Source of the DNA: Marnyiella aurantia
GTDB taxonomy: Bacteria; Bacteroidota; Bacteroidia; Flavobacteriales; Weeksellaceae
DNA: 64,000 nucleotides
Direction: 5' to 3'
Assembly: GCF_014041915.1 (NCBI RefSeq)
Contig: NZ_CP059472.1
Span: 2,542,001-2,606,000 of the forward strand
The position numbers were made by a program, and so were the translations under genes. Under the pieces are notes generated by a model. It was not told where the DNA came from. It did no database searches and saw only the letters and a list, made by a program, of their open reading frames with translations. How positions within the stretch are numbered: position 1 is the first letter of the stretch; every line of letters begins with the position of its first letter. This document shows, piece by piece, positions 1 through 64,000 of this stretch.

Positions 1-1
1 A

Positions 2-184
2 ATGCAGGTGGACACTGTGGAGGCTAAATCAATAAAGAAAGGTGGAAAATTCAATATCGTTTCAAAAAATTATCCTTTGACTCCCGACCAAATCAGAAAA
101 AAATATAAGATTTCCGACGGCGGCAGCCAGTATCTGATCTTTACCCAATCCGTAAAGGGTAAAATAATCCTGAAATCCTCCTAA
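2..184 (+). CDS. C-terminal fragment of a class I SAM-dependent methyltransferase (THUMP-like domain)
   Basis: Only the last 60 residues lie in the window; the frame is open to the left edge, so the ATG at base 2 is probably internal. The tail, with a motif reading NYPLTPDQIRKKYKISDGG followed by YLIFTQ, resembles the THUMP-like C-terminal domain of flavobacterial class I methyltransferases, which ends many of these proteins. The catalytic Rossmann domain would lie upstream, outside the window. The assignment is from memory of the family and is moderate; the frame and stop codon are clear. Confidence 0.55.
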   Translation: MQVDTVEAKSIKKGGKFNIVSKNYPLTPDQIRKKYKISDGGSQYLIFTQSVKGKIILKSS

Positions 185-249
185 AAGTTTTGTTACAGGA
201 GGCAAATTTTCTTATTTTTGATGCCAATAATCCAGGAAGAAATATAACT

Positions 250-498
250 ATGAAAAAATTGATATTGGTACTGTTTGTTGCAGGTTTGGCCGTGAGCTGT
301 AAAAAGGTACAGGCAGGCGGAAATCAGGGCGTTCTTAGGTTGGAAAATGATGTAGAACGGTACGATTCTCATGAAAACAGAGCGGCACTTCCTGAAGCAG
401 CGGTGGCAACACCTTCTGCTCCGGATACATTAGCCACCGCGCCGGAAACCGGAATCATGAGCGATTCTGTCCGTGTGCAGACAAGCCAAACTCGTTAA
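250..498 (+). CDS. small putative lipoprotein, unknown function
   Basis: 82 residues starting at the ATG that opens a typical lipoprotein signal: MKK, a hydrophobic run, then the lipobox AVSC with Cys17 followed by KK. The mature part is short, polar and rich in Ala, Pro and Thr, with no recognisable domain, so it is probably a disordered peptide tethered to a membrane. A start 20 codons further upstream is open but would bury the signal peptide. The gene is followed at once by a hairpin terminator and stands alone. Confidence 0.6.
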   Translation: MKKLILVLFVAGLAVSCKKVQAGGNQGVLRLENDVERYDSHENRAALPEAAVATPSAPDTLATAPETGIMSDSVRVQTSQTR

Positions 499-528
499 TT
501 TGCTGCTGCATTTTTGACTGAAAAGCAC

Positions 529-559
529 AATGCCTTGCCTACGCGGGGCATTTTTTTTA
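529..559 (+). terminator. intrinsic terminator
   Basis: AATGCC and GGCATT pair around a roughly 12-base loop and run into eight T. It follows the small lipoprotein gene. Confidence 0.6.
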
Positions 560-570
560 TTTTTACAGTA

Positions 571-642
571 ATCAAATCAAATCAAATCAAACCAAACCAA
601 ATCACCAATCACCAATCACCAATCACCAATCATCAATCACCT
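571..642 (+). repeat. short tandem repeats (pentamer then heptamer)
   Basis: Four copies of ATCAA and two of ACCAA are followed by five near-perfect copies of ATCACCA and a decayed end. The tract lies between the terminator of the small lipoprotein gene and the M20 peptidase start, and continues into CAA/TTAA-rich low-complexity sequence up to the ATG at 703. It could vary in length by slippage and would then alter the leader of the peptidase gene. Confidence 0.8.
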
Positions 643-702
643 TAACAGTATAACAATTTCACAACCTAACGCTTTAACGACTTAACAACTCAACAAGATA
701 AC

Positions 703-2085
703 ATGCAAGAAACACTGAACTACATCAGCGAAAATAAAAAACGCTACCTGGACGAGCTTTTCGAACTGCTTAAAATCGCGTCCATATCGGCAGATCCTGC
801 TTATAAGGATGAAGTCCTGAAATGTGCTGAAGTTTGTGCCGATCACCTTAGAAACGCCGGTGCCGATGAGGTTGAAGTATGCAAAACCAAAGGCTATCCT
901 GTTGTTTATGGCGAAAAAATGGTAGGCAAGGACCTTCCGACCGTTTTGGTGTACGGTCATTACGACGTGCAGCCACCAGATCCGCTGGAACTTTGGACCA
1001 AGCCGCCTTTTGAACCGTATGTAGAAAAAACAGACTTACATCCCGACGGCGCTGTTTTCGCGCGTGGTGCTGCGGATGATAAAGGCCAGTTCTTCATGCA
1101 CATCAAGGCTTTTGAGGCAATGATGAAAACCGACAGTTTACCATGCAACGTAAAATTCATCATTGAAGGTGAAGAAGAAGTGGGTTCTAAAAGTCTTGGC
1201 GATTTTGTGAATGAATACAAAGAGAAACTTTCCTGCGACTGTATCCTGATTTCTGATACCAGTTTGTACTCCACGGAGCAGCCTACGGTGACTACCGGCC
1301 TGCGCGGCCTGAGCTATGTGGAAGTAGAAGTGGAAGGACCGAACAGAGACCTACACTCCGGACTGTACGGTGGCGCGGTTCCGAACCCGATCCATGTCCT
1401 TAGCCGCATGATTGCCGGCCTCATAGATGAAAACGGACATATTACAATAGACGGGTTTTATGATAATGTGGAGGAAGTACCGGCTGAAGAACGTGCCCAG
1501 ATGAACAAACTGAAGGACGATCAGGAAGCTTTTAAATCCTCAATCGGACTTAGCGGAGTAGAGGGAGAAAAAGGTTTCACTACACTCGAACGTACTTCCA
1601 TCCGTCCTACTTTGGACTGCAACGGAATCTGGGGCGGTTATACCGGCGAAGGTGCCAAGACCGTAATTCCGTCTAAAGCTTTTGCCAAAATTTCCATGCG
1701 TTTGGTTCCTTACCAGACTCCGGAGGAGATCACCGGAAAGTTTACAAAGTATTTTGAAAAGATTGCTCCCGCCAATGTAAAGGTGAAAGTGAACCCACAT
1801 CACGGAGGTATGCCTTACGTTTTACCAAGTGATACAAAGGAATTTAATGCAGCAAAAAAAGCAATGGAGACTGCGTTCGGAACAGAGGTGCTGCCCTTCC
1901 GCAGCGGCGGAAGTATCCCGATTACGGCCATGTTTGAAGAAGTCCTTGGGGCTAAATCTGTACTGATGGGCTTTGGTCTGGCCTCCGACGCCATTCATTC
2001 GCCAAACGAACATTATGGACTTTATAATTTTTACAAAGGCATAGAAAGTATACCGTTGTTCTTTAAGAACTATGCTGGAAGATAA
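703..2085 (+). CDS. M20 family dipeptidase (zinc peptidase)
   Basis: 460 residues, full length for M20 dipeptidases of the CNDP/PepV-like type. Visible metal and catalytic motifs: GHYDVQP near residues 85-91 (His ligand), RGAADDKGQ near 121-129 (bridging Asp), EGEEEVGS near 155-162 (general base Glu and metal Glu), a later Asp in ISDTS, and IHSPNEH near 431-437 (C-terminal His ligand). The dimerisation insert between the metal motifs is present. It would hydrolyse dipeptides in the cytosol; no signal peptide is visible. It stands alone between a repeat tract and its own terminator. Confidence 0.92.
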   Translation: MQETLNYISENKKRYLDELFELLKIASISADPAYKDEVLKCAEVCADHLRNAGADEVEVCKTKGYPVVYGEKMVGKDLPTVLVYGHYDVQPPDPLELWTKPPFEPYVEKTDLHPDGAVFARGAADDKGQFFMHIKAFEAMMKTDSLPCNVKFIIEGEEEVGSKSLGDFVNEYKEKLSCDCILISDTSLYSTEQPTVTTGLRGLSYVEVEVEGPNRDLHSGLYGGAVPNPIHVLSRMIAGLIDENGHITIDGFYDNVEEVPAEERAQMNKLKDDQEAFKSSIGLSGVEGEKGFTTLERTSIRPTLDCNGIWGGYTGEGAKTVIPSKAFAKISMRLVPYQTPEEITGKFTKYFEKIAPANVKVKVNPHHGGMPYVLPSDTKEFNAAKKAMETAFGTEVLPFRSGGSIPITAMFEEVLGAKSVLMGFGLASDAIHSPNEHYGLYNFYKGIESIPLFFKNYAGR

Positions 2086-2103
2086 GGACATTCAAATAAA
2101 TGT

Positions 2104-2140
2104 AAAGCCTCGCAAATAGCGGGGCTTTGTAATTTATTAC
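2104..2140 (+). terminator. intrinsic terminator after M20 dipeptidase
   Basis: A 10-pair stem (AAAGCCTCGC with GCGGGGCTTT, one G-T pair) with a five-base loop, followed by a T-rich stretch. Confidence 0.75.
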
Positions 2141-2159
2141 TTTGTTGGTGATAAGATTT

Positions 2160-2190
2160 TTTGGTGATTCCGTAATTTTTTGTATGTTTA
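2160..2190 (+). promoter_or_regulatory. Bacteroidota promoter of first T9SS cargo gene
   Basis: TTTG at 2160-2163 and TATGTTTA at 2183-2190 are separated by 19 bases, close to the -33 TTTG / -7 TAnnTTTG pattern (one mismatch at the last base of the -7 box). Confidence 0.5.
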
Positions 2191-2213
2191 TCATTACTAA
2201 AAAATAAAATATT

Positions 2214-3125
2214 ATGAGAAAAATCATACTTTCTGCATGCTTAGCGGTGTATTCATTCGCAAATGCGCAAACCAATGTGTATAGTTATGGTTTCGATACT
2301 GATTTTGGCACAGACTGGACAAGGACCAACCAAAGCACAGCACCACCCGCTACACCAACATTATGGAGTAAAGCAACTTATACAGCACAAACCACCTCTA
2401 TTTTCGGCAGCGGGATTGGGGGGGTACCTTCCGGGCAGGCTGGAGGACAGAATTCCTTTGCACTGGTTAATTATACCAGTACAAACACCGGTACCATCAG
2501 TAATTGGCTCATTACTCCCACCGTCAACGTGCAGGATGGAGATGTTGTAACTTTTTATACGCGCAAAGGTACAGACGGGACTACTGATTATCCGGACAGA
2601 TTAGAGTTGAGATACAGTTCCGCAGCTACTACAGTGGTACCAAGTACGGGTCCAACCGATGTGGGCAGCTTTACTAACCTGGGAGTTTCTGTAAATCCAA
2701 ATCAGGCGGTAGGTTTTGTGTACCCTCAAACCTGGACTCAATATACTTTTAATATTACAGGAGTTGGCTCAACACCGGTTCCTGTGAAATTTGCCTTCAG
2801 GTATTTTGTTACCAGCGCTGGACCAAGTGGTACTAATTCAGATATTATTGGAATTGACAGCTTCCAGGTAACCAGATCTACGATGGCTATAGGCGAAGTT
2901 TCCAGAAATAAATTATCCGTTTATCCTAATCCGACAACTGATTTTATTAAAATTGACGGTGCATATAAATTGCAATCCGTCGCTGTCTATGATATGAGCG
3001 GCAGAAAAGTAGCTGTTACGGTAAAAGGAAATACAGTGGATGTAACAAGCCTGTCTAATGGCACATATATTATTGACATAGAGACCTATAGCGGTAACGT
3101 GTCAGAAAAGTTTATTAAGAAGTAA
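2214..3125 (+). CDS. secreted T9SS cargo protein with type A sorting domain
   Basis: 303 residues: a signal peptide (MRKIILSACLAVYSFANA, cleavage before Q), a central beta-rich region of the choice-of-anchor J kind (YSYGFDTDFGTDW, NWLITPTVNV), and from about residue 233 a type A T9SS sorting domain with VYPNPTTD, a YDMSGRKV strand and the terminal KFIKK. It should be exported by Sec and then by T9SS to the surface or medium. Its role is unknown; anchor-J regions are common in adhesins and in carbohydrate- or matrix-binding proteins. First of four cargo genes in a row, each separately terminated. Confidence 0.85.
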   Translation: MRKIILSACLAVYSFANAQTNVYSYGFDTDFGTDWTRTNQSTAPPATPTLWSKATYTAQTTSIFGSGIGGVPSGQAGGQNSFALVNYTSTNTGTISNWLITPTVNVQDGDVVTFYTRKGTDGTTDYPDRLELRYSSAATTVVPSTGPTDVGSFTNLGVSVNPNQAVGFVYPQTWTQYTFNITGVGSTPVPVKFAFRYFVTSAGPSGTNSDIIGIDSFQVTRSTMAIGEVSRNKLSVYPNPTTDFIKIDGAYKLQSVAVYDMSGRKVAVTVKGNTVDVTSLSNGTYIIDIETYSGNVSEKFIKK

Positions 3126-3137
3126 ATTAAAGTTTGG

Positions 3138-3161
3138 AAACCGGCGGCAGCCGGTTTTTTT
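3138..3161 (+). terminator. intrinsic terminator
   Basis: Perfect 8-pair stem AAACCGGC/GCCGGTTT with loop GGCA, then a T run. Confidence 0.85.
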
Positions 3162-3321
3162 ATGCCCATTAGGTTTGAGGGAATAGACAGCTCGACCGGA
3201 TTTCAACCCCGGGGTATGGAATCAGAAAGAGGACGAGCACGCTACAATCTTATTAAAAAAAAATGGCGTAATTGTAGATATTGTCTTAATTTAGCAATCA
3301 AAATAATTTATAATAAAAAAT

Positions 3322-4380
3322 ATGAAAAAAGTTTTATCCTCTCTGTTGCTAACTTCTGCAACAATGATGATGTTCGGACAGGTGATCCTTAACGAAAATT
3401 TTAACGCTTTAAACAACGGTAATCTGGGAACAAATGTTGCGGGAACCGCTGCCGGACAGAATGGATGGTTTACCTTAGGTGGTGCAAATGCGGATTATCA
3501 GGTTACAACAATTGATGCTGCCCACGGAAAATCCATGCAGATTATAGGATCCAACAGTTATAATGCGATAACACCTGCATTAAACGGACGGCTTGCAGCT
3601 CAGTTAACAAGTGCCGTAGCAAATGCGGGTAACAATATTGTGCAGGTTAAATTTGAACTGTACACAGGTAATTCTACGGGTGCGGGTGCTGCTCAAATGA
3701 GGGTTTGGGGTATGGATGGAGCGACAAGCAGAACTATTGGAGGTTATTATTATGATTTTGCCACAAAAACGCTTTATGGACTTGCGACATTAAATAATTT
3801 GGTGGCTCCTGTTTTTCCAGCAACAACGCCAGCACTGGGTCCTTGGACCTTCACTTACAATTTAACTGCTGGACCTGGAGTTATCTTAACTGCCAACACT
3901 TGGTATACCCTTATCTATGAATATAATAAGACGACCGGTGTATCTACCTGGAGACATCCGGGAGGATCTGGTTCCACGCCGACTACAGGTACAACAAGTT
4001 TATTAATGCCGGGTATGACAGCTGAAGATATTTATTTCTACAATAATTCCGCACCTACAAATACGGTAAGTAATGTAATTGGCGTAGATAATATCATGGC
4101 ACAGTTTGGTACCGCTGGATCACTTTCAACAGATGATGTGGTGAACACGGTAGATGTTAAAGGTAGTCTTGCGATCTATCCAAATCCAACATCAGACATC
4201 CTGAACATTAAAACGGAGTCCAAAATAAATGCGGTTTCTGTAGTAGACATGACGGGAAGAAAGATCAATGTGAAAGTAGAGAGTGACAAAGTTGATGTAA
4301 GCGCTCTTCCGGTTGGAACGTACTTAATCAACGTTGAAACCAAGGACGGAATCTCAACTGAGAAATTTATTAAAAAATAG
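3322..4380 (+). CDS. secreted T9SS cargo protein with type A sorting domain
   Basis: 352 residues. It has an N-terminal signal peptide (MKKVLSSLLLTSATMMMFG, then Q) and a beta-rich middle (ILNENFNALNNGNLG, GWFTLGG) like the lectin- or concanavalin-like regions of secreted Bacteroidota proteins. The sorting domain starts at about residue 282 (IYPNPTSDILNI, VVDMTGRKI, KFIKK). The last 207 bases are about 93 percent identical to the end of the next gene although the upstream parts are unrelated. Its start lies in a region resembling that of the gene at 6206 (EN..N..L..GN), so those two may share a fold. Function unknown. Confidence 0.85.
   Translation: MKKVLSSLLLTSATMMMFGQVILNENFNALNNGNLGTNVAGTAAGQNGWFTLGGANADYQVTTIDAAHGKSMQIIGSNSYNAITPALNGRLAAQLTSAVANAGNNIVQVKFELYTGNSTGAGAAQMRVWGMDGATSRTIGGYYYDFATKTLYGLATLNNLVAPVFPATTPALGPWTFTYNLTAGPGVILTANTWYTLIYEYNKTTGVSTWRHPGGSGSTPTTGTTSLLMPGMTAEDIYFYNNSAPTNTVSNVIGVDNIMAQFGTAGSLSTDDVVNTVDVKGSLAIYPNPTSDILNIKTESKINAVSVVDMTGRKINVKVESDKVDVSALPVGTYLINVETKDGISTEKFIKK
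4174..4380 (+). repeat. copy A of a 207-base repeat encoding a T9SS sorting domain
   Basis: Aligned by eye with 5864-6070, without gaps, about 15 of 207 positions differ and most are third-codon positions. The match starts abruptly at ATCTATCCAAA and runs to the stop codon. Confidence 0.9.
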
Positions 4381-4404
4381 TTTTTTTACAACCTGAATTT
4401 CTAG

Positions 4405-4430
4405 AGCCTGATGTAATGTCAGGCTTTTTA
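4405..4430 (+). terminator. intrinsic terminator
   Basis: AGCCTGA/TCAGGCT stem of seven pairs with a seven-base loop, followed by a T run. Confidence 0.75.
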
Positions 4431-4450
4431 AATTTAAATATATCATGGTA

Positions 4451-4482
4451 TTTGGCTGTTAAGTTAAACTGTGCTATTTTTA
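4451..4482 (+). promoter_or_regulatory. Bacteroidota promoter of third T9SS cargo gene
   Basis: TTTG at 4451-4454 and TATTTTTA at 4475-4482, spacing 20 bases; the -7 box differs from TAnnTTTG only in the last base. The ATG follows 26 bases downstream. Confidence 0.5.
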
Positions 4483-4507
4483 TCACTAAATTTTATACAT
4501 ATTCAAC

Positions 4508-6070
4508 ATGAAAAAAACATTACTTTCTTTATTTGTACTTGCCTCGCTGGTGAGTACTGCGCAGGTTCACAGCAGCAACTTTGAACCAACACTAGGTCCT
4601 TTATCTAATTGGACTTTATATAATGTAGATGCCAAAACGCCGGCTACTCAAGTTGCTTACGTGAATAATGCGTGGATTCAACGCATCGAGGAGTTTGATA
4701 ACAATGTTGCCTTAAGTACCTCATATTACACTCCCGCGGGTGCATCCAATGACTGGATGGTTTCTCCTGCAATTACACTTCCAACCGGTACAAACAATCT
4801 TTACTGGCACGCCCGTTCATATGACCCATTATATAAGGAATCATACAAAGTTTATGTATCGACCACCGGTAATGCGGTTTCTAATTTTACAACACCACTG
4901 CTTACCGTGAACGCAGAGGAAGCCACATGGCAAAATAAAAGTTTAGATTTAAGTGCATATAGTGGTCAAACAGTTTACATAGCATTCCAGAATTTTTCTA
5001 ATGATGCATTTTTGGGTGCCATTGACAATGTTCATGTGATTAACGGTGTAAGTCCTAATGTAGGTCGGGCGGTTACAACTTCAGGCATTACAAGGAATCA
5101 AGGGACGATCAACTGGACAGCAGCCACAGGTGCCACAGGTTATGATTATTCTTTTGGGGCAGTAGGGCATATCCCAACAGTTACGGGGACAACGGCCGCC
5201 GCGACATTAACCCAAACATTCTCGGGTTTAAATGCCAATTTACGCTATCAGTATTTTGTAAGAAGTAAGAATGGAGCCACCAACGGCGGTTGGGTCGGTC
5301 CGTACTCTTTGTTTACCGCGCATGGACCTTCCAATGCAAGCCCGTATTCCTATGGATTTGACAACCCAGCAGCAGGATTCTTCCATAATGATGGCTGGTC
5401 TGGAAATTGGTCAACTAACGCAACAGTAGGAAACCCGCAGGGTGGTGCACAAATGGCATTTTCTAACAGTAGCACTGTAGCAGCGACTCCAACCAATAAC
5501 TATCTTTATACTAGGCCTTTGCATCTTGTGGCTGGAGAATCATACACAATGACTTTTTACCTGAGGAACTTTAGTGCTGCTCCAATCGTCGCTCCACAAA
5601 GTATTGCACTTAAGGTTGGGGCAGAGAATACACCAGCTGCACAAACTACTACAGTTTGGAGTTCTACCACTTTTGCAGCTACAGCCTGGACCCAGTTTAC
5701 AACGACTTATGTGCCAACTGCAACGGGTACCCATTACTTCAGTTTCCATCACACAACGCCAGGTGCGACTGCGGGTGTTTCATTAGGATTAGATACGTTT
5801 AATCTTAATACTACAGCTGTACTTGGTACTGCGGAGATTAAGAATGTTGATCAGCAGTTGTTAATCTATCCAAACCCAACTTCTGACATCCTGAACATTA
5901 AAACGGACTCCAAAATCAATGCGGTTTCTGTGGTAGACATGACGGGAAGAAAGATCAATGTTAAATTAGAAGGTGACAAAGTTAATGTAAGCGCACTTCC
6001 GGTTGGAACGTACTTAATCAACGTTGAAACCAAGGACGGAATCTCTACTGAGAAATTCATTAAGAAATAG
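4508..6070 (+). CDS. secreted T9SS cargo protein: choice-of-anchor J, fibronectin III-like and sorting domains
   Basis: 520 residues. Signal peptide MKKTLLSLFVLASLVSTA; a first choice-of-anchor J-like jellyroll (DWMVSPAITLPTG, YIAFQNFSND, AIDNVHV) to about residue 180; a fibronectin type III-like segment near 190-270 (GTINWTAATGATGYDY, LRYQYFVRSKN); a second beta region from about 285 (YSYGFDNPAAGF, YTMTFYLRNFS); and the type A T9SS sorting domain from about 450 to KFIKK. The architecture suggests a surface adhesin or substrate-binding protein. Its last 207 bases nearly duplicate those of the gene before it. Confidence 0.87.
   Translation: MKKTLLSLFVLASLVSTAQVHSSNFEPTLGPLSNWTLYNVDAKTPATQVAYVNNAWIQRIEEFDNNVALSTSYYTPAGASNDWMVSPAITLPTGTNNLYWHARSYDPLYKESYKVYVSTTGNAVSNFTTPLLTVNAEEATWQNKSLDLSAYSGQTVYIAFQNFSNDAFLGAIDNVHVINGVSPNVGRAVTTSGITRNQGTINWTAATGATGYDYSFGAVGHIPTVTGTTAAATLTQTFSGLNANLRYQYFVRSKNGATNGGWVGPYSLFTAHGPSNASPYSYGFDNPAAGFFHNDGWSGNWSTNATVGNPQGGAQMAFSNSSTVAATPTNNYLYTRPLHLVAGESYTMTFYLRNFSAAPIVAPQSIALKVGAENTPAAQTTTVWSSTTFAATAWTQFTTTYVPTATGTHYFSFHHTTPGATAGVSLGLDTFNLNTTAVLGTAEIKNVDQQLLIYPNPTSDILNIKTDSKINAVSVVDMTGRKINVKLEGDKVNVSALPVGTYLINVETKDGISTEKFIKK
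5864..6070 (+). repeat. copy B of a 207-base repeat encoding a T9SS sorting domain
   Basis: About 93 percent identical to 4174-4380, with silent changes dominating. The neighbouring cargo genes at 2214 and 6206 carry sorting domains of the same type that differ far more. Confidence 0.9.
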
Positions 6071-6092
6071 TTCTTATTAACAAAACGCGAAG

Positions 6093-6116
6093 CGCCTCCA
6101 ATTGGGGGCGTTTTTC
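6093..6116 (+). terminator. intrinsic terminator
   Basis: CGCCTCC pairs with GGGGGCG around AATT (seven pairs, one G-T), then five T. Confidence 0.75.
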
Positions 6117-6205
6117 GTTTCCAGACGAAACTATTTTGAGGAAATAAAAAAATACAACTTTGTATATTTATTTTTAAATTTACATCACCTTTAAATATTA
6201 AAAAC

Positions 6206-7186
6206 ATGAAAAAAATTCTACTTTCTACTGCATTGATAGTGGTAGCCACGGTGGCCAATTCGCAAACTTTAATGACGGAAAATTTTGAGACCCTAACAGT
6301 TGGTAACGTATCAGCAGATGCCACAGGTCTTACTCCCGGTCAGGGCGGCTGGTCCATTAATGGTCCTTCGGTCGCCGATTTTCAGATTATTAGCTCAGGG
6401 ACCGACAAGGACCTGCAGATAACCGGGGCTGCGGGCGATGCAACCTCTTCGCGCTATATGTGGAAGGATGGTCTTGCTGCTTTGTGGGCCGCACGAACTC
6501 CCGGAAACAACATTATACAGATTGAATATGATTTCTTTACCGGACCAACTTCCACAAGTAAAAATACGGTGGGAATGGAACTTTATAATACAGCATACGC
6601 GAAGTATTTAGGAGGTTTCAGAATGCGGGCCGATACAAAAGTCTTGAATGGTATATACACCACGGCTGCCGGCATAAATCCATCATTGGTTAACCTGGGC
6701 GCTACGCCTGTTGTTTTGCCTGCCAACCAGTGGGTTAGGGTAGGTTGGGCATATAATTCCACTACAGGTCTTATAACTTTTAAAGGTCCCGGATTCGAAG
6801 GAACCATTGCTGGGGCAGTGTCTGATATTTACGAGTTGGATTTTACAATGGAAAACTTTGAAACTACAGGAAATACCTCAAGTTTCAATGCGCTGTTTGA
6901 TAACCTTGCTGTACGGGCAGTTGCAGCAGTGAATCTATTGGGTACCAGCGAAGCTACCTTAAAGAAAATGGGTATTTCCGTCTCTCCAAATCCAACCGCC
7001 GACTACCTGAGAGTGGACTCCAAGGCCCGGATTCTGAACACCTACATTTACGACCTTTCCGGTATCAGGATGGATGCAAAAATGGTGGATGGTAAAATCG
7101 ATGTAAGAAGTCTGCCAGTGGGGAACTACATCCTCGGTTTAAAGACTGAAGAGGGCATGGTGAGCAAAAAGTTTATTAAAAAATAA
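6206..7186 (+). CDS. secreted T9SS cargo protein with type A sorting domain
   Basis: 326 residues: a signal peptide (MKKILLSTALIVVATVANS, then Q), a beta-rich body beginning ENFETLTVGNVSAD and GQGGWSI, and a sorting domain from about residue 255 (VSPNPTADYLRV, IYDLSGIRM, KKFIKK). The N-terminal pattern resembles the 3322 gene, so both probably have the same jellyroll fold. The sorting domain is diverged from those of the two genes before it. Last of the four-gene cargo cluster. Function unknown. Confidence 0.85.
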   Translation: MKKILLSTALIVVATVANSQTLMTENFETLTVGNVSADATGLTPGQGGWSINGPSVADFQIISSGTDKDLQITGAAGDATSSRYMWKDGLAALWAARTPGNNIIQIEYDFFTGPTSTSKNTVGMELYNTAYAKYLGGFRMRADTKVLNGIYTTAAGINPSLVNLGATPVVLPANQWVRVGWAYNSTTGLITFKGPGFEGTIAGAVSDIYELDFTMENFETTGNTSSFNALFDNLAVRAVAAVNLLGTSEATLKKMGISVSPNPTADYLRVDSKARILNTYIYDLSGIRMDAKMVDGKIDVRSLPVGNYILGLKTEEGMVSKKFIKK

Positions 7187-7208
7187 GGTGAAGACTTAAT
7201 GGTTTGGG

Positions 7209-7237
7209 TTCCGCACTTCGGTGCGGAATTTTTTTTG
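7209..7237 (+). terminator. intrinsic terminator with UUCG tetraloop
   Basis: Perfect 8-pair stem TTCCGCAC/GTGCGGAA closed by TTCG and followed by eight T. Confidence 0.92.
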
Positions 7238-7368
7238 TTTATTGATCTTCACTTAGGTGGAATCGCAGGATTTTTTAAACCCACCCTCGCTATGGCTGGT
7301 AATAAATCTCTTAAAATTGCTCCTTTCCAGAGCCTTTTTGCTATCTTTAGGCCACCAAAAATTAAAGT

Positions 7369-8076
7369 ATGTTTAAAGATAAAGTAGCCTATATAACAGG
7401 CGGAACCAAGGGTATTGGTTTTGGGATCGCCGAAGTTTTATTGAAGCACGGAATTAAAGTAGCGGTGTCGGGAAGAAAACAGGAAGATGCCGAGGAGGCT
7501 GCCAGAATTCTTTCTGATGACGGCTCCATGGCTTTTGGTATTGCCTCTGACGTTCGGAATTTTGAAGATGAACAGAAAGCAGTATCAGAAATCATTAACA
7601 AATTCGGCAGACTGGATTATGTTATTGCCAATGCCGGTCTTGGCGTGTTTAAACCGATAGACCAAATGGAACTGGAGGACTGGAACAGCATGATTGAAAC
7701 CAACCTGACGGGCATATTCCATGCCCTGAAAGCTTCTGTTGATGAACTGAAGAAATCAGAAGGATATTATATTACCATTTCCAGCCTGGCCGGGACCAAC
7801 TTCTTTGAAAACGGTGCCGGTTACAATGCCTCCAAGTTTGGCGCGGTAGGTTTTACCCAAGCGGCTATGATCGATTTGCGTAAGTACAATATTAAGGTTT
7901 CCACCATTATGCCGGGATCTGTTTCCACCAATTTTAACGGAAACGAACCATCGGAAAAAGACGCCTGGAAAATACAGCCGGAAGATCTGGGTGAACTTGT
8001 ATTGGACATACTGAAAATGAATCCGCGTACCTTACCCAGTAAAATAGAGATCAGACCCTCTAAACCAAACAGTTAA
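7369..8076 (+). CDS. short-chain dehydrogenase/reductase (classical SDR)
   Basis: 235 residues. The Rossmann motif TGGTKGIG lies near residues 10-17, NAG near 88-90, catalytic Ser in ISSLAG and the YNASK motif near 152-156, all intact, so it should be an active NAD(P)-dependent oxidoreductase in the cytosol. A basic residue after the second strand (SGRK) favours NADP. The substrate cannot be told from the sequence; the best guess is a 3-oxoacyl-ACP or sugar/ketone reductase. It stands alone, with a cargo-gene terminator upstream and its own terminator downstream. TATCTTTA at 7342-7349 may be its -7 box. Confidence 0.88.
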   Translation: MFKDKVAYITGGTKGIGFGIAEVLLKHGIKVAVSGRKQEDAEEAARILSDDGSMAFGIASDVRNFEDEQKAVSEIINKFGRLDYVIANAGLGVFKPIDQMELEDWNSMIETNLTGIFHALKASVDELKKSEGYYITISSLAGTNFFENGAGYNASKFGAVGFTQAAMIDLRKYNIKVSTIMPGSVSTNFNGNEPSEKDAWKIQPEDLGELVLDILKMNPRTLPSKIEIRPSKPNS

Positions 8077-8084
8077 TTATGTTA

Positions 8085-8133
8085 TAAATATTATTCCGCA
8101 TAGTGCTATGCATGCATAATATTTATTTTTTTT
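8085..8133 (+). terminator. intrinsic terminator with nested hairpin
   Basis: A 10-pair A/T stem (TAAATATTAT/ATAATATTTA) encloses a smaller GCATA/TATGC hairpin and is followed by eight T. It ends the SDR transcript before the ETF genes. Confidence 0.7.
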
Positions 8134-8199
8134 ATCTTAGCAAAAATAAAAATCACAACCGGGGCCGTACGCGGTTTCAATTTAAAAATAACTTTCAAC

Positions 8200-8946
8200 A
8201 TGAAAATATTAGTTTGTATCAGTAGTGTTCCGGATACTACTTCCAAAATTAATTTTACAGCAGACAAATCTGCATTGGACAAGAACGGGATCCAGTGGGT
8301 AATCAATCCGCTGGATGAGTTTGCATTAACCAAGGCAGTTAAGCTGCAGGAATCCCAGGGCGCTACTGTAACTGTACTTAATGTAGGTGACTCCGGTACT
8401 GAGCCTGTAATCCGTAAAGCACTGGCGATTGGTGCCAACGATGCTGTCCGAATCAATGCTGAACCAAAAGACAGTTTTTCTGTAGCTAAAGAAATCGCTG
8501 CGGTGGCTGAAGCGGGCGGTTACGATCTTATCCTTTGCGGAAGGGAATCCATTGATTATAATGGCGGCGCTGTTCCGGGAATGGTGGCACAATTGCTGAA
8601 CAAGCCATTCGTTAATGCTTGTGTAGGTCTGGAAGTAAACGGTGCTGAAGCTCAGGCTGTCCGCGAGATTGAAGGTGGTAAGGAAACCATCTCTGTAAAA
8701 CTTCCGGCAGTTATTGCGGGACAGAAAGGTTTGGTAGATGAAAAAGAACTTATTATTCCGAACATGAGAGGCATTATGTCGGCAAGGACAAAACCATTAA
8801 ACGTTCAGGAAGGAACATCTGCACAGGCAAAAGTGGAAGGCGTTTCTTACGATTCTGTACCGGCCAGGGCTGCGGTGAAAATGGTGTCACCGGACAATAT
8901 TGATGAACTTGTAAGACTGCTGGACGAGGAGGCAAAAGTGATCTAA
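8200..8946 (+). CDS. etfB: electron transfer flavoprotein subunit beta
   Basis: 248 residues, usual for EtfB. It starts MKILVCISSVPDTT and keeps the family's ENPLDE-like (INPLDEFALTKAVKL) and LCGRESIDYNGG..P motifs around the AMP-binding site. With EtfA it forms the FAD-containing heterodimer that takes electrons from acyl-CoA and related dehydrogenases to the quinone pool. It is followed after 31 bases by etfA. A TATCTTAG box about 60 bases upstream is a plausible but imperfect -7 element. Confidence 0.95.
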   Translation: MKILVCISSVPDTTSKINFTADKSALDKNGIQWVINPLDEFALTKAVKLQESQGATVTVLNVGDSGTEPVIRKALAIGANDAVRINAEPKDSFSVAKEIAAVAEAGGYDLILCGRESIDYNGGAVPGMVAQLLNKPFVNACVGLEVNGAEAQAVREIEGGKETISVKLPAVIAGQKGLVDEKELIIPNMRGIMSARTKPLNVQEGTSAQAKVEGVSYDSVPARAAVKMVSPDNIDELVRLLDEEAKVI

Positions 8947-8977
8947 TTCTGAAAAATTAATTTTAAAAAGATTTAAA

Positions 8978-9925
8978 ATGGCAATATTCGTATATGCAGA
9001 AAATATAAACGGAGTTTATAAGAAAGCCGCTTTTGAGGCTGTTTCTTATGCTAAAGCTGTAGCCGGCCAAATGGGTGATACAGTGACCGCAGTTTCCGTG
9101 AACCCGACTGATGCATCAGATTCATTATATAAATATGGCGCAGATATAGTCATTAACATTAAAGACGATGGTCTGAAGAACTTCAGTGCGCGTGCTTATG
9201 CCGAGGCAATGAATGCCGTAGCTGATGGAAATGTAATTATTTTCCCACACACTACAGATGCTTCCTCTGTAGCACCCATGCTTGCAGTGATGAAGGATTA
9301 CGCATTGATTACCAACGTACTTGAGGCTCCCGAAAGTACTTCGCCCTTCCAGGTAAAGAGAAGAGCCTTCTCCGGCAAAGGTTTTATGCATGCAAAAGCT
9401 GAAGGGCAGGGTGTGATCATCACTGTTTCCCAAAATGCATTCGGTGTTAAGGAAAATGCTGTGGCAGGAACAGAGGAAGCTAAAGACCTAACGATTGCAA
9501 ATGAAGATACCAAAGTACTTTCTCATGAGCAAAGTTCAGGCAAACTGGATCTTAAAGAAGCAGAAGTTGTGGTATCGGCAGGCCGCGGGATGAAGGGTCC
9601 GGAAAACTGGGGTATGATTGAGGATCTGGCGAACACTTTGGGTGCAGCCACGGCCTGCTCCAAGCCAGTGTCCGATATCGGCTGGAGACCTCACTCCGAG
9701 CACGTGGGACAAACCGGTAAAGCAATTTCGCCTAACCTGTATATCGCAGTAGGAATTTCTGGAGCAATCCAGCACCTTGCAGGCGTAAACTCCTCTAAGA
9801 CGATTGTGGTAATTAACAGTGATGCAGAAGCTCCTTTCTTCAAATCGGCAGATTATGGAGTTGTGGGCGATGCTTTCCAGATTATCCCCGCACTTACAGA
9901 GAAGATTAAAGCGTTGAAAGGATAA
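8978..9925 (+). CDS. etfA: electron transfer flavoprotein subunit alpha
   Basis: 315 residues, full length. The C-terminal FAD-binding half has [36 protein letters not shown] and [16 protein letters not shown], the family signature that binds FAD. It acts with EtfB as electron carrier for beta-oxidation and amino-acid catabolism. The pair forms an operon ended by a strong hairpin. A thiolase gene lies 3 kb downstream, consistent with fatty-acid oxidation. Confidence 0.95.
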
Positions 9926-9947
9926 ATAAAACCCTTTGATATAACAG

Positions 9948-9974
9948 AGTCCGGCCATGTCCGGACTTTTTTTA
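9948..9974 (+). terminator. intrinsic terminator of etfBA
   Basis: Seven-pair stem AGTCCGG/CCGGACT with a six-base loop, then seven T. Confidence 0.85.
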
Positions 9975-10018
9975 TCTGGGCCTGAAACCAAAGTTTCAGA
10001 TTAAATATTAAATTTAAT

Positions 10019-10026
10019 TATATTTG
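10019..10026 (+). promoter_or_regulatory. -7 element immediately before the bifunctional nuclease gene
   Basis: TATATTTG matches TAnnTTTG exactly. Only five bases separate it from the ATG at 10032, so transcription should begin at or next to the start codon. A GTG at 10026 overlaps the box and is unlikely to be the start. Confidence 0.6.
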
Positions 10027-10031
10027 TGCTT

Positions 10032-10628
10032 ATGGATCTAAAGCAACTCGTCATACGCGGAATTTCATACAGCCAGACGCAGTCCGGCGCCTATGCGCTG
10101 CTGCTGGAGCACGAAGAAACCAATGTGAAACTGCCGGTAGTAATTGGGAATTTTGAGGCGCAGTCTATCTCCCTGGGTTTGGAAAAGGACATACATCCGC
10201 CCCGACCACTAACCCATGACCTGTTTGCAAAGTTCATAAGTGATACAAAGCATTCTATTGCTTCCGTCATTATCTACCAGATTGTGGACGGTGTTTTCTT
10301 TTCTAATATTAATCTTCTGAATGATGAAACCGGCCAGGCAGTGGTTTTGGACGCCAGGACCTCCGACGCTGTAGCGATGGCTGTGCGGTTTGATGCTCCT
10401 ATCTTCACCACAGAAGATGTTCTTAGTGAAGCCGGGATTCTGCTTGAGATAGAGGAGAAGCGGCCGGAAGATCCCGAATTCAGCGAGTTGGTTTCGGACC
10501 AGTCCCTGAGTTCGCTGTCCATGGAGGACCTTCAGAAATTACTGGAGGACGCTGTAAAGGATGAAGACTTCGATACCGCCATGGAAATCCAGGAGGAGAT
10601 TAAGAGAAGGAAAAAGAAAATTGAATAA
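10032..10628 (+). CDS. bifunctional nuclease family protein (DUF151 plus UVR motif)
   Basis: 198 residues. The DUF151/BFN domain covers about residues 1-135, with conserved stretches PVVIGNFEAQSI, RPLTHDLF and LDARTSDAVAMAVR. The C-terminus (MEDLQKLLEDAVKDEDFDTAMEIQEEI) is a UvrB/UvrC-type helical motif, the usual arrangement in Bacteroidota. Plant and mycobacterial relatives are described as having DNase/RNase activity, but the biological role here is unknown. The ATG at 10032 is preferred over the GTG six bases upstream because the GTG lies inside the -7 box. It is followed 13 bases later by the nucleoside transporter and probably cotranscribed. Confidence 0.88.
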   Translation: MDLKQLVIRGISYSQTQSGAYALLLEHEETNVKLPVVIGNFEAQSISLGLEKDIHPPRPLTHDLFAKFISDTKHSIASVIIYQIVDGVFFSNINLLNDETGQAVVLDARTSDAVAMAVRFDAPIFTTEDVLSEAGILLEIEEKRPEDPEFSELVSDQSLSSLSMEDLQKLLEDAVKDEDFDTAMEIQEEIKRRKKKIE

Positions 10629-10641
10629 TCATACTGACTTT

Positions 10642-11964
10642 ATGAATTTAAAATTAAGACTCACCATCCTGAGTTTTCTGCAGTTTTTTGTGTGGGGAGC
10701 CTGGCTTACAACATTAGGTACCTACGGATTTTCATATAAACAGTGGAGTGGTGCCGAGTTCGGCGCTGTATTTTCTACGCTGGGAATAGCGTCCATATTT
10801 ATGCCCGCACTGATGGGGATTGTAGCAGATAAATGGATCAATGCCGAAAAACTGTACGGAACGCTCCATATTCTGTATGGCCTCACGCTGTTTCTTTTGG
10901 CGCTGACCGATGATCCCACTACTTTTTTCTGGATCCTGCTGGTGGGTATGTGTTTCTACATGCCTACTTTATCACTGTCCAATTCAATATCCTATAAATT
11001 ACTGAAGGACAGCCATTATGATGTTGTAAAGGTGTTTCCGCCCATCCGCGTGTGGGGAACTATAGGGTTTATTGCGGCCATGTGGTGTACCAATATTTTC
11101 AGTGACGAGCAGTCCTTCTCCGCATTCGGAATCGGCGTGGGTCAGAAGGTAGCAAACATGATTGGTAACTCACTCAATGCGAATCAGTTTTATTTTGCCG
11201 GTATATTTGCGGTCGTTTTAGGGATCTTTTCCTTCTTTCTTCCAAAATGCCCACCGCCAAGGCTAATCAGTAATAATGCTACCGTTGCCCAGAAATTAGG
11301 ACTGGACGCCTTTAAGCTTTTCAAGGAAAAAAAGATGGCGCTGTTTTTTGTGTTTTCAATGTTCCTGGGCGCGGCGCTGCAGCTTACAAATATGTATGGC
11401 GACACCTTCCTGAAGGATTTTGGCTCAGTGGAGGCGTATAAAGACTCGGCTGTAGTACAGTATTCCACCATGATCATTTCCATCTCGCAGATTTCAGAAA
11501 CCCTTTTCATCCTGGCCATTCCTTTTTTCCTTTATAAATTCGGTATTAAGAAAGTAATGCTGATCTCCATGGTCGCCTGGGTGCTGCGTTTTGGTTTCTT
11601 CTCTTTTGGAGAACCGGAAGGTTTTGGTCTTTTGCTGATCATCCTCTCTAATATCATATACGGGATGGCGTTTGATTTCTTTAATATTTCTGGGTCTCTT
11701 TTTGTGGAATCCAACACAGACAGTAAAATCCGCTCTTCAGCGCAGGGACTTTTTATGATGATGACGAATGGTTTTGGTGCGATCCTGGGCAGTGCGGTGA
11801 GCGGCTGGCTGATTACCTCCTTTTTTACCACCGACGGCGGCGGAAAGATGTGGCATGAGATCTGGCTCGTTTTCGCGATATATTCCCTAATTGTGGCTGT
11901 ACTATTTGCCATCATGTTTAAACATAAACACAATCCGGAAGCCATCGCGGCAATAAAGCACTAA
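10642..11964 (+). CDS. nucleoside:proton symporter, NHS family (NupG/XapB-like MFS)
   Basis: 440 residues with about 12 hydrophobic segments. The opening LRLTILSFLQFFVWGAWLTTLGTY, with the following SLSNSISY and RVWGTIGFIAAMW segments, matches the NupG-like nucleoside symporter family. It would import purine and pyrimidine nucleosides across the inner membrane. The frame is open 27 codons further upstream into the previous gene, but homologues start at the MNLKLRL chosen here. It is close behind the bifunctional nuclease gene, a suggestive pairing (nucleic-acid breakdown and nucleoside uptake) that is inference only. Confidence 0.85.
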   Translation: MNLKLRLTILSFLQFFVWGAWLTTLGTYGFSYKQWSGAEFGAVFSTLGIASIFMPALMGIVADKWINAEKLYGTLHILYGLTLFLLALTDDPTTFFWILLVGMCFYMPTLSLSNSISYKLLKDSHYDVVKVFPPIRVWGTIGFIAAMWCTNIFSDEQSFSAFGIGVGQKVANMIGNSLNANQFYFAGIFAVVLGIFSFFLPKCPPPRLISNNATVAQKLGLDAFKLFKEKKMALFFVFSMFLGAALQLTNMYGDTFLKDFGSVEAYKDSAVVQYSTMIISISQISETLFILAIPFFLYKFGIKKVMLISMVAWVLRFGFFSFGEPEGFGLLLIILSNIIYGMAFDFFNISGSLFVESNTDSKIRSSAQGLFMMMTNGFGAILGSAVSGWLITSFFTTDGGGKMWHEIWLVFAIYSLIVAVLFAIMFKHKHNPEAIAAIKH

Positions 11965-11981
11965 AAAAAGCACATAAAAAC

Positions 11982-12767
11982 ATGATGAATTTTAAATTGA
12001 CAGCACTTACCCTTATGCTGGTTTCCGGTCTGTCCTTCGGCCAAAAGGTGAAATACAGCAAGGAGGAAATTAAAGAAATGGACAATTATATGTTCGAAGA
12101 GATGTTCACAGGATTCTCTCCTAAAAAGGAAACGCGGATACTGCTGAAAGATGCTACAAATATTCAGGGAACTGCCCGCGATGTGGACCGCAAAAAGGGA
12201 CAGATTTACTCAATTAAAGTAAAAAGCAGTTCCACAGGCAAGGACGAAACTTTTAAAGCAGAAGATATCGCCGAGATGTACCTGCCGGTGTCAGGCTTCG
12301 AAAAAGGAATGCGTACAGCAAATTACTTCAACAAAATCAATAACTGGAACAGTAAGAGTCCTTCTAAAATAACAAGCAAAGACGAGGTATATCTGCGTAA
12401 CCAGACTGTTTCCCTCAAGAATAAAAAAGCGGAGAAGGAATACCTGATGCAGCTTATCAACCCCGATTTCAGCAGCATTATTGAGGTCTATGCAGATCCT
12501 GTGGCCTCAGAAACTACCGGTGTATCTTTTTCTATGGGACCAATCAGCAGCCCTCAGGTAGGTGGCGGAGTGACCAAATCATTTTATGTACGCAAAGGTG
12601 ACCGTGTAATCTGGCTGAAGAAAGCCGATTTCGAGGAAAATTATAACTTTCTCTTTGGCGATAACAAAGAATTTATGGCGAAGTTTCCTGCTGAATCCGT
12701 GAAGTGGGAGTATTTCAGCTGGCTGGTATTCCAATACACCAAAATGACTGAAGAAGCAGCGGGCTAG
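11982..12767 (+). CDS. secreted protein of unknown function
   Basis: 261 residues with a clean signal peptide (MMNFKLTALTLMLVSGLSFG, then Q). The mature part is rich in Lys and Glu and shows no domain I recognise. It has a GTARDVDRKKGQIYSIKVKS segment that looks like a small beta barrel and a conserved-looking SFYVRKGDRVIWL stretch. It begins 17 bases after the nucleoside transporter and is followed by a strong terminator, so it is probably the last gene of that operon. Likely periplasmic. Confidence 0.7.
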   Translation: MMNFKLTALTLMLVSGLSFGQKVKYSKEEIKEMDNYMFEEMFTGFSPKKETRILLKDATNIQGTARDVDRKKGQIYSIKVKSSSTGKDETFKAEDIAEMYLPVSGFEKGMRTANYFNKINNWNSKSPSKITSKDEVYLRNQTVSLKNKKAEKEYLMQLINPDFSSIIEVYADPVASETTGVSFSMGPISSPQVGGGVTKSFYVRKGDRVIWLKKADFEENYNFLFGDNKEFMAKFPAESVKWEYFSWLVFQYTKMTEEAAG

Positions 12768-12794
12768 AAACGCTCAATCAAAATTATACAAAGA

Positions 12795-12823
12795 AAACAC
12801 ACTTTTACGAGTGTGTTTTTTTT
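12795..12823 (+). terminator. intrinsic terminator
   Basis: Nine-pair stem AAACACACT/AGTGTGTTT with loop TTTACG, continuing into T. Confidence 0.85.
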
Positions 12824-12896
12824 CGTAATTTGCGCCTTCTAAAATCTATTATTAAATGGCGGCCGCGGGCACCATAAATTAAATAATTTAACAAAA

Positions 12897-14078
12897 ATGA
12901 AAGAAGTATTTATCGTATCTGCTGCAAGAACTCCTATCGGAAGTTTTATGGGAAGTCTTTCCACGGTTCCTGCTACAAAATTAGGAGCTACAGCGATTAA
13001 AGGAGCATTAGATAAAATCAACCTGGATCCTAAGCAGGTTCAGGAGGTATATATGGGTAATGTGCTGCAGGCCGGCGAAGGTCAGGCACCAGCACGTCAG
13101 GCAGCTTTGGGCGCGGGTCTGTCCAATGAAACGCCCTCTACAACAATCAATAAAGTGTGCGCTTCCGGTATGAAAGCGGTTATGATGGCTGCACAGTCCA
13201 TTAAAGCTGGTGATCAGGATGTTATTGTTGCCGGCGGTATGGAAAACATGTCTGCGGTTCCTCACTATTTCAGTGCGAGAAACGCGACCAAACTAGGTGA
13301 TGTAAAAATGCAGGACGGAATGGTACTGGACGGACTTACAGACGTTTACAACAAAGTGCACATGGGCGTTTGCGCCGAGAAATGTGCTGCAGAACACGAG
13401 TTTTCCCGCGAAGACCAGGATAATTTTGCAGTTCAGTCTTATAAGCGTTCCGCTCAGGCCTGGACCGACGGAAAATTCAGTGATGAAGTAGTGCCCGTAG
13501 AGATTCCGCAAAGAAAAGGGGAGCCTGTACTCTTTGCTGAAGATGAAGAATACAAGTCAGTAAATTTTGACCGCATCAGTACTTTGCCTACGGTTTTCCA
13601 GAAAGAGAACGGTACAGTAACAGCGGCAAATGCTTCCACACTTAACGATGGTGCCTCTGCACTGATCCTGATGTCGGGCGAGAAAATGAACGAACTGGGT
13701 CTTAAGCCATTGGCAAAAATCGTTTCATATGCTGATGCGGCTCATGAGCCTGAGTGGTTCACTACTGCGCCTGCAAAAGCACTTCCTGTAGCTCTTAAAA
13801 AAGCAGGTCTTGAAGTGTCTGATGTAGATTTCTTCGAATTTAACGAAGCTTTCTCGGTAGTAGGACTTGCGAACAACAAAATCCTGGGTCTTGATTCAGC
13901 TAAAGTGAATGTAAACGGTGGTGCTGTTTCATTGGGGCATCCACTGGGAAGTTCAGGTTCAAGAATCATCGTTACTCTTATAAACGTATTGAAGCAGAAC
14001 GGCGGTAAATACGGTGCCGCTGCTATCTGTAACGGTGGCGGTGGAGCATCTGCTATCGTTATCGAAAATATGCAGTAA
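12897..14078 (+). CDS. acetyl-CoA C-acetyltransferase (thiolase)
   Basis: 393 residues, standard thiolase length. Catalytic residues are in place: nucleophile Cys88 in [10 protein letters not shown], His348 in [10 protein letters not shown] and Cys378 in CNGGGG. The sequence fits a biosynthetic/degradative acetoacetyl-CoA thiolase (AtoB/PhaA type), which condenses two acetyl-CoA or cleaves acetoacetyl-CoA in the cytosol. In this organism it may supply the mevalonate pathway, of which other steps lie at 15.8 and 63.5 kb, or support beta-oxidation with the ETF. It is monocistronic, ended by a long hairpin. Confidence 0.93.
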
Positions 14079-14099
14079 GAACAACTGTAAGTTAACTTT

Positions 14100-14150
14100 A
14101 AACCATTAAGAAATACAGTTATTTTTAACCGTGTTCTTAATGGTTTCTTT
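14100..14150 (+). terminator. long hairpin terminator
   Basis: A 13-pair stem AAACCATTAAGAA/TTCTTAATGGTTT with a loop of about 20 bases that can itself pair, followed by T-rich sequence. Confidence 0.8.
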
Positions 14151-14173
14151 ATTTTTGTTAATATTTCATATCC

Positions 14174-15664
14174 ATGCAGGAAACTAATCAGACAACGACC
14201 AGGAGAATCAAGAATAACCCTAAAATAATGAAGGCCTGGGCAGCATATGACTGGGCAAACTCAGTTTATTCACTGGTTATTACTTCTACCATATTCCCGA
14301 TTTATTATGCGATACTTACTACGGTAACGGAGAAGAAGGTTTTTGTAGAAGAAACGGGTGAGTCAATTATGGTTCCGGTAAGAAACCAGATTACGGTCTT
14401 CGGCGAAAGTTATCACCCGGACGCAATTTACGGTTATTCACTTACGATATCGTTTTTCATTGTGGTCCTGCTCTCTCCATTTCTGTCGTCGCTGGCGGAT
14501 ACTATCGGTAACAAGAAGTCTTTCCTGCAGTTTTTCTGCTATCTGGGCGCCACTTCATGTATGGGACTGGCTATGTTTACCGGCATGAACAACGTTTTTC
14601 TGGGTCTTCTTTTCAGCATAACCGCCAGTGTAGGTTTTTGGGGAAGTTTGGTTTTTTACAATTCCTTCCTGCCCGATATTGCGACCCGGGACAAACAGGA
14701 CGCACTTTCGGCCCGCGGTTATGTGTATGGTTATATAGGTTCTGTGGTGCTGGTGATTATCTGCCTTATCCTGATCCAGGTACTTGCCAAAGATGCTGAA
14801 CAGGCCAAACTGTACACCCGTATCTCGTTTCTGCTTACAGGTGCCTGGTGGTTTGGTTTTGCACAGTATACCTTCCGCCACTTGCCACAGTTTGGGATGG
14901 TGAAAGACCAGCTGCCCAAGGATCTTGTACTGCTTAACTATAAGAATATTTTCAAAAAACATGAAGAGCAGGGCGGCTTTGGCGAGGTGCTGAAAGACAA
15001 CGTGAGCTTTTATGTGGATGTTGCCAAGGAAAGTTTTAACGAACTGTTCAAAGTAGGCCGCACGCTTTTTAAAGATGCGAACCTGAAATATTTCCTCTCC
15101 AGTTTTTTCTTTTACAGTGTAGGAATGCAGACCATCTTTCTGATGGCGACTCTTTTTGGCAAGAGTGAAATTAACCTGGAGCAGGGCAAACTCATCGCCA
15201 CATTACTTATTATCCAGATTGAGGCCATTATAGGTGCCATCATATTTTCGAGACTGTCCAGAAGGATCGGTAATAAGAATGTTATTTCGATCGCCATAGT
15301 CCTTTGGATGGTAGCGTGTCTTTCGGCCTATTTCCTGAACAAGGAAAATCCGTATGTTGAATATCAGTTTTATGGTGTTGCGGCTATTGTAGGTCTGGTT
15401 ATGGGTGGCTTGCAGGCCATGTCCCGTTCTACTTACTCCAAATTGCTGCCCGAAGAAAGTAATGACAATACGACCTACTTCAGTTTTTATGATGTTCTGG
15501 AAAAACTGGCCATTATTTTAGGAACCTTCATCTTTGCTACACTGATTGACAGGTTCGACAATATGCGGTATGCAGCACTTTCCATGACGCTGTTTTTTAC
15601 CGTTGGACTTATACTTATCAGGTTTATGAAGCTTCAGATCATTAACAAAAAGGAGACTTTATAG
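14174..15664 (+). CDS. MFS transporter, UMF1 (Atg22-like) family
   Basis: 496 residues with about 12 membrane segments. The N-terminal AWAAYDWANSVYSLVITSTIFP is the hallmark of the UMF1 family, and MGGLQAMSRSTYSKLLPE is the conserved motif in the second half. Yeast Atg22 relatives export amino acids from the vacuole; bacterial substrates are not established. Located in the inner membrane. The gene stands between the thiolase terminator and the GHMP kinase, with no sign of cotranscription with either. Confidence 0.85.
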   Translation: MQETNQTTTRRIKNNPKIMKAWAAYDWANSVYSLVITSTIFPIYYAILTTVTEKKVFVEETGESIMVPVRNQITVFGESYHPDAIYGYSLTISFFIVVLLSPFLSSLADTIGNKKSFLQFFCYLGATSCMGLAMFTGMNNVFLGLLFSITASVGFWGSLVFYNSFLPDIATRDKQDALSARGYVYGYIGSVVLVIICLILIQVLAKDAEQAKLYTRISFLLTGAWWFGFAQYTFRHLPQFGMVKDQLPKDLVLLNYKNIFKKHEEQGGFGEVLKDNVSFYVDVAKESFNELFKVGRTLFKDANLKYFLSSFFFYSVGMQTIFLMATLFGKSEINLEQGKLIATLLIIQIEAIIGAIIFSRLSRRIGNKNVISIAIVLWMVACLSAYFLNKENPYVEYQFYGVAAIVGLVMGGLQAMSRSTYSKLLPEESNDNTTYFSFYDVLEKLAIILGTFIFATLIDRFDNMRYAALSMTLFFTVGLILIRFMKLQIINKKETL

Positions 15665-15734
15665 GATGATTTTATTCATACCAGCATGGCTTGGCTTTTG
15701 CTAAATAAACAGCAACAGGTCACTGCGTTTTTCT

Positions 15735-15742
15735 TATCTTTG
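15735..15742 (+). promoter_or_regulatory. -7 promoter element of GHMP kinase gene
   Basis: TATCTTTG matches TAnnTTTG exactly, 28 bases before the ATG; no clear -33 TTTG. Confidence 0.5.
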
Positions 15743-15770
15743 CAATTGGAAATGTGATCTTTAAAGATAT

Positions 15771-16700
15771 ATGACGAATCCTTTGTTTTACGCGAAAATC
15801 CTTCTCTTTGGTGAATATGGCATCATTGAAGATTCTCAGGGCCTTACAGTTCCTTACAGTTTCTATAAGGGTACGCTCAAGTTTTCAGCAACGGATTCCG
15901 ATTTCGAGAAAAAATCCAATGAACACCTCAGGCTGTATGCCGAGTATTTATCTGCACTTACATTGCCGGAAGGTTATCAGCTTGACTTAGACGCATTCTT
16001 AAAAGATATCGACAACGGACTCTTCTTTGACAGTAATATACCGCAGGGTTATGGTGTAGGAAGTTCCGGTGCCCTTGTAGCTGCAATTTTCGAAAAATAT
16101 TCTTTGAAAAAATACAACCCTGACACGATTTCAAAGGTTGAGTTGAAAGATCTTAAAAAGGTTTTCGGTCTGTTAGAAAGTTATTTTCACGGTACAAGTT
16201 CTGGAATTGATCCGCTGATCTGCTATATGAATCTGCCGATACTGATTGAAAACCGCGAAAGTGTAGATAAAGTTTCTATTCCGGCCAGTCTGGAAGACCA
16301 GAAAGGAGCCATCTTCCTTATAGACAGTGGAATGGTGGGAGAAACCGGGCCTATGGTACAGATCTTTTTTGAGAAGATGAAAACCGAAGGTTTCCGCAAG
16401 ACCCTGAAGGAGGAATTTATCCGATATAATAACGCCTGTATTGATGCATTCCTTAAAAAGGAAATGAATCCTTTCTTTAAAAACCTGAAGCATCTGTCGG
16501 TTTGGGCATACGAACACTTTAAACCTATGATTCCGGAAAGCATCTACAAAATCTGGAAAAAGGGTATAGACAGCAACGCTTATTATCTGAAACTTTGCGG
16601 CAGCGGTGGCGGCGGTTATATCCTGGGCTTCACCAGAGACTACGAAAAAGCTGAAAAAATGCTGCACGGCTTCAATAAGGAAGTTATATACAGATTCTAA
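15771..16700 (+). CDS. GHMP kinase, probable mevalonate kinase
   Basis: 309 residues. The start FYAKILLFGEYGI is motif 1 of GHMP kinases, PQGYGVGSSGALVAA near residues 91-105 is the ATP-binding motif 2, and LCGSGGGGYILGF near 274-286 is motif 3. FHGTSSGIDP carries the expected catalytic-base Asp region of mevalonate kinase. It would phosphorylate mevalonate in the isoprenoid pathway. The UbiA-type prenyltransferase next to it and Idi and the crt genes in the same window support this, but another GHMP substrate is not excluded. Confidence 0.82.
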   Translation: MTNPLFYAKILLFGEYGIIEDSQGLTVPYSFYKGTLKFSATDSDFEKKSNEHLRLYAEYLSALTLPEGYQLDLDAFLKDIDNGLFFDSNIPQGYGVGSSGALVAAIFEKYSLKKYNPDTISKVELKDLKKVFGLLESYFHGTSSGIDPLICYMNLPILIENRESVDKVSIPASLEDQKGAIFLIDSGMVGETGPMVQIFFEKMKTEGFRKTLKEEFIRYNNACIDAFLKKEMNPFFKNLKHLSVWAYEHFKPMIPESIYKIWKKGIDSNAYYLKLCGSGGGGYILGFTRDYEKAEKMLHGFNKEVIYRF

Positions 16701-16765
16701 CTTGTGCAGTGCAGTTTCTGTACGGTAATTATAGGCCATTAGTGGGCTTGCCTGATTTTTAGTCT

Positions 16766-17659
16766 ATGAAAAAAAAACCGTTAATCTACAGAATTTCACA
16801 ACTGACGGGCTTTCTTCTGGGAGCGCGTTTTTTCATGACTTTGTTACTGGCTTTTGCACTTTATGTTTCTACATTTTTTCTCTTTAATCAGGAAGAAAGT
16901 CTTCGCGCTTTTGTCTTTGATTTCCGGGTGCACGGGATCATTTTCTGCAGCCTGCTGAGTATTTTGGCCGGCGGCATTATCAATCAGTTTTATGACCGCG
17001 AAAAAGACCAGCTGGTCAAGCCCTTCCGGAGCCGACTTCAGTCCTTCCTGAAGCAGAAATATTTCCTTTACGCCTATCTGGTTCTGAATACACTTTCTCT
17101 GGGCATCGCACTGTTTATTTCAACCAGAGTGGTTGTCTTTTTCCTGATCTATCAGTTCATGATGTGGTTCTACAGTCACCGGCTCAGCCGGATGCTGATC
17201 ATCAACAATATTACCTTCGTTGCCCTTACCCTGTATCCGTTTTTTGGGATGCTGGTGTACTACAGGACATTTTCCGTTCAGATTTTCATGATGGCGCTTT
17301 ATCTTGCACTTATGTTACTGCTTACAGATATTATAAAGGACACCCTCACTAAAACAGCCGACCGCCTGTTCGGTTATTTCACTGTACCCAACAGTCTGAG
17401 TTCAAAAGCAACAGTTGTGATAATCTCGACCTTGCTCCTGCTCACTTTTGGTGTATCACTTATAATCACCGAATGGTTGGGACTTCAGAGGATTATGGGA
17501 TGGTATTTCCTTACCGGTATGGCGGTGCTTGCCGCAGCCTTTTACAATATGATCCAGGCTAAAGACAGGTCGCGCTCCTATGCCCTCAATATTCTCCGGA
17601 TCTGGATTTTTGTGGGAATCCTGGCTATGCTTGCAGACGGAATTATATTGAAGTATTAA
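16766..17659 (+). CDS. UbiA-family prenyltransferase
   Basis: 297 residues with 8-9 membrane segments. The first Asp-rich motif is NQFYDREKD near residues 72-80 (NxxxDxxxD) and the second is DIIKDTLTKTADR, both needed to bind prenyl diphosphate through Mg. UbiA proteins next to mevalonate-pathway genes in Flavobacteriia are often annotated as geranylgeranylglycerol-phosphate geranylgeranyltransferase. Quinone or heme prenylation is also possible from sequence alone. It lies 65 bases after the GHMP kinase and is probably cotranscribed with it. Confidence 0.85.
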   Translation: MKKKPLIYRISQLTGFLLGARFFMTLLLAFALYVSTFFLFNQEESLRAFVFDFRVHGIIFCSLLSILAGGIINQFYDREKDQLVKPFRSRLQSFLKQKYFLYAYLVLNTLSLGIALFISTRVVVFFLIYQFMMWFYSHRLSRMLIINNITFVALTLYPFFGMLVYYRTFSVQIFMMALYLALMLLLTDIIKDTLTKTADRLFGYFTVPNSLSSKATVVIISTLLLLTFGVSLIITEWLGLQRIMGWYFLTGMAVLAAAFYNMIQAKDRSRSYALNILRIWIFVGILAMLADGIILKY

Positions 17660-17662
17660 CCT

Positions 17663-17692
17663 TTTGTATACCGCAAACTATTGTTAAATTTG
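17663..17692 (+). promoter_or_regulatory. Bacteroidota promoter of proline dehydrogenase gene
   Basis: TTTG at 17663-17666 and an exact TAAATTTG at 17685-17692, spacing 18; the ATG is 22 bases further on. Confidence 0.65.
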
Positions 17693-17714
17693 TGGCACTA
17701 ATTCCACCCATTTT

Positions 17715-18890
17715 ATGTCCATCTTCAACGATACCAAAATTGCTTTTCAGGAAAAATCAACAGACCAACTCCGGAAAGCATACTGGATGTTTAAAGCAAT
17801 TGAGCATCCTACACTGACCAATATTGGAATAAAGGCGCTTAACTTTACGATCCATAACAGATTTCCCATAGTAGAGGGCATTGTGCGCAATACGCTTTTT
17901 GAACAGTTTGCCGGCGGCGAAACCAGGGAGAAAAGTCTGCAGGTCGTGCAGCAACTGTACAAACACCACATTGGAAGTATCTTTGATTATGCCATTGAAG
18001 GTAAGGAAGATGAGGCTACTTTTGACCTCACCTGTGAGGAGATAAAGCACAATATTAATTTTGCTGAAGGCAATCCCGCCATACCTTTTGTGGTTTTCAA
18101 ACCTACAGGATTCGGACGTATGGGTATTTATGAGGAGATTCAGTCGGGTTCCGAACTCACAACCAGTGAGAAATCGGAATGGGCCCGGGTGGTAAACCGT
18201 TACGAAAGCGTTTGCCGCCTGGCGTATGAAAAAGGTGTGGTCATAATGATTGACGCCGAAGAAACGTGGATTCAGACTGCAGTGGATGATTTAGTTAATG
18301 AAATGATGTCGAAATTCAACCGCGAACGAGCGATTGTTTGGAATACTGTTCAGATGTACCGGACCGGACGCATGGAATATCTTGCTGATGATTTGCAGAA
18401 AGCCACTGAAGGTAACTATTTTCTGGGTTATAAGTTCGTAAGAGGTGCCTACATGGAGAAGGAAAGAGAGCGTGCCGCACAGTTTAATTATCCCGATCCG
18501 ATACAGCCGGATAAGCAGTCCACGGACGATAATTTTAACGCTGCCATCGACTTTGTGATGAAGAATACTGACCGTGTTTCAGCCTTTTTCGGTACACATA
18601 ATGAAAAATCTACCGAGCTGGTGATGGACAGGATGCGTGATAAATCTTTGCCTAATGATTATGAGAAAATCCACTTTGGTCAGCTGTACGGTATGAGTGA
18701 TAATATCACTTATTATTTAGGCGAAAATAAATACAATGCCACCAAATATCTGCCTTACGGACCGGTACGTGATGTTGTTCCATACCTGACCCGCCGTGCG
18801 CAGGAAAATACTTCCGTTGCAGGACAGACAGGTCGTGAACTGGCTCTTATCTCAAAAGAATTGGAAAGGAGAAAACGCAGTTATAACTGA
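17715..18890 (+). CDS. proline dehydrogenase
   Basis: 391 residues, the size of monofunctional PRODH in Bacteroidota. It shows the FAD-binding TIM-barrel motifs of the family: VFKPTGFGR, MIDAEETW, a YKFVRGAYMEKER strand (with the Arg/Lys that contact FAD and substrate) and FGTHNEKSTEL. It oxidises proline to pyrroline-5-carboxylate and passes electrons to the quinone pool at the membrane surface. There is no fused P5C dehydrogenase, so that step needs a separate gene. It has its own promoter. Confidence 0.93.
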   Translation: MSIFNDTKIAFQEKSTDQLRKAYWMFKAIEHPTLTNIGIKALNFTIHNRFPIVEGIVRNTLFEQFAGGETREKSLQVVQQLYKHHIGSIFDYAIEGKEDEATFDLTCEEIKHNINFAEGNPAIPFVVFKPTGFGRMGIYEEIQSGSELTTSEKSEWARVVNRYESVCRLAYEKGVVIMIDAEETWIQTAVDDLVNEMMSKFNRERAIVWNTVQMYRTGRMEYLADDLQKATEGNYFLGYKFVRGAYMEKERERAAQFNYPDPIQPDKQSTDDNFNAAIDFVMKNTDRVSAFFGTHNEKSTELVMDRMRDKSLPNDYEKIHFGQLYGMSDNITYYLGENKYNATKYLPYGPVRDVVPYLTRRAQENTSVAGQTGRELALISKELERRKRSYN

Positions 18891-18977
18891 TAAATTTATT
18901 AGAAAAAATCATTATACAGAGCGGACTGAGATCCCCTCTTTTTCATGTTCAGATTCGGGAAGCTTAGAATTAATCCT

Positions 18978-18985
18978 TATTTTTG
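18978..18985 (+). promoter_or_regulatory. -7 promoter element upstream of priA
   Basis: TATTTTTG matches TAnnTTTG exactly. It lies downstream of the first in-frame ATG (18945), which argues that translation begins later, at the TTG at 19029. Confidence 0.5.
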
Positions 18986-19028
18986 GACTTACGTTTTAAG
19001 CCTCACCACCAATCCTGAAAGCACTGCC

Positions 19029-21476
19029 TTGAAGTTTGCACAAATAATTCTTCCGCTCAATCTGCAGGGAACATTTACCTATTCTGTTCCGGAAGCCATC
19101 ACGGACTTGCTTCTGCCCGGCATGCGCGTATTGGTGCCTTTTGGCGGCAAGAAGATCTACACCGGCATCGTTTTCAGGACTCACGATGAGGCTCAGGATG
19201 CATTTGTGCCAAAGGAAATCATCAGCATGCTGGATGATTCTCCCATTCTGCCTCAGGAGCAACTGGAATTTTGGGCCTGGCTGTCGGATTATTACCTGTG
19301 TAATATGGGTGAGATTTACAGGCTGGCTTTTCCTGGGTCTCTTAAACTGGAAAGTGAGACCTACCTGAAACTCAAGCCAAACGTAGTTGTGGACTTCGAG
19401 AACCTTGATGTACACGAGATGTACCTTATACAGGCGCTGGAGATTAGACAACTCATTAATCTGTCCGAAATTGAAGCCTTTATCCCTAAAAAGGAAATTA
19501 TAAAAACCATTAATTCGCTTATAGACCTTCAGTATATTGAGGTAGATGAGAAAATTACCGAGAAATATAAAGCGAAAGAAGTAGCCTATGTGCGGATCAA
19601 AGATCCTGAAGCCGTCCGAGCTCAACTACCGGAAATCCTGCTCCAGCTGAAACGGTCGCCCAAGCAACAGGAATTGTTTATGATGATCCTGCAGATGCAT
19701 ACCGAAAATCCGGAGACACAGATTCGCAAATCCCATCTGCTGGACGACGGCAATTTTGCGCACTCACAACTTAAATCCCTTGTAGAAAAAGACCTTGTTG
19801 AAGAATATTTTCTGCAGGTAGACCGCCTTGAATCGTACGAAGGCGAAACAGAGCAGCTGGAAGAACTGACTGAAGAGCAGAAGCGCGCTCGCAACGAAAT
19901 AGTGGCTGCCTTTGAGGAAGGAAAGAATGTGCTTTTGCATGGCGTAACCTCATCCGGTAAAACGCATCTTTATCTGGAAAACATAGAAGAGACGGTAGCA
20001 GCGGGGCTCAATGTTTTATTGCTGTTGCCCGAAATCGCACTTACCAAGCAAACCGCCGTTCGCCTGGAAAAAAAATACGGTCAGGCACTTGGTTTTTACC
20101 ATCAGAAACTCTCGGATTTTGAAAGGGTAGAAGTGTGGCGCCGTATCCGCAACAATGAAATCAAAGTACTGGTGGGCACCAGAAATGCACTTTTTCTGCC
20201 GTTCCGAAATTTGGGACTAATTGTGGTAGATGAGGAGCATGATACGGCGTACCGTCCCCGCGAAGTCGCGCCCTACTTCAATGCCCGCGACTCCAGTCTG
20301 ATATTAGCTGAATTTTATGGCGGAAGGGTTATCCTGGGATCTGCCACACCTTCTGTTGAGAGTTATTGGCTGGCTCAGAACGACAGGCTGAAACTTGTTA
20401 CGCTTAGCGAAAGATTTGGCAAAGTGAGTCTGCCTCAGTTTGAACTTATCGATTTCAAAGAGGCACAGCAAAGAAAGAAAGTAAGCGGTAACTTTTCCCA
20501 GCATGTTTTGGACGAGATTACTGAAAACCTTCAGCAAAAAAATCAGGTGATGATCCTTCACAACCGCCGTGGCTACGCTAACGTTGTGGAGTGTGAGACC
20601 TGTGGACACGTTTCCTACTGCAGCAACTGCGATGTGATCATGACTTACCATAAGTTTTCCAATGAACTGAAATGTCATTACTGCGGTAATAAATCTTCCA
20701 AACCAAGTAACTGTCCTAAATGCAATGCGGAAAACCTGAATACCCGCGGTGTTGGTGTAGAGCAGATTCATGAAGAGGTCTCACGACTCTTCCCGGATGC
20801 GGAGGTGGACCGGATGGATGTGGACTCCATGCGCAGGAAATTTGCCTATGAGAAACTCTACGAAAAAATTGAAAGCGGAGAAACGGATATCATCGTTGGC
20901 ACCCAAATGATTTCAAAAGGGCTTGATTTTGACCATATTGAACTTGTAACCATTCCGCGGGCGGACCATATGCTTTATGTGCAGGATTTCCGGGCCGAAG
21001 AAAGGGCCTACCAACTGATCACCCAGGTTTCAGGTCGGGCTGGTAGGGTTTCAGGTGAGGGAAAGGTTCTTATTCAAACGTATAATCCGCAGCACTTCAT
21101 CTTTCAGCTGATCCGGGAAAATGATCCGCGTGAAATCTATACCTATTTACTGGAAGAGAGAAAGAAGTTCAATTATCCGCCCTACACCAAAACAATCCTG
21201 ATTGAACTGAAGCACCGGAACGAGGCAAAGGCTGACAGGGCCTCGCAATTCCTGGGTTCTGTCTTACGAAAATATCTGCCGCCGGAATGCATTTTAGGAC
21301 CTGAGAAATCGCCCGTGGGTAAGATTAATCTGCTGTATCAATATCAGATTCTAATTAAACTGCCGCGTGGAAAATTCTATAAAATTTATAAAAATTATAT
21401 AAAGGAAAGTATTGAAGAATTCGAAGAGATAACTGCTTACCGAAGTGTAAAGCGGTATATTTATGTTGATTTTTAA
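19029..21476 (+). CDS. priA: primosomal protein N' (PriA replication-restart helicase)
   Basis: 815 residues from a TTG start (LKFAQIILPL, read as MKFAQ), where PriA homologues begin. The frame stays open to an ATG at 18945, but that start adds 28 unrelated residues and lies upstream of an exact -7 box. Order: 3'-DNA-binding domain, Walker A GVTSSGKTHLY, DEEH box, then a zinc-binding set of CxxC pairs from CETCGHVSYCSNC to CPKC, helicase motifs V-VI (VGTQMISKGLDFDH, QVSGRAGRVSG) and the C-terminal domain. It reloads the replisome at stalled forks. Confidence 0.9.
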   Translation: MKFAQIILPLNLQGTFTYSVPEAITDLLLPGMRVLVPFGGKKIYTGIVFRTHDEAQDAFVPKEIISMLDDSPILPQEQLEFWAWLSDYYLCNMGEIYRLAFPGSLKLESETYLKLKPNVVVDFENLDVHEMYLIQALEIRQLINLSEIEAFIPKKEIIKTINSLIDLQYIEVDEKITEKYKAKEVAYVRIKDPEAVRAQLPEILLQLKRSPKQQELFMMILQMHTENPETQIRKSHLLDDGNFAHSQLKSLVEKDLVEEYFLQVDRLESYEGETEQLEELTEEQKRARNEIVAAFEEGKNVLLHGVTSSGKTHLYLENIEETVAAGLNVLLLLPEIALTKQTAVRLEKKYGQALGFYHQKLSDFERVEVWRRIRNNEIKVLVGTRNALFLPFRNLGLIVVDEEHDTAYRPREVAPYFNARDSSLILAEFYGGRVILGSATPSVESYWLAQNDRLKLVTLSERFGKVSLPQFELIDFKEAQQRKKVSGNFSQHVLDEITENLQQKNQVMILHNRRGYANVVECETCGHVSYCSNCDVIMTYHKFSNELKCHYCGNKSSKPSNCPKCNAENLNTRGVGVEQIHEEVSRLFPDAEVDRMDVDSMRRKFAYEKLYEKIESGETDIIVGTQMISKGLDFDHIELVTIPRADHMLYVQDFRAEERAYQLITQVSGRAGRVSGEGKVLIQTYNPQHFIFQLIRENDPREIYTYLLEERKKFNYPPYTKTILIELKHRNEAKADRASQFLGSVLRKYLPPECILGPEKSPVGKINLLYQYQILIKLPRGKFYKIYKNYIKESIEEFEEITAYRSVKRYIYVDF

Positions 21477-21637
21477 CAAACTTTAACAGCTTTTTAGGCC
21501 TTTTAAGTTTTTTAAATGTCTGATATTCAATATTAATTAATACTTTTGGCGCATTATATATGTGATGTTTAAAATATCGCAGACGTTCTTTAACCATATT
21601 GAAAAGCATTAATCAAAAATAAAGTGATACAATATTT

Positions 21638-23113
21638 ATGATGATTAAACTGAAAAACTACATCGCCGGTGTCTCGGTAATGTTTTCAGCATTGATGGCT
21701 GCACAGTCGGGCAACAGTTCCGTTAAGCAGTATCCGACAATGTATGAAAACCAGGCTGCCAGCCTTCCTTCAAATACTTCCGCTACTGCTGAAAAAGTAG
21801 TACTTTCTGCCAAAGAACTGGTTGACATTAACCTGAATGGTATGATGAATGACCCCGTTCTGAGAAATGCGGACTGGGGGTTCGTTATTTATGATCCCAA
21901 AACAAGGAAAGTCATTTCTTCATATAACGAAACAGCTTCCCTTATTCCTGCCTCTACCACAAAACTTTTAACTACAGAAACTGCTTTGGGTCTTTTGGGT
22001 GAAAAATTCCGGTGGATTACCCAACTGGAGTATTCCGGTGAACTGGATGCTGATGGCAACCTGAACGGCAACCTTTATATAGTAGGAAGTGGTGACCCTT
22101 CCCTGGGAACAGGTAAAGCAGGTGCCAGCACCTACAGCCGGATTTCAGCAGATTTTCTGTCGGCTGTGCAGAATCTGGGTATCCGTAAAGTGAACGGAAG
22201 TATTATTATCCAGAACGCTGTTTTTAAAGAAAATAAAAGAGCGGTTTTGCCGGAAAATATTGTGTGGCTGGAGCACCATAATTATTACCTTCCTGTAGGT
22301 ACAACTGCGAATATCAATCCTGCCCATGAAAAGCTGATCGCTAAAAAACCCAGCCCTTTCGAGAAAGATAACAAGCGCTATTTTTATGTTTCGCCTTACA
22401 TCAATAAGATGGTGTATGCAGAGAAATTTGAAGGAAATCCTGTTGAAACTAAATTGCCGGACGCACCTTTTTCACTCGCAAACAGCCTTAGAACAACTTT
22501 GGTAAAAAGCGGCATTGCTGTTACAGGTAAAGTGGAAGCAAGAACAGCCGACTTAAATCCGGAAGAAAGAAAATTCATCACCTTTTATAAGTCGCCCACA
22601 TTAGCCCAGATCGTTTATGATACCAATCAGCGTAGTGATAATGCACTTGCAGAAGCGCTGTTAAGAATGGCCGGTTTTCAGAAAAAAGGAGACCAGACAT
22701 TGCAGTCAGGCCGCGATGTGGTAAACGGCCATCTTATTGCCCGCGGATTTGATATGAAGGGTCTGAATTATTATGACGGCAGCGGACTTTCACGAAATAA
22801 CCATGTTACACCAATCGCTCAGGTAAAATACCTTACAGATCTGATGAAGGAAGATTACTATAAGGTGTATTTCGACTCACTTCCAATCGCCGGACAGACC
22901 GGTACCCTGAAGAAGACATTTACGGGGAGCGGCTACGGACAGGTTTTTGCAAAAACGGGCACTTTGAACAAAGTGAAGACACTGGCAGGTTACTTAAAAA
23001 CAAATTCAGGACGAACCCTTGTTTTTTCCTTGATGGTGAACAATTATTCAGGTTCTGTGGACCAGGTGAAACAGCGCATGGAAAGCATCCTGGCACCCAC
23101 CTTAAGCTTATAA
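21638..23113 (+). CDS. dacB: D-alanyl-D-alanine carboxypeptidase/endopeptidase (PBP4 family)
   Basis: 491 residues with an N-terminal hydrophobic signal ending near ALMAAQ. Active-site motifs of class C penicillin-binding proteins are complete: SxxK in IPASTTKLL, SxN in GSGLSRNNH and KTG in FAKTGTLNK. It would trim or cut peptide cross-links of peptidoglycan in the periplasm (S13 family). A second ATG one codon downstream cannot be excluded as the start. It is monocistronic with a terminator. Confidence 0.92.
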   Translation: MMIKLKNYIAGVSVMFSALMAAQSGNSSVKQYPTMYENQAASLPSNTSATAEKVVLSAKELVDINLNGMMNDPVLRNADWGFVIYDPKTRKVISSYNETASLIPASTTKLLTTETALGLLGEKFRWITQLEYSGELDADGNLNGNLYIVGSGDPSLGTGKAGASTYSRISADFLSAVQNLGIRKVNGSIIIQNAVFKENKRAVLPENIVWLEHHNYYLPVGTTANINPAHEKLIAKKPSPFEKDNKRYFYVSPYINKMVYAEKFEGNPVETKLPDAPFSLANSLRTTLVKSGIAVTGKVEARTADLNPEERKFITFYKSPTLAQIVYDTNQRSDNALAEALLRMAGFQKKGDQTLQSGRDVVNGHLIARGFDMKGLNYYDGSGLSRNNHVTPIAQVKYLTDLMKEDYYKVYFDSLPIAGQTGTLKKTFTGSGYGQVFAKTGTLNKVKTLAGYLKTNSGRTLVFSLMVNNYSGSVDQVKQRMESILAPTLSL

Positions 23114-23135
23114 CATCATTATTTATAAACAACAG

Positions 23136-23167
23136 CCTTCCGGAAATTACCTGGAAGGTTTTTTTAT
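23136..23167 (+). terminator. intrinsic terminator of dacB
   Basis: CCTTCCGG pairs with CTGGAAGG (one G-T) and is followed by seven T. Confidence 0.75.
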
Positions 23168-23191
23168 ATCTTTAATGCTTTAATTATCAAA

Positions 23192-25114
23192 ATGAAAAAA
23201 GCACTTTTATTACTCCTGACTTCATTTATCTTTCAAATTAATGCGCAGTTTGTTCCCGATGCTACTTCTGCCCTTATCGGAAAAGAAAAAAAGGCTTTTC
23301 TTAATAAAATGAATGTGGGAAATGTGAATCCCAATACGCTGAATTACGACCTTCGATATCAGCGCATGGACCTTGCCATAAACCCCGCGGTTTATTACGT
23401 GTCGGGCAGTGTGACTTCGCATTTTATTCCGAACCAAAATATCTCCAGTATTTATTTTGACCTTACGACTCAACTGACAGTTTCACAGGTGGTTTACCAA
23501 GGTGCCAACCTAAATTTTCAACAACTTGCAAGCAACGAAGTGAAAATTGACTTTCCCACAGTACGTTCCGCGGGTGTGCTGGACTCCTTAAGCATCCATT
23601 ATTCAGGTGCACCGGCGCCGGGCTATAATGCGTTTACTACCACAACCCAGAACGGCACTGCTTTGCTTTCTACACTGTCTGAGCCCTATGGCGCGCAGGA
23701 TTGGTTCCCGACCAAGCAGAGCCTTAACGACAAAATTGAAAATTTTGACATAAAAATCACTGCACCTGCTCAGTACAATGTGGCCTCGAACGGTACACTG
23801 ATGTCGGAAATTGCATTGACTGGCGGTCAAAAGCGCACCTTCTGGCGGACTCAATATCCAACAGCTGCTTATCTTATAGCGATTGCTGTAACCAACTACA
23901 CGAAACTGAATGATGTAATCGGTTCGCCACCTTTTCCTTTCGTCAATTATATTTATCCTTCAACAGTAAATGACCCAACCGCAATGGCCAACATTGAATG
24001 GACCAAGCAGGCCATGAACACTTTTGAAACTTATTTTGGCGCTTATCCTTTCCGCAACGAAAAGTACGGTCATATGCAGTTTCAGTTTGGTGGCGGAATG
24101 GAACACCAGACCATGTCATCAATGGGCGGATTTTCAAAGCAACTGATCGCACATGAGCTGGCACACCAGTGGTTTGGCGACAAAGTAACCTGTGGCGCCT
24201 GGAATGACATCTGGCTCAACGAGGGCTTCGCAACCTTTGGCGAGCATCTTGTGAACGAGAAACTCATTATGACACCTGTTCAGTTTATGAATTATCTGGA
24301 GGACCAAAAGGATTACATCACCTCCTCACCCGGTGGAAGTACCTATGTGGCAGACGCTAATTTGGGAAGTGTAAATGCCATTTTTAACGGAAGACTAAGC
24401 TACGCGAAGGGCGGTTATATAGTCCGCATGCTTAAATGGGCTCTTACCGATCCTGTTTTCTATCAGGCAATTAAAGATTACCACCAACGGCCTGATCTGG
24501 CTTACAGTTATGTGCGAACAACAGACCTGAATACCTCACTTCAGACATCAACCGGAAAGGATTTCACTGAATTCTTTAATGATTGGGTGTATGGTCAGGG
24601 TTATCCTACCTATAATATCAGATGGAAGCAGAATTCCAATCAGTCCATTACCATTCAGGCATTACAGACTACCAGCCATCCTTCAGTAAGTTTCTATGAA
24701 ATGCCGCTTCCCATTAAGGTGAACGGTACAGGCGGTCAGGTCGTTTATTTGAAGCCTGAACATACCGCAAACGGGCAGTATTTCAATTTTCCGCTGAACT
24801 TTACAGTAGCGTCCGTGCAGTTCAATTATGAACACCAGATTCTGGAAAAAAATTCAACTGTGGTGATGGATGCATCCCTTTCAACAGCCGAAACCGCAAA
24901 GGAAAATATATCCGTTTATCCCGTGCCGGCTGGCAATGAAATCAATATCTCAGGTTTAACCCGTCCGGCGGATTTCCAGATCTTTTTTACAGACGGCAAA
25001 TTGGTTAAGGCAGGCAATTATACACCGGGTAAACCTTTGAATATTTCCGAACTGGTTCCGGGCAATTATATTCTTGCAATTGGGGATGGTAACTATAAAT
25101 TCATCAAAAAATAA
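23192..25114 (+). CDS. M1 family aminopeptidase exported by T9SS
   Basis: 640 residues with a signal peptide (MKKALLLLLTSFIFQINA, then Q). The substrate N-terminus-recognition motif GGMEHQ near residue 302, zinc site HELAHQWFGD near 323-332 and WLNEGFATFGE near 342-352 make an intact gluzincin active site. Unlike cytosolic PepN it ends, after about residue 575, in a type A T9SS sorting domain (VYPVPAGNEINI and a final KFIKK), so it should be secreted or surface-bound and digest external peptides. It stands alone. Confidence 0.92.
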   Translation: MKKALLLLLTSFIFQINAQFVPDATSALIGKEKKAFLNKMNVGNVNPNTLNYDLRYQRMDLAINPAVYYVSGSVTSHFIPNQNISSIYFDLTTQLTVSQVVYQGANLNFQQLASNEVKIDFPTVRSAGVLDSLSIHYSGAPAPGYNAFTTTTQNGTALLSTLSEPYGAQDWFPTKQSLNDKIENFDIKITAPAQYNVASNGTLMSEIALTGGQKRTFWRTQYPTAAYLIAIAVTNYTKLNDVIGSPPFPFVNYIYPSTVNDPTAMANIEWTKQAMNTFETYFGAYPFRNEKYGHMQFQFGGGMEHQTMSSMGGFSKQLIAHELAHQWFGDKVTCGAWNDIWLNEGFATFGEHLVNEKLIMTPVQFMNYLEDQKDYITSSPGGSTYVADANLGSVNAIFNGRLSYAKGGYIVRMLKWALTDPVFYQAIKDYHQRPDLAYSYVRTTDLNTSLQTSTGKDFTEFFNDWVYGQGYPTYNIRWKQNSNQSITIQALQTTSHPSVSFYEMPLPIKVNGTGGQVVYLKPEHTANGQYFNFPLNFTVASVQFNYEHQILEKNSTVVMDASLSTAETAKENISVYPVPAGNEINISGLTRPADFQIFFTDGKLVKAGNYTPGKPLNISELVPGNYILAIGDGNYKFIKK

Positions 25115-25253
25115 CACCGGAATATCGAACTAACACCATAAGGTAACCGTGGTAAAGTGCGGAATATTGTTTTGGCAAAATTCGCAACGAATGCCTGAGG
25201 GTTAGTATCCTGCCTCTATTTTTCTTAAATTAGCACTTCTAAAAATTCTACTA

Positions 25254-26450
25254 ATGATTTCACAAAAGTATCTGGACAACCTTCAGCAGGAACTGGCCAA
25301 TATAAAGAATGACGGTCTTTTTAAAACCGAAAGAATCATCACTTCTCAACAATCAGCGGAAATTGAAGCGAACGGTAAGAAGCTGCTTAACTTCTGCGCA
25401 AACAACTATCTGGGACTTTCAAACCATCCGGAAGTGATGAAAGCTTCACAGGATATGATCCAGAGTCATGGCTACGGTATGTCTTCCGTACGTTTCATCT
25501 GCGGAACTCAGGATATTCATAAGGAGCTGGAAGCTAAAATCTCAAATTTCCTTGGCATGGAGGATACCATCCTGTACGCCGCCTGTTTTGATGCCAATGG
25601 TGGTGTCTTTGAACCGCTTTTCACCGAAGAAGATGCTATTATTTCAGATGAATTAAACCATGCTTCTATTATAGATGGTGTTCGTCTTTGCAAGGCGGCC
25701 CGTTACCGTTATAAAAACAACAATATGGAAGATCTGGAAGCACAGCTTAAGGCGGCTTCCGAAAAGAACCACCGTTTCCGCATTATTGTAACCGATGGTG
25801 TTTTCTCCATGGACGGAATTGTAGCAGATCTGAAAGGTGTTTGTGACCTTGCTGATAAGTACGACTGTCTTGTTATGGTGGATGATTCGCATGCTACGGG
25901 TTTCATAGGTAAAACCGGCCGCGGTACTCATGAATCAAATGATGTAATGGGAAGGGTAGATATCATTACTTCCACTTTGGGCAAAGCTTTGGGTGGAGCA
26001 CTGGGTGGCTTTACTTCCGGTAAAAAGGAAATCATTGATATGCTGAGACAGCGTTCCAGACCGTATCTGTTTTCAAATTCATTGGCTCCAGGCATCGTAG
26101 GCGCAGCTTCAAAGGTGATTGATATGATTTCCGATGATACTTCGCTTCGTGATAAAGTGATGGAAAACGCCGAATATTTCCGCACCGAAATGAAAGCCCG
26201 TGGTTTTGATATTCCGGACGGCGATGCAGCCATTGTTCCTGTAATGTTATACGATGCACCCCTGTCCCAAAAAATGGCCGAAATGCTTATGGAGGAGGGG
26301 ATCTATGTGATCGGATTCTTCTATCCGGTGGTTCCTAAAAACAAGGCAAGGATCCGGGTGCAGCTTTCCGCAGCGCATACCCGCGAACATCTGGATAAAG
26401 CCATTGAAGCATTTACGAAAGTAGGAAAGGAACTTAATGTAATCAAATAG
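25254..26450 (+). CDS. kbl: glycine C-acetyltransferase (2-amino-3-ketobutyrate CoA ligase)
   Basis: 398 residues, as in Escherichia coli Kbl. PLP-dependent alpha-oxoamine synthase motifs are visible: [24 protein letters not shown] and the Schiff-base lysine in [14 protein letters not shown]. It splits 2-amino-3-ketobutyrate with CoA into glycine and acetyl-CoA in threonine breakdown. Its usual partner, threonine dehydrogenase, is here an SDR enzyme 23 kb downstream. TAAATTAG about 25 bases before the ATG may be the -7 box. Confidence 0.95.
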
Positions 26451-26460
26451 TCTATAATTT

Positions 26461-26488
26461 CGCTGTCTCCAGGACAGCGATTTTTTTT
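26461..26488 (+). terminator. intrinsic terminator of kbl
   Basis: Seven-pair stem CGCTGTC/GACAGCG with a five-base loop and a run of eight T. Confidence 0.85.
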
Positions 26489-26602
26489 GTTTTCCGTTGC
26501 TCTTTTACCATAACATAAAGAAGCAGAAACTTTGTCATTCCGCAGGAATCTTGATATTCTGAATCGTTAATAAATAAATTCTTCCCAAAATCTAATTAGA
26601 TT

Positions 26603-27241
26603 ATGAAGCATAAATTCCACTTCCTCATTTTTCTTTTGTTTTTCGGATGTTTTTCTGCACAGGACAAAGAAAAGAAATCGATGGCCACTTTCGGTCTTAT
26701 GAGTTCATTTATTAACCAGCGATGGACACTAGGGTACATTCATAAAATTAGTGACCGCGTTCGCGTAGGAGTCGACATGGGATATGGTGCAAAAGGTATT
26801 GTAGTTGCCCCGGTTAAAATAGGTGAGGACTTTACCTCTTATGAACTCCGTCCTGCGTTTTATTACAGTCTGGCACCCGATTCCGTTCTGAAACATTTTG
26901 TAGGCGCCGATTTTTTCTACATTCGTGCCAACCGTACACTTACCCACAGTTATTTTTTCGATGATTACAAGTACTATTGGGCAGATGCTGCGAATGTGGA
27001 AAGATCGAAAACCGGTGCAAATCTGACCTACAGCATATTACTGCACAAAGAAACTTCCAGAATCGCCTTCATGCCCAAAATTGGGTTTGGACTAAGATAT
27101 CTTGATGAAAAATACAGGAACGCTGTCAATCTAACGGAATCGGAACCTCCGATAGATGGATTCCCGATTATATCTGACGCTCCCAGGGAAGGGACAAAGT
27201 TCAATTTTGATATTGATATAAAACTGGTGTACAAGTTTTAA
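26603..27241 (+). CDS. putative outer-membrane beta-barrel protein, unknown function
   Basis: 212 residues with a signal peptide (MKHKFHFLIFLLFFGCFSA, then Q). The mature part alternates polar and hydrophobic residues in strand-like stretches (VRVGVDMGYGAKG, FVGADFFYIRAN, IAFMPKIGFGLRYLD) and ends in KLVYKF, a terminal aromatic typical of outer-membrane barrels recognised by the Bam machinery. The size suits an eight-stranded barrel. No specific family was recognised. A Cys at the end of the signal (FFGCFS) could alternatively be read as a lipobox. Confidence 0.7.
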   Translation: MKHKFHFLIFLLFFGCFSAQDKEKKSMATFGLMSSFINQRWTLGYIHKISDRVRVGVDMGYGAKGIVVAPVKIGEDFTSYELRPAFYYSLAPDSVLKHFVGADFFYIRANRTLTHSYFFDDYKYYWADAANVERSKTGANLTYSILLHKETSRIAFMPKIGFGLRYLDEKYRNAVNLTESEPPIDGFPIISDAPREGTKFNFDIDIKLVYKF

Positions 27242-27256
27242 TTAGCTTCAATTTCA

Positions 27257-27264
27257 TATCTTTG
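27257..27264 (+). promoter_or_regulatory. -7 promoter element of the hemJ-gldF-gldG group
   Basis: Exact TATCTTTG, 16 bases before the ATG at 27281; no clear -33 box. Confidence 0.5.
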
Positions 27265-27280
27265 CGCTTAAATTTTTTGG

Positions 27281-27838
27281 ATGCTCTACACCGTCATCAA
27301 AGCCGTTCACATCATTTTTATGGTCAGCTATTTTGCCGGACTTTTCTATCTGGTCAGACTCTTTGTGTACTATAAAGATACTGACGAATTTCAGGATGAA
27401 AAGAAGAAGATCCTGCGCGAGCAATACCTGTTCATGACGCGCAGATTATGGAACATCATCACAGTTCCCGCGGGAATCATTATGCTGCTTAGTGGTCTTA
27501 CACTTATCATTCTGAATTTTGGCCTGATGAAAACACCCTGGTTTCATCTTAAACTGACTTTCCTGCTTGCCCTGGGCTCCTATCATTACTGGTCCTGGAA
27601 ACAGGTTCTGAAAATGAAGACCCTGGCAGGAGCCACTTTTCCTACGGCCAACATTAAACTGAGGCAGGCCAACGAAGTCGCAACCTTTATACTCTTCCTG
27701 GTTGTTTTCACTGTAATTTTAAAATCAATGGTAATAGAGTACTGGTGGCAGCTTCTGGCCGGATTTGCGGTAGTGGTTCTGACCATTATGCTCACCGTAA
27801 AGCTGGTGAACAGCAGGAAAAAAAAGCTTAACGGATAA
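27281..27838 (+). CDS. hemJ: HemJ-type protoporphyrinogen IX oxidase (CopD-like membrane protein)
   Basis: 185 residues with four membrane segments. The N-terminal KAVHIIFMVSYFAGLFYLVRLFVY, with its conserved His and Arg, and the PWFHLKLTFLLALGSYHYW segment match HemJ (UPF0093), the oxygen-independent enzyme that oxidises protoporphyrinogen IX in heme synthesis. The general CopD superfamily is the fallback. It lies 24 bases before gldF and is probably cotranscribed with it, although the functions are unrelated. Confidence 0.75.
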   Translation: MLYTVIKAVHIIFMVSYFAGLFYLVRLFVYYKDTDEFQDEKKKILREQYLFMTRRLWNIITVPAGIIMLLSGLTLIILNFGLMKTPWFHLKLTFLLALGSYHYWSWKQVLKMKTLAGATFPTANIKLRQANEVATFILFLVVFTVILKSMVIEYWWQLLAGFAVVVLTIMLTVKLVNSRKKKLNG

Positions 27839-27862
27839 AAACATCATTATAATTCAATATAA

Positions 27863-28591
27863 ATGACAGCAATATTTAAAAAAGAACTTTGGACTTATTT
27901 CGGCAACTGGAGCGCATGGGTCATTATTGCGGCTTTCAGTTTAATCGGGACTCTCTTTCTCTTCTTTTTTGAAAATGATTCAAATATATTCGATATCGGT
28001 ACAGCCACACTGCAAAGTTACTTTGTGCTGGTTCCCTGGCTGCTGATGTTTGTCATTCCGGCGCTCTCCATGAAGTCATTGGCCGAGGAAAGACAGGGCG
28101 GGACACTTCAGTGGCTTTTCTCGCAACCGGTTCGCATTTCGGAAATCGTTACCGCTAAGTTTTTTGCGGTTTGGTTTGTAGGAGTACTATGCCTTTTACC
28201 GTCGCTGGTTTACCTGTACACGGTTTACGTGTTGGGTGTGCCCCAGGGAAATCTGGATATGGGAGCAACCATGGGAAGCTACTTTGGACTGATTATCCTG
28301 GTCGCGGCTTTTGCTGCGGTGGGAATCCTGGCCTCGGCCCTTTCGCAGAACCAGATTATGGCTTACCTGCTCGGTGTCTTTATGTGTTTCATCCTTTATT
28401 TTGGTATAGAGCAGCTCGCAAGTTATAAACTGCTTGGCGGCGCAGATTATATCCTGTCCAGATTGGGCTTCTACCAGCATTTCCTGGGTTTTACAAGAGG
28501 GCTGATTGATTTGCGGGACATCTGCTATTTTCTGCTGGTTATTGGCATCTGTCTTTTTCTGTCTAAAGTTTTTGTTGAAAAGAATAAGTAA
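27863..28591 (+). CDS. gldF: gliding motility ABC transporter permease GldF
   Basis: 242 residues, six membrane segments, ABC-2 type permease. The N-terminus (FKKELWTYFGNWSAWVII) and the LAEERQGGTLQWLFSQPV cytoplasmic segment are those of GldF. With GldG and the ATPase GldA it forms an ABC transporter first identified in Flavobacterium gliding. gldA is not in this window. It is followed after five bases by gldG. Confidence 0.9.
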   Translation: MTAIFKKELWTYFGNWSAWVIIAAFSLIGTLFLFFFENDSNIFDIGTATLQSYFVLVPWLLMFVIPALSMKSLAEERQGGTLQWLFSQPVRISEIVTAKFFAVWFVGVLCLLPSLVYLYTVYVLGVPQGNLDMGATMGSYFGLIILVAAFAAVGILASALSQNQIMAYLLGVFMCFILYFGIEQLASYKLLGGADYILSRLGFYQHFLGFTRGLIDLRDICYFLLVIGICLFLSKVFVEKNK

Positions 28592-28596
28592 TTGTT

Positions 28597-30264
28597 ATGA
28601 AGTTGAAAATGCAAAAGAATACAGTTTTATATATCATTGCAGCGGTAATTCTGCTTTTGGGTGCCTACGGTCTGTTCAGTTTCAGGCTGGACCTTACGGA
28701 AGAGAAACGGTATACACTTTCTGAATCCTCTCAGGAAGTTTTAAAATCTGTAGATAAGCCACTAATGGTAGAGATTTATTTGGAAGGTGACTTCCCGGCA
28801 AGTTTCAGACAGCTGCAGAATGAAACCCGCTTTATGCTGGAAGAATTCCGCAAGATAAATCCTAAGATTGACTATAAATTCATCGACCCTATTAAAACCA
28901 AGATATCACAGGATACGTTGATGGCCATGGGTCTGCAGCCTTCGGTGTTACCGGATATGAAGGATGGCGAAATCCGTCAGATCGTCATGTTTCCCTATGC
29001 AGTCCTGAAATACGAAACCTACGGTTCTTCAATTCCGCTTATCGTAAACCAGGCAGGGCTGGATCCTGTAGAACAGCTAAGCAAATCAATCGAAGGTCTG
29101 GAATACAGCCTGATTTCAAATATCAAAGACATCACCCGCAACAGCCGCAAGAATGTGGGTATTTTGATTAACCAGGACGAACTGAGACCCGAAGAGTTTC
29201 AGGGTTTTATGCAGATGGCGCTTCAGAATTACAACGCGGGGCCAATCATTCCCGAGAGCGGAACCGAACTTACCGTGGCAGATGTTCCCAGGCTGAAGCA
29301 GATGGACGCACTGGTGATCGCGAAGCCCCGCAAACCTTTTACTGACGGTGAAAAGGTGGTGCTGGACCAGTACATTATGAATGGGGGGAAGACCCTTTGG
29401 ATGATGGATGCTGTGAATGCTGAAATGGATACACTTTACAGGTCGAAAAAGATCATGGCTTATCCCATTGAGACCAATATGAACGATTTCTTTTTCAATT
29501 ATGGCGTCCGTATTAATCCGGGTCTGGTGAAGGACATGAAGAAATCAGCGTTACTACGTATAGTTTCCGGTGAGGTTGCCGGCAATCCGCAGTACAGCTC
29601 ATTCCTCTGGCCTTATTTCCCATTGGGGATCGCCGAAAGGAATAACCCGATTACCAAGAATATCAATCCTGTTAAATTTGAATTCCCAACTGCTATTGAT
29701 ACTTTGGGCCGCCCCGGCATTAAGACCGAAGTGCTTTTTGAAAGCAGTGAAAGGACTTTTGTAAAGCCGGTTCCTAACTATGTGTCCCTTTCGGAAATCG
29801 TAAGTGCAGACTCAGTTGCCGCTTTCGAAAAGCCAAGCACACCTAAGATATTTGCGGTCTCGCTTCAGGGAAAATTTACCTCAGCTTATGCCAACCGTAT
29901 CGAGTCCAGGTCTTATCCGGGTTTCAGGAAGCAGAGTTCGGAAAATAAAATGATCGTGATTTCAGACGGTGATGTTGGACGGAACCAGGTCCTGAAAGGC
30001 AAGCCACTTCCACTGGGTGAAGATCTGCTTACGAAACAAAGCTACGGCAACGGACAGTTCCTGAGTAACGCGCTGGACTTCCTTCTGGATGATGCTAACC
30101 TTATGGAGCTCCGCAACAGGAATATTGAGGCCCGTCTTTTGGACCGCCAGCGTATCGATTACGACAAAAGCTACTGGCAATGGGTTAATTTACTGCTACC
30201 TTTGGTTGTGATAGGATCGCTAGGTGCCTTGTTTTTCTGGTTCAGGAAACGCAGATTTTCATAA
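28597..30264 (+). CDS. gldG: gliding motility ABC transporter substrate-binding protein GldG
   Basis: 555 residues. An N-terminal membrane segment is followed by SFRLDLTEEKRYTLSESSQEVL and the large periplasmic ABC-type-uncharacterised domain of GldG, then a C-terminal membrane segment (WVNLLLPLVVIGSLGALFFWF) and a basic tail. It acts with GldF and GldA at the inner membrane. Five bases separate it from gldF, so the two are translationally linked. An internal Met at codon 5 is a possible alternative start. Confidence 0.92.
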   Translation: MKLKMQKNTVLYIIAAVILLLGAYGLFSFRLDLTEEKRYTLSESSQEVLKSVDKPLMVEIYLEGDFPASFRQLQNETRFMLEEFRKINPKIDYKFIDPIKTKISQDTLMAMGLQPSVLPDMKDGEIRQIVMFPYAVLKYETYGSSIPLIVNQAGLDPVEQLSKSIEGLEYSLISNIKDITRNSRKNVGILINQDELRPEEFQGFMQMALQNYNAGPIIPESGTELTVADVPRLKQMDALVIAKPRKPFTDGEKVVLDQYIMNGGKTLWMMDAVNAEMDTLYRSKKIMAYPIETNMNDFFFNYGVRINPGLVKDMKKSALLRIVSGEVAGNPQYSSFLWPYFPLGIAERNNPITKNINPVKFEFPTAIDTLGRPGIKTEVLFESSERTFVKPVPNYVSLSEIVSADSVAAFEKPSTPKIFAVSLQGKFTSAYANRIESRSYPGFRKQSSENKMIVISDGDVGRNQVLKGKPLPLGEDLLTKQSYGNGQFLSNALDFLLDDANLMELRNRNIEARLLDRQRIDYDKSYWQWVNLLLPLVVIGSLGALFFWFRKRRFS

Positions 30265-30266
30265 AG

Positions 30267-30695
30267 CTATACATCCTTTATAAAATCCTCATATTCATAA
30301 TAGAACCTTTCAAAGCCTTCCATTTTTTCGACAAAGAATTCGAAGATCTCGTGCCAGGTATTTTTGTTGAAAATGGAAACGTCGTCCTTTGATACCCATA
30401 TCCGCGAGATTACTTTGCCGTTTTCAAGGGTATAGAATTCGTCTTTATAAAACTCGCCTACATGTTCCTCCAGCATGTTTTCCAGAGACCATATTTTCTC
30501 ATAATAGGCATTGCGGAACAGTTCGTCCTTCATTTCTAGGTCAAGTGAGACCTCTGCCTTCTTGTTGTCTGCAAAAAATTTAAAGGAGAAATCCTTGATC
30601 TTGGTATCGTAAAGGATCCATTTTCTCGGAAAACTTTTGCCGAAGGCGGTCCAGAACTCCTGTTTTAACTGCTGAGCTTCCTGTTTTGAAAACAT
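30267..30695 (-). CDS. DUF4268 domain protein
   Basis: 142 residues, acidic and aromatic-rich, with no signal or membrane segment. The pattern FWTAFGKSF..KWILYDTKIKDFSFKF and a C-terminal YYEYEDFI matches small stand-alone DUF4268 proteins of Flavobacteriia. In other bacteria DUF4268 is found with restriction or defence-type proteins, but no function is established for the free form. It converges on gldG with only two bases between the stop codons. Confidence 0.75.
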   Translation of the reverse strand: MFSKQEAQQLKQEFWTAFGKSFPRKWILYDTKIKDFSFKFFADNKKAEVSLDLEMKDELFRNAYYEKIWSLENMLEEHVGEFYKDEFYTLENGKVISRIWVSKDDVSIFNKNTWHEIFEFFVEKMEGFERFYYEYEDFIKDV

Positions 30696-30777
30696 AAGTG
30701 ATAAAGTCTAAACATTATTTGCACTAACATAAGGATTTTATTCATGCCTGACACCGTGCAGGGCTTACCTTTTTGCT

Positions 30778-30785
30778 TACTTTTG
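30778..30785 (+). promoter_or_regulatory. -7 promoter element of the ABM monooxygenase-like gene
   Basis: Exact TACTTTTG, 16 bases before the ATG at 30802. Confidence 0.5.
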
Positions 30786-30801
30786 TGCGCAGATTTAAAA
30801 A

Positions 30802-31095
30802 ATGAAAGAACTTTATATTGTTGCCCTGTTCCGTTTCAGGGAAAATTATCTGATGGACGCGGTAGAGATCCTGAACAAACTCGTTTACGAAACCCGTAAA
30901 GAAGAAGGTTGCCTGCAGTACGACCTGGTGGAAGATGCAGATCAGAAAGGTGTATTTTTTATTGTTGAACTTTGGCGTTCGGCAGAACATCACCAACAGC
31001 ATAATGTGAGCGAACATCTGATGGACTTCCGCAAGCAGGCTGCTCCGTTACTCCAGGATTCCGTGCAGGTTTACAAAGGATACAAAACATTATAA
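30802..31095 (+). CDS. putative quinol monooxygenase (ABM/YgiN-like ferredoxin-fold protein)
   Basis: 97 residues, the normal length of the antibiotic-biosynthesis-monooxygenase fold. The central EEGCLQYDLVED, the FFIVELWRSAEHHQQHN strand-helix and the terminal VYKGYKTL fit this family, whose members are small dimeric dioxygen-using or heme-degrading enzymes such as YgiN. No specific substrate can be assigned. It stands alone, convergent with lipB. Confidence 0.8.
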   Translation: MKELYIVALFRFRENYLMDAVEILNKLVYETRKEEGCLQYDLVEDADQKGVFFIVELWRSAEHHQQHNVSEHLMDFRKQAAPLLQDSVQVYKGYKTL

Positions 31096-31113
31096 GTTAA
31101 CTGGCTGTGTAAA

Positions 31114-31836
31114 TCAGATCAGCGTAGCTTCAAAGACCTCGGTAAAGTGCTTTTTGATTTTTTCCTTCAGTTCAGCTATGTCTTCGTCGGTAAATTTCCT
31201 CTCAAGTTCACGCTGCAGTGAAGTAACAGCCTTATCTTTTATACCGCAGGGAATGATGTATTCGAAGTAGCGTAAATCGGTGTTCACGTTCAGGCCGAAA
31301 CCATGCATGGTAACCCATTTGGACGTTTTTACTCCCATCGCGCAAATCTTTCTGGCGTAGGGTTTTCCCACGTCCATCCAGACACCGGTCTGACCTTCAC
31401 TCCGCTCGCCGGTCAGTCCGTATTCTGCGATCGTGCGGATGATTACTTCTTCCAGATTACGCATGTACAGGAATATATCCGACTTGAAATTATCCAGGTC
31501 CAGAACAGGATAGCCCACGAGTTGGCCGAAACCGTGATAGGTAATATCGCCGCCACGGTTGGTCTTCACATAGGTAGCATCAATTTCCTTAAGCTTTGCC
31601 GAATTCGCCAGCATATTGTGCTCATCACCTGATTTTCCGATGGTGTAAACATGCGGATGCTCAACAAACAGAAGATAATTGGGCGTCTCAACAGTTTCAC
31701 TTTCACTTTTTTCGCGGTTAGCAAGTTTAATGTCGATGATTTCCTTCATAAGCTTTTCCTGGTATTCAAAAGCGGGCAGATAATCCATTAAACCAAGGTC
31801 ACTAAAATTGAGGCTTCTGTTTTGGGTTGCTGTCAT
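31114..31836 (-). CDS. lipB: lipoyl(octanoyl) transferase
   Basis: 240 residues. The family motif TNRGGDITYHGFGQLVGYPVLDL, the catalytic Lys in ARKICAMGVK and the thioester-forming Cys in IPCGIKDKAVTSL are intact. It moves octanoyl groups from acyl carrier protein to lipoyl domains of 2-oxoacid dehydrogenases and the glycine cleavage H protein; gcvT of that system is at 62.3 kb. An exact TAAATTTG lies 17 bases upstream of the start on this strand. Confidence 0.95.
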   Translation of the reverse strand: MTATQNRSLNFSDLGLMDYLPAFEYQEKLMKEIIDIKLANREKSESETVETPNYLLFVEHPHVYTIGKSGDEHNMLANSAKLKEIDATYVKTNRGGDITYHGFGQLVGYPVLDLDNFKSDIFLYMRNLEEVIIRTIAEYGLTGERSEGQTGVWMDVGKPYARKICAMGVKTSKWVTMHGFGLNVNTDLRYFEYIIPCGIKDKAVTSLQRELERKFTDEDIAELKEKIKKHFTEVFEATLI

Positions 31837-31853
31837 GGTCTGATTTAAAGGTA

Positions 31854-31861
31854 CAAATTTA
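31854..31861 (-). promoter_or_regulatory. -7 promoter element of lipB
   Basis: TAAATTTG on the minus strand, exact match to TAnnTTTG, 17 bases before the start codon. Confidence 0.5.
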
Positions 31862-31887
31862 ATGTTTATTATCCTATGCAGTGAATA

Positions 31888-32457
31888 TTAACTACGCAGA
31901 AAATTAGAAATAATCTTTTTTCCCTCCGGAGTGAGAACGCTCTCCGGGTGAAACTGCACCGCATGCACATCTAAGTTCCGGTGTTGCAGCGCCATAATTA
32001 TTCCGTCACCATCTACAGCGGTAACTTCAAGTTCTTTTGGAAATGTTTCAGGATGTACCGCCCAGCTGTGGTATCGTCCGGCTTCAAAATTTTGAGGAAT
32101 ACCTGTGAAAAGTTTACATTCGGTATTCAGAATAGTCACCGGTGTAGCTACGCCATGAAATATTTCTTTCAGGTTGATAAGGCTTCCGCCAAAGGTTTCT
32201 GCAATGGCCTGAAGACCCAGGCATATCCCAAGTATAGGAATTTGCTGGTGAAGGTCCCGAATCAGTTCTTCAAGTATTCCTGCTTCAGAAGGTATTCCAG
32301 GACCGGGTGAAAGGATGATTTTGTCAAAATTCGCTGCCTGAGCCACACTGATTTCATCGTTTTTGGCTACATGAACCCTCTTGCCCGTGATTTGCTCCGT
32401 CATCTGGACCAAATTGTAGGTGAAACTGTCGTAATTATCCAGAATCAGAATCTTCAT
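31888..32457 (-). CDS. pabA: aminodeoxychorismate/anthranilate synthase component II (glutamine amidotransferase)
   Basis: 189 residues from the ATG of MKILILDNYDSFTYN; the open frame extends 18 codons further but homologues start here and a promoter box occupies the extension. Class I amidotransferase triad: nucleophile Cys in LGICLGLQ, His and Glu in VQFHPESVLTPEG. It supplies ammonia to a chorismate-using partner, either PabB (folate) or TrpE (tryptophan); the gene stands alone, so the choice of pabA or trpG is open and many organisms use one protein for both. Confidence 0.88.
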   Translation of the reverse strand: MKILILDNYDSFTYNLVQMTEQITGKRVHVAKNDEISVAQAANFDKIILSPGPGIPSEAGILEELIRDLHQQIPILGICLGLQAIAETFGGSLINLKEIFHGVATPVTILNTECKLFTGIPQNFEAGRYHSWAVHPETFPKELEVTAVDGDGIIMALQHRNLDVHAVQFHPESVLTPEGKKIISNFLRS

Positions 32458-32461
32458 CGCA

Positions 32462-32469
32462 CAAAAGTA
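32462..32469 (-). promoter_or_regulatory. -7 element directly before pabA (leaderless arrangement)
   Basis: TACTTTTG on the minus strand ends four bases before the ATG, so the transcript should start at or beside the start codon. Confidence 0.6.
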
Positions 32470-32504
32470 TAAAAAAAGACTTTGCCGGATTGCGCGGCAA
32501 AGTC
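32470..32504 (-). terminator. intrinsic terminator of the upstream minus-strand gene
   Basis: A perfect 10-pair stem (GACTTTGCCG/CGGCAAAGTC, 32478-32487 with 32495-32504) is followed on the minus strand by seven T. It abuts the pabA promoter box. Confidence 0.88.
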
Positions 32505-32555
32505 CGGACAATTATCAGGTTTGTCAAAAACTGTTACTATGACCTAAGTTCTATT

Positions 32556-33059
32556 TTATTCTTTATCATGATGATTGCTTTCTTTTTTGATGTCTTCCCC
32601 GATGATCTGCGAAGTACCGGTGGAACTGATTTCCGTATGACGGATTTCGCCACCGGTTGTGCCGGCTTTCTGAGCGAAAAACAATGTCGCGAGGGCAAAT
32701 AAAACTACAGTAAAAGGCATTATTTTGGAAAAAATATAGTTCCTGAAGCTCGCAAAAAGCGCTACTGTGCTTATTCCGCCTAAGATATAAGACAGACCGG
32801 CAAAAAGTTCAGCTGCTTCTTCATGGGTTTCAATAAGGCTTTCGGCAACGCCCGGAAGGTTTTCTACACCTTCTTCGGCACCTTCACCCGTAGCCATGGC
32901 AGCAATTGAGGCAAGGGCACCCAGTATGAAAATGAAATAGGAGTTGCGTTTTGATACTTCGGTTTTTGTGAAAATACCGATGACAAGAAGAATTATTCCT
33001 ACAACAGGAAATATAATAGGCAAATGGTTAACCACCAAATGCAGATGTGTATTGTTCAT
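32556..33059 (-). CDS. membrane protein of unknown function (DUF2231-like)
   Basis: 167 residues with four membrane segments: HLHLVVNHLPIIFPVVGIILLVIG at the start, a second about residue 40, and two in the middle to C-terminal half, then a polar His- and Glu-rich tail. Conserved-looking His residues before and after helix 1 and the GEGAEE..ETHEE loop suggest a metal- or heme-linked inner-membrane protein, as in DUF2231-like families. The resemblance is from memory and weak. It has its own strong terminator and lies 84 bases downstream of another small minus-strand gene. Confidence 0.7.
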   Translation of the reverse strand: MNNTHLHLVVNHLPIIFPVVGIILLVIGIFTKTEVSKRNSYFIFILGALASIAAMATGEGAEEGVENLPGVAESLIETHEEAAELFAGLSYILGGISTVALFASFRNYIFSKIMPFTVVLFALATLFFAQKAGTTGGEIRHTEISSTGTSQIIGEDIKKESNHHDKE

Positions 33060-33143
33060 TTTGAATGATTTAAAGTTTAAGTAATGGAGAAATGCGAAAC
33101 ACTTTTCGATTGATTAATGGAAAAGGTTTCTTCTGCTGATTAT

Positions 33144-33530
33144 TTAAACAAAAATCGGTGGGCGGAAAATGCTGTTCAGCGTATTGGAAGCATAAATGAA
33201 ACTACGGGACAGAATACCTTTTCGCTCCCTGAATATCGCAGGACTTAACAGCGAAAATGTAAAATCTCCCGGGATGGTAAGTGGATTTACGACTACTGAA
33301 TTTGTCTCGTGAGTTTTGAAAGGTAATTTCATATCCTGGTCGTAATCAGCATCCACAGGATGCTCATCAACATAATGCATCTTTAAAAAGGAAAATACGG
33401 TCGTGTTGCTGTTGATGATTTTATGCGCCAGAAAATGCGAAACAAGGTTGGGGAATTTCATTATTTGCTGTACCTCCGTAAATGAGAGAAGGTAAATTGT
33501 CAGAAACAAAAAGACGGTCAGCCGTTTCAC
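33144..33530 (-). CDS. small secreted protein of unknown function, GTG start
   Basis: 128 residues beginning at a GTG (read as MKRLTVFLFLTIYLLSFTE), with a signal-like hydrophobic N-terminus. The middle holds HYVDEHPVDADYDQDMKLPFK. From memory, this Asp-rich pattern marks a family of small Flavobacteriia proteins often beside metal-efflux (CusA/CzcA-type) genes; no such genes are visible here. A -7 box ends four bases before the GTG, supporting this start and a leaderless transcript. Function unknown. Confidence 0.65.
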   Translation of the reverse strand: MKRLTVFLFLTIYLLSFTEVQQIMKFPNLVSHFLAHKIINSNTTVFSFLKMHYVDEHPVDADYDQDMKLPFKTHETNSVVVNPLTIPGDFTFSLLSPAIFRERKGILSRSFIYASNTLNSIFRPPIFV

Positions 33531-33534
33531 GAGT

Positions 33535-33542
33535 CAAAGGTA
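33535..33542 (-). promoter_or_regulatory. -7 element directly before the small secreted protein gene (leaderless)
   Basis: TACCTTTG on the minus strand, exact TAnnTTTG, four bases before the GTG start. Confidence 0.5.
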
Positions 33543-33658
33543 CGAAGCACTTTGTCTAAATTCTTGACTCTGATATATTTATAATTATAACAATTAAAAA
33601 TAAGACATTATTTATTACCACTTTTCTCAGTTCGGCCCCAATTTAAAACCTAAAGTCT

Positions 33659-33666
33659 TATTTTTG
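33659..33666 (+). promoter_or_regulatory. -7 promoter element of the lipoprotein-cytochrome pair
   Basis: Exact TATTTTTG, 16 bases before the ATG at 33683. Confidence 0.5.
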
Positions 33667-33682
33667 TTAAAATTTGAACATT

Positions 33683-33955
33683 ATGAAAAAGCTACTTACT
33701 TTAACTTTCGCAGTTGCACTGATCGCGGCGAGCTGCAGTAAAAAAGAGGATTCTTATCAAAAAGACAGTAACACAATGCTGGCAGAGCCGGAAGTTTCTG
33801 AAATGGATACTACCCAGACCATCTCCGAACCAACCGCTACTTCTACCTTCGACGGTCCCGGACCTAATGCCAGTGGCGATACCATAAAGCCATATCCTTC
33901 CGGAACTACATCTACGGGAGCGACAGATAAATCCAAACCGTCAGGAAATGACTAA
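33683..33955 (+). CDS. small putative lipoprotein
   Basis: 90 residues starting MKKLLTLTFAVALIAASC, with the lipobox AASC and Cys18 followed by SKK. The rest is polar, rich in Thr, Ser and Pro, and probably disordered. It resembles in composition the lipoprotein at 250-498. A TTG three codons upstream is less likely than this ATG. The stop overlaps the start of the cytochrome gene by eight bases, so the two are translationally coupled. Confidence 0.7.
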   Translation: MKKLLTLTFAVALIAASCSKKEDSYQKDSNTMLAEPEVSEMDTTQTISEPTATSTFDGPGPNASGDTIKPYPSGTTSTGATDKSKPSGND

Positions 33956-34361
33956 ATTCTTCACGGCCTGTATATCTGCAGGTCTACTGATGACTTCATG
34001 CGGTAAACAGGAAAGCTCATCGGTGCCTGACTTCAATGCACCACCCGCATCCGCGCCGGAGAAGGTACAGGAAACGGTACCGGTAGATCCGTCGGCCAGA
34101 ATTGCAGAAGGTAAATCACTCATTGAAGGAACTGACTGTTTGACCTGCCATAAAACAGACGATAAACTGATTGGTCCTTCTTACCGGGAGATTGCAGGGC
34201 GTTATGATAATAATCCGCAAAACCTTGAACTGCTTGCCGGCAAAATAATTGATGGCGGCAGCGGTGTGTGGGGAAGTGTGCCAATGTCTGCGCACCCCGG
34301 CATGAGCCGCGACAACGCAAAGAAAATGGTGGAATATATACTGAGTCTGCGGGTAAATTAG
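33948..34361 (+). CDS. c-type cytochrome, lipoprotein
   Basis: 137 residues. A lipobox (MTSC, Cys18) anchors it to a membrane. The heme-c motif CLTCH lies near residues 63-67 within EGTDCLTCHKTD, and the later WGSVPMSAHPGMS holds the probable Met axial ligand, giving a single-heme class I cytochrome of the cytochrome c551/c5 type. It should carry electrons in the periplasm. It overlaps the preceding lipoprotein gene by eight bases and ends at a terminator. Confidence 0.88.
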   Translation: MTKFFTACISAGLLMTSCGKQESSSVPDFNAPPASAPEKVQETVPVDPSARIAEGKSLIEGTDCLTCHKTDDKLIGPSYREIAGRYDNNPQNLELLAGKIIDGGSGVWGSVPMSAHPGMSRDNAKKMVEYILSLRVN

Positions 34362-34381
34362 ACCTTAGCAAAGCAATATTC

Positions 34382-34406
34382 AGCAGCCTGCAAGGCTGCT
34401 TTTTTA
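34382..34406 (+). terminator. intrinsic terminator
   Basis: Perfect 8-pair stem AGCAGCCT/AGGCTGCT with a three-base loop, then six T. Confidence 0.88.
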
Positions 34407-34440
34407 TGCCCGGCTGTTCCGATTACTGCAGAAATTTAAC

Positions 34441-34448
34441 TAAATTTG
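34441..34448 (+). promoter_or_regulatory. -7 promoter element of lysS
   Basis: Exact TAAATTTG, 22 bases before the ATG at 34471. Confidence 0.5.
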
Positions 34449-34470
34449 CACACTTAAAAAGCAAGCAAAC

Positions 34471-36168
34471 ATGCAGTTATCAGAACAGGAAATCATCAGA
34501 AGAGAGAAGCTGGAAACCCTGAAGAAAATGGGAATCGACGCTTTTCCGGCGGAGGAATATAAAATCTCAGCGACTACCAAAAGTATAAAGGAAGATTTCT
34601 CTGAAGGTAAACAGGTGCAGATTGCTGGCCGTCTGATGTCCAGAAGAATTCAGGGTAAAGCAAGTTTTGCTGAGCTTCAGGATTCTGAAGGCCGTATTCA
34701 GGTATACTTTAACAGAGACGAAATCTGTACGGGCGAAGACAAGACCATGTATAACGAAGTTTATAAACACCTTTTGGATATCGGTGATATTATTGGTATC
34801 GAAGGTGAACTTTTCAATACGCAGGTGGGCGAGAAGACCGTTATGGTGAAGAATTTCAGGATTCTGACAAAATCCCTTCGTCCGCTGCCACAACCCCGTA
34901 CCGACGAAAATGGAGTGGTTCACGATGCGTTTAATGATGCCGAACTGCGGTACCGCCAGCGTTATGTGGATCTAATCGTTAATCCGCATGTGAAGGAGGT
35001 TTTCGTGAAAAGAACCAAACTTTTCACCGCCATGCGCTCATTTTTTAATGATGCAGGCTATTTCGAAGTGGAAACACCTGTGCTTCAGCCCATCCCGGGA
35101 GGAGCGGCTGCCCGTCCTTTTATCACGCATCACAATGCACTGGATATCCCGCTTTATCTAAGAATTGCCAATGAACTTTATCTGAAAAGACTGATTGTTG
35201 GCGGTTTCGATGGTGTTTATGAGTTTTCCAAAAACTTCAGAAACGAAGGCATGGACCGTACGCACAATCCCGAGTTCACAGTGATGGAAATCTATGTGGC
35301 GTATAAAGACTATAACTGGATGATGGCTTTTACAGAAAAACTGCTGGAATTCTGTGCCCTCCAGGTAAACGGAACCACCGAGGCCACTTTCGGTGAACAT
35401 CAGATCAGTTTTAAGGCACCGTTTGCCCGAATTTCGATGACGGAGGCCATTCAAAAATTTACCGGATTCGACATAACCGGAAAATCCGAAACGGAACTAT
35501 TTGAATTTGCGAAATCCATTGGCATTGAGGTTAATGAAACGATGGGTAAAGGAAAACTCATCGATGAAATTTTTGGCGAGAAATGTGAAGGTAACTTCAT
35601 CCAGCCTACCTTCATCACCGATTATCCTGTGGAAATGTCACCTTTAACAAAAAAACACCGGAGTAAAGAAGGTCTGACCGAGCGTTTTGAACTGATGATC
35701 TGCGGAAAAGAGGTGGCCAATGCCTATTCGGAGCTTAATGACCCAATTGATCAGCGCGAACGTTTCGAGGCGCAGCTGGCGCTTTCGGAACGTGGAGATG
35801 ACGAAGCGATGTTCATTGACAATGACTTCCTGCGTGCACTGGAATATGGAATGCCGCCAACCTCAGGTTTGGGTATTGGTATGGATAGGTTAATTATGTT
35901 CCTTACCAATAATGCTTCAATTCAGGAGGTGCTTTTCTTCCCCCAGATGAAACCGGAAAAAACAGTCCCGCAGATTGAATTAGGGGAGGACGAAAAGGTG
36001 ATTTTAGAGATTCTCAATTCTCAGGAAGACGCGATGCAGTTGTCAGAAGTGAAGGAGCGTGCACAGCTTTCCGGAAAAAAGTGGGATAAGGCCACAAAAA
36101 ACCTCACAAAATTTGAAATGATAAAGGTAGAAAAGTCAGGTGATAATATCCTGATTCAGTCGCTTTAG
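34471..36168 (+). CDS. lysS: lysyl-tRNA synthetase (class II)
   Basis: 565 residues. N-terminal OB-fold anticodon-binding domain (QIAGRLMSRRIQGKASFAELQD), class II motif 2 (FRNEGMDRTHNPEFT) and motif 3 (SGLGIGMDRLIMFLT). After about residue 495, where the class II core ends, there is an extra tail of about 65 residues (LGEDEKVILEILNSQEDAMQL to the end) that looks like a small winged-helix, as in other Bacteroidota LysRS. It charges tRNA-Lys in the cytosol. Confidence 0.96.
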   Translation: MQLSEQEIIRREKLETLKKMGIDAFPAEEYKISATTKSIKEDFSEGKQVQIAGRLMSRRIQGKASFAELQDSEGRIQVYFNRDEICTGEDKTMYNEVYKHLLDIGDIIGIEGELFNTQVGEKTVMVKNFRILTKSLRPLPQPRTDENGVVHDAFNDAELRYRQRYVDLIVNPHVKEVFVKRTKLFTAMRSFFNDAGYFEVETPVLQPIPGGAAARPFITHHNALDIPLYLRIANELYLKRLIVGGFDGVYEFSKNFRNEGMDRTHNPEFTVMEIYVAYKDYNWMMAFTEKLLEFCALQVNGTTEATFGEHQISFKAPFARISMTEAIQKFTGFDITGKSETELFEFAKSIGIEVNETMGKGKLIDEIFGEKCEGNFIQPTFITDYPVEMSPLTKKHRSKEGLTERFELMICGKEVANAYSELNDPIDQRERFEAQLALSERGDDEAMFIDNDFLRALEYGMPPTSGLGIGMDRLIMFLTNNASIQEVLFFPQMKPEKTVPQIELGEDEKVILEILNSQEDAMQLSEVKERAQLSGKKWDKATKNLTKFEMIKVEKSGDNILIQSL

Positions 36169-36187
36169 AAAATATTTATGCAGATAG

Positions 36188-36212
36188 TAACGGGCCTTGG
36201 TCCGTTATTTTT
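36188..36212 (+). terminator. intrinsic terminator of lysS
   Basis: TAACGG/CCGTTA stem with a G-T extension and short loop, followed by five T. Confidence 0.65.
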
Positions 36213-36370
36213 GTTTAAAGTAGATCGTTCCTTGTGGTTTTTACAGTGGACTTTTCTGATGATTTTCATATCGTTTTAAATAACACTTTTTAACTTTTAT
36301 ATCCGGCTAAAAATCGCGATATTTGTAAGTCTTTGCAAACCGCAAAAACAATCATTAAATTATATATTAA

Positions 36371-38353
<1,983 letters not shown>

Positions 38354-38374
38354 TAACAATCACTGCAATATGCA

Positions 38375-38401
38375 AAACCGTCCCGCTTGGACGGTTTTTT
38401 G
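38375..38401 (+). terminator. intrinsic terminator of gyrB
   Basis: Nine-pair stem AAACCGTCC/GGACGGTTT with loop CGCTT and a T run. Confidence 0.9.
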
Positions 38402-38424
38402 CTTTTACAGCTCAAACAATTACA

Positions 38425-39237
38425 ATGAAACGATTACTTTCAGCATTTGCTGTGGCTGCGCTAATGTCTGTGGGATGCTCCGAAAAGGCCTCCGCTGAAT
38501 CGCAGTCGGATGTTAGTGTGAACACCGAAGATGAAAACATCAACAAACCGACTGCATTTTCTGCAGATTCACTTATTGTTGCAGATTCTGCAGTAATTTC
38601 ACCAACACTTACCTTGGAATACAGTCAGAAATTATTGGTTTTTAACGGCGTTAATAAACCGGTTCTTGACAGTTTATACTCTGATGTTCTTTTTAATGAT
38701 AAAAAAGTACTTTCCGATTATTCTTTATCCACCCTGCAGAAATCTGCCACGGCACGCATGCAAAAGTACTTTTACGATTCAAAAAATGAGTACCGCGATT
38801 TTATGCCGGAACGTCCGCAGAAGTGGGACCAGCATTCTGCTATGACATTATTCAGCAATCATCACGGCTTCCTGATTGTTCAGTACACAGGTTATGGATA
38901 TACGGGCGGTGCTCATGGCTACGCATTTGAGAACTACCGAACTGTAGACCTTATGGCGCAGAAAAATATGGTGTTGGAGGATATTGTTGATGTAAAAGCG
39001 GTGCAGTGGAATAAGATTTTGCTGGAAGCTGTGGGATCCAGAAAGGAGGAACTTTTTGAACCGGCAACATTAACCTATAGCCAAAATTTCTTTTTTGATG
39101 ACCGTCATCTGACTTTCGTGTACGGACAGTACGAAATTGGTCCGTATGCTTCCGGTATAATTCCTGTTGCAGTTCCGTTAGCGAAAATCTCCGCTGCTTT
39201 ACGACCTGATTTTAAAGCCAGGATAGGAATTAAATAA
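38425..39237 (+). CDS. lipoprotein with DUF3298/RsiV-like domain
   Basis: 270 residues. A lipobox (SVGC, Cys18) ends the signal. After an acidic linker the C-terminal two thirds resemble the DUF4163-DUF3298 pair: YTGYGYTGGAHGYAFE (the conserved GGAHG), LEDIVD, LTFVYGQYEIGPYASGI. In Gram-positive bacteria RsiV uses this fold to bind lysozyme, but in Bacteroidota these lipoproteins have no assigned role. It follows gyrB behind a terminator and is probably transcribed alone. Confidence 0.82.
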   Translation: MKRLLSAFAVAALMSVGCSEKASAESQSDVSVNTEDENINKPTAFSADSLIVADSAVISPTLTLEYSQKLLVFNGVNKPVLDSLYSDVLFNDKKVLSDYSLSTLQKSATARMQKYFYDSKNEYRDFMPERPQKWDQHSAMTLFSNHHGFLIVQYTGYGYTGGAHGYAFENYRTVDLMAQKNMVLEDIVDVKAVQWNKILLEAVGSRKEELFEPATLTYSQNFFFDDRHLTFVYGQYEIGPYASGIIPVAVPLAKISAALRPDFKARIGIK

Positions 39238-39260
39238 GTAGGATTCTACGTTTCTTTAAT

Positions 39261-39268
39261 TACTTTTG
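39261..39268 (+). promoter_or_regulatory. -7 element directly before the lipid kinase gene (leaderless)
   Basis: Exact TACTTTTG, five bases before the ATG at 39274. A GTG at 39268 lies inside the box and is not a credible start. Confidence 0.6.
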
Positions 39269-39273
39269 TGCGT

Positions 39274-40122
39274 ATGTACCGCTTCGCATTCATCATCAAT
39301 CCGAATTCCGCTAAAAACAATGCCGACAATTTCCTCCGGGAACTCAGGTCCAGGGTGTCAGATCCGCTGTATCATATTTCCCATTCGGTGCATTCAACAA
39401 ATGATTTTATTTTAGAGCATTTCGAAGATGTAGATGTTTTTGTGGCCGTAGGCGGCGACGGAACAATTTCAAGCGTGGCTTCCGCACTTATTAATACGAA
39501 GAAACTTCTGGCTATACTTCCGGCCGGTTCAGGCAACGGATTTTCGCGCGAGATGAAGTTTTCTAAAGATCTCGGCAGCTTACTGACAAAAATCCTGAAC
39601 GGAAAATTTATCGAGGTTGATACCTTTACGGTGAACGGCAGGTTTTCAGTTAATGTTTCAGGTACCGGTTTTGACGGTGCAATAATCCAGGCTTTCGAGA
39701 AAACGTCCAGAGGATTTGGTAATTACATCCGTACCTCTGTTGCCAAATACAGGACTTACGAGCCGGTAAATGTACGGTTTGAGGAGAAATACAGTAAATA
39801 TGATGGCCAGTACCTTATGGTTAATGTTGCAAACACGCGCCAGTTTGGTAATAATGCCTTCATCGCACCCCAAGCCAGTCACAGCGACGGACTGCTGGAA
39901 ATTGCTTTAGTGAAGAAGTTTCCCTTCGCACATGCACCTTTATTTGCGTACAGAATGTTTACAAAGAAGCTGATTCCCAATCAGTATATCAGCTATCTAT
40001 CGGTACCCGAAATACGTTTCGAGGCAGATACGGAAGTCTGGCATCTGGATGGTGAGGGTGTGAACATTAAGTCACCTGTTCACATCAAAATATTGCCTAA
40101 AAGCCTGAAAATTTTAGTTTAA
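39274..40122 (+). CDS. diacylglycerol/lipid kinase family protein
   Basis: 282 residues. IINPNSAKNN near the start and VAVGGDGTISSVASAL near residues 62-77 form the nucleotide-binding site of the DagK catalytic domain. LPAGSGNGFSREM and GTGFDGAIIQAFEK are the next conserved blocks, and EVWHLDGEG closes the C-terminal beta domain. It probably phosphorylates a lipid such as diacylglycerol or a sphingoid base; Bacteroidota make sphingolipids, so the latter is worth considering. Cytosolic or membrane-surface. Convergent with the MarR gene. Confidence 0.88.
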   Translation: MYRFAFIINPNSAKNNADNFLRELRSRVSDPLYHISHSVHSTNDFILEHFEDVDVFVAVGGDGTISSVASALINTKKLLAILPAGSGNGFSREMKFSKDLGSLLTKILNGKFIEVDTFTVNGRFSVNVSGTGFDGAIIQAFEKTSRGFGNYIRTSVAKYRTYEPVNVRFEEKYSKYDGQYLMVNVANTRQFGNNAFIAPQASHSDGLLEIALVKKFPFAHAPLFAYRMFTKKLIPNQYISYLSVPEIRFEADTEVWHLDGEGVNIKSPVHIKILPKSLKILV

Positions 40123-40144
40123 TTGTCGTTGTTTGCTACGTGGA

Positions 40145-40786
40145 CTAGATCAGTTTCAGAATCTCGTTGGTATCTTCATTCCTGAAATTGGAATAAACCG
40201 TGTGATGAAAGGTGTTCAGTTTTTTAAGTGACGAAAGCAGGCTTTCCTTTTCTTTCTGGTTCAGGCGGCCACACATGATCTTGGAAACCTTGGTAATGTC
40301 CTGCATTGATTCCAGGAAAACTTTTTTACCCTTTTCAGTCACCGAAATTCTTGTGCTCCGTTTGTCGTTTTCGTCAGGGCTTTCGGCAAAGAGGCCGTTT
40401 TTTACAAGACGTTTTATTATTTCAATACCCGTTTGCTTTTCGTGCGCATTTTTTTCAATGAGCTGCATCTTTGTAAGGCTGTCATAATCCATCATGCGGA
40501 ACAGATAGGTAAAGTCCTCGTTCACCAGTGTCGCGTGATTTTCCAGTGACTTGCGGATCAGCTGTTTTGAATAGCGCCCAAGCATAATCACCTGTTTGGC
40601 AATTTCATTCTCCAAATCATAGACATCCAGGTCAAATTTATCAGTTAAGTTCCTGGGATTCTCTTTTTGGTAGGCTCTTTGGTTAAGGTGCATTCGGAAA
40701 TCCTCCAGACTGGGCTGGCTGCTGGGATGATTTTGCTGAAATGCATCCAGTTCGGTCAGAATTTCGATAATTAGGTGAAGTTCCAT
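40145..40786 (-). CDS. MarR-family transcriptional regulator next to the carotenoid operon
   Basis: 213 residues, longer than a typical MarR (about 150) because of an N-terminal extension of about 60 residues. The winged helix spans about residues 105-160, with recognition region KTGIEIIKRLVKNGLF and wing DENDKRSTRISVTEKGKKV. It is divergent from crtI across 272 bases, which suggests it controls the carotenoid genes and perhaps itself. MarR regulators beside crt operons are recurrent in Flavobacteriia. The ligand is unknown. Confidence 0.87.
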   Translation of the reverse strand: MELHLIIEILTELDAFQQNHPSSQPSLEDFRMHLNQRAYQKENPRNLTDKFDLDVYDLENEIAKQVIMLGRYSKQLIRKSLENHATLVNEDFTYLFRMMDYDSLTKMQLIEKNAHEKQTGIEIIKRLVKNGLFAESPDENDKRSTRISVTEKGKKVFLESMQDITKVSKIMCGRLNQKEKESLLSSLKKLNTFHHTVYSNFRNEDTNEILKLI

Positions 40787-40860
40787 GGTTTACTGATCCT
40801 GCTGGTTATTGCGGTTTAGTTTTTACTACTGGTTTACTGCAGCAGGCTTAGTTAGATATA

Positions 40861-40892
40861 CAAAGATACTGAGAATGGGACTTTATGCCAAA
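40861..40892 (-). promoter_or_regulatory. Bacteroidota promoter of the MarR gene
   Basis: On the minus strand TTTG (40889-40892) and TATCTTTG (40861-40868) are both exact with a 20-base spacer. The leader to the ATG at 40786 is about 70 bases. Confidence 0.7.
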
Positions 40893-40897
40893 ATTGG
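40888..40897. promoter_or_regulatory. palindrome overlapping the marR -33 box, candidate operator
   Basis: CCAAAATTGG is a perfect 10-base palindrome that includes the -33 TTTG of the MarR promoter. A dimeric regulator bound here would block RNA polymerase. No identical second site was found near crtI. Confidence 0.35.
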
Positions 40898-41002
40898 ATA
40901 CAGAAAGTAGGTACATCTTTTTTCATTTGACTTATCAGTTGAAATTCAGCTTGTTAAAAATTCATATATTTATTATTGAAAATGCTTATAGTAAATATAG
41001 GC

Positions 41003-41012
41003 AAATATATTT
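41003..41012. promoter_or_regulatory. palindrome at the crtI -33 position, candidate operator
   Basis: AAATATATTT is a perfect palindrome lying where the -33 box of the crtI promoter would be. In such A/T-rich sequence it could be chance. Confidence 0.2.
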
Positions 41013-41032
41013 CTAAATGTATTTTAAAAGTA

Positions 41033-41040
41033 TATTTTTG
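41033..41040 (+). promoter_or_regulatory. -7 promoter element of the carotenoid operon
   Basis: Exact TATTTTTG, 18 bases before the ATG of crtI; no TTTG at -33. Confidence 0.55.
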
Positions 41041-41058
41041 TACTAGTTGATTAACCTG

Positions 41059-42546
41059 ATGAAACAAGTAATTATAATAGGTTCCGGATTTTCGTCGCTT
41101 GCCTGCGCCTGTTATATGGCTAATGCGGGTTACAGTGTAACGGTCCTGGAGAAAAATGAGCAGATTGGTGGCCGTGCATCTTTGCTGGAGGCCGAGGGGT
41201 TCCGGTTTGATATGGGTCCCAGCTGGTACTGGATGCCGGACATTTTTGAAAGATTTTTCGCCGATTTTAACCGCAGGGTGTCGGATTACTATACTTTGGA
41301 AAAGCTTTCCCCCGCTTACCGCGTCTATTTTGGACAGGATGATTATGTGGATATTGATGACAATCCGGAAGGGATAATTAATACATTTGAGCAGATTGAA
41401 AAGGGTAGTGGCGCCCACCTTCGGGACTTTATGACCAAAGCGCAGTCCAATTACAAAATCGCGATGACGGATTTGGTTTATAACCCAGGGAAATCGCTGC
41501 TGGAACTGGTAAGTCTCGAAACTGCCACACGTCTCCCTTTATTTTTTAAAAACATTTCTCAAACGGTACGCAGGAACATCAAAAATCCCAAACTGCGCAG
41601 CATTCTGGAGTTCCCTGTGCTCTTTCTGGGAGCAAAACCGTCTGATACGCCGGCCTTTTATAATTTTATGAACCACGCCGATTTCGGGCTGGGAACCTGG
41701 TATCCCAAAGGTGGATTTAATGCGGTGGCGAAAGGGATTCACAGATTAGCTGAGGAACTGGGTGTACAGTTTCTGATTAATGAAGAAGTGGTTTCCATTG
41801 AATATGATGGCGACCGTGCAAAATCTGTACTTACAAAGAACTCAACTTTCCAGGCAGATATCGTAATCTCCGGTGCCGATTATGCTCATACAGAAACTTT
41901 ACTGGACAGCAGCCTGCGGAATTATTCAGAATCATACTGGCAGAAGAAGACTTTCGCACCTTCATCGTTTTTATATTATGTGGGATTCAACAGAAAAGTA
42001 CCGAAACTTCAGCACCATAACCTCTTCTTCGATACAGATTTCGAAGATCATGCACGAGAGATTTACGACACAGGCACCCTGCCCAAAAAACCGCTTTTCT
42101 ATGCCAATTTCTCCAGCAAAACGGATGCAACACTTTGTCCGGAAGGTCATGAGGTCGGCTTTTTCCTGATTCCGGTGGCGGTGGATCTGCAGGATTCGCA
42201 GGAGATACATGACCGTTACTTTGAGCTGATTCTGGAACGTATAAAAACCAACACCGGCGAGGACCTGCGCGACGCCATTGTGTTTAAAAAGAGCTTTGGA
42301 GTGCAGGATTTCAGGGAACGGTATCATTCGTGCAGGGGAAATGCGTATGGACTTGCAAACACGTTGCTGCAAACTTCGGTATTGCGGCCCCAAATTAATA
42401 ACCGAAAGCTAGGTAACCTTTTTTATACAGGACAGCTTACCGTGCCAGGGCCGGGTGTTCCTCCGGCATTGATATCCGGGAAGGTTGTAGCTGAGTATAT
42501 CCTGAAGACCGAAAACAACAAATCACCAACAGCACAATATGAATAA
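41059..42546 (+). CDS. crtI: phytoene desaturase (CrtI family)
   Basis: 495 residues from the ATG of MKQVIIIGSGFSSLACA; a TTG four codons upstream is less likely. The FAD-binding Rossmann motif GSGFSSLACACYMANAGYSVTVLEKNEQIGGRA opens the protein and the carotenoid-desaturase C-terminal motif (FYTGQLTVPGPGVPPALISG) closes it. It desaturates phytoene to lycopene at the membrane. First gene of a tight operon: it overlaps crtB by eight bases. Confidence 0.94.
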   Translation: MKQVIIIGSGFSSLACACYMANAGYSVTVLEKNEQIGGRASLLEAEGFRFDMGPSWYWMPDIFERFFADFNRRVSDYYTLEKLSPAYRVYFGQDDYVDIDDNPEGIINTFEQIEKGSGAHLRDFMTKAQSNYKIAMTDLVYNPGKSLLELVSLETATRLPLFFKNISQTVRRNIKNPKLRSILEFPVLFLGAKPSDTPAFYNFMNHADFGLGTWYPKGGFNAVAKGIHRLAEELGVQFLINEEVVSIEYDGDRAKSVLTKNSTFQADIVISGADYAHTETLLDSSLRNYSESYWQKKTFAPSSFLYYVGFNRKVPKLQHHNLFFDTDFEDHAREIYDTGTLPKKPLFYANFSSKTDATLCPEGHEVGFFLIPVAVDLQDSQEIHDRYFELILERIKTNTGEDLRDAIVFKKSFGVQDFRERYHSCRGNAYGLANTLLQTSVLRPQINNRKLGNLFYTGQLTVPGPGVPPALISGKVVAEYILKTENNKSPTAQYE

Positions 42547-43384
42547 TTTAGACATCTTCCATGCGGTCTGCGGCCTCTCTTCTAAAATGGTCACAGAAAA
42601 ATACAGTACCTCCTTCGCCAGGGCTTCCACGCTGTTCAAACCGGAGATAAGGCAGCATATTTACAATATCTATGGTTTCGTAAGATTTGCTGATGAGATT
42701 GTGGATACCTTTCACGGTTACGACAAGGCGCAGCTTCTGGACGAGTTTGAAAACAGTTACAGTAGCGGCATTTCCAAAGGGATATCGCTGAATCCGATAC
42801 TGCATTCTTTCATAAGAACTCAGCAGGAAAAAAATATTCCCCAGCATCTGGTAGATTCATTTTTGGCTTCCATGCGTATGGACCTGGGCGAAATACGGGA
42901 TCTAAATGATTACAAATACAATGAATATATTTATGGCAGTGCGGAAGTGGTGGGCCTCATGTGTCTGAAGGTTTTTGTGGATGGTAACGATGAAGAGTAC
43001 GAAAAAATGAAACCTTACGCGCAAAGTCTGGGCGCGGCGTTTCAAAAGATTAATTTTCTGCGTGATATCGCGCCAGATTATAACGATCTTAACCGAACCT
43101 ATTTTCCTGAGGTAGATTTCCGTAAATTTAGCCTTGCCGATAAGAATAAGATTGAGGCAGATATTGCCAAAGATTTTGCACATGCCTTTGTGGGGATTAA
43201 AATGCTGCCTATTTCCAGCAGGATTGCAGTTTTCATGGCTTACAAATATTATATGAACCTGTTCAGGAAAATACGGAATACGGAGCCTGATATGTTACTC
43301 ACCAAAAGAATCCGGGTGTCTAATGCGCGAAAACTTTATCTTTTCGGCGAAATGATGCTAAACAAGAATTTGAATCTGGTCTAA
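42539..43384 (+). CDS. crtB: phytoene synthase
   Basis: 281 residues of the squalene/phytoene synthase family. First Asp-rich motif FADEIVDTF near residues 51-59 and second NFLRDIAPDYND near 175-186 bind the two diphosphates through Mg. With crtI upstream it is phytoene synthase, joining two geranylgeranyl diphosphates. Four bases separate it from the next gene. Confidence 0.94.
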   Translation: MNNLDIFHAVCGLSSKMVTEKYSTSFARASTLFKPEIRQHIYNIYGFVRFADEIVDTFHGYDKAQLLDEFENSYSSGISKGISLNPILHSFIRTQQEKNIPQHLVDSFLASMRMDLGEIRDLNDYKYNEYIYGSAEVVGLMCLKVFVDGNDEEYEKMKPYAQSLGAAFQKINFLRDIAPDYNDLNRTYFPEVDFRKFSLADKNKIEADIAKDFAHAFVGIKMLPISSRIAVFMAYKYYMNLFRKIRNTEPDMLLTKRIRVSNARKLYLFGEMMLNKNLNLV

Positions 43385-43387
43385 ATT

Positions 43388-43846
43388 ATGAAAAGATTAT
43401 ATACGATAGCGCTGTTCTGTGCTTTTGCCGCTTTAAGCGGGCAGGAGGTAGACCGTTTCCGCAAACTGATGCAGCAGGGTGAACATTCGGCTGCGGCGTC
43501 CAAAGCTCTTTTTGAAGATTCGCGAAAGAGTTACGATACCGGCAGTAAACCTATTTCGCTGGCCTTCTTTGCGCTGGGAAATTTTTTGATGGCAAAACAT
43601 TCGTCTAACCCGATTACCCAATATTCTTACTTCAATAAAGGCCGAAAAGCTTTGAATGAAGCGGTCAAAAAAGACCCTAAAAATCTGGAAATACGGTTTA
43701 TGCGTTTTATGAGTCAGGACCAGGCGCCTGCCGCGCTCGGATACCGCACTGATCTGGCCTCGGACAAAAAGTTCATTCTTTCTGAAGTGAAAAGGACATC
43801 AGATCCTTACCTGATCAGCAAAATCAAGTCTTATTTTAAGATGTAA
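43388..43846 (+). CDS. small secreted protein of unknown function within the carotenoid operon
   Basis: 152 residues with a signal peptide (MKRLYTIALFCAFAALSG, then Q). The mature part is helical and basic, with HSAAASKALFEDSRKSYDTGSKPISLAFFALGNFLMAKHSSNP and ALNEAVKKDPKNLEIRFMRFMSQDQAPA; the second segment has the feel of a TPR-like helix pair. It is packed between crtB and crtZ with gaps of three bases each, so it is expressed with carotenoid enzymes although it is predicted to be periplasmic. It is not a known carotenoid enzyme. Confidence 0.75.
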   Translation: MKRLYTIALFCAFAALSGQEVDRFRKLMQQGEHSAAASKALFEDSRKSYDTGSKPISLAFFALGNFLMAKHSSNPITQYSYFNKGRKALNEAVKKDPKNLEIRFMRFMSQDQAPAALGYRTDLASDKKFILSEVKRTSDPYLISKIKSYFKM

Positions 43847-43849
43847 ACA

Positions 43850-44317
43850 ATGGAAATACTGCTGTATATTTTAATTACACTTGCTGTTTTTATCGGTATG
43901 GAAGGTGTAACCTGGCTTACGCACAAATATATCATGCATGGGCTGGGATGGTACTTTCACGAAGATCACCATCAGCCCGGTTATCCTCATGTTTTTGAAA
44001 AGAATGACTTCTTCTTCGTTGTTTTTGCGGTGCCTTGTATGGCACTTTGCTACTTCGGAAGCTGGTACGGACTGAACTGGCTGTTTTTCGTAGGTTTGGG
44101 CGTCTTTCTGTACGGAATGTGCTATTTTCTGGTACACGATGTGCTTATTCACCGCCGCTTTAAATGGTTCGACAATACCAATAACTGGTATTTCCGCGGT
44201 TTGCGGAAAGCACACAAAATCCATCATAAACATTTGGGCAGGGAACAGGGTGAATGCTTCGGTATGCTCTTCGTGCCGCTGCGCTATTTTCGCGAGGCAA
44301 AATCTTCCACTAAATAA
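43850..44317 (+). CDS. crtZ: beta-carotene hydroxylase (CrtZ-type, fatty acid hydroxylase superfamily)
   Basis: 155 residues with about four membrane segments. The di-iron His motifs are complete: HKYIMH near residues 25-30, HEDHH near 38-42, HDVLIHRR near 98-105 and HKIHHKH near 123-129. It would hydroxylate the beta-ionone rings, giving zeaxanthin. Position directly before the cyclase gene supports this. Confidence 0.93.
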   Translation: MEILLYILITLAVFIGMEGVTWLTHKYIMHGLGWYFHEDHHQPGYPHVFEKNDFFFVVFAVPCMALCYFGSWYGLNWLFFVGLGVFLYGMCYFLVHDVLIHRRFKWFDNTNNWYFRGLRKAHKIHHKHLGREQGECFGMLFVPLRYFREAKSSTK

Positions 44318-44326
44318 TCATTCATC

Positions 44327-45040
44327 TTGCAGCATTACTACTATCTGTTATTAGACGTTTTTAGTTTTCTGATTCCCTTCCTTTTCAGTTTTGAAAGGAA
44401 ACGTATGCATTTTATCCAGTACTGGAAGCCTTTTTTTTCGGCAATCCTTATTGTTGGTCTATTTTTCATTGCGTGGGACATCTGGTTCACTCATCTGGGT
44501 GTCTGGGGTTTTAATGATGACTATCTCATCGGCGTCCGCATTGCGGAAATGCCGCTGGAAGAGTATCTGTTTTTCCTGCTGATTCCGTATGCCAGCGTAT
44601 TTATTCACTATGCACTGGAGTATTTTCTGCCTAAGGTTGTACTAAGTAAATCGGTTTCTCAGTATCTCTCACTGTTCCTCTTTGTTTTGAGTTCGGTTGT
44701 GGCAATTTTCAACACTGATAAAATTTATACGTTTACTGCCTTCGGCATTTTTGCCCTGCTTCTGATGTTGCAGATTATTTTCAGGTGGAAGTATGCTTCT
44801 CGTTTTTATATAAGCTTCCTGGTAATTTATATTCCGTTCTATTTCGTTAATAATGCTCTTACAGGCAACTATTCAGTAAAGCCAGTGGTTTTCTATGATA
44901 ATGCGGAAAATTTAGGTATCCGCGTAGGAACCATGCCATTGGAAGACAGTTTTTACTGTTTCGCACTTTTGTACGGTATTGTACTGGTCTTTGAGTATCT
45001 GAAAAAAAAATGGCAGAATCCTTTAACAATGATAGAATGA
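44327..45040 (+). CDS. crtY: lycopene beta-cyclase, fused CrtYcd membrane type, TTG start
   Basis: 237 residues with about seven membrane segments. Two internal repeats carry the signature PLEEYLFF near residues 76-83 and PLEDSFYC near 205-212; this marks the CrtYc and CrtYd halves fused in one protein. It closes both ends of lycopene to beta-carotene. No in-frame ATG lies between the crtZ stop codon and the conserved N-terminus (QHYYYLLLDVFSFLIPFLFSF), so TTG at 44327 must be the start. Confidence 0.88.
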   Translation: MQHYYYLLLDVFSFLIPFLFSFERKRMHFIQYWKPFFSAILIVGLFFIAWDIWFTHLGVWGFNDDYLIGVRIAEMPLEEYLFFLLIPYASVFIHYALEYFLPKVVLSKSVSQYLSLFLFVLSSVVAIFNTDKIYTFTAFGIFALLLMLQIIFRWKYASRFYISFLVIYIPFYFVNNALTGNYSVKPVVFYDNAENLGIRVGTMPLEDSFYCFALLYGIVLVFEYLKKKWQNPLTMIE

Positions 45041-45519
45041 ATCTGAAAATTAGCAAACAGTCCGGAATTTACACGCTGACTTCTGAGCAACTATTGCCGA
45101 TCTCACTTGATGAGGCCTGGGCTTTTTTTACGGTTCCCGGTAATCTGGACCGCATTACTCCTGCAGAAATGAAATTCAGCATTACCAATAATCCGGGTCT
45201 GCATACCTATCAGGGTCAGATAATTACCTATACTATTGGGATATTACCTTTTGTGAAAAGCAACTGGATTACAGAAATTACGCACTTTGTACCGAAAAAG
45301 TTCTTTGTTGATGAACAGCGGTTCGGACCGTATTCCATGTGGCATCATGAGCACCATTTTACGGAAACTGAAGATGGAAATGTAGTGATGACAGATATTG
45401 TTAACTTTAAGATGCCTTTTGGAATTATTGGCGATATACTTGCAGGTAAAGTGGTGAAGAACCGGGTGGTTTTCATTTTCGAAAGCCGCCATAAAATTTT
45501 GAAGCAACTGTTCATATAA
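45037..45519 (+). CDS. SRPBCC-fold protein in the carotenoid operon
   Basis: 160 residues from the ATG that overlaps the crtY stop as ATGA; an ATG nine codons upstream would also work. The sequence fits the SRPBCC/cyclase-dehydrase fold: SLDEAWAFFTVPGNLDRITP at the start, MWHHEHHFTETEDGNVVMTDIVNFKMPFG in the middle and a long C-terminal helix. Such proteins bind hydrophobic ligands. Because it is translationally coupled to crtY and to the next SDR gene, it may bind a carotenoid or its precursor. That is inference. Confidence 0.85.
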   Translation: MNLKISKQSGIYTLTSEQLLPISLDEAWAFFTVPGNLDRITPAEMKFSITNNPGLHTYQGQIITYTIGILPFVKSNWITEITHFVPKKFFVDEQRFGPYSMWHHEHHFTETEDGNVVMTDIVNFKMPFGIIGDILAGKVVKNRVVFIFESRHKILKQLFI

Positions 45520-46946
45520 TGAAGATTTTTCTCACCGGTGCCACAGGTTATATTGGCAAGCGCTTACTGATCCAGCTTTTGGAAGAAGGTCACACCGTGG
45601 TATGTTCTGTGCGCGACCGCAGAAGGTTTGGTACGCGCCTTTACAAAAATCACATGGAGCGATTGGAAATCGTTGAGAATGATTTCCTGGACTCCCAAAC
45701 ATTAAACAATATACCTGAGGATGTAGAAGTAGCCTATTACCTTGTTCATTCCATGTCCTCCGGCGAGGGCGATTTTGCTGAAAAGGAAAAGCAGTCTGCG
45801 GATAATTTCCGGGCAGCCATGGAACAGACACAGGTAAAGCAGGTTATTTTCCTGACGGGTATCGTAAACGAAGAAAAACTGTCCAAACATTTAGAGTCGC
45901 GTAAAAGGGTAGAAGAGTCTCTCAAAAGTCATAAATATGCACTTACAAGTCTGCGCGCAGGCATCATTGTTGGCTCCGGCAGCGCATCTTTTGAAATTGT
46001 ACGTGATCTGGTAGAGAAACTTCCGGTGATGATTGCACCTAAATGGCTCGACACAAAATGTCAGCCTGTCGCTATCCGGAATGTGATTCAGTTTCTGGTA
46101 GGTGTACTTGGCAAAGATTTTACCTTCAATAAAAATTACGACATAGCGGGTACGGATATTTTGACGTATAAACAGATGCTGCTGCAGTACGCCAGCGTCC
46201 GTGGCCTGACAAGGAGAATTTATATGGTTCCGGTTATGACACCAAAACTGTCTTCCTACTGGCTTTACTTCATTACAAGCACCAGTTATCCTTTAGCGAA
46301 AAATCTGGTGGACAGTATGAAAATAAATGTAATAGCAGAACCGAATACGCTCTCTGAACAGCTTGGAATTAAGCTGTTTTCGTATAGGGAAGCCATTGAG
46401 ATGGCTTTCGACAAAATAAAGCAGAACAACGTACTGTCCAGCTGGTACGATTCATTCACCGGCCCGTTTCATGCACGCAATGTGTGGCAGTACCTTGAAG
46501 TTCCCTCGAAGGGTTGTTTTAAAGATATCCGTTCAATGAAGGTTGATGATGAAAATGCTGCCATAAGCCGTGTTTTCAGCATTGGTGGAAATACAGGTTG
46601 GTATTATGCTGATTTCCTTTGGAGAATCAGAGGTTTTCTGGATAAGATGTTCGGGGGCGTAGGCCTGCACCGCGGCCGCAGGAATTTTGATGATCTGGAA
46701 GCCGGTGATTCAGTAGACTTCTGGCGGGTTCTTTATGCTGATAAGAATGAAAAGCGACTTTTGCTTTTTGCCGAAATGAAACTTCCCGGTGAAGCGTGGC
46801 TGGAATTCCGGATTAAGGATGGTGTCCTGCATCAGGAAGCTACTTTCAGACCGTTGGGTTTGTCCGGAAGACTGTACTGGTATGCGGTTCTGCCCTTTCA
46901 CGGGCTTATTTTTAACGGGATGCTGCGAAAACTTGCCGGTGCGTAA
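45519..46946 (+). CDS. SDR family protein with C-terminal DUF2867, last gene of the carotenoid operon
   Basis: 475 residues. The N-terminal 290 residues are an atypical SDR with nucleotide motif GATGYIGKRL near residues 7-16. The last 150 residues (RSMKVDDENAAISRVFSIGGNTGWYYADFLWRIRGFLD to the end) match DUF2867, itself an SRPBCC-like fold. Its ATG shares a base with the stop of the preceding SRPBCC gene (TAATG). The two-domain form is common in Bacteroidota but its substrate is unknown. The operon context suggests a reductase or isomerase acting on a hydrophobic isoprenoid. Confidence 0.85.
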   Translation: MKIFLTGATGYIGKRLLIQLLEEGHTVVCSVRDRRRFGTRLYKNHMERLEIVENDFLDSQTLNNIPEDVEVAYYLVHSMSSGEGDFAEKEKQSADNFRAAMEQTQVKQVIFLTGIVNEEKLSKHLESRKRVEESLKSHKYALTSLRAGIIVGSGSASFEIVRDLVEKLPVMIAPKWLDTKCQPVAIRNVIQFLVGVLGKDFTFNKNYDIAGTDILTYKQMLLQYASVRGLTRRIYMVPVMTPKLSSYWLYFITSTSYPLAKNLVDSMKINVIAEPNTLSEQLGIKLFSYREAIEMAFDKIKQNNVLSSWYDSFTGPFHARNVWQYLEVPSKGCFKDIRSMKVDDENAAISRVFSIGGNTGWYYADFLWRIRGFLDKMFGGVGLHRGRRNFDDLEAGDSVDFWRVLYADKNEKRLLLFAEMKLPGEAWLEFRIKDGVLHQEATFRPLGLSGRLYWYAVLPFHGLIFNGMLRKLAGA

Positions 46947-46982
46947 CAAAATTTGCCCGAAACATACTTCAAGAAAAGTCTT

Positions 46983-47543
46983 TTATTGCTTACCATGTAT
47001 TTTTCGTTGCTCAATAACCGATAGAATAAAAAATAAAAGCGGAAAGCCAAAGTACACGGCTAAAATTATTAAAGTGATTTTTATTTGTACATACCTTTTT
47101 TCGTCAAAAATAGATTTGTCAATTAAAACATTATCATCTTTTTCAAGCTGAATAATGTCAATGGTATTCTGAGTTTTAACGGGTGGACTATGGTAAATTC
47201 TCACCAGATCGTCCTCGTTAAGGATGGAGAAAATTTTGTCATATTGCTTCTTATCCTTTGATAAGAAGGAATACAAGTTGCCATTTCCTTTTAATTTAAC
47301 AAAAAGAACTTTAGTTTTGCTTTTAATAGGAAGTCTTTTGTAAGCATTCCCTTTATGAACTTTTTCTGTAAAGCCCACAATGTCAATTTTTCCTGTTGAT
47401 ATATTGAAATCATCTTTGCTCTTTGAGATATCGTTGATTTGAAGATACAGCAGAAATGATAGAATGCATGGCAAAAGACCAAGTATTAAAATCCATTTAA
47501 AATAATTTCTTGCTGTTTGGAGGACATTAACCATGTAAGACAT
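46983..47543 (-). CDS. membrane protein of unknown function
   Basis: 186 residues with one membrane segment near residues 16-34 and another near 152-175, enclosing a lysine-rich soluble domain of about 115 residues with beta-strand character (TKVLFVKLKGNGNLYSFLS). The arrangement resembles DUF3592-type proteins. It is more A/T-rich than the carotenoid genes. A Met at codon 4 is an alternative start. It lies convergent with the crt operon. Not recognised. Confidence 0.6.
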   Translation of the reverse strand: MSYMVNVLQTARNYFKWILILGLLPCILSFLLYLQINDISKSKDDFNISTGKIDIVGFTEKVHKGNAYKRLPIKSKTKVLFVKLKGNGNLYSFLSKDKKQYDKIFSILNEDDLVRIYHSPPVKTQNTIDIIQLEKDDNVLIDKSIFDEKRYVQIKITLIILAVYFGFPLLFFILSVIEQRKIHGKQ

Positions 47544-47587
47544 TAAAATATAAGGGCTCTATATTCAATCTATTTTATAAACTAATT

Positions 47588-49273
47588 CTACTCTAAACCT
47601 ACAGAATCATCACCGCGACTGTCTGCAATTGCTGTGGCCACACCTTTTTCATCAATGACGATCAATTCTGTCCTGCCAATCTGTTCCGTTTTAACAAAAC
47701 TGTAATTCTTTTTGATCAGTGACTCTATTGTCTTTTCTGGAAACGTCCTTTCAACAAGAACACCTTCGGGAAGCCACTGGTGATGGAATTTTGGTGAATT
47801 TACAGCATCGGCGGCATTCAATCCAAAATCCACAATATTTACTATCGACTGAAAAACTGATGTAGGGATTGTTGTGCCGCCCGGAGTTCCTACAATGATA
47901 AAAGGTTTACCGTTTTTCAAAACAATTGTAGGTGTCATTGAACTGAGCATCCTCTTTCCGGGCTGAACCGAATTTGCCTCACCGCCCACTGCACCGAACA
48001 TATTGGGCACACCGGGTTTTATTGAGAAGTCATCCATTTCATTATTCAGGAAAAAACCCGCGCCCGCTACGACCACTTTGCTTCCGTAAAGCCCGTTAAG
48101 AGTTGTGGTAACAGCCACAGCATTGCCTTCACGGTCCAGAATAGAGATGTGTGTGGTCTCGGTAGACTCCTCCGGCTGCTTTGTAATCTTGCCGACTGCC
48201 GCACTGGGGGTGGCCCAATTTCTGTCAAAACTTTTCCAGCGTTTTTTCAGATAGTCATCGGAAATAAGCATTTGTGTCCTGTCTTCAATGAAATGGGGAT
48301 CTCCCATATATTCCGCGCGGTCGGCAAAGGCGCGGCGCTCGGCTTCTACCATGATCTGAACCGCTACCGGCGAATTATGCCTGTGGTTTCCAAGATTTTC
48401 AAAAGACGACATTTTCAGCATTTGCGCCAGTAAAATACCACCACTTGATGGTAATGGCATCGACAGAATCTCATTTTCTTTATAGTTGAACATGATGGGT
48501 TTTCTTTCTATAACTCTGTAATTCTTCAGATCTCCCATCTCAATAATACCATTGCCCCGTTTCATCTCAGCTACTATAAGCCGGGCTGTCTCGCCTTGAT
48601 AAAATCCTTCAGCACCCTCTTTCTGAATACGTTTCAGTGTTTCTGCCAAATCTTTTTGAATTAATATATCTCCTTTCTTCCATTTACTTTTTCTCTGAAA
48701 AACGGTCTGTATTTTATTGTGACGTTCAAAGGACGGCATCTCTCTGTTTAGTAAGGATGCCTCGCGATCGGTTATGGCGAAACCTTTCTGAGCCAGTTCA
48801 ATTGCAGGCTGAATAAGAACCTTCATTGGAAGTTTGCAATGTTTCAAAGTGGCGAAAAAACCGGCGACTGAGCCCGGAACTCCAACCGCCAGTCTTCCGT
48901 TTTGCGAAAGGTCGGTATCTGCATTACCTTTTTTGTCGAGATACATATCCCGGTAAGCTTTTGACGGTGCAGTTTCGCGGTAATCGAGCGTGAATTTTTC
49001 GCCATTTGTTTTAGTTGCGACCAGAAAACCGCCCCCGCCAAGATTTCCTGCCTGCGGATAGACAACGGCAAGCGCCAGCTGGGTGGCTACGGCGGCATCG
49101 AATGCATTGCCTTGCTTCCTTAACATGAGTGCACCCGCTTCACTGGCCAGTGGATGAGCGCTTACAATCAGGCCCTTGTCTTTAGTACGGACTTCCTTTA
49201 CAATTTTAATCTGTGTAAACTGCGAAAAGGCGACACACGGCCAAAGTAGAATAAAGAAAAGTGTATTTTTCAT
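47588..49273 (-). CDS. ggt: gamma-glutamyltransferase
   Basis: 561 residues from MKNTLFFILLWPCVAFSQ, a good signal peptide; a further six codons are open upstream, but the -7 promoter box occupies that point. The self-cleaving catalytic Thr is in ESTETTHISILDREGN near residue 373, and the GGT motifs LGGGGFLV, YRETAPSKAY, LPSSGGILLAQ, NNEMDDFS, RMLSSMTPTIV and GTPGGTTIP are intact. It splits gamma-glutamyl compounds such as glutathione in the periplasm. Divergent from the threonine dehydrogenase gene. Confidence 0.94.
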   Translation of the reverse strand: MKNTLFFILLWPCVAFSQFTQIKIVKEVRTKDKGLIVSAHPLASEAGALMLRKQGNAFDAAVATQLALAVVYPQAGNLGGGGFLVATKTNGEKFTLDYRETAPSKAYRDMYLDKKGNADTDLSQNGRLAVGVPGSVAGFFATLKHCKLPMKVLIQPAIELAQKGFAITDREASLLNREMPSFERHNKIQTVFQRKSKWKKGDILIQKDLAETLKRIQKEGAEGFYQGETARLIVAEMKRGNGIIEMGDLKNYRVIERKPIMFNYKENEILSMPLPSSGGILLAQMLKMSSFENLGNHRHNSPVAVQIMVEAERRAFADRAEYMGDPHFIEDRTQMLISDDYLKKRWKSFDRNWATPSAAVGKITKQPEESTETTHISILDREGNAVAVTTTLNGLYGSKVVVAGAGFFLNNEMDDFSIKPGVPNMFGAVGGEANSVQPGKRMLSSMTPTIVLKNGKPFIIVGTPGGTTIPTSVFQSIVNIVDFGLNAADAVNSPKFHHQWLPEGVLVERTFPEKTIESLIKKNYSFVKTEQIGRTELIVIDEKGVATAIADSRGDDSVGLE

Positions 49274-49288
49274 CTCATGAAGTTTTAT

Positions 49289-49322
49289 CAAAAGTAAAGA
49301 ATACTTTTATTAACGTATCAAA
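49289..49322 (-). promoter_or_regulatory. Bacteroidota promoter of ggt
   Basis: On the minus strand an exact TACTTTTG (49289-49296) with TTTG 22 bases further upstream (49319-49322). It fixes the translation start at 49273 rather than 49291. Confidence 0.55.
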
Positions 49323-49327
49323 TTTTC

Positions 49328-49335
49328 TAAATTTG
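49328..49335 (+). promoter_or_regulatory. -7 promoter element of the threonine dehydrogenase gene
   Basis: Exact TAAATTTG, 26 bases before the ATG at 49362, back to back with the ggt promoter. Confidence 0.5.
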
Positions 49336-49361
49336 CCAACATCTAATTCTAAACAATATAC

Positions 49362-50324
49362 ATGGAGTCGTACACGGAAAAAATCCTTATTACAGGTGCC
49401 CTTGGCCAGATTGGAACTGAGCTCACAAACAGACTTGTTGAAATACATGGCGCCGAAAATGTGGTGGCTTCGGGACTGGACCGCTATGACAAAAACCTTA
49501 CGTCGGCAGGTTACTATGAAAGGATGGATGTATCCAATACGCAGCTTGTAAGGCAGGTAGTTAAGGATTACGAAATTACGACAGTGTATCATCTGGCGTC
49601 CCTGCTCTCCGGAACTTCGGAAAAGCAGCCGCTGTTCGCCTGGAAGCTGAATGTAGAGCCTCTGCTTAATTTCTGTGAACTTGCGCGTGAAGGTATGCTG
49701 AAAAAAGTGTTCTGGCCCAGTTCCATCGCCGTATTCGGTAAAGGAATTCCCAAACATGATGTAGGGCAGGATGTGGTATTGAATCCAACTACGGTATACG
49801 GAATCTCGAAGATGGCGGGTGAGAAGTGGTGTGAATACTATTTTGATAAATATGGTGTGGATGTCAGGAGTATCCGTTATCCCGGACTGATTTCCTGGAA
49901 AACTCCTGCAGGTGGCGGAACCACAGATTATGCGGTGGAAATCTTTTATGAAGCTGTAGAGAAAGGTAAATATACCAGTTTTATCTCCGAAGATACTGCT
50001 ATGCCGATGCTGTATATGGATGATGCTATCAATGCTACACTGAAGTTAATGTCGGCACCAAAGGAAAGTCTGACTGTTCGCTCATCATATAATCTAGGAG
50101 GAATGTCCTTCACTCCGCATGAGCTGGCCGAAGAAATCAAAAAAGAAATGCCAGATTTTGAAATAGATTATAAGCCCGATTTTCGACAGGCAATTGCCGA
50201 TTCCTGGCCTTCTTCAATTGATGATTCTGTAGCTAAAAAGGATTGGGGTCTCAAGTATGATTTCGATATTACGGACATGACAAAAGATATGCTTAAGAAT
50301 CTTAAGGTTAAACTCGGAAGTTAA
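49362..50324 (+). CDS. L-threonine 3-dehydrogenase, SDR type
   Basis: 320 residues. The extended-SDR motifs are GALGQIG near residues 12-18, YHLASLLSG and the catalytic YGISK near 146-150 with the preceding WPSSIAVFG. The segment RYPGLISWKTPAGGGTTDYAVEIFYEA is characteristic of the short-chain threonine dehydrogenases of Flavobacterium and trypanosomes, unlike zinc-type Tdh. It oxidises threonine to 2-amino-3-ketobutyrate, which Kbl (25.3 kb) cleaves. A UDP-sugar epimerase is the alternative but fits less well. Confidence 0.85.
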   Translation: MESYTEKILITGALGQIGTELTNRLVEIHGAENVVASGLDRYDKNLTSAGYYERMDVSNTQLVRQVVKDYEITTVYHLASLLSGTSEKQPLFAWKLNVEPLLNFCELAREGMLKKVFWPSSIAVFGKGIPKHDVGQDVVLNPTTVYGISKMAGEKWCEYYFDKYGVDVRSIRYPGLISWKTPAGGGTTDYAVEIFYEAVEKGKYTSFISEDTAMPMLYMDDAINATLKLMSAPKESLTVRSSYNLGGMSFTPHELAEEIKKEMPDFEIDYKPDFRQAIADSWPSSIDDSVAKKDWGLKYDFDITDMTKDMLKNLKVKLGS

Positions 50325-50435
50325 ATATTGGTTTAATACAACCGATTTATAATTATGATAATGAGTTAATTGTAAGTTTAAAGTAAAATGTACTTTAACA
50401 ATTGATATATACCTGAGTGTAGAATCAAATTAATA

Positions 50436-50471
50436 AGAAGGGGAATGCTGAATGCATTTCCCCTTTCTATT
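50436..50471. terminator. bidirectional hairpin between convergent genes
   Basis: AAGGGGAATGC pairs with GCATTTCCCCTT (one bulged base). It lies between the end of the threonine dehydrogenase gene and the end of the phosphoesterase gene, with T-rich flanks on both strands. Confidence 0.7.
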
Positions 50472-50478
50472 TCCTACT

Positions 50479-51687
50479 TTATGTAAGTTCGAAAACTGTA
50501 ATTTCGGGATGAATACCGACACGTCCAGGGTAGGCTATAACTCCAAAACCGCGGTTCACGTAAAGGTACTTTCCATTGCTTTCATAAAGGTCTGCCCATT
50601 TTTTATAGCGGTACTGTACGGGACTCCATTTAATATTCTTCAGATCCAGTCCGAACTGCATCCCGTGTGTATGTCCCGACATGGTGAGCTGTACATTGGA
50701 CGGATGATTTTTCACCACTTCATCAAAATGGGACGGGTCATGGCTCATCAATAGTTTTATAGCTTCGGACGGTATTCCGGAGGTTGCCTTATTAAGGTCT
50801 CCATACTGAGGAAACGGCTTGATGCCCCAATTTTCAACGCCGATTACGTAGAGATCTTCGCCCCTAATATTCAGTTTTCTGTGTTCATTAAGCAGTGTTT
50901 CGAAGCCTGCCTGTTTCAGTAATCGAATCAGCGTAGGTATATTTGCTTGCTGTTCCTGCCTGGAAGCCCATTCTCCATAATGCCCATAGTCATGATTTCC
51001 CAAAACTGTGAACTTTCCGTCGCGCGCTTTTATTTCTGAGAACAGCGGTATGAATCGTGAAAACTCTTCAGCATAATTATTGACTACATCGCCGGTAAAA
51101 AGTACAAGATGAGGCTGCTGACTGTTAATAAGCTCTATAGCCGGACGCAGCTTTTCAGGATTAAAGAAACTGCCGCTGTGCAGGTCAGATATCTGTACAA
51201 TGCGGTATCCCTTCAACGCTTCAGGCAGATTCGGTATTTTAAGCTTCACTTTTCTCGCTTTATGTCTGTACTTCCCGAATATGATTCCGTCGGTAAAGAG
51301 ACCTGCAGCAAGTCCGAACAGGCCAATGCCGGCCAGGCTTAGGAATTTCCGGCGACCCGGATATTCAGACGCCGGATCTGAGGTGACATATTGGTAACCA
51401 AACTGAAACAGCCTCAAAATGTCGTCTATGAGGAGCATAAGCACCACAAACAGCTTAGGCAGGACGAAAATGAGGAAAACGGAAACAATAATCTGTATCC
51501 TGTGATGCTCGCGGTCCGCCCGGTTCATTGTGAGTATCAGATAAATTAGTGTTGCATAGGTGAGTACGGTAACTATCCAGTACATTGTTTTGGCCGCGCT
51601 TTTATCAAAAATATTCCGGAAGGCCTGAAAGACATAGAATTCAAGAATAAAAATCAGGACGGTGAATATCAGAAAGTTTCTTTGCAT
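50479..51687 (-). CDS. membrane-anchored metallophosphoesterase
   Basis: 402 residues. Three or four N-terminal membrane segments (to about residue 140) are followed by a calcineurin-like phosphoesterase domain with all its metal motifs: ISDLHSGS, FTGDVVNN, LGNHDYGHYG and MSGHTHGMQFG. This is the YkuE/YaeI-type architecture, known for lipid pyrophosphate or UDP-diacylglucosamine hydrolases, but the substrate here is unknown. A twin-arginine-like GRRKFLSLAGIGLFGLAAG segment precedes the catalytic domain, as in other family members. Confidence 0.9.
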   Translation of the reverse strand: MQRNFLIFTVLIFILEFYVFQAFRNIFDKSAAKTMYWIVTVLTYATLIYLILTMNRADREHHRIQIIVSVFLIFVLPKLFVVLMLLIDDILRLFQFGYQYVTSDPASEYPGRRKFLSLAGIGLFGLAAGLFTDGIIFGKYRHKARKVKLKIPNLPEALKGYRIVQISDLHSGSFFNPEKLRPAIELINSQQPHLVLFTGDVVNNYAEEFSRFIPLFSEIKARDGKFTVLGNHDYGHYGEWASRQEQQANIPTLIRLLKQAGFETLLNEHRKLNIRGEDLYVIGVENWGIKPFPQYGDLNKATSGIPSEAIKLLMSHDPSHFDEVVKNHPSNVQLTMSGHTHGMQFGLDLKNIKWSPVQYRYKKWADLYESNGKYLYVNRGFGVIAYPGRVGIHPEITVFELT

Positions 51688-51695
51688 ATGATTAA

Positions 51696-51733
51696 AGACT
51701 AAAAAGGCACAAAACTTAGAAAATTTTGTGCCT
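51696..51733 (-). terminator. intrinsic terminator of the KAS III gene
   Basis: Perfect 10-pair stem AGGCACAAAA/TTTTGTGCCT followed on the minus strand by five T. It separates the KAS III gene from the phosphoesterase gene. Confidence 0.85.
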
Positions 51734-51756
51734 AAAATGAGTTAATTAAATATTAT

Positions 51757-52824
51757 TTATGGAAATCTGTAAACGATGCAGTTAATATTCATGCCTGCAC
51801 CAACTGATGCCAGCAGAATATTACCTTTTTCCCTGAAGCTGTGACCTTCCATCTGACCTTTTATAATAAGGTTAAACATTGTAGGTACTGTTGCAACGGA
51901 AGAATTGCCTAAATATTGGATGGTCATCGGGGCAATAATCTGGTCATAATCCGTGCGGTCATACAGTTTCATAAGTCTGTCTATTATCGCATGGTCCATT
52001 TTGGCGTTCGCCTGATGCAGCAGGATCTTATTAATATCGTCTATATGAAGACCTGCGTTGTCCAGTGTGGCCTTCATAGCCACAGGAACATTTTTCAGCG
52101 CATATTCGTAAATCTTGCGTCCCTGCATCCGTACATACAGCGGCAATTGGTTGGCCTCCTTGTTTAATGAGGGTGCGTTTTCCAGATAGGTAAGTTCCGC
52201 ATCATTGTCGCAGATTGTGTTATATTCCAGAATACCCACATTTTCCTCCTCGGTAGCTTTTACAACTACGGCACCGGCACCGTCGGCGAAGATCATTTTG
52301 TTTCTGTCGTAAGGGTCGGTAACACGGCTTAAAGTTTCGGCACCCACCACCAAAATCATTTTAGCAGCCCCGGCTTTAATCAGGTGATTAGCCATAATCA
52401 TGGACTCTACCCATCCCGGACATCCGAAAATCATATCGTAGGTGATACATTTGCGGTTCTTTATTCCCAGTTTATTCTTAAGGCGGGCAGCCATATTAGG
52501 CATGAAGTTGGAGCGTGTGCTTTCACTTACCTCACCAAAGTTACTGGCGTAAATAATGTAATCCAGTTCCTCGGGATTGATGCCGGCATCCTGAATGGCT
52601 TCCTGTGCGGCAGCCAGACCGATGTCGGAGTTCATTTGGGTGTCATCTACATATCTCCGTGTTTCAATCTCCGTGATTTCAACGAATTTATCGATGACTT
52701 CAGGATTCGGTTTATTGATGCGCTGGCCTTCATCGGTGTAGAATTCGGTATCCAGGAAATGATCTCTACCTACTACCACCGGGGGAAGATAGCTTCCTGA
52801 ACCTATTATTATTGTACTCGGCAT
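51757..52824 (-). CDS. 3-oxoacyl-ACP synthase III family protein (FabH-like)
   Basis: 355 residues, somewhat longer than FabH (about 320) because of an insert near residues 27-50 (TDEGQRINKPNPEVIDKF) and a longer middle. The Cys-His-Asn triad is visible: Cys in YDMIFGCPGW, His in ILLHQANAKM and Asn in YLGNSSVATVP. It should condense acyl-CoA or acyl-ACP with malonyl-ACP or a similar partner. No other fatty-acid genes are nearby, so it may be the housekeeping FabH or a specialised homologue. Confidence 0.87.
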   Translation of the reverse strand: MPSTIIIGSGSYLPPVVVGRDHFLDTEFYTDEGQRINKPNPEVIDKFVEITEIETRRYVDDTQMNSDIGLAAAQEAIQDAGINPEELDYIIYASNFGEVSESTRSNFMPNMAARLKNKLGIKNRKCITYDMIFGCPGWVESMIMANHLIKAGAAKMILVVGAETLSRVTDPYDRNKMIFADGAGAVVVKATEEENVGILEYNTICDNDAELTYLENAPSLNKEANQLPLYVRMQGRKIYEYALKNVPVAMKATLDNAGLHIDDINKILLHQANAKMDHAIIDRLMKLYDRTDYDQIIAPMTIQYLGNSSVATVPTMFNLIIKGQMEGHSFREKGNILLASVGAGMNINCIVYRFP

Positions 52825-52843
52825 TTAAATAAAAATATACCTG

Positions 52844-52851
52844 CAAATGTA
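52844..52851 (-). promoter_or_regulatory. -7 promoter element of the KAS III gene
   Basis: TACATTTG on the minus strand, exact TAnnTTTG, 19 bases before the start codon. Confidence 0.5.
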
Positions 52852-52888
52852 TGAATTAAAATCTACAGGGCAGAACCAAAAATATTAC

Positions 52889-52896
52889 TAAATTTG
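52889..52896 (+). promoter_or_regulatory. -7 promoter element of the menG-porT operon
   Basis: Exact TAAATTTG, 21 bases before the ATG at 52918, back to back with the KAS III promoter. Confidence 0.5.
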
Positions 52897-52917
52897 CAGA
52901 AATAACCCTGAAAAACA

Positions 52918-53487
52918 ATGAAGAAAAACCCCGCCTTAACAGGCTTTATAATATCCGTTTTGGTTGTGATAATGGCATTTGGGGTCTATTTTGTTTTCCT
53001 GGCGAAGAAAGACTACTTCCTGGTGGATAATCCCACCCCTGAAGTTTATTATTTCCGCCTGAATGATGATGACGAGCGGATCATCACCTCAGGACAGTAT
53101 ATTAAGGTCGATATGCCCAGGGGCAAAAACAGCATTAAGGTTTATGATGAGAAGAAAACCATGCTGTACGATTCAGTTTTTACGGTGAACAAAGGTCGGG
53201 GACTGCTGAATATTTCACATCAGGATTATTATATCAATACGCAGTATTATGGTTACGACCTGAAACGGGATTCGCTGCTTACAGCCATAGGAACCACAAT
53301 GATTGATGGTAAGGCCTACCATGGCGCACCTAAACTTTTCAACAGTTTATATACTGATGATTTCTACTATAACCTGGATGAAAAATACGACCCTGTGGTG
53401 AAGAATATACAGAAAGTGGAGGCGCGGACCAAGATTTTCAGAAAACAGGATTTCCTGAATTACTACAAAGAATACTATCAATTTTAA
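52918..53487 (+). CDS. single-pass membrane protein of unknown function, first gene of the menG-porT group
   Basis: 189 residues with one N-terminal membrane segment (ALTGFIISVLVVIMAFGVYFVFL) and a soluble periplasmic part rich in Tyr, Asp and Lys (HQDYYINTQYYGYDLKRDSL, FYYNLDEKYD). It ends nine bases before menG, so it is cotranscribed with it. No domain recognised. Confidence 0.75.
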   Translation: MKKNPALTGFIISVLVVIMAFGVYFVFLAKKDYFLVDNPTPEVYYFRLNDDDERIITSGQYIKVDMPRGKNSIKVYDEKKTMLYDSVFTVNKGRGLLNISHQDYYINTQYYGYDLKRDSLLTAIGTTMIDGKAYHGAPKLFNSLYTDDFYYNLDEKYDPVVKNIQKVEARTKIFRKQDFLNYYKEYYQF

Positions 53488-53496
53488 TACACAGAT

Positions 53497-54216
53497 TTGG
53501 AACAGATAAAGCCCTATAACTCAGATGCCAGCAAGAAGAGTGAGGTAGAGGACATGTTTGACAACATAGCTCCGAAATACGATTTGCTGAACCATGTACT
53601 TTCAATGAAAATTGATGTGGCCTGGAGAAATACACTTGTAAAGTGGATGAAGATGGACGGCGTGCAAAAAGTCCTGGACGTGGCCACAGGGACGGGAGAT
53701 CTGGCCATTGCGGTGCAGAAAGGAACGCAGGCCGAGGTCGTGGGTTTGGATTTGTCTCAGCAAATGTTAAATGTTGGTATAGTTAAAATAAAAAAACTTA
53801 ATTTAGACGGCAGAATTTCCATGCAGAAAGGTGACGCAGAGAACCTTCCTTTTAGTGATAACAGTTTTGACGCTGTATCGGTGGCATTTGGGGTGAGAAA
53901 TTTTGAAAATCTGAGCAGAGGACTGACAGAACTTAAAAGGGTAGTGAAGGAAAACCGAAGTGTTTATATTCTGGAATTTTCTAAGGTTGAAGGGTTTTTG
54001 GGACCATTCTATATGTTCTATTTCCGGAATATCCTGCCAAGGATAGGGAAATTGATTTCCAAGGATCACAGGGCCTACAGTTATCTGCCGGATTCGGTGA
54101 ACGCCTTTCCGTATGGAGAGAAAATGAAGAACATATTGCTGGAAACAGGATTTAAGAATGTTGAGTACAAAAAACTGAGTTTAGGTATTGCCACTATTTA
54201 TAAAGCTACCAAATGA
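53497..54216 (+). CDS. menG: demethylmenaquinone methyltransferase (UbiE/MenG), TTG start
   Basis: 239 residues. It starts at a TTG (read MEQIKPYNSDASKKSEVEDMFD); no ATG is available at the conserved N-terminus. Motifs of the family: MFDNIAPKYDLLNHVLSM, SAM-binding VLDVATGTGDLAI near residues 65-77, DAENLPFSDNSFDAVSVAFGVRNF, and the C-terminal LSLGIATIYKATK. It methylates demethylmenaquinone in the last step of menaquinone synthesis. It is followed after 40 bases by porT, an order conserved in Flavobacteriia. Confidence 0.94.
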   Translation: MEQIKPYNSDASKKSEVEDMFDNIAPKYDLLNHVLSMKIDVAWRNTLVKWMKMDGVQKVLDVATGTGDLAIAVQKGTQAEVVGLDLSQQMLNVGIVKIKKLNLDGRISMQKGDAENLPFSDNSFDAVSVAFGVRNFENLSRGLTELKRVVKENRSVYILEFSKVEGFLGPFYMFYFRNILPRIGKLISKDHRAYSYLPDSVNAFPYGEKMKNILLETGFKNVEYKKLSLGIATIYKATK

Positions 54217-54256
54217 TATCCGGAATTGCTGGATGTTCTAAAAATTAATATAACAC

Positions 54257-55039
54257 ATGAACAGAATTTTATTTAAGTCGTTGGTCCTATCGTCGTTAGC
54301 GTTTGCCACCTTTGCAGATGCACAGTTCCGAACAAGAAACCGAATGGATAAACTGGAGAGTTTTGACCAACAGAAGTTCAGCTGGGGCTTTTATCTTAAT
54401 GGGGCAATGTACGATTACCGTCTGGTACTGGATCCAAGATACGGGATGGATGTGAACCATAACCTCGTTACTTCCAAGCCAAGCTACGGTTTTGGTGCAG
54501 GACTTATAGGTAAGATGCGTCTGAACGACCATTTCGATTTAAGGCTGGAACCCGGATTGCAGTTTATTCAGAGGGAACTTCGTTTCGAGACGCAGACGAA
54601 TGATCAGTACTCTGCCGGTACACTTACCAATCCTCCTTTTGCTCCAATGGAGCTTACGGAAGCAGATAAAGTCCGTACCGTGAAGGCAACAATGCTGGAT
54701 ATTCCTGCATTGATCGAAGTACATGGAGACCGCTGGTACAATACACGGGCCTATGCCGCGGCAGGGGTAAATTATATTATGAACCTGCAGTCCAACGCGA
54801 ATAATACGGATGATAACCTGCAGGGTGTTTTCCGCTCCACAACACATAATTTTGCCTGGTCTGCAGAGATGGGTGTACAGATTTATTTCAGCAGATTTAA
54901 ACTTACCCCAGGATTCAGAGGCACATTTTTCCTTAATAATGAGATGGTATCAGATGATCCGGGCACTCCTCCATATTGGGCAAAATCAATAAGCACAGCA
55001 CAGTCCCGCGCGTTCATGTTCATACTGAAATTTGAATAA
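54257..55039 (+). CDS. porT: T9SS outer-membrane component PorT/SprT
   Basis: 260 residues with a signal peptide (MNRILFKSLVLSSLAFATFADA, then Q). The mature protein is a predicted eight-stranded beta-barrel of the PorT family (SWGFYLNGAMYDYRLVLDP, FGAGLIGKMRLNDHFDLRLEPGLQF, AYAAAGVNYIMNL) ending in LKFE. PorT/SprT is required for T9SS secretion in Porphyromonas and Flavobacterium. Location directly after menG matches the known gene order. It serves export of the sorting-domain proteins elsewhere in the window. Confidence 0.9.
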   Translation: MNRILFKSLVLSSLAFATFADAQFRTRNRMDKLESFDQQKFSWGFYLNGAMYDYRLVLDPRYGMDVNHNLVTSKPSYGFGAGLIGKMRLNDHFDLRLEPGLQFIQRELRFETQTNDQYSAGTLTNPPFAPMELTEADKVRTVKATMLDIPALIEVHGDRWYNTRAYAAAGVNYIMNLQSNANNTDDNLQGVFRSTTHNFAWSAEMGVQIYFSRFKLTPGFRGTFFLNNEMVSDDPGTPPYWAKSISTAQSRAFMFILKFE

Positions 55040-55062
55040 GTTTAAAATTCTGCTAAATATGA

Positions 55063-55091
55063 AAGAAGGTTTGTTCAAGCCTTCTTTTTTT
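55063..55091 (+). terminator. intrinsic terminator of the menG-porT group
   Basis: AAGAAGGTTT pairs with AAGCCTTCTT (G-T pairs included) and leads into seven T. Confidence 0.75.
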
Positions 55092-55145
55092 ATATTCAGG
55101 CGTTAAATACTGAGCGCTAAAGTGCCTGATTTCAAATTAATTTTA

Positions 55146-55153
55146 TACTTTTG
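55146..55153 (+). promoter_or_regulatory. -7 promoter element of the zapA operon
   Basis: Exact TACTTTTG, 29 bases before the ATG at 55183. Confidence 0.5.
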
Positions 55154-55182
55154 CTTAAATGTTAGAATTTTAAAGACCTGGA

Positions 55183-55485
55183 ATGCTTAAAGAATTAGAA
55201 AATAATTTTTCTGAATTGGAAAGAAAAATATCTAATGTAAATAAGGATTACAGGAATCTTTATACAAAATATAGGGATCTGGAAAAAGAATACGCTGAGC
55301 TGCAGAGCAAATATGATGAAGAGCGTAAAAAAAGCCAGGTACTCGCAGAAGAACAGAAGAAAATAAAACTTTATTCAGCAATATCAGGAAATCCGGAGCA
55401 TAACCGCCTTATGAAAAGCCATATCAACCGGCTTATTAAGGAAGTGGACTCCTGTATCGCAGAGCTTCAAAACAGTGGATTGTAA
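55183..55485 (+). CDS. small coiled-coil protein upstream of zapA
   Basis: 100 residues, almost entirely heptad-patterned and charged (LENNFSELERKISNVNKDYRNLYTKYRDLEKEYAEL), then a short C-terminal helix pair. It has no membrane segment. Its stop shares a base with the ATG of zapA (TAATG). A coiled-coil gene fused translationally to zapA suggests a ZapB-like partner of the division ring; this is inference from context and shape. Confidence 0.8.
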   Translation: MLKELENNFSELERKISNVNKDYRNLYTKYRDLEKEYAELQSKYDEERKKSQVLAEEQKKIKLYSAISGNPEHNRLMKSHINRLIKEVDSCIAELQNSGL

Positions 55486-55772
55486 TGGATGTAAGGCGTA
55501 TTACCATCAATGTAGCCGGCAGGGTGTATCCACTTAATGTACCGGCCGCCGAAGAGGAAACACTCCGCAAGGTGGGCAAGCAGATCGAAGCTATGATAAA
55601 GGATTTTGAGCTTAATTTCGATGTCCGGGATAAGCAGGATGCACTGGCAATGTGCGCTCTTAAACTGGGCACCAATGCTGAAGTATCGGCCAAAGCTAAC
55701 GAAAAGAATATAAATGCTTCCAATGACAGGCTGATGAAGATCAATCAGTTGCTGGAAGACCTGGAAAAGTAG
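55485..55772 (+). CDS. zapA: cell division protein ZapA
   Basis: 95 residues, typical length. The start RRITINVAGRVYPLNVPAAEEETLRKVGKQIEAMI is the ZapA globular head and the C-terminal NASNDRLMKINQLLEDLEK is the coiled-coil tail. It bundles FtsZ filaments at midcell. It is translationally coupled to the coiled-coil gene before it and followed by the 6S-like RNA, the same neighbourhood as zapA-ssrS in proteobacteria. Confidence 0.9.
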   Translation: MDVRRITINVAGRVYPLNVPAAEEETLRKVGKQIEAMIKDFELNFDVRDKQDALAMCALKLGTNAEVSAKANEKNINASNDRLMKINQLLEDLEK

Positions 55773-55789
55773 ATTTTTCTTTTCCTTAA

Positions 55790-55965
55790 AGTACTGCCTA
55801 CAATAGTTCTAACACATTAAAGGTAAACTCAACGCTAAACAATTACCGAGCAAAAGTCCAGTGAATGGCGTGCCGCAACCGCGGATTACAGACATTGGGA
55901 ATCAGTTCAAATCGTGTTGATTAGGAGTTTACTCTATATCACTGAACTGTTGTGGGCTTTTTTTA
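55790..55965 (+). ncRNA. 6S-like RNA (resembles 6S-Flavo)
   Basis: The 238 bases between zapA and rny hold a long rod-like structure. The ends GCCTACAATAGTTC (55796-55809) and GAACTGTTGTGGGC (55944-55957) form 14 pairs with two G-U. Further in, GGTAAACTC (55822-55830) pairs with GAGTTTACT (55925-55933). The closing stem runs straight into seven T, serving as terminator. Length of about 165 bases, rod shape with internal loops and position after zapA match 6S RNA, which binds housekeeping RNA polymerase; the flavobacterial type is known as 6S-Flavo. No covariance search was run. Confidence 0.72.
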
Positions 55966-56010
55966 TTTAAAAACATTATCATAATATAAACAAGATTAAT
56001 AAAACGCAAT

Positions 56011-57582
56011 ATGACAACAACTGTTATTATCGTAGGCATCCTCGCACTGGTCATTGGGGCCGTGCTTGGGATGGTTTTTTCCCGAAGTTCACTAAATACC
56101 AAGGCTAAATTCATTCTGGAAGATGCAAAAAAGAATGCCGAAAACATTATAGAAACTGCAAATGTAAAGGCCGAATCCGTACGCAAGGACAAAGAGTCCC
56201 AGGCGAAGGTGAAGTTTCTGGAACTTAAATCTCAGCATGATGGCGAGATTCAGAGCCGTGAAAAGAAAATGCAGGATGCAGAGAAAAGAATCCGCGACAA
56301 AGAGCAGAAACTTAATGACGAACTTAGCAAGACCGGTAAACTGGAAAAAGACCTGGACAGACAGATTGCGGATTATTCAACCAAGCATGAAATTCTTGAA
56401 AAGAAACAGCAGGACCTTGATGCGGTAATCGCTCAGAAAGTTGAAATCCTGGAAAAAATTGCAAATTACAGTGCCGAAGACGCAAAAGCTGAACTTGTGG
56501 AGGCAATGAAAGCTGAAGCAAAGAGCCGCGCGCAGTCTCACGTGCAAAGCATCATGGAAGAAGCGCAGCTTAATGCCAAGCAGGAGGCCAGAAAAATTGT
56601 TATCCAAACGATACAGCGTATAGGTACTGAGCAGGCTATCGAGAATTCTGTTTCTGTTTTCAATATTGAATCAGACGAAATTAAAGGCCGTATTATCGGT
56701 AGGGAAGGACGTAATATCCGTGCCCTGGAAGCTGCAACGGGCGTTGAAATTATTGTGGACGATACTCCGGAAGCTATCCTGCTTTCCTGTTTCGATCCGG
56801 TAAGACGTGAAATCGCAAGACTGTCCCTGCACAGACTGGTTACAGACGGCAGAATACACCCTGCTAGGATTGAAGAGGTGGTGGAGAAGACCAAGAAAAT
56901 GATTGAAGAAGAGATCATTGAAGTTGGAAAAAGAACCATAATGGATTTGGGTATTCATGGACTTCATCCTGAACTGGTTAAAATCGTGGGTCGCATGAAG
57001 TTCAGGTCTTCTTACGGACAGAATCTTCTTCAGCACTCACGTGAGGTGGCCAACATTGCCGCGACGATGGCTGCGGAGCTTGGACTGAATGTTAAGATGG
57101 CTAAAAGAGCTGGATTGCTTCACGATATCGGTAAGGTGCCGGAACAGGAATCCGAGCTACCACACGCACTGTTAGGCATGCAGTGGGCCGAGAAGTATGG
57201 CGAAAATGCCGAGGTGGTGAATGCCATCGGTGCGCACCACGACGAGGTTGAGATGACTTCGCTTCTTTCACCGATCATTCAGGTGGCTGATGCGATTTCA
57301 GGAGCAAGGCCGGGCGCCAGACGTCAGGTGCTGGAATCTTACATCCAGCGTTTAAAAGACCTTGAAGCGGCAGCGATGAGTTTTGACGGGGTTTCCAGTG
57401 CCTATGCCATACAGGCCGGACGTGAACTTCGGGTTATGGTAGAAAGTAACAAGGTGAATGACGACCAGTCCTCACAGCTGTCTTACGATATCTCCGAAAA
57501 GATCCAGAACGAGCTTACCTATCCGGGTCAGGTACGTGTAACGGTTATTCGCGAGACCAGATCCGTGAATATTGCGAGATAA
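56011..57582 (+). CDS. rny: ribonuclease Y
   Basis: 523 residues, standard length. Order: N-terminal membrane helix ([21 protein letters not shown]), long coiled coil to about residue 200, KH domain ([31 protein letters not shown]), and HD domain with [11 protein letters not shown] and GAHHDEVE. It is a membrane-anchored endonuclease that starts mRNA decay. It lies directly after the 6S-like RNA and ends with a clear terminator. Confidence 0.96.
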
Positions 57583-57608
57583 ATTCGATCAAAATATTTC
57601 AACAAATC

Positions 57609-57639
57609 AATCCTTTCTGTATTAAGAAAGGATTTTTTG
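57609..57639 (+). terminator. intrinsic terminator of rny
   Basis: Nine-pair stem ATCCTTTCT/AGAAAGGAT with loop GTATTA and six T. Confidence 0.85.
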
Positions 57640-57703
57640 TATCTTAATCCAACAGTAAGTTTTCCATTAATTTAAAGTAACTCACCTACAATACCTTATC
57701 CTT

Positions 57704-58120
57704 ATGAGTACTCAATTTATAAAAAGGGATGTGTATTTGCTTCCGAACAGCTTTAAAATGGTTGGGGTCGCTGTAATCCTATTGTCAGTGGCTGTTTTTA
57801 TTCTCCAAACGCAAGGCTGGTTTCCAGATACTGAACATGACTTTAGGATCGCGGTCACTTTGTTATTAACTGGGATGGCGTTGATAAATATTTCAAAGGA
57901 AAAAATTGAAGATGAACGAATAAAGAAGATTCGATACAGAACCTGGGCCTATTCTCTTCAAAGTATTATCGGACTTGTAGTCTTCGGACGGATTTTGAAT
58001 TCCTTTCTGGAAGAGCCATTGGAATATTTCAACTCATCTTCAGCATTATTGATCGTAATCCTTACACTGAACCTGATTTATTTCTCAACCTATAAAGAAC
58101 TGGATTACGATAAAGAATAA
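57704..58120 (+). CDS. membrane protein of unknown function
   Basis: 138 residues with about four membrane segments (MVGVAVILLSVAVFILQT, IAVTLLLTGMALINI, LQSIIGLVVFGRIL, ALLIVILTLNLIYFSTY) separated by a short charged cytoplasmic loop (SKEKIEDERIKKIRYRTWAYS). Similar four-helix proteins with this EKIEDERI.KIR loop occur in Bacteroidota beside small helix-turn-helix regulators, but no such regulator is here. Its stop lies four bases before repeat element copy 1. Confidence 0.65.
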   Translation: MSTQFIKRDVYLLPNSFKMVGVAVILLSVAVFILQTQGWFPDTEHDFRIAVTLLLTGMALINISKEKIEDERIKKIRYRTWAYSLQSIIGLVVFGRILNSFLEEPLEYFNSSSALLIVILTLNLIYFSTYKELDYDKE

Positions 58121-58123
58121 CAT

Positions 58124-58359
58124 CCCCGCTGCCGCACGATTGCATTGCGTGCACGATAATTCTAATGTTATACATCAGCTTATGTGCATCAAAATCCTGG
58201 TGAACCGGGATTGGCTTTTCGTGGCGAGGATTACCGGTACAGCAGCACCATAGATTACGCGGATGGCAAGAACTTCTGGATGGAATTGTGGTTTTCCGGA
58301 TATTTAATTTTTTTATCTTTAAAAGTGGCCACACGATGCAATCGTGCGGCAGCAGGGGG
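58124..58359. repeat. inverted-repeat-bounded element, copy 1 (MITE- or REP-like)
   Basis: About 236 bases. The left end has CCCCGCTGCCGCACGATTGCAT, the right end its inverted counterpart; 18 bases (58128-58145 and 58336-58353) match perfectly in opposite orientation. Each end can also fold alone: GCACG..CGTGC at the left, CACGAT-GCA-ATCGTG at the right. The body aligns with 59374-59569 at roughly 75-80 percent by eye. The body is not convincingly coding: reading frames differ between copies. With 58360-58503 this fills the gap between two genes. Confidence 0.7.
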
Positions 58360-58409
58360 TTTCGCCTAAGTACGGTTGTGTAAGCTCTCCGAAACAGTAT
58401 ATTTTATAA

Positions 58410-58440
58410 ATTAAAACTCCGAAGTTTAGGACTTCGGAGA
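58410..58440 (-). terminator. intrinsic terminator of the minus-strand lipoprotein gene
   Basis: Nine-pair stem CTCCGAAGT/ACTTCGGAG with a five-base loop, followed on the minus strand by TTTTAATTT. Confidence 0.7.
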
Positions 58441-58503
58441 GAAAAGCACAACTTGGTTGCTCAATTTTTTCCAATAACTGCTTAACTGCAGCAGTTAGTA
58501 AAA

Positions 58504-59076
58504 CTACTTATCTAACTTTTTTATAAGAACATCCTTTTTAATTCTTTTATCACTTTTATTGTAGTAAAAAGCTATGGTATTATTACCATTATGGATATAA
58601 TTGTAAAATTTATTTAAACAAGAATTTTTTTCTATGAAGATTGTATCTGTTATCTTTAATTCTTCTCCGAAATCATCGAAAACGCAATCGTTTGAGCCGT
58701 CAGAATTGGAAATACCAAATAAATAGTTTACTTTTAGTCTTCGTATTTGATTAGGATTAAGGATAAATTCGGAATTTAAATCTTCTCCTTTTATTTCATA
58801 AAAATTGGCCAAATTATATCCACTTTTGACGTTTTTCTCATTAAGCATCAATGAAAATTCGCAAAGATTTTGAATTACAACTGTACTGTTAGTTTTATTC
58901 TCTAAAGTAAATTCTAACGGTATATTTAATTCAATTACTCTATAATCCTTATTAAAGCCATGATCCCTAAAAGAAAGAAAAGGGTTTTCCGTAGTTTTAA
59001 TATTACTAATAAATATTTCTTCTGCTGTACAAGAATATAATAATAAAAATACAAACAAGCATAATATTTTATTCAT
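58504..59076 (-). CDS. AT-rich putative lipoprotein of unknown function
   Basis: 190 residues. The signal peptide MNKILCLFVFLLLYSC has a lipobox-like LYSC at Cys16. The mature part has beta-rich, Asn-rich sequence (IPLEFTLENKTNSTVVIQNL, FILNPNQIRRLKVNYLFGISNS) like small Ig-type surface lipoproteins. It is clearly more A/T-rich than its neighbours and lies between two copies of a repeat element, which suggests acquired DNA. Its ATG follows by three bases the stop of a truncated open frame. Not recognised. Confidence 0.65.
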   Translation of the reverse strand: MNKILCLFVFLLLYSCTAEEIFISNIKTTENPFLSFRDHGFNKDYRVIELNIPLEFTLENKTNSTVVIQNLCEFSLMLNEKNVKSGYNLANFYEIKGEDLNSEFILNPNQIRRLKVNYLFGISNSDGSNDCVFDDFGEELKITDTIFIEKNSCLNKFYNYIHNGNNTIAFYYNKSDKRIKKDVLIKKLDK

Positions 59077-59079
59077 TTC

Positions 59080-59268
59080 TTATAGATTTATCAAGTAATC
59101 TCCTACAAATATACATTCTAAAATAGCAACATCATTGTTAATTAATTCCTTTTTTTGCCAGCTGAAAACGGCATGGTGTAAGGTTCCATTATTAACTTCT
59201 TCACTAACCTTTTGTAATCTTGGCCAATAACCGAAACGAATATAAATATAGTTTTTAAATTGGGAAAG
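59080..59268 (-). pseudogene. C-terminal remnant of a gene upstream of the lipoprotein
   Basis: On the minus strand a frame runs open for about 62 codons from the edge of the IS3 relic to a TAA three bases before the lipoprotein ATG. The translation (ending HHAVFSWQKKELINN and CIFVGDYLINL) is protein-like, with balanced composition and FKNYIYIRFGYWPRL, but has no start codon. It looks like the tail of a larger gene cut off by the IS3/repeat insertion, once in operon with the lipoprotein. The family is not recognised. Confidence 0.4.
59106..59113 (-). promoter_or_regulatory. possible -7 promoter element of the AT-rich lipoprotein gene
   Basis: TATATTTG on the minus strand, exact TAnnTTTG, 29 bases before the ATG; it lies within the truncated upstream frame. 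Confidence 0.4.
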
Positions 59269-59373
59269 ATGAAATAAAGCAAATTTACAGAGGTTCAGAT
59301 AGTAAAGATTTTATCTGAACAGAATAAGGGGGAAACAGTGAATGAGATCTGCCGTGAACATGGAATAAGCCAA
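59269..59373 (+). mobile_element. IS3-family transposase orfA relic
   Basis: The translation from 59278 (SKFTEVQIVKILSEQNKGE, then TVNEICREHGISQ) is the N-terminal helix-turn-helix of IS3-family OrfA (IS911-like). The original start is probably the ATG at 59269, but codon 3 is TAA where a Lys is expected, so it is dead. After ISQ the frame passes without break into the CCCCGCT end of repeat copy 2, and the rest of the IS is missing. About 32 codons remain. Confidence 0.75.
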
Positions 59374-59569
59374 CCCCGCTACCGCGCGACTGCATTGCGT
59401 GCACGATAAGTCTAATATTATACATTAGTTTATGTATATCAATCCTAGTGAAGCAGGATTGGTTTCAGTGCGGAGGATTACAGGTACAGCAGAGCCATAG
59501 ATTTCGCGCACGGACAAGGACTTCTGGATGGAAGAGTGCTGTTTTCCGGATTTTGCTTGAAAAGCGGGG
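59374..59569. repeat. inverted-repeat-bounded element, copy 2
   Basis: About 196 bases, starting CCCCGCT and ending AGCGGGG, aligned by eye with copy 1 (58124-58359) over TGCATTGCGTGCACGATAA, TTATACAT, AGGATTAC.GGTACAGCAG and CTTCTGGATGGAA. It lacks the right-hand hairpin present in copy 1, so the two differ by an internal deletion or insertion. It directly abuts the IS3 relic. Bases 59570-59726 hold only one imperfect hairpin. Confidence 0.7.
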
Positions 59570-59633
59570 TTGTTTTAGAGAAAAGTAAACTGTCGGACAT
59601 CAAAAACAGGCGTGTTTGGGATCACTACCTGCC

Positions 59634-59671
59634 CTGAAAATTTCTGAGCTTTGAGGGCTCAAAATTTTCAG
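59634..59671. other. A/T-rich hairpin in intergenic region
   Basis: CTGAAAATTTCTGAGC pairs with GCTCAAAATTTTCAG with one bulge. There is no long T run on the minus strand, where a terminator for the thioesterase gene would be expected, so its role is uncertain. Confidence 0.4.
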
Positions 59672-59726
59672 AATAATTTTTCAACTTACACGATTAGCGG
59701 GATGCTACCCCCGTTAGGACTCTCAA

Positions 59727-60194
59727 CTAGAGAAACGGCTTCATTTCATCTTCAATTTGTTCTCTCAACTGCATAAGCCGGATGGCATATGCCTCGTTTT
59801 GCTTCTCCTTTTCGGTTTCGGGAACCCATTTGGTCACCGGTAGCTTCTTTCCGTTTTCATCAACCGCAACAAACACAATGATGCAGTGCGTTTTCTTGTC
59901 GAAGTCCGGTTGCTTAAGATTCCTGGAAAATACATTGATGGAAATATGCATACTGGAAGTTCCAGTATAAATTACCTGAGCTTCCACCTTTACAATCTCA
60001 CCAATCTTGATGGGTTCATAAAACCTTATACCGCCCACATACACCGTTACCGAGTAATTTCCGCTCCAGGTGGTAGCGCACGCATAGCCGGCCTGGTCTA
60101 TCCACTTCATTACGCTGCCGCCATGCACGTTGCCGCCGTAATTAACATCGCTGGGTTCGGATATGAACTGAAAACTGATAGGAGTGTTAACCAT
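59727..60194 (-). CDS. acyl-CoA thioesterase (hot-dog fold, YciA/BACH-like)
   Basis: 155 residues. The hot-dog motif NYGGNVHGGSVMKWIDQAGYACATTWSG holds the conserved catalytic-type residues, followed by YVGGIRFYEPIKIGEIVKVEAQV and HISINVFSR. It would hydrolyse acyl-CoA in the cytosol; chain preference is not visible. It borders the accessory patch but looks like a normal core gene. Confidence 0.9.
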   Translation of the reverse strand: MVNTPISFQFISEPSDVNYGGNVHGGSVMKWIDQAGYACATTWSGNYSVTVYVGGIRFYEPIKIGEIVKVEAQVIYTGTSSMHISINVFSRNLKQPDFDKKTHCIIVFVAVDENGKKLPVTKWVPETEKEKQNEAYAIRLMQLREQIEDEMKPFL

Positions 60195-60371
60195 AATTCA
60201 ATATTTAATTTAAAGTTAATGATAATTTAAGATAAATCCCGATTGGTGTGCAGTAACTAAACACAGCTCTTTTCAGATTTAACAAGTTATTAACGTACTT
60301 AAGCATAGAAGTTGATAGGTTCAGCGTGCTGAAGATAGCCTTTGGTATATAACATTTAAATATTACAAACA

Positions 60372-60842
60372 ATGGGATTAGGATCATTTTTGAAAAACGT
60401 AGGTGAGAAAATTTTTGGCGGTGGCGAAAAGCCGGAAGAACAGGCCTTGAAGGTGAAAAATCATGTCGCTAAGTATGGTTTCGATATTTCTGCACTAACC
60501 TTTACAGTGGCCGATGATAAGGTAACCATCCAGGGTGAGGCAAAAAACTGGGACGAAAAAGGAAAAATTTATGTAGCTGCCGGAAATGTGGAAGGTATTG
60601 ACGGTGTAAATGACCGTATGACGGTTAAGGCTGCACCGGTTGTAGCTCAGACGGCCGCACCTGCCGCCGCTGCAGTACAGCCAAAGTTTCATACGGTACA
60701 AAGCGGAGACACACTTTCAAAAATTGCAAAGGATGTGTACGGAGATGCCAATGCATACAACAGAATATTTGATGCGAATAAACCGATGCTATCGGACCCC
60801 GATAAAATCTATCCGGGTCAGGTTCTGGTGATTCCGCAATAG
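60372..60842 (+). CDS. lysM: peptidoglycan-binding protein with BON and LysM domains (LysM/Kbp-like)
   Basis: 156 residues: a BON domain near residues 25-85 (VKNHVAKYGFDISALTFTVADDKVTIQGEAKN), an Ala-rich linker, and a LysM domain from about residue 107 (FHTVQSGDTLSKIAKDVYGDANAYNRIFDAN, YPGQVLVIPQ). The order matches Escherichia coli YgaU (LysM, later called Kbp and shown to bind potassium). It has no signal peptide. Monocistronic with a terminator. Confidence 0.9.
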   Translation: MGLGSFLKNVGEKIFGGGEKPEEQALKVKNHVAKYGFDISALTFTVADDKVTIQGEAKNWDEKGKIYVAAGNVEGIDGVNDRMTVKAAPVVAQTAAPAAAAVQPKFHTVQSGDTLSKIAKDVYGDANAYNRIFDANKPMLSDPDKIYPGQVLVIPQ

Positions 60843-60861
60843 TCTAAATCTAAATCTTATG

Positions 60862-60898
60862 AAAAGCATCCTGTTTTTAGTTAAATGGATGCTTTTTA
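60862..60898 (+). terminator. intrinsic terminator of lysM
   Basis: Ten-pair stem AAAAGCATCC/GGATGCTTTT with a 15-base loop, then T. Confidence 0.75.
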
Positions 60899-60956
60899 CA
60901 TGAAAATTATCCATCCTTTATGCCTCCAGCCATTTATTTTTTATTATATTAGCAAG

Positions 60957-61307
60957 ATGAAAAAAGTTTTTTACCTTAAAACCTGCGACACCTGTCTTAA
61001 AATTCTGAAAAAATTTAATTTGAAAGATTGGGAGCTCCGCGAAATTAAGATAAATCCGATTACAGAAGAAGAAGTGGAGCAGATGTATAAGCTTGCAGGT
61101 TCCTATGAAGCTTTTTTCAGTAAGAAGTCCAATCAGATAAAACTCCGTGAGCTGGATCCCAAGAAACTCACCGAAGAGGATTACAAAGAACTTATACTGG
61201 ATCACTACACTTTCCTGAAGCGTCCTGTTTTCCTTACAGACACAGAAATATTTATAGGTAACGACAAAAAGAACCTTGAAGCTTTAAGGTCGTACTTTGC
61301 CGACTAA
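60957..61307 (+). CDS. ArsC/Spx-family thioredoxin-fold protein
   Basis: 116 residues from MKKVFYLKTCDTCLKIL. The N-terminal CDTC redox pair lies near residues 10-13, and the ArsC-fold continues with LREIKINPITEEEV, FFSKKSNQIKLREL and LKRPVFLTDTEIFIG (the RP of the family). It is probably a reductase of the ArsC/YffB group; arsenate is not assured as substrate and no ars genes are nearby. An open extension of 24 codons upstream has no support. The stop overlaps the next gene by 11 bases. Confidence 0.82.
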   Translation: MKKVFYLKTCDTCLKILKKFNLKDWELREIKINPITEEEVEQMYKLAGSYEAFFSKKSNQIKLRELDPKKLTEEDYKELILDHYTFLKRPVFLTDTEIFIGNDKKNLEALRSYFAD

Positions 61308-61647
61308 AGTAAAATTCCTGTGGCTTGCTTTCCTGCTTTCAGGATTATCGCTCACCGCTCAGAATGTTTACAAAACTCCTTCGGGTTTGAAATACCATTT
61401 GGCTTCCTGCCGGATGGTTAAAAATGTTTCTGCTGTAACCAGCATTCAGAATGCATTACGGGCCGGACTGGATCCCTGTAAGATTTGCAGACCGCCTTCC
61501 GCAAAAATTAGCGCGGAAATTTCAGCATCCAGGAAGGTTGCGGGAACCAATGTAGCCAGTCGGTGCCGCGGAACTACGAAAGCCGGGGCAAGGTGTAAAC
61601 GGACTACACGTATCGGCAATGATTACTGCTTTCAGCACGTGCGCTAG
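61297..61647 (+). CDS. secreted cysteine-rich protein (DUF5763-like), probable TTG start
   Basis: 116 residues if translation begins at the TTG at 61297, which gives a signal peptide (FLWLAFLLSGLSLTA, then Q). It has two Cys-containing parts: YHLASCRMVKN..CKICRPP in the middle, and a C-terminal RCRGTTKAGARCKRTT..YCFQH that looks like a small zinc-binding DUF5763 motif. It overlaps the ArsC-like gene by 11 bases. No in-frame ATG precedes the hydrophobic segment. Function unknown. Confidence 0.65.
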   Translation: MPTKVKFLWLAFLLSGLSLTAQNVYKTPSGLKYHLASCRMVKNVSAVTSIQNALRAGLDPCKICRPPSAKISAEISASRKVAGTNVASRCRGTTKAGARCKRTTRIGNDYCFQHVR

Positions 61648-61693
61648 TGTGACATTTTTTCTGTTCAAAATATAATATCAACGGCCTGAAACT

Positions 61694-61704
61694 GTCATAA
61701 TGAC
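61694..61704. promoter_or_regulatory. palindrome upstream of hsp20
   Basis: GTCATAATGAC is a perfect 11-base palindrome 107 bases before the hsp20 ATG. Similar TGTCA..TGACA palindromes precede heat-shock genes in Bacteroidota as I remember them, but a terminator-like hairpin lies between it and hsp20. Confidence 0.35.
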
Positions 61705-61728
61705 TTGGTAATCAGTCTTAACTGAAAT

Positions 61729-61760
61729 AATGTCCGCAAATTTATGCGGGCATTTTTTTT
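61729..61760 (+). terminator. hairpin with T run between the DUF5763 gene and hsp20
   Basis: Ten-pair stem AATGTCCGCA/TGCGGGCATT (one G-T) with loop AATTTA, followed by six more T. It ends the upstream transcript or, if the hsp20 promoter lies further upstream, could attenuate hsp20. Confidence 0.75.
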
Positions 61761-61811
61761 GCGGAACAATGGGTAAAGTTACTTGATGTTTAACCCAAAA
61801 AATATTTTATC

Positions 61812-62240
61812 ATGTCTAATTTAATCAGAAGAAACAGTTTTTTTGACGATTTTATTACCAAAGATCTATTTGAGTTTAACAGACCGAAATTTTCACCTTC
61901 CGAAGCTACCTTACCTTCAGTGAATGTGCTTGAACAAAAGGACAGTTTCGAAATACAGGTTGCTGCGCCGGGTATCAAAAAAGAGAATTTCAAGATTGAC
62001 CTGGAACGTAATGTTCTAACGGTGGGCAGTGAAACCCGTGAGGAAACAGAGCAAAAAGATTTCGACGGATCATTCACACGCAGGGAGTTTAATTACAGTT
62101 CATTCAGCCGTTCGTTTACATTGCCGGACAGTGTAGATGCTGATAGAATAGAAGCTGCCTATGAAGATGGGATACTGAAGATCACCGTCCCTAAAAAGGA
62201 TATAACCGTAGAGAATATTAAGTCTATTGAGATTAAATAG
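61812..62240 (+). CDS. Hsp20/alpha-crystallin family small heat-shock protein
   Basis: 142 residues. The alpha-crystallin domain spans about residues 33-130: LPSVNVLEQKDSFEIQVAAPGIKKENFKIDLE, then FSRSFTLPDSVDADRIEAAYEDGILKITVPK, with the G-I/V-L motif in DGILKI. The short C-terminal tail holds IKSIEIK, an I-x-I motif used in oligomer assembly. It holds unfolded proteins during stress. Its 165-base upstream region contains a palindrome and a terminator hairpin. Confidence 0.95.
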   Translation: MSNLIRRNSFFDDFITKDLFEFNRPKFSPSEATLPSVNVLEQKDSFEIQVAAPGIKKENFKIDLERNVLTVGSETREETEQKDFDGSFTRREFNYSSFSRSFTLPDSVDADRIEAAYEDGILKITVPKKDITVENIKSIEIK

Positions 62241-62254
62241 TTTTTTTTGCTAAT

Positions 62255-62292
62255 GTAAAGCGCCGCCAGGAATTTTCCGGGCGGCGCTTTAC
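62255..62292. terminator. strong bidirectional terminator between hsp20 and gcvT
   Basis: A perfect 13-pair GC-rich stem GTAAAGCGCCGCC/GGCGGCGCTTTAC lies between convergent stop codons. Confidence 0.88.
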
Positions 62293-62310
62293 TGTTTGTC
62301 CGTCCTATAC

Positions 62311-63393
62311 TTAAACGAACGGTGTTTTTACAACTTTTGCAGGTACATTCTTGTTACGGATCTGGATAAAGATATCCGAGCCTACTTTAAAATTTGGCTT
62401 GTCTACATACGCCAGACCAATACCTGTTGATTTCATTGGACTCATTGTTCCGGAAGTAACTCTTCCAATTACATTACCTTCAGCATCCACCACAGGATAG
62501 TCATGTCTTGGGATGGCTCTTTCCTGCATTTCGAAACCGACGAGTTTCTTTGTAATTCCTTCTTCTTTCTGTTTCGCAAACCTGTCCTTATCAACAAAAT
62601 CCTTGTCAAACTTTGTAATCCAACCAAGTCCTGCTTCCAATGGGGAAGTGGTATCGTCAATATCGTTGCCGTACAGACAGAAACCTTTTTCCAGCCTCAG
62701 GGTATCACGCGATGCCAGTCCGCAAGGTAGCAATCCAAATTCCTCACCAGCCTCTGTTAACGCATCCCATATCTTAACCGCATCTTCATTTCTGAAGTAG
62801 ATTTCAAAGCCGCCGCTTCCGGTGTATCCGGTGTTGGAGATTATTACATCCTTCATGCCTGCAACAGTTCCCTCGGTAAAATGGTAGTAAAGAAGATCCG
62901 CCAGGTTTGTATCTGTTAATTTCTGAAGAGTTTCAGTAGCTTTCGGACCCTGAATGGCGATAAGGGACATTTCATCAGACGCATTGGTAAGTTTGGCGTT
63001 AAAGTTTTCGTTATGCTTAACAATGTGGTTCCAGTCTTTTTCAATATTGGAGGCGTTTACAACAACGAAATATTTTTCATCTGACATTTTGTAGATGATC
63101 AGATCGTCTACAATACCGCCGTTACCGTTTGGCAGGCAGGTATACTGCGCTTTTCCGGTTTCCAGCGTATCCAGATTGTTCGTTGTTACATACTGTAGTA
63201 AATCTTTGGCCGCGGGTCCTTCCACGAAGATCTGACCCATATGGGAAACGTCGAAGATTCCTACTTTTTCGCGCACTGCAAAATGCTCTTCCGTAACACC
63301 GGAATATTGTACAGGCATATCAAATCCTGCAAAAGGTACCATTTTCGCTCCCAGGGAAACGTGCTTGTCAAACAGCGCAGTTCTTTTAGTCAT
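62311..63393 (-). CDS. gcvT: aminomethyltransferase (glycine cleavage system T protein)
   Basis: 360 residues, full length. Folate-binding and catalytic motifs: PVQYSGVTEEHFAVREKVGIFDVSHMGQI at the start, QYTCLPNGNGGIVDDLIIYK with the catalytic Asp, NTGYTGSGGFEIYF, LPCGLASRDTLRLEKGFCLYGNDI and GRVTSGTMSP. It moves the methylene group from the lipoylated H protein to tetrahydrofolate. Threonine breakdown by the dehydrogenase and Kbl feeds glycine to this system, and LipB helps make its lipoyl cofactor. Confidence 0.96.
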   Translation of the reverse strand: MTKRTALFDKHVSLGAKMVPFAGFDMPVQYSGVTEEHFAVREKVGIFDVSHMGQIFVEGPAAKDLLQYVTTNNLDTLETGKAQYTCLPNGNGGIVDDLIIYKMSDEKYFVVVNASNIEKDWNHIVKHNENFNAKLTNASDEMSLIAIQGPKATETLQKLTDTNLADLLYYHFTEGTVAGMKDVIISNTGYTGSGGFEIYFRNEDAVKIWDALTEAGEEFGLLPCGLASRDTLRLEKGFCLYGNDIDDTTSPLEAGLGWITKFDKDFVDKDRFAKQKEEGITKKLVGFEMQERAIPRHDYPVVDAEGNVIGRVTSGTMSPMKSTGIGLAYVDKPNFKVGSDIFIQIRNKNVPAKVVKTPFV

Positions 63394-63463
63394 TATTGCT
63401 TAATTTTAATTTCTTATTATCATTTTAAGGTTGCCGGTTTCTGACCAGCTCCCTTCTTTTACT

Positions 63464-63973
63464 CTATAAATGATGCTTATATTCTTCCAGAATAATCTTA
63501 AACCATTCGGTAAAAAGTTCCGGATGTGCCTGCATCTCACTGTCCAGTTCCTCCATAGATATAAAGCGGACTTCACTAACTTCCTCAATATTAAGATGAA
63601 ACTTGCCGTTATACGATCCCGTGAATACATGGTCCAGTTCGTGCTCCCACAGATTCTGTCCTACATCCGCTTTGTAAATGAAGTTGAACTTTTCCGAAAG
63701 CGTGGCTTCTATGCCCAATTCCTCCCGCATCCGGCGCTGTGCACCCTCAAGATAGGTTTCGTTCAGCCTCGGGTGTGAGCATACCGCATTGGTCCATTGG
63801 TTAGGAGAGTGGTATTTGCCCTCAGCTCTCTTCTGAAGCAGCATTTCACCCTGGTCGTTAAAAAGGAAAACCGAGAAAGCGCGGTGCAGTACACCATTCT
63901 CGTGGGCTTTCATCTTTTCCATTGTGCCCAAAACTTCGTCTTGTTCTGAAACTAACACTACACGCTCTTCCAT
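63464..63973 (-). CDS. idi: isopentenyl-diphosphate delta-isomerase, type 1
   Basis: 169 residues, Nudix fold. The active-site Cys is in WTNAVCSHPR near residue 65, the Nudix-like helix in EGAQRRMREELGIEATL and the metal-binding Glu pair in LWEHELDHVFTG near 109-120. It interconverts IPP and DMAPP, feeding the prenyl transferases and carotenoid genes of the window. A -7 promoter box ends five bases before the start, a leaderless arrangement. It may be separately transcribed from gcvT, 70 bases downstream. Confidence 0.95.
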   Translation of the reverse strand: MEERVVLVSEQDEVLGTMEKMKAHENGVLHRAFSVFLFNDQGEMLLQKRAEGKYHSPNQWTNAVCSHPRLNETYLEGAQRRMREELGIEATLSEKFNFIYKADVGQNLWEHELDHVFTGSYNGKFHLNIEEVSEVRFISMEELDSEMQAHPELFTEWFKIILEEYKHHL

Positions 63974-63978
63974 TCTTA

Positions 63979-63986
63979 CAAATTTA
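63979..63986 (-). promoter_or_regulatory. -7 element directly before idi (leaderless arrangement)
   Basis: TAAATTTG on the minus strand, exact TAnnTTTG, five bases before the ATG. Confidence 0.55.
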
Positions 63987-64000
63987 TGACTTATAAGGTG

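Follow-up and report, generated by a model that had tools for sequence, protein, structure and literature searches.

Two short repeats between rny and a thioesterase gene in Marnyiella aurantia as probable descendants of a RAYT cassette

Two copies and what they contain

What are the two similar, inverted-repeat-bounded sequences that stand about 1 kb apart in the gap between rny and a thioesterase gene of Marnyiella aurantia, and how did they come to be there? A first-pass annotation of the window (the whole stretch of 64,000 bases analysed here) took them for copies of an unnamed, non-autonomous dispersed element, moved either by a transposase that recognises its ends or by an enzyme resembling a REP-associated tyrosine transposase (RAYT) that acts on its hairpins. 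The features of the locus, as we read them, are as follows.

58124..58359, + strand: copy 1, a putative REP-bounded internal-deletion derivative of a RAYT cassette
58128..58152, + strand: left REP of copy 1, tag GCTG plus hairpin
58152..58323, + strand: RAYT remnant of copy 1, without the catalytic HUH part; its first ~30 bases (58152-58180) are less certain
58329..58353, - strand: right REP of copy 1, inverted with respect to the left REP
58504..59076, - strand: 190-residue open reading frame between the copies, with a start that looks lipoprotein-like by eye
59278..59373, + strand: 32-codon piece of a transposase OrfA (HTH_Tnp_1, E 5.3e-7) that flanks copy 2 on the left and ends at the element start
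59374..59569, + strand: copy 2, putatively the same derivative as copy 1, with the right hairpin lost and AGCGGGG remaining at the end
59378..59402, + strand: left REP of copy 2, tag GCTA, eroded
59402..59559, + strand: RAYT remnant of copy 2, frameshifted

The homology of the two copies, already claimed from the letters alone, is borne out by a search of the own genome with copy 1 as the query, in which copy 2 is 83% identical over bases 1-181 (E 6.4e-45). The longest perfect terminal inverted repeat of copy 1 does have the 18 bases that had been noticed (GCTGCCGCACGATTGCAT), and 7 bases of it, CCCCGCT, remain in copy 2. When up to 3 mismatches are allowed, the window contains 3 instances of a hairpin pattern of which shuffled sequences have 0.01 on average; the instance in copy 2 carries 3 mismatches. 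The small hairpins annotated in the arms of copy 1 are present but weak when taken singly, folding only slightly better than shuffles (z -1.1 on the left and -1.8 on the right, with -0.5 for the left hairpin of copy 2). Copy 1 as a whole folds strongly (z -4.8, with 0 of 200 shuffles equally good) because both of its ends pair with one another. We found no tandem repeat within the element, and the target duplications that might have been expected are not evident in the 20-base flanks of either copy.

The interior of the copies identifies the family to which they belong. Copy 1 translates in one frame as YVHQNPGEPGLAFRGEDYRYSSTIDYADGKN; the translation of copy 2 is split between two frames, which give INPSEAGLV and EDYRYSRAIDFAHGQGLL. 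Both copies correspond by sequence to the C-terminus of a RAYT. In tblastn searches with the RAYT of a congener (P0001, from genome G003), positions 58181-58270 of copy 1 match residues 142-171 with 67% identity (E 3.6e-9), and positions 59464-59559 of copy 2 match residues 154-185 with 56% identity (E 1.7e-5). The catalytic HUH region is absent from both copies, according to the translations and to tblastn with P0001. Judged by sequence, the copies encode no active enzyme and are derivatives rather than functional RAYT members. Since the inside of each copy is a RAYT remnant, they are better described as deletion derivatives of a known cassette than as an unnamed element.

What lies between the end hairpins is chiefly the last ~45 codons of the RAYT gene. 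The order in the window is left hairpin, CACGATAATTC and gene end: a short stretch from a later part of the gene follows the left REP and precedes these last codons, after which copy 1 has the right REP. The position of this join is unsure: the exact words correspond to residue 112 in 8 of 80 RAYTs, to residue 123 in 7 of 80 and to other places in fewer, and MAFFT places the junction stretch of copy 1 differently from the short exact words. The RAYT match is secure from about residue 142 onward.

The genome of M. aurantia is a single contig of 2,613,493 bases, and the one further related place that we found in it is a solitary right-type hairpin at 1458968-1459007. The RAYT option of the first-pass annotation has thus held up, together with REP-type ends; "dispersed" hardly describes a few copies that lie close together in one orientation. 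A search with the PF01797 profile (E up to 0.01) found no intact cognate RAYT in this genome, its two Y1 places being 842385 (155 residues) and 2154228 (a partial match), and the copies are therefore probably dead and immobile now. The partial match (G000:C1:2154228-2154506; L012 1615-3502) lies in a long open frame that continues, by eye, into an amidohydrolase-like protein.

The parent cassette and its ends in related genomes

An autonomous element with the same ends does exist, in the form of RAYT cassettes with REPs on both sides in relatives. The congener G003 has a 185-residue open RAYT frame (L023; P0001) whose right hairpin is well preserved and whose left hairpin is eroded. The protein scores above the NCBIfam cut-off for REP-associated tyrosine transposases (87.7 vs 80 bits) and above the Pfam Y1_Tnp cut-off; by eye, the third codon of its expected start is a stop, and open relatives are found elsewhere. 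A scan of genome contigs yielded 269 RAYT relatives, the best 80 of which we took further. Their hosts are Chryseobacterium, Kaistella, Flavobacterium and other Bacteroidota, and their cassettes run in the order REP, leader, RAYT, inverted REP. The first-pass annotation had asked whether a transposase gene carries the same ends. By a loose test, outward hairpins stand upstream at 74, downstream at 71 and on both sides at 66 of the 80 RAYT loci, 76 of which have flanks long enough for the test; 44 of 491 random stretches from the same loci also pass. Conservation of the stem is partly built into this result, because the rule demands an arm within two changes of CCG[CT][AG]CGA; the tag in front of the stem lies outside the rule. 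A few of the passing hairpins look spurious (for example, L052 downstream), and one long-loop pair (L048) was missed.

From these loci we derived a working REP consensus consisting of a C-run, GCT[G/A/C], CCGCRCGA, a loop and TCGYGTGG. Of the 145 hairpins, 134 have a tag of GCT followed by G, A or C, and none has GCTT. At the third stem pair 137 of them have G-T; at the fifth, 90 have A-T and 47 have G-C. In the 133 hairpins that combine a GCT tag with a complete flank, C predominates at each of the five positions before the tag (68 to 92%). Both ends carry a GCT tag in 59 cassettes; 45 of these have an identical variable base at the two ends, against an expectation of 20.3, and 14 have different ones. 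None of 20,000 permutations reaches 45, in a procedure that takes no account of relatedness. When the 45 matching rows are placed on a tree, at least 14 changes of tag are required, and no alignment column stood out clearly as a code by which RAYT residues might specify the tag base. With the consensus, the REPs of Bacteroidota RAYTs, so far poorly described, can be located easily, and the tendency of the variable tag base to match at both ends offers a direct target for studying DNA recognition by RAYTs.

Of 320 genomes of the family, 121 contain the REP pattern, and the listed control counts are 0. Further copies in related genomes, which the first-pass annotation had proposed to look for, are indeed found: copy 1 has matches in 107 of the 320 genomes, mostly RAYT ends or hairpins, with two candidates scored per genome, so that match counts are lower bounds. 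The annotation had also held that its reading would fail if the copies were parts of a conserved coding gene; they are so only in the sense that the gene is a mobile element's own transposase.

Front-deleted derivatives with a hairpin occur in three further genomes, namely G003 (L024, with both hairpins present), G271 (L115) and Flavobacterium ajazii (L045). The joins lie clearly near residues 126-131 in L024 and L115 and, by eye, near 136-139 in L045, and these data do not distinguish one old event from several. We considered a deletion point common to three lineages at the HDN codons and rejected it, given the joins of L024 and L115 near residues 126-131 and the short, discordant words of the window copies. 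The genome G052 carries an open 185-residue RAYT (L181) and six listed REP-bounded units, five of them distinct, of 222-278 bases. These were defined by outward REPs with up to 3 mismatches and account for 11 of the 44 REPs that the fetched stretches contain; the other 33 are unpaired. Their spacers have no RAYT match, which is consistent with unrelated spacers being carried between paired REPs. At L201 (G052:C2:1391300-1393000), REP-bounded units of ~240 bases, each with an AT-rich spacer that has no RAYT match, stand head to tail. A second, different RAYT-like gene of 202 aa is seen by eye in the congener G002 (L022 8579-9187), where it has its own repeated hairpin, GCGCAAAGTCAGGAGACTTTGCGGAGCG, and adjoins a remnant of the RAYT type described here.

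We also recorded where REPs lie with respect to Rhs genes and replication. Of 120 listed REPs, 33 are no more than 5 kb away from a listed Rhs core end, where uniform placement would give 0.96; counted as clusters, the figures are 21 of 78 and 0.62. These counts cover 30 of the 121 REP-bearing genomes and 150 of 350 Rhs matches, and include 12 of the 24 REPs of G023 and 12 of the 59 of G052. Much of this association is common to mobile genes in general, because rve-type transposases, used as a control, also lie near Rhs, with 9 of 77 clusters (REPs and rve transposases differ at p 0.024 by Fisher's test). A scan for Rhs motifs was positive at 7 of 30 REP loci, 5 of 80 RAYT loci, 0 of 27 loci with copy 1 matches and 1 of 8 stretches from the window and its genus. 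In G003 (L023 and L024), REPs of the RAYT type stand beside a polymorphic-toxin fragment and an Rhs core end; the RAYT adjoins an open frame that matches Tox-MPTase4 (E 5.6e-11; L023 4566-5003, L024 1-1494), and the REP hairpin is read through as RPHERIRAAAG in open frames. In G052, whose arms were set by eye from 20 sampled stretches, REP orientation is 18+/12- in the negative-skew arm and 4+/11- in the other (p 0.057), or 12+/8- and 2+/8- (p 0.058) when neighbours within 10 kb are merged; a replication-strand bias is suggestive only.

A broader scheme can be imagined, in which Bacteroidota RAYTs repeatedly spawn miniatures by losing the gene front and keeping its end beside a REP, perhaps through cryptic cleavage within the gene, the tag read by the enzyme, GCT plus one base, changes in concert at the two ends of a cassette, and the hairpins settle preferentially in Rhs toxin-tip arrays. 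We regard this scheme as improbable; if it were true, mobile hairpins could help to shuffle Rhs tip modules.

History of the locus and competing accounts

The 3' part of rny was found in all eight relatives searched. Elements are missing from the interval to the thioesterase gene in G259 and G280 (spacing ~80 bases), in G246 (~160 bases) and in G002, where a diverged membrane gene lies in between; rny and the thioesterase gene are close together in these four genomes, which speaks for the account of the locus preferred below. G252 has two diverged membrane genes in the interval, and in G003 and G262 the thioesterase gene was not found within the fetched flank of rny. No C-terminal RAYT remnant is listed in the loci L168-L174.

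In the congener G001, the syntenic locus (L021) contains four copies, three of them incomplete, with other genes between. The first is complete, the second is without the left end, the third is without the right part, and the fourth, which stands in place of copy 2, is without the right hairpin. The loss of this hairpin from copy 2, as originally described, is therefore seen in its counterpart as well. The first copy and the right side of the last one match the window, and between them blastn finds element matches only. Copy 1 is 88% identical between the two species and its flanking alignments about 88 and 81%; because copy 1 has diverged like its left flank, we infer that the array predates the split of M. 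aurantia and G001. The OrfA fragment beside copy 2, which we take to be of IS3 type, has no match in this locus or elsewhere in L021-L024, and the 190-residue frame between the copies has none in the congener's syntenic locus and no family match above a curated cut-off.

We consider it probable (roughly 0.8) that the copies are dead, non-autonomous descendants of a RAYT cassette near subclass 2.6 (group 5), presumably once mobilised by such an enzyme. A RAYT acting in trans would have recognised the REP hairpins as single-stranded DNA, as is described for RAYT groups 2 and 3 in the available part of PMC8266576. The shortened unit would have moved, or been duplicated, into the gap between rny and the thioesterase gene before the split from G001; copy 2 would later have lost its right hairpin, and unrelated genes and the transposase fragment would have come to lie between the copies. 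Neither a target duplication nor an exact empty site could be fixed, and transposition of the shortened form rather than local duplication is for this reason unproven.

A different history, that segmental duplication or recombination multiplied one old RAYT remnant and the shortened form itself never transposed, is possible but doubtful. It would account for the confinement of the copies, the solitary hairpin apart, to ~1.5 kb in M. aurantia and 4.6 kb in G001 in one orientation, and for the internal structure that the copies of both genomes share. However, when non-corresponding copies of the two species are compared, the matches stop at the element ends or within 11 bases of them, so that each duplication would have to stop there too, and front-deleted derivatives with a hairpin exist in the three other genomes named above.

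Retention for function, as a conserved structured RNA or terminator element, might be suggested by the presence of copy 1 at the same place in both species and by its good fold as a whole. We rejected this very unlikely account: Rfam gives no match up to E 1, hairpins have been lost and frameshifts acquired among the copies, and the interspecies identity of copy 1 is no higher than that of its flanks. A classical MITE, with a DDE transposase acting on the 18-base terminal inverted repeat, is likewise very unlikely, although the small size, the inverted ends and the OrfA fragment adjoining copy 2 all recall such elements. The association of the ends with a Y1 transposase speaks against it: the same type of ends flanks the Y1-type RAYT gene in 66 of the 80 relatives, and the inside is itself RAYT sequence. 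The OrfA piece, moreover, is without a match at the congener's syntenic locus, and no flanking duplication is evident.

Comparison with known systems

By sequence, the parent cassette appears closest to RAYT subclass 2.6, the group 5 REPtrons of Bacteroidetes, as these are presented in the available part of PMC6006769. The motifs given there are NH[LIV]H, YIH[QN]NP and WQ, and the ends are said to lack GT[AG]G, to be weaker and to have needed manual inspection. Among our 80 RAYTs, [NS]H[LIVM]H is found in 78 (SHVH in P0001) and Y[IV]H[NQ]NP in 68, and in 77 the conserved W is followed by R. The likeness thus extends to the HUH and Y[IV]H[NQ]NP motifs, the phylum, the flanking hairpins without a GT[AG]G tag and the hairpin copies elsewhere in genomes. 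Unlike the members described in that part of PMC6006769, the window copies are without the transposase core and the relatives have WR instead of WQ, and because of this last difference the assignment is provisional, subclass 2.6 being the closest and not a proven home. The end consensus of C-run, GCT[G/A/C] and hairpin comes from our 145 hairpins and not from PMC6006769, as far as its available part goes.

The elements also resemble the TIR-flanked RAYTs and TIR repeat families of PMC3733652, in which inverted repeats bound RAYT genes and derivative repeats are moderately abundant; in the part available, the TIRs are said to bear no relation to GTAG repeats, and we set them beside the present ends by description. 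Our literature search, which covered mostly open-access papers and their main text, found no description of a derivative of this kind and no paper on RAYT together with Rhs or on REP-associated tyrosine transposases together with Flavobacterium.

A REPIN is an inverted REP pair. REPINs and BIMEs, proposed in the available part of PMC2817692 to be non-autonomous elements moved by RAYTs, are like the window copies in their inverted REP pairs, but differ from them in that the spacer here is a RAYT remnant of ~150-170 bases and the copy number is very low. What was an unnamed element becomes a fossil of a known enzyme family. The element is already of a known kind, and the window copies are a further, degraded and largely ordinary example of it.
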